From assembly GCA_019242065.1 (NCBI GenBank), contig JAFAWJ010000570.1, positions 1 through 9,061 of the forward strand: DNA of 9,061 nt. Direction: 5' to 3'. The notes under the pieces are model-generated. The model had not been told where the DNA came from. It searched no databases and saw nothing but the letters and a program-made list of their open reading frames with translations. Position 1 is the stretch's first letter. Every line of letters begins with the position of its first letter. The position numbers were made by a program, and so were the translations under genes. The stretch is from Chloroflexota bacterium. GTDB taxonomy: Bacteria > Chloroflexota > UBA6077 > CF-72. This document shows, piece by piece, positions 1 through 9,061 of this stretch.

Positions 1-508
1 CAGGCACACTGACACCGGCCAGCGGATCGTCGGTCCGCGGCGTCGAGCGCGTCAACACGCCGCCGAGGTCCGGCGCCGCCGCGTCGCGCGCCGTCAGCGG
101 CGCCAGTCCCCAGCGAGCCTCGATCGTCTTGAGAATCGAGGTGTGGTCGAACGGCGTCGCACCACTTGCGCGAAAGACGGTGCCGGGTTGAATGAGCGGG
201 GAAACCAGCACCGTCGGCACCCGCACGCCGAAGCGTGTGAAGTCGAAGCCGAATTCACCCACCGTTGCATCCGGCGCAATCGCGCCAGATGGCGGCGCGA
301 CATGATCGAAGCAGCCGCCGTGCTCGTCGTAGGTGATGATGAGCAGCGTCTGATTCCACGCGCTGCTGCCGCGGAGCGCGTCGTAGACGTCGTGGATCAA
401 CTGTTCGCCGAGCGCGACGTCGTAATTCGGGTGCTGGCTGTTGCCAGTTCAGCTCCAGCTGGGTTCCAGAAACGTGTCGGCTGGCAGGCTGTGCATGGCT
501 TCACCACT
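1..508 (-). pseudogene. Truncated phosphoesterase (phospholipase C / acid phosphatase type), C-terminal remnant
   Basis: Read on the minus strand, this stretch encodes the C-terminal part of a phosphoesterase-family enzyme (the phospholipase C/AcpA-like superfamily, which hydrolyses phosphate mono- or diesters, usually outside the cytoplasm). Recognisable pieces in order are TFLEPSW, NSQHPNYDVALGEQLIHD, the metal/active-site type motif ITYDEHGGCFDHV, GVRVPTVLVSPLI and DHTSILKTIEARWGL. The reading frame continues to the window edge, so the true 3' end lies outside. Two lesions are visible. An in-frame TGA at 449-451 falls between TFLEPSWS and TGNSQHPNY, and the alignment continues in the same frame after it, so this is a nonsense change and not a frameshift. 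The N-terminal half of the family is also absent, because the tetR gene ends at 547, only about 40 bp before homology begins. An ATG at 494-496 (MHSLPADTF) is present but would give only a 15-residue peptide. The left boundary of homology is approximate. Confidence 0.8.
449..451 (-). other. In-frame TGA in the phosphoesterase remnant
   Basis: On the minus strand the codons read ...CCC AGC TGG AGC TGA ACT GGC AAC AGC CAG CAC... Family-like sequence lies on both sides in one frame. A single C-to-G change from a TCA serine codon would explain it, which is a mechanism inferred from the codon. Confidence 0.8.
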
Positions 509-546
509 CTCGCACGTCTCTCGCCTGTCCGACGCTTGGGTGGCGA

Positions 547-1164
547 TCAGTCGGGCGAGGGGATGGCCAGGCCTTCGATCAGGGTACGCACGAGGGACCT
601 GACGAAGCGTTCGTCGGCCGCGGCCACCTCGGGCTCACCCCGCACGTGGCGCATCAACGCGCGATTCAGGCAGGCGCCGAGAAGCAGCGCGGCGGCGGCC
701 TCGGGGTCGGCCCGCGGGCTGACGCGGCCCAGGCGCTGCTCGGCGCGCAGATAGACCGCCAGCTCTTCGAGCGCGCGGTGCGGGCCGAGGTTCTTGCTGC
801 GCATGCGCTCCTGGTAGCCCTTGAGGAGCTCTGGCTCGGCGAAGAGCGAGGTGACGATGGGCAGCGTCTGGTCGTAGAAGGGCAGGGCGACGCGGGCGAT
901 GTCCTCCAGGTTGGCGCGCACGCTGCGGTGGCCGACGCGGCCGGGGAGGTCGTGCAGGGCGGCGGTGAGCTGGGGCAGGCGTTCGCCGATGACGCACAGG
1001 AACAGCTCGGCCTTGTCGGAGAAGTGGCGATAAAGGGCGGCCTCGGACAGGCCGGCGGCAGAGGCAATCTGCTTGGTCGTGGAGCGGCCGAGGCCGATGG
1101 TACGAATGACCGAGGCGGCGGCGTCCAGGATCAGGTCGCGGGTGGACACGTTCGTTCTGGCCAT
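547..1164 (-). CDS. TetR/AcrR-family transcriptional repressor
   Basis: A 205-residue protein of normal TetR size. The N-terminal DNA-binding domain spans about residues 8-55. Its helix-turn-helix at 29-48 reads TTKQIASAAGLSEAALYRHF, and the usual YxHFxxKxELF signature follows. The remaining 150 residues form the variable all-helical ligand-binding and dimerisation domain, so the inducer cannot be predicted. The start at ATG 1162-1164 gives the standard short N-terminal arm before helix 1; no Shine-Dalgarno match is visible upstream. Three palindromes sit immediately upstream, the nearest 3 bp from the start codon, which strongly suggests autorepression. The only gene downstream on the same strand is the phosphoesterase remnant. 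To the right, the next plus-strand gene begins about 500 bp away, so no divergent target gene is obvious. The regulated gene may have been lost or may lie elsewhere in the genome (inference). Confidence 0.93.
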   Translation of the reverse strand: MARTNVSTRDLILDAAASVIRTIGLGRSTTKQIASAAGLSEAALYRHFSDKAELFLCVIGERLPQLTAALHDLPGRVGHRSVRANLEDIARVALPFYDQTLPIVTSLFAEPELLKGYQERMRSKNLGPHRALEELAVYLRAEQRLGRVSPRADPEAAAALLLGACLNRALMRHVRGEPEVAAADERFVRSLVRTLIEGLAIPSPD

Positions 1165-1167
1165 GCG

Positions 1168-1211
1168 AGTAAGTGCTTACTTTTGTGAGTGAGTACTCAC
1201 TAGCGCTAGTG
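1168..1211. promoter_or_regulatory. Triple-palindrome operator region upstream of tetR
   Basis: Three dyad-symmetric sites lie in 44 bp just upstream of the tetR start. The first is AGTAAG-TG-CTTACT (1168-1181, perfect 6-bp arms). The second is AGTGAGTACTCACT (1188-1201, a perfect 14-bp palindrome). The third is CACTAGCGCTAGTG (1198-1211, also a perfect 14-bp palindrome, overlapping the second by 4 bp). The first two share the half-site AGTRAG, and TetR regulators typically bind such 14-20 bp palindromes. The best reading is an autoregulatory operator. The third palindrome has a different half-site and may bind another factor, or may only overlap the promoter. Confidence 0.65.
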
Positions 1212-1348
1212 TAGCACCCCCTGCTTTTATGAGCGCCATCCTTATTAACCAGGAGGGTACATCACCGCGTGGGGGATCACACCTATCAGGCCGTAGGAGA
1301 CCAGCGAACAACGACTCTCGTGAATGGTGAGTTGTCGAATGTCGACGA

Positions 1349-1365
1349 GTAGGGGAGACCCCTAC
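1349..1365. repeat. Short perfect inverted repeat (7-bp stem, AGA loop)
   Basis: GTAGGGG-AGA-CCCCTAC forms a perfect 7-bp stem with a three-base loop, just left of the tandem repeat. No T-run follows on either side, so it is not a canonical intrinsic terminator. It could mark an end of the repeat-bearing element, but that is speculative. Confidence 0.55.
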
Positions 1366-1376
1366 GACCCCCGACG

Positions 1377-1491
1377 GTGGGCCGACACCCCCATGGAGAC
1401 ACTGCCACCTGGCGTCCAGGTCGTGGGCCGACACCCACATGGCGACACTGCCACCGGCGTCCCGATCGTGGGCCGACACCGAATGGGCTGA
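1377..1491. repeat. Tandem repeat, period 45-46 bp, about 2.5 copies
   Basis: Two near-identical units (1377-1422, 46 bp; 1423-1467, 45 bp) and a partial third (1468-about 1491) each begin GTGGGCCGACACC. The first two continue with CATGG.GACACTGCCACC and GGCGTCC. A weaker, scrambled echo (GGTCGACACC, then GTGGCGAACTGCAC) follows at about 1517-1554. The one-base length difference between units argues against selection on a reading frame. Multiple internal repeats of this kind occur at the ends of some insertion sequences, for example the IS21 family, but no transposase or terminal inverted repeat is visible here. Confidence 0.7.
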
Positions 1492-1668
1492 CCCGCCGCG
1501 GGTCGATCTCGCCATCGGTCGACACCACCAGCGCACCTCCGTGGCGAACTGCACACTCCAGCCAGCTTTGGGAAGTTGCCTTCTCGGCGGGCTTGATTTC
1601 GAGATGACCTCCTACTGGCGGTCAGCCGCCTTGTTCGCTAACGTAGTGATGCGGTAGCCGAGTTGCTC

Positions 1669-3117
1669 ATGGACACCCCCACCAATGCGGTCGCGCACGA
1701 GCACCCGCCTCGCGGCGAACGGGACGGCCAGATCCAGCCGCATTGGGAACAACTGCGAGCCGCGCTGAGCCGCGAGCTCGCCCAGCACGGCCAGCGCCAG
1801 GGGTACATCGAAAGTCACGAGTGGCAGACCGCCCTCGCACGCATGGCCGACCTCGACGTGCCGCCCGACGCCCAGGCCCAGGTTCGTGCCGAGCTGTCCG
1901 CCTCAGCCGCCAAGCACAACTGGCTGTTCCCCGAGGAAGCGCCGCCCGAGGACCCGAGCCGTCGCATCGAGGTGCTCGTCGGGCGGGCGCGAGCCCACGT
2001 CCGCCGCACGCCGCTGATCACCCAGGCCTACCTGAGCGCGCTGCTGGCGGTAGGCGGCACCTGGGGACTGGCGCACGACGAGGTCGCCCGGGCACTGGCC
2101 CACGCCAGCGTGGTCGAGCACTGGCGCGTCGACTGGGAAATCGCCTGCGAAATGGAGGGATTGCTCGGCGCCGAGCAGGCTCTCGACCGCCAGCGCCTGG
2201 CCCGATCCCAGGCCCAGCGCGGCTTCGAGCAGCGCGGCCGCAAGGGATGGCTGAGCGAATCTGACCTGGTCTACCTGTACAGCAGCCTGCGCGGGCAGGG
2301 CGTCGCCGACGGCGAGGTGCGCGAGCTGATGGCGAGCCTGCAACACGACGCCAACGCACGTCGGTGGGCCTGGGACGGCCCCACGTCGCCGTCGCCGGCC
2401 AGCGACGCCAACCTGCAACTGCTCGTGGACAAAGTGGCCGAGCAGGTCCGCCGCACCGGGCACGTCCAGGAAGGCTTTCGGCAGGCGATCATCGGCGAGG
2501 CGGTGGGCGCCAATGTGCAGACCGACCACCTGCGCGAAGCAATTCAGCTGCGCGGCAGCCGCGAGCACTGGTCTGTCGCGTTCGATCCGCAGGGCGAGCT
2601 CGACGACGAGGATCCGTCGGCATGGTGGCCCGTCCTGCGCGAGAGGCTGCGCGCGGCGCGAATCCCCACCCTCGACCCGGTCGTCTCGAGCGGCCTGCGG
2701 ATGGCCATGCCGCTGCTGATCGTCATGACGGTCATCTCCGCCAATCGGCCGGTCGTGGCGCCGCCCACGCTGAACACGGCTCAGGCGGGGACGGCGTCGA
2801 CGTTGGCCGCGGCAGCTCCGGCAGTGGTGCAACCGGTCGTCGACGTGCCGGCGTCCACGCCCGCGCCGCGCCCCGACCAGCCGCAGACCCTGGTGGTGGC
2901 GCACACCGACGGCGCTGGCGCTCGGCTGAGGACGGCGCCCGCCACCGGCTCGGTTGCGCGTCTGCTCAGCGACGGAACGGCGGTTGTGGTGATCGGTTCA
3001 GAGATGCAAGTGGGTGGCACCGCGTGGGCCCAGGTCCGGGCGCCGGACGGCACGCCCGGCTGGATGGCTGCTGACTTTCTCAGTCCGACGCAAGCCGACC
3101 CGTCGCTGGCCGGCTAA
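1669..3117 (+). CDS. Membrane-anchored SH3b protein with four helical repeats
   Basis: Numbering is from ATG 1669 (482 residues); a TTG at 1663 is an alternative start, and neither has a clear ribosome-binding site. About 300 residues at the N-terminus contain four imperfect, probably alpha-helical repeats (roughly 24-88, 99-157, 174-236 and 248-306). Each ends with an aromatic motif: NWLFPEE, HWRVDWE, RWAWDGP and HWSVAFD. An acidic stretch (GELDDEDPSAWW) follows. A single hydrophobic segment lies at about 342-358 (GLRMAMPLLIVMTVISA), and a Pro/Ala/Thr-rich linker runs to about 405. The C-terminal bacterial SH3 domain (407-473) has a typical ARLRTAPATGS start and a GTPGWMAADFL end. The expected topology is repeats in the cytoplasm and SH3b outside, where such domains often bind cell-wall peptides or glycans. 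The repeat family was not recognised and the function is unknown. The gene converges on another SH3b gene 22 bp away. Confidence 0.85.
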   Translation: MDTPTNAVAHEHPPRGERDGQIQPHWEQLRAALSRELAQHGQRQGYIESHEWQTALARMADLDVPPDAQAQVRAELSASAAKHNWLFPEEAPPEDPSRRIEVLVGRARAHVRRTPLITQAYLSALLAVGGTWGLAHDEVARALAHASVVEHWRVDWEIACEMEGLLGAEQALDRQRLARSQAQRGFEQRGRKGWLSESDLVYLYSSLRGQGVADGEVRELMASLQHDANARRWAWDGPTSPSPASDANLQLLVDKVAEQVRRTGHVQEGFRQAIIGEAVGANVQTDHLREAIQLRGSREHWSVAFDPQGELDDEDPSAWWPVLRERLRAARIPTLDPVVSSGLRMAMPLLIVMTVISANRPVVAPPTLNTAQAGTASTLAAAAPAVVQPVVDVPASTPAPRPDQPQTLVVAHTDGAGARLRTAPATGSVARLLSDGTAVVVIGSEMQVGGTAWAQVRAPDGTPGWMAADFLSPTQADPSLAG

Positions 3118-3139
3118 ACGCCAGGACTTTCCGATCCGT

Positions 3140-3685
3140 TCAGTACGTCGGCTGGACGAGACCTGAGAAGACCCAGCCGACGAGGCCCTGGTCGGTGCGC
3201 ACCCGCAGCCACAAGACCTGGTCGACGGTCTGCCGATCGAGCACTTCGAGGACCTGGTCGTTGCGCAGGCTGGCGACGAGCTTGCCGTCGGTGGGCTGCG
3301 AGCGCAGCAAGACCCCGTCGCCGCCCGGGTCGACGACCCTGACGCGGTCAGAGCCGAAATCGCCCGACTGGGACATGTCCGGTACGGGCGGACCCTCCGT
3401 CCTGTCGGCGGGCAGCACGGCAACGGGCGTCGGCAGGTGGAATGGATCGGGCTCGCCCATGATCTGTTGGGGCGTCAAATGGGCTAGCTGCAGCGCCTCC
3501 TCTGACGGCCCGGCGTGCGCGACGGCTTCCAGCACCGCCAGCGCCAGCACGAACAGGCTCAGCAGCACCGCGACGACCACCCGCGCCGCCGGACGTTCGA
3601 TGCCCGGGCCCATCCGGTATCGCCGATACCCCCGCGTCTTGATGGTGGGCTTGAGCAGGTACGCGAACTGGGAGCGCGTCGGCAT
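3140..3685 (-). CDS. Small membrane or secreted SH3b-domain protein
   Basis: A 181-residue protein. The N-terminus is strongly basic (residues 1-35, several Arg/Lys), followed by one long hydrophobic segment at about 35-57 (ARVVVAVLLSLFVLALAVLE). This ends in AVAHAG, which could be a membrane anchor with the N-terminus inside or an uncleaved or cleaved signal sequence. A Pro-rich spacer of about 55 residues leads to a C-terminal bacterial SH3 domain (about 113-180) with VLLRSQPTDGKLV near the start and GLVGWVFSGLV at the end, the usual SH3b layout. The domain aligns along its length with that of the convergent neighbour, although the two proteins share little else. The start at ATG 3683-3685 keeps the basic flank but has no Shine-Dalgarno match; Met25 is an alternative. 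The PAS gene lies 49 bp upstream on the same strand, so the two are probably co-transcribed. The function is unknown; an envelope role is inferred. Confidence 0.83.
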   Translation of the reverse strand: MPTRSQFAYLLKPTIKTRGYRRYRMGPGIERPAARVVVAVLLSLFVLALAVLEAVAHAGPSEEALQLAHLTPQQIMGEPDPFHLPTPVAVLPADRTEGPPVPDMSQSGDFGSDRVRVVDPGGDGVLLRSQPTDGKLVASLRNDQVLEVLDRQTVDQVLWLRVRTDQGLVGWVFSGLVQPTY

Positions 3686-3734
3686 GCGTAGTTGGTCGCA
3701 AGGCTATCAAGAAGCTGCCGCGTGTTGAAGCAGG

Positions 3735-4178
3735 TCAGGGTGAGCTCCGCGACGCCTCGAGTTCTCGCAGGCGCTGCTGGAGCGCTCGATCGCGCTGCCA
3801 GTGGGCGGTCACGTCGCGGATCAGTGCGGCGATACCCGCGAGGCGGCCGGTGTCGTCGCGCAGCAGGGTAACGTGGAACTCGACGGAGATCCGCGCGCCG
3901 TCCTTGCGCACCGCGGGAACCGCCAGGAGGTCGCGGCCGTATTTTGTCTGACCGGAGTCCATGACGGCGCGGTAGCCGGCCCAGTGGCGCTCGCGCTGCG
4001 GCTCAGGGATGATCAGGTCCAGGCTGTGGCCGACGGTTTCTTCGGACGCGTAGCCGAAGATCTCCTCGGCAGCGTGGTTCCACAGGCGGATCAGCCCGTC
4101 GGTGTCGGCGACCACGATGGCCTCGGGCGAGTCGTCGACGATGCGCTGATACAGCCAGGTCGGCAGGGCGGCATCCAT
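3735..4178 (-). CDS. Stand-alone PAS/PAC sensor-domain protein
   Basis: A 147-residue protein made almost entirely of one PAS domain plus its PAC extension. The domain begins IVDDSPEAIVVADTDGLI (13-30), continues with the typical RLWNHAAEEIFGY (31-43) and GHSLDLIIPE (50-59), then the PAC part RKDGARISVEFHVTLLRDDTG (91-111) and GIAALIRDVT (115-124). A short amphipathic, probably coiled-coil tail follows (ALQQRLRELEAS, 132-143). No histidine kinase, GGDEF, helix-turn-helix or other output domain is present, and there is no membrane segment. It does not show the LOV cysteine motif. PAS domains bind small ligands or cofactors and dimerise; here the partner must act in trans (inference). An AGGAAG lies immediately before ATG 4178, too close to be an ideal ribosome-binding site. 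The SH3b gene follows after 49 bp and the hydrolase gene is divergent. Confidence 0.88.
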   Translation of the reverse strand: MDAALPTWLYQRIVDDSPEAIVVADTDGLIRLWNHAAEEIFGYASEETVGHSLDLIIPEPQRERHWAGYRAVMDSGQTKYGRDLLAVPAVRKDGARISVEFHVTLLRDDTGRLAGIAALIRDVTAHWQRDRALQQRLRELEASRSSP

Positions 4179-4219
4179 CTTCCTACGCAGTCTAGTGGAC
4201 TACACTGGTGACATCTGGG

Positions 4220-5083
4220 ATGCAGACCGCGAACGGCGCTGACGTAGAAATCCAGTGCGAGGACGTGACATGGGCCCGGCCCGACGGCCTCGACCTGCTG
4301 GCGCGCGTGTATCGACCGGTCGGCGTCCAGCACCCACTGCCCGTGCTCGTCGACGTGCACGGTGGAGCCTGGTCAACCGGCGACCGGCTGTCCGGCGCCC
4401 TGTACGACACGGCCCTGGCGCAATCGGGCCTACTGGTCGTGGCGATCGACTTTCGCATGGGCCCGGACTTCAAGCACCCGGCGGCCAGTGCCGACGTGGC
4501 CGCGGCCGTGCGCTGGGTGCGCTTGAACGGCGCCCATCTCAACGCCGATCCGAGCCGACTGGGACTGGTCGGCTCGTCGTCCGGCGGCCACCTGGTCATG
4601 CTTGCGGGCCTCAAGCCCAACGCGCCGATGCACACCGGCACGCCGATCGCGAATACCCACGGCACGTTCGACGTCCACGACGAGATCGACGCCTCAGTCG
4701 CGTACGTGATTGGCCTCTGGCCGGTATCTGATCCCGCCGCCAGGTTCCGCTACGCGAGGCGGGCGGGCATCGAGCGTCTGCAGGCGGGGACCAACGCGTA
4801 TTACCCCGATGAGCACGCACAATGGGACGCGTCCATTCCACGCATCGTCACTGCTGGCGAAGCGGAGGCGCTGCCGCCGCTGCTGATCGTGCAGCCGGGC
4901 GAAGATTCCAACATTCCCCAGGACATGACCTTCGACCTGCTGAAGGCGTATCAGGCGCGGGGTGGCAAGCTCGACTACGCCTACTATCCGGACGTACCGC
5001 ACGGCTTTGGGCATACCCCGTCGGCGGCCACCGACGACATGGTCCGCCTGGTGCGCGACTTCATTCGCCGCCGCGCGCCGTAA
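4220..5083 (+). CDS. Alpha/beta hydrolase, hormone-sensitive-lipase/BD-FAE-like esterase
   Basis: A cytoplasmic serine hydrolase of 287 residues from ATG 4220. A GTG at 4208 would add four residues, and neither start has a Shine-Dalgarno match. The oxyanion motif HGGAW is at 47-51, replacing the usual HGGG/HGGGW. The nucleophile elbow GSSSGG is at 118-123 with Ser120. The likely acid is Asp229 in QPGEDSNIP, and the histidine is His261 in PDVPHGFGH. There is no signal peptide or membrane segment. The layout fits alpha/beta hydrolase fold-3 carboxylesterases, which cleave esters or lactones of small molecules; the substrate is not predictable. This is the first gene of a plus-strand cluster, 21 bp before an IlvD-type dehydratase in the same frame, separated by the TAA at 5081-5083. 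It starts 41 bp from the divergent PAS gene, so the two share a control region. Confidence 0.88.
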   Translation: MQTANGADVEIQCEDVTWARPDGLDLLARVYRPVGVQHPLPVLVDVHGGAWSTGDRLSGALYDTALAQSGLLVVAIDFRMGPDFKHPAASADVAAAVRWVRLNGAHLNADPSRLGLVGSSSGGHLVMLAGLKPNAPMHTGTPIANTHGTFDVHDEIDASVAYVIGLWPVSDPAARFRYARRAGIERLQAGTNAYYPDEHAQWDASIPRIVTAGEAEALPPLLIVQPGEDSNIPQDMTFDLLKAYQARGGKLDYAYYPDVPHGFGHTPSAATDDMVRLVRDFIRRRAP

Positions 5084-5104
5084 GGTTTTAAAAAAGCCGT
5101 CGCC

Positions 5105-6850
5105 GTGGTCCAACAACAATCTGCCCCGCCTCGACGGTCCGACGCGTGGTTTCACGACCCCGACATGTACGGCTTCGTCCGGCGCGCCTTCGCCAAAAGC
5201 ATGGGTTATGACGACCAGGACCTTGCCCGCCCCATCATTGGCATCGCCCAGACCCAGAGCGACCTCAATAACTGCAACAACAACTTCGACGAGCTGGCGG
5301 AGTACGTCAAACGCGGAGTCTGGCAAGCCGGTGGCACACCGCTGGAGTTCCCGACGATTTCTCTCGGGGAGCTCTTCATGCGGCCCACCACCATGCTGTA
5401 CCGCAACCTGATGGCGATGGACACCGAGGAGATGATCCGCGCACATCCGCTCGACGGCGTGGTCCTTCTCGGCAACTGCGACAAGACGGTCCCGGCGCAG
5501 ATGATGGGCGCGGCCAGCGCCAACGTCCCGGCGCTCATCCTGACGGGTGGTCCACACTTGAGCGGCCGTTTCCGGGGGCAGAGCCTGGGGGCGTGCTCGG
5601 ACTGTCGACGCTTCTGGACGGAGTATCGCGCGGGCACGCTGAGCGAAGCCGAGCTGGGCGAAGTCGAAGACGGGATCAATCGTTCAGATGGCCATTGCAC
5701 CGTCATGGGCACGGCCTCGACGATGGCGGCCGTGGCCGAGGCGCTCGGGTGGGCGCTGCCGCACACGGCGGCCATTCCCGCTCCGGACGCCCGCCGTCTG
5801 CGATTGGCGGAAGTGGCCGGTCGGCAGAGCGTGGCCATGGTCCGGTCGGCGATCAAACCCGGCGACTTTCTCACGCCGCGTTCCTTCGAAAATGCGATCC
5901 GCCTGATCATGGCCCTGGGCGGCTCGACCAACGCCGTCATTCACCTCACCGCGGTAGCCGGGCGACGGGCTATCCCGCTGTCGCTGGACCTGTTCGACCG
6001 TATCTCGCGCGAAACGCCGTACATCACCAACCTGCAACCCAGTGGCGAGTTTCACATGGAGCAGCTCCACGAGGCAGGTGGCGTTCCCGCCGTGATGAAA
6101 GAGCTGGCGCGGGGTGGCTTGCTCCACCTCGACGAGCGAACGATCACCGGTCAGACGCTGGGTGAGTCGCTCGAGCGGGTGCTGCCGCTCGGCGACAGCG
6201 CAGCCACCGGCACCGGCTGGTGCGGCACCGAGCGCATCATTTTTCCTCTCGAGCAACCCTTATCGTCGGATGGCGGCATCGTCGTCCTGCGCGGCAACCT
6301 CGCGCCGCAGGGCGCCGTGGTCAAACAAACGGCTGTCTCGTCGCATCTGAAAAAACATCGCGGTCGGGCACTGGTGTTCACCTCTACAGCCGACCTGGCG
6401 GCGCGGATCGACGATCCCGCGCTGGACGTCACACCGGAGACGGTGCTGGTCCTCCAGAATGCGGGACCCAAAGGCGCACCCGGGATGCCGGAGGCGGGCA
6501 GCCTGCCCATTCCCAAAAAGCTGCTCGCGGCGGGCGTGCGGGACATGCTGCGTATTTCCGATGCACGGATGAGCGGCACCGCGTTTGGAGCCGTGGTCCT
6601 CCACGTGGCACCCGAGGCAGCCGTGGGTGGTCCACTGGGACTGGTCCAGACGGGTGACTGGATCGACGTCGACCTGGACGCGCGCCGACTCCACCTGGAA
6701 GTCGACGACGACGAGCTCGGGCGCCGACGGACACGCTGGCAGCCGCCCGCCAGCTTGCGCCAGACGCGCGGCTACAGCCGGCTGTACGTCGACCACGTGC
6801 TCCAGGCGGACCAGGGCGCGGATTTCGATTTCCTGGTCGGGGGCGATTAG
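5105..6850 (+). CDS. IlvD/Edd-family dehydratase (sugar-acid or dihydroxy-acid dehydratase)
   Basis: A 581-residue iron-sulfur dehydratase, full length for the family, which removes water from 2,3-dihydroxy acids to give 2-keto acids. Family landmarks seen are Cys57 (SDLNNCNNNFDEL), Cys125 in the signature GNCDKTVPAQMMG (123-135) and Cys198 in DGHCTVMGTASTMA. These match the three cluster-ligating cysteines of the family. The second signature is DARMSGTAFGAVVLHVAPEA (486-505), in which Ser490 corresponds to the catalytic serine. The ACSDCRRFWTEYRAG segment (163-177) and the DAWFHDPDMYGFVRRAFAKS start look more like the sugar-acid branch (L-arabonate/D-xylonate-type dehydratases) than biosynthetic IlvD, and the flanking hydrolases and acid-sugar enolase-superfamily gene agree. 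The exact substrate is inferred, so no symbol is given. The start is GTG 5105; the only upstream in-frame codon block is short and closed by the hydrolase stop codon. No Shine-Dalgarno match precedes it, only an A/T-rich TTTTAAAAAAG. Confidence 0.92.
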   Translation: MVQQQSAPPRRSDAWFHDPDMYGFVRRAFAKSMGYDDQDLARPIIGIAQTQSDLNNCNNNFDELAEYVKRGVWQAGGTPLEFPTISLGELFMRPTTMLYRNLMAMDTEEMIRAHPLDGVVLLGNCDKTVPAQMMGAASANVPALILTGGPHLSGRFRGQSLGACSDCRRFWTEYRAGTLSEAELGEVEDGINRSDGHCTVMGTASTMAAVAEALGWALPHTAAIPAPDARRLRLAEVAGRQSVAMVRSAIKPGDFLTPRSFENAIRLIMALGGSTNAVIHLTAVAGRRAIPLSLDLFDRISRETPYITNLQPSGEFHMEQLHEAGGVPAVMKELARGGLLHLDERTITGQTLGESLERVLPLGDSAATGTGWCGTERIIFPLEQPLSSDGGIVVLRGNLAPQGAVVKQTAVSSHLKKHRGRALVFTSTADLAARIDDPALDVTPETVLVLQNAGPKGAPGMPEAGSLPIPKKLLAAGVRDMLRISDARMSGTAFGAVVLHVAPEAAVGGPLGLVQTGDWIDVDLDARRLHLEVDDDELGRRRTRWQPPASLRQTRGYSRLYVDHVLQADQGADFDFLVGGD

Positions 6851-6859
6851 CATTCGCCT

Positions 6860-7702
6860 ATGTCTGACTGGCTCAGCGGCGAGGTCGTGACCAACGGCAT
6901 CCGCATGCACTACCACCGCACCGGCGGCGACAAGCCCGCGCTGGTGCTCTCACACGGCGCCACTGACAACGGCCTGTGCTGGACTCGCGTGGCGCGCGTG
7001 CTCGAAGCGGATTACGACGTCGTCATGCCCGACGCCCGCGGCCACGGGCAGTCGTCTGCGCCGGACAGCGGCTATTCGAGTGCTGACCACGCCGCCGATC
7101 TGGCCGGTTTGATTCGCGCCCTCGGCTTGCAGCGGCCCGCGCTGGGCGGCCACTCGATGGGCGCTGGCACCACGCTGCGGCTGATTGCCGACGAACCCGA
7201 CCTCGCCAGCTGCGCGGTGCTGGAGGATCCGGGTCTGCGTCTGCCGAACGCGGCGCCGCTCCGTGGCCAGGCCGATCCGCGCACCAGCATCCGTCAGGTT
7301 GTGCTGGATGCACAGTGCAGTGACCTGGAGACCACCATTCGGCGCGGGCGCGAAGCCTCGCCGCTGTGGGGGGACGACGAGTGGCAGCCGTGGGCCCAGG
7401 CCAAACAGCAGCTCAGCCGCCAGTTCGTCGACACCCTCGGCAGTGGGCCGATGCCGCAGGACTGGCAGGAGCTTCTCGGGCGGGTGCGCTGCCCGGTGCT
7501 GCTGGTCACCAGCGATCCCGAGCGGGGTGGCATCGTCACACCGGAGGCGGCGCAAGTCGCCGCACGCGTTCTGCCCAGCCTGGAGGTGGTGCGCCTGCCG
7601 GGCGCGGGGCACAACATTCGACGCGAACAGTTCGACGGCTTTGTCTCAGCCGTGCGCGGGTTTCTGGCCGCACACTATCCGACCACAACGCCCGCAAGTT
7701 AG
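6860..7702 (+). CDS. Alpha/beta hydrolase (fold-1, epoxide hydrolase/haloperoxidase-like)
   Basis: A 280-residue cytoplasmic alpha/beta hydrolase. Visible landmarks are the oxyanion-hole SHGATDNG (31-38), the PDARGHGQS turn (57-65), the nucleophile elbow GGHSMGAG (96-103) with Ser99, and the C-terminal catalytic histidine His251 in LPGAGHNIRRE. The acid is probably Asp219 or Glu221 in VTSDPERGGIVTPEA (216-230). Because the nucleophile is serine and not aspartate, it is an esterase, lactonase or C-C hydrolase type and not a true epoxide hydrolase or dehalogenase. A cap domain spans about 125-205. ATG 6860 lies only 9 bp after the dehydratase stop codon, so the two are almost certainly co-transcribed; no ribosome-binding site is visible in the gap. 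A lactone- or ester-opening step in the same pathway is a reasonable inference. The tandem palindromes begin 13 bp after its stop codon. Confidence 0.9.
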   Translation: MSDWLSGEVVTNGIRMHYHRTGGDKPALVLSHGATDNGLCWTRVARVLEADYDVVMPDARGHGQSSAPDSGYSSADHAADLAGLIRALGLQRPALGGHSMGAGTTLRLIADEPDLASCAVLEDPGLRLPNAAPLRGQADPRTSIRQVVLDAQCSDLETTIRRGREASPLWGDDEWQPWAQAKQQLSRQFVDTLGSGPMPQDWQELLGRVRCPVLLVTSDPERGGIVTPEAAQVAARVLPSLEVVRLPGAGHNIRREQFDGFVSAVRGFLAAHYPTTTPAS

Positions 7703-7715
7703 TTTGTCTTTGGTA

Positions 7716-7739
7716 GGAGTCCGCGCATGCGCGGACTCC
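7716..7739. repeat. Perfect 24-bp palindrome, unit 1 of 3
   Basis: The half-site GGAGTCCGCGCA is followed directly by its exact reverse complement. Folded as a single strand it gives a 10-bp stem with a CATG loop. The centre is GCATGC. It begins 13 bp after the hydrolase stop codon. Confidence 0.95.
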
Positions 7740-7763
7740 CAGAGTGGCGCATGCGCCACTCTG
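7740..7763. repeat. Perfect 24-bp palindrome, unit 2 of 3
   Basis: The half-site CAGAGTGGCGCA is followed directly by its exact reverse complement. It abuts unit 1 with no spacer and has the same length and the same GCATGC centre, with a different stem sequence. Confidence 0.95.
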
Positions 7764-7787
7764 CCCAGCGGTGCATGCACCGCTGGG
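7764..7787. repeat. Perfect 24-bp palindrome, unit 3 of 3
   Basis: The half-site CCCAGCGGTGCA is followed directly by its exact reverse complement. It abuts unit 2 with no spacer. Aligning the three half-sites gives roughly NNNRKYSGYGCA, with the inner bases most conserved. Confidence 0.95.
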
Positions 7788-7894
7788 TGCTAACGCAACG
7801 GTCAGGGGGCTGCCGCCCCCCGCCGCCGCTCGCTTCGCTCACTCCCGCGGCGTCCCCCCGCGTACGCGCTAACCGCGCTCGGGCGGCTTGTCTG
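7788..7894. other. GC-rich convergent intergenic segment with secondary structure
   Basis: This stretch lies between the palindrome array and the end of the convergent enolase-superfamily gene and contains no gene. It holds a hairpin GGGGGC-TGCC-GCCCCC (7805-7820), a longer-range pair CGCCGC (7821-7826) with GCGGCG (7847-7852) enclosing CGCTCGCTTCGCTC, and a perfect palindrome CGCGTACGCG (7859-7868). The hexamer GCTAAC occurs at both sides (7789-7794 and 7868-7873). It may act as a bidirectional transcription end, although no T-run is present. Confidence 0.6.
7805..7820. terminator. Possible bidirectional factor-independent-like hairpin (no T-run)
   Basis: GGGGGC-TGCC-GCCCCC is a perfect 6-bp G/C stem with a four-base loop in the gap between two convergent genes. 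The absence of a following T-run on either strand makes a classical intrinsic terminator doubtful. The location is the main argument. Confidence 0.35.
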
Positions 7895-9061
7895 TTAGAG
7901 CAGCGCGCGGCCTTCGCGGACGGGATGCTCGCGCAGCACGTCCTCGACGATGTCGGCGCCCCAACCGGGGGCCGTCGGGACGAGGATCTGGCCGTTCTCG
8001 ATCGTCGGCGGGTTGCTCACCAGCTGCGTTTTCCACGGCACGTCGTCGATATCAATTTCCATAATCCGAATATTTGGCAGCGACGCGCACAGATGCACAG
8101 AGTGCAGGTCCGCCAGGTGGCTGTAGTAGTTGTGCGGCGCCACGGTGAGCTCGTAGGCGTCGGCCATCTGCCCGACGATGTGCGATTGCCCGAAGCCATT
8201 CCACGGCACGTCGATAATGGCCGTATCCGTCGCCTGGAGCTCCAGGAACGGCCGGTACTGGCGGGTGCTGACCAGGCTTTCGCACGAGGCGAGTCGTTGG
8301 GGAATCGACTGTTTGATCTGCAGCAGCGCGCGTGGATCCCAGGTGTCACATTCGATCCACTGCATGTTGAACTTCCCGAGCAATCGACCGATCTCGATCA
8401 CGCCGGCCGGACGGAAGTTGTAATTGAGGTCCAGCGCGATCTGATTGTCGCTGCCGATCCCCTGGCTGAAGGCGCCGATGAGGTTGTCGATCTGATCCAG
8501 GACATCGGAGGTCACCACGCCGTCCGTGCCGTTGAAGCCGCGGTCGAAGCCCGGGAAGTAGGTGCGAGCCGGCTCGCCCGGAATGACGATATTGGTCTTC
8601 AGCGCGTGAAAACCGCGTTCGACCACCTCGCGTCCCAGCGCGACGACGTCGTCGTAGGTGCGCAACGGAGGCAGGCCAAGCTTGTCGCCGTGGCGAGCAC
8701 GCGTCGTGCCGCAGTGCGACCAGTACAGCTGGACCCGGTCGCGCATCGGGCCCCCGAACAGCTCGTACACGGGTACGCCGAGGGCCTTGGCCTTGATGTC
8801 CCACAACGCCAGCTCGACGCCCGCGATGGCCTTGTGTGAGGTGCCTCCCAGGTTCTGACGGAAACTGCGCAGCATGTCCCAGTACAACCGCTGGACGGCG
8901 CGCGGGTCTTCGCCAATGAGCAGCGGCTCCAGGTCGCGGACGGAACCGGCGACGCCATACGGGTTGCGGCTGTCGCTGCACTCACCCCAACCCACGAGGC
9001 CGTCGTCGGTCTCGACCTTTACGAACGTCCAGGGCCGCCAGCCCGCGTCACAGTGAAATGC
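7895..9061 (-). CDS. Enolase-superfamily (mandelate racemase/muconate lactonizing type) acid-sugar dehydratase or racemase, 5' end outside window
   Basis: The frame stays open from the stop codon (7895-7897) to the right edge, giving 388 visible residues. The true start lies outside; the GTG at 8993-8995 is internal, since HCDAGWRPWTFVKVETDDGL precedes it in frame as the normal N-terminal capping domain. Counting from the window edge, GLVGWGEC is at 21-28 and the family signature AIAGVELALWDIKAKALG is at about 78-95. Barrel active-site candidates are Lys155 in ALKTN, the metal ligands Asp211 (LDLNYN), Glu237 (WIECDTW) and Glu261 (ASCESL), and His310 in APHNYYSHL. These match the Mg2+-dependent acid-sugar members, which abstract the proton alpha to a carboxylate and then usually eliminate water. 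The single Lys in a KxN context, where many members have KxK, may narrow the specificity. It converges on the hydrolase/IlvD-type cluster; a shared aldonate or related acid pathway is inferred. Confidence 0.9.
   Translation of the reverse strand, partial: AFHCDAGWRPWTFVKVETDDGLVGWGECSDSRNPYGVAGSVRDLEPLLIGEDPRAVQRLYWDMLRSFRQNLGGTSHKAIAGVELALWDIKAKALGVPVYELFGGPMRDRVQLYWSHCGTTRARHGDKLGLPPLRTYDDVVALGREVVERGFHALKTNIVIPGEPARTYFPGFDRGFNGTDGVVTSDVLDQIDNLIGAFSQGIGSDNQIALDLNYNFRPAGVIEIGRLLGKFNMQWIECDTWDPRALLQIKQSIPQRLASCESLVSTRQYRPFLELQATDTAIIDVPWNGFGQSHIVGQMADAYELTVAPHNYYSHLADLHSVHLCASLPNIRIMEIDIDDVPWKTQLVSNPPTIENGQILVPTAPGWGADIVEDVLREHPVREGRALL

Follow-up and report, generated by a model that had tools for sequence, protein, structure and literature searches.

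Triplets of perfect 24-bp palindromes as probable end modules of a dispersed intergenic element in one Chloroflexota lineage

Toward the right end of the window, by which we mean the whole 9,061-base stretch of DNA analyzed here, two genes converge on a short intergenic region. On the plus strand is an alpha/beta hydrolase gene (6860-7702; open reading frame with Pfam PF00561/PF12697), and on the minus strand is a mandelate racemase/enolase-superfamily gene (7895-9061; open reading frame with PF13378/PF02746, open at the window edge). The hydrolase stop codon precedes a T-rich leader (7703-7715, plus strand, with TTTGG at 7709-7713), delimited by comparison with arrays in the genome G152 and sites in the genome G168. 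Next come three palindromes, for which no strand is assigned: H1, the outer unit (7716-7739); H2, the middle unit (7740-7763); and H3, the inner unit (7764-7787). They are followed by a GC-rich inner module (7788-7879, plus strand), recognized by blastn similarity to contigs C245, C23, C101, and C469 of G152. The initial annotation placed the array 13 bp past a gene end and between convergent genes, which agrees with the TAG at 7700-7702 and the convergent open reading frame end at 7895.

The genomes G168, G152, and G240 are Chloroflexota genomes within one class, from which 29 genomes were compared. The protein encoded by the window dehydratase gene (5105-6850) is 91% identical to its counterpart in G168, 86% in G152, and 81% in G240. 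The corresponding region of G168 holds both the dehydratase and the enolase, each 91% identical to the window genes; no match to a hydrolase gene was found in the interval, and the enolase 3' end has no array. Elsewhere in the window, a TetR-family regulator gene (547-1164, minus strand) is preceded, 23 bp upstream of its start, by two overlapping perfect 14-bp palindromes (1188-1211, 24 bp in total), which are likely its operator. A 33-base stretch at 1339-1371 is 97% identical to G168 contig C6 (L060 15338-15369) and is probably another dispersed repeat.

The initial annotation is correct in that each of H1, H2, and H3 is a perfect palindrome of 24 bp centered on GCATGC, and that the units abut with zero spacer. 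They are the only perfect palindromes of at least 18 bp in the window. The H1 type occurs also in G152 and G168, the place of H2 in the array is matched in G152, and the identical 24 bases of H3 are found in G168 contig C90. From base composition, a window of this size is expected to hold 0.002 single 24-bp palindromes and 1.4e-16 triplets in the phase of the array. This expectation, together with related copies in two further genomes, upholds the earlier statement that the array is very unlikely to be due to chance. When folded as a single strand, positions 7700-7800 form three 10-bp stems with CATG loops, with stability z-scores of -6.9 as RNA and -8.1 as DNA; in both cases, none of 200 shuffles was equally stable. 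Rfam gave zero matches across the window. Between 7600 and 8000 we found no promoter-like site and, on either strand, no terminator-like site (a GC-rich hairpin plus T run), so the proposal of a multi-hairpin RNA end is not supported if it is read as an intrinsic terminator.

The element in the window exceeds the triplet, since positions ~7716-7879 are similar to dispersed copies elsewhere. A blastn search with window 7700-7900 against the 29 class genomes returned seven long matches, all in G152, at 74-79% identity (E 3e-34 to 4e-19); the matches in G168 and G240 were shorter. Some match at E ≤10 was found in 28 of the 29 genomes, and matches below 0.005 occurred only in these three. The G152 copies share the window plan of palindromes, with other stems, followed by a GC-rich inner module. 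We built a covariance model of the triplet (R1) and searched the class genomes at a threshold of E 0.01. Two of the 29 matched; because palindromes match on both strands, the 45 matches in G152 collapse to 23 places and the 6 in G168 to 5. Over 400 genomes of the phylum, G152 and G168 alone matched R1, though this run was a stricter first look that scored only 12 candidates per genome, and its zeros are therefore weak. A search with a pattern of the outermost palindrome, which is free of the 12-candidate limit, gave 21 matches in G152, 9 in G168, and 0 in the other 398 Chloroflexota, and its reversed control gave 0. The check for copies in relatives that had been suggested at the outset was thus positive, in G152 and G168. 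Copies are sparse, with a single array, at a contig end, in 405,530 unselected bases of G152; the same bases held five palindromes of at least 18 bp, versus seven in a shuffle. The evidence comes from the sequences of the window and of two fragmented draft genomes (G152 and G168), all of one lineage.

Searches farther afield were less productive. When we searched for three GCATGC spaced 24 bp apart, the matches were in 2 of the 400 Chloroflexota genomes, both at plain tandem repeats, and at 23 stretches in viral contigs. The 22 viral stretches listed look like coding sequence or plain tandem repeats, except for one group of related contigs (L011 4198-4285, L013 8494-8581, and L014 3396-3483). 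This group has tandem CATG-centered repeats with a perfect GAGACAACGCATGCGTTGTCTC palindrome at the end and further AGACAAGGCATGCCTTGTCT-type palindromes elsewhere, and it matches the model weakly (E 0.04). The viral contigs gave 0 matches to a 27-mer from the window and to two unit patterns. A plasmid search returned 6 records with 10-13% query coverage and E of about 10, and a stricter pattern that included the inner module had two matches, both unrelated.

In G152, three copies are complete: both of their ends carry a triplet, in inverted order, and their length is about 350-380 bp. These are in C412 (381 bp between outer edges), at C23 4449-4799 (351 bp), and at C23 6370-6726 (357 bp, with one mismatch in each of two units). 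Complete copies have a GC-rich middle and the borders TTTGGnn...nnCCAAA or near; the open reading frame rule predicts no gene inside the C412 copy. In the C368, C220, and C23 (2000-2241) copies, both ends bear palindromes, with fewer or broken units at one of them, and the window copy consists of one triplet and one inner module without the far-end triplet, as do those in C245, C101, and C469. In 21 of 30 arrays, the 12 bases that immediately precede the outer palindrome include TTGG. The T-rich leader precedes most G152 arrays and probably belongs to the element, because it is missing from two G168 sites that lack the element.

There are two triplet types, one followed by the window-type inner module and the other by a module whose first bases read approximately TTGGCACGCCGC. 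The window-type module is also found without palindromes (L119-L121 and L123 in G240, L109 in G152, and L118 in G168), and the second-type module is found without triplets in G168 and G240. Since both modules occur without triplets, the element is a mosaic in which the triplets are modules. Several units are hybrids, in which the left half of one unit is joined at CATG to the right half of another (H1/H3 in L057; H2/H3 in L112 and C368), which suggests deletion between CATG centers. We inspected the flanks by eye and saw no consistent target-site duplication, and a search with a whole copy for a parent transposon gave no longer element among the matches listed. We abandoned the idea that insertion duplicates a target palindrome, since in each of the three complete G152 copies the outer palindrome at one end is unlike that at the other; in the G168 C325 copy, the two ends agree. 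Elements of several hundred bases with long inverted GC-rich hairpin ends occur on contigs C353 of G168 (L220 and L223) and C424 of G240 (L236). They contain the second-type inner module and lack palindrome triplets, and the left end of L220 carries direct repeats of 36 bp. In other Chloroflexota, perfect palindromes of 60 bp (L041 2463-2522, G001) and 52 bp (L046 398-449, G333) lie near hydrolase/dehydratase genes.

By a simple open reading frame rule, the arrays are mostly intergenic. In 18 of 30 arrays, a stop codon precedes the outer end by 3-20 bp; in the other 12, the 25 bp before the outer end contain no predicted stop. Among random intergenic points, 177 of 2,269 (7.8%) fall within 25 bp after a stop (p 8e-13 versus the arrays), in a single control run with gene positions from the same simple rule. 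In G152 contig C54, the end of a further array (L191 1501-1677) and the 3' end of a tRNA-Met gene are 31 bp apart, and the short hairpin with a T run between them looks like the terminator of the tRNA gene.

A more detailed view comes from a branched-chain amino-acid-type ABC transporter operon (by Pfam) on G152 contig C23, which holds three elements: one after the binding-protein gene, one separating the second permease gene from an ATPase gene, and one after the last ATPase gene. The G168 counterpart of this operon is 79-83% identical. At the last two sites, G152 has 379 and 381 bases versus 30 and 2 in G168, and at the first site, about 240 bp in G152 compare with one near-perfect palindrome in G168. 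At the second site, the G168 genes overlap (TGATGA). The start region of the ATPase gene reads MSELLQAKSIVKRFGG in G152, MTDLLVAQKVTKRFGG in G168, and MAELLVARGISKRFGG in G240. In G152, the ATG at the center of the outer palindrome (L105 4776-4799) is the probable start codon of the ATPase gene, and GGAG of the same palindrome is 7 bases upstream of it. The element would thus affect adjoining genes, with a palindrome supplying the probable start codon of a transporter gene in one operon. Where G152 and G168 differ, loss instead of insertion could be the cause, and some copies predate the split between the two, as shown by the single hairpin of G168 at one site. Complete copies, proximity to stop codons, and these site differences support the initial comparison with REP/BIME-like or MITE-like structures, in both architecture and place.

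The two arms of each palindrome have changed together. We aligned 12 arrays, 11 of G152 and that of the window (alignment A5), leaving out L105_2167, with its broken outer unit, and L139, which is cut by a contig end. Standard pairs fill 358 of the 360 cells, and the other two are unpaired. Changes on both sides were seen at least once in 22 of the 30 pairs, with 78 cells being double changes, and the 360 cells include a single one-sided change, a G-U; the rows are related, which means that the cells are not independent events. When partners were slid by 1-3 columns as a control, pairing was reduced to 34.8-42.5%; of 500 shuffles, none attained any of the values observed. These changes on both arms bear out the early suggestion of selection for palindromes or a mechanism that generates them.

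A wider census covered units at 31 places, omitting C80 and C477 of G152 and C82, C139, and C246 of G168. It yielded 74 units, 45 of them distinct, with Watson-Crick pairs at 720 of 740 arm positions, under a cut-off (at least 7 of 10 arm pairs) that itself favors paired cells. The misfits were 2 G-T, 7 A-C, and 11 other, and 62 of the 74 units were perfect in all ten arm pairs. Three-unit arrays occupy 17 of the 22 listed G152 places. CATG is at the center of 71 of the 74 units, with GCATGC (35), TCATGA (24), and ACATGT (11) as the main forms. The shared GCATGC core described at first therefore holds in the window but not across the family, where it is one center form among several. With 45 distinct units among 74, an array of dimeric-protein sites, read as a site of fixed sequence, is likewise not borne out. 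Because G-U is nearly absent and G-T is not in excess over A-C, the data favor DNA-level constraint or copying over RNA stems. The palindromes vary in sequence yet stay symmetrical, which points to an action on DNA shape and not on sequence.

How else might such arrays be explained? Chance or an assembly artefact has a next to negligible probability: one G152 array does sit at a contig end, and contig C23 begins inside another copy, but the common plan recurs with different stems and flanks in three separately assembled sequences, and chance, with an expected number of about 1e-16, is refuted by the copies. It is unlikely that the palindromes act mainly as RNA hairpins at the 3' ends of mRNAs, blocking exonucleases or forming the end itself as has been suggested for REP sequences, and that selection on the host genes maintains them. 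The 18 of 30 arrays placed 3-20 bp behind stop codons, the very stable RNA fold (z -6.9), and the setting of the window array between convergent genes would all suit such a role. However, RNA stems tolerate G-U, and we count one G-U in 360 cells and two G-T versus seven A-C misfits in 740; moreover, arrays also face gene starts within an operon, the G168 genes do without arrays, and the window array is without a terminator-like site.

Neutral palindromes, symmetrical solely through template-switch correction and with neither function nor mobility, strike us as quite unlikely. Strict Watson-Crick symmetry, with 62 of 74 units perfect, is what this reading has in its favor, as are the template-switch correction of quasipalindromes reported in E. 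coli (PMC7202029) and the conversion mechanism proposed, on an all-or-none argument, for the perfect palindromes of nematomorph mitochondria (PMC6649704). However, it leaves unexplained the constant 24-bp length, CATG in 71 of 74 centers, the ordered triplets at both ends, and the place behind stop codons. Membership in the GTAG/CGTC REP super-families moved by RAYT was taken up because GTAG adjoins H1 in the window, and REPs, as short extragenic palindromes, have been reported in Chloroflexi too (PMC3733652). We dropped it, and now consider it very improbable, after finding GTAG next to the outer palindrome in just 1 of 30 arrays, namely, that of the window. The RAYT family (Y1 transposase, PF01797) had 0 matches in G152 and G168, drafts that may be incomplete. 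PF01797 matched in 9 of the 29 class genomes, with one match in G240, and on reading 1.6 kb around that G240 Y1 gene, we noticed no array. The one G-U cell also sets the element apart from GTAG families, for which frequent GT pairing is reported (Di Nocera et al. 2013, PMC3733652).

Altogether, dispersed copies with a common plan and other stems support the reading of the triplet as an end module. We consider it probable that the triplet forms the end module of a dispersed, non-autonomous element that lies between genes in one Chloroflexota lineage and behaves in a REP/BIME/MITE-like way, with arms kept symmetrical at the DNA level. Such an element would move, or would have moved, with help in trans. 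Its hairpins, with a 10-bp stem and a CATG apex, would form in single-stranded or cruciform DNA and be recognized by shape and apex. Selection on the hairpin, template-switch copying between the arms, or both would preserve symmetry at the DNA level, and slippage or recombination between CATG centers would delete units, leaving single hairpins and hybrids. We expect that selection acts besides copying, because copying alone fails to explain the constant length, the CATG center, and the ordered triplets. An additional effect of the element on mRNA 3' ends is possible. The element holds only its unit length, its symmetry, and four central bases, while the stems vary widely. It is tempting to go further and see here a mobile repeat class whose shape is inherited: ordered triplets of 24-bp hairpins with a CATG apex, recognized by a non-RAYT enzyme irrespective of stem sequence, continually re-perfected by hairpin-templated copying, and exchanging at CATG. 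We put this forward tentatively, as a doubtful extension. Because many stems of the same length coexist in one genome, structure selection and arm copying as means of palindrome upkeep can be tested by strain comparison.

Among palindromic repeats of bacteria, the best described are classified by a conserved tag together with a RAYT transposase. BIMEs have two inverted palindromic ends around a spacer, with compensatory changes, clusters, and proposed non-autonomous mobility, and MITEs are non-coding, shorter than 400 bp, with inverted ends, and absent at some orthologous sites. Judged by its sequence, our element is a REP/BIME/MITE-like variant outside the REP super-families, which behaves like REP, REPIN/BIME, and MITE. 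It is not filed as a REP, because a GTAG tag is not a feature of its arrays and no RAYT was detectable. Our literature search found no title or abstract on CATG-centered palindrome triplets. Like MITEs, the element has inverted triplets, TTTGG/CCAAA-like borders, and no gene predicted inside C412. Unlike MITEs, its terminal repeats are themselves palindromes, a parent transposon was not found, and no target duplication was established. The small dispersed repeats of Nostoc, described by Elhai et al. in 2008, reportedly have a similar unit size, a hairpin, and compensatory changes, and are said to have been proposed as mobile. They may be the nearest analogue in unit size, though they come from a different phylum. 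One of them, SDR5, is mentioned in another study (PMC4390886). Compared with the GTAG/CGTC REPs, which are described as palindromes of 20-40 bp, found mostly outside genes and often flanked by convergent or unidirectional ones, arranged in groups or inverted pairs, and with complementary changes in their stems (PMC3733652), the element is similar in having repeated, mostly intergenic 24-bp units. It differs from the REPs of that account in having no GTAG tag (1 of 30 arrays), no RAYT found, hardly any G-U, ordered triplets, one fixed length, and a CATG center. With REPINs, it shares two inverted palindromic ends and a spacer, seen in the complete copies, as well as compensatory changes, clusters, and proposed non-autonomous mobility (Bertels and Rainey 2011, PMC3116915). 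Unlike REPINs as presented there, and with RAYT not found, each end of the element is a triplet of different palindromes, and these ends are conserved in shape rather than in sequence.
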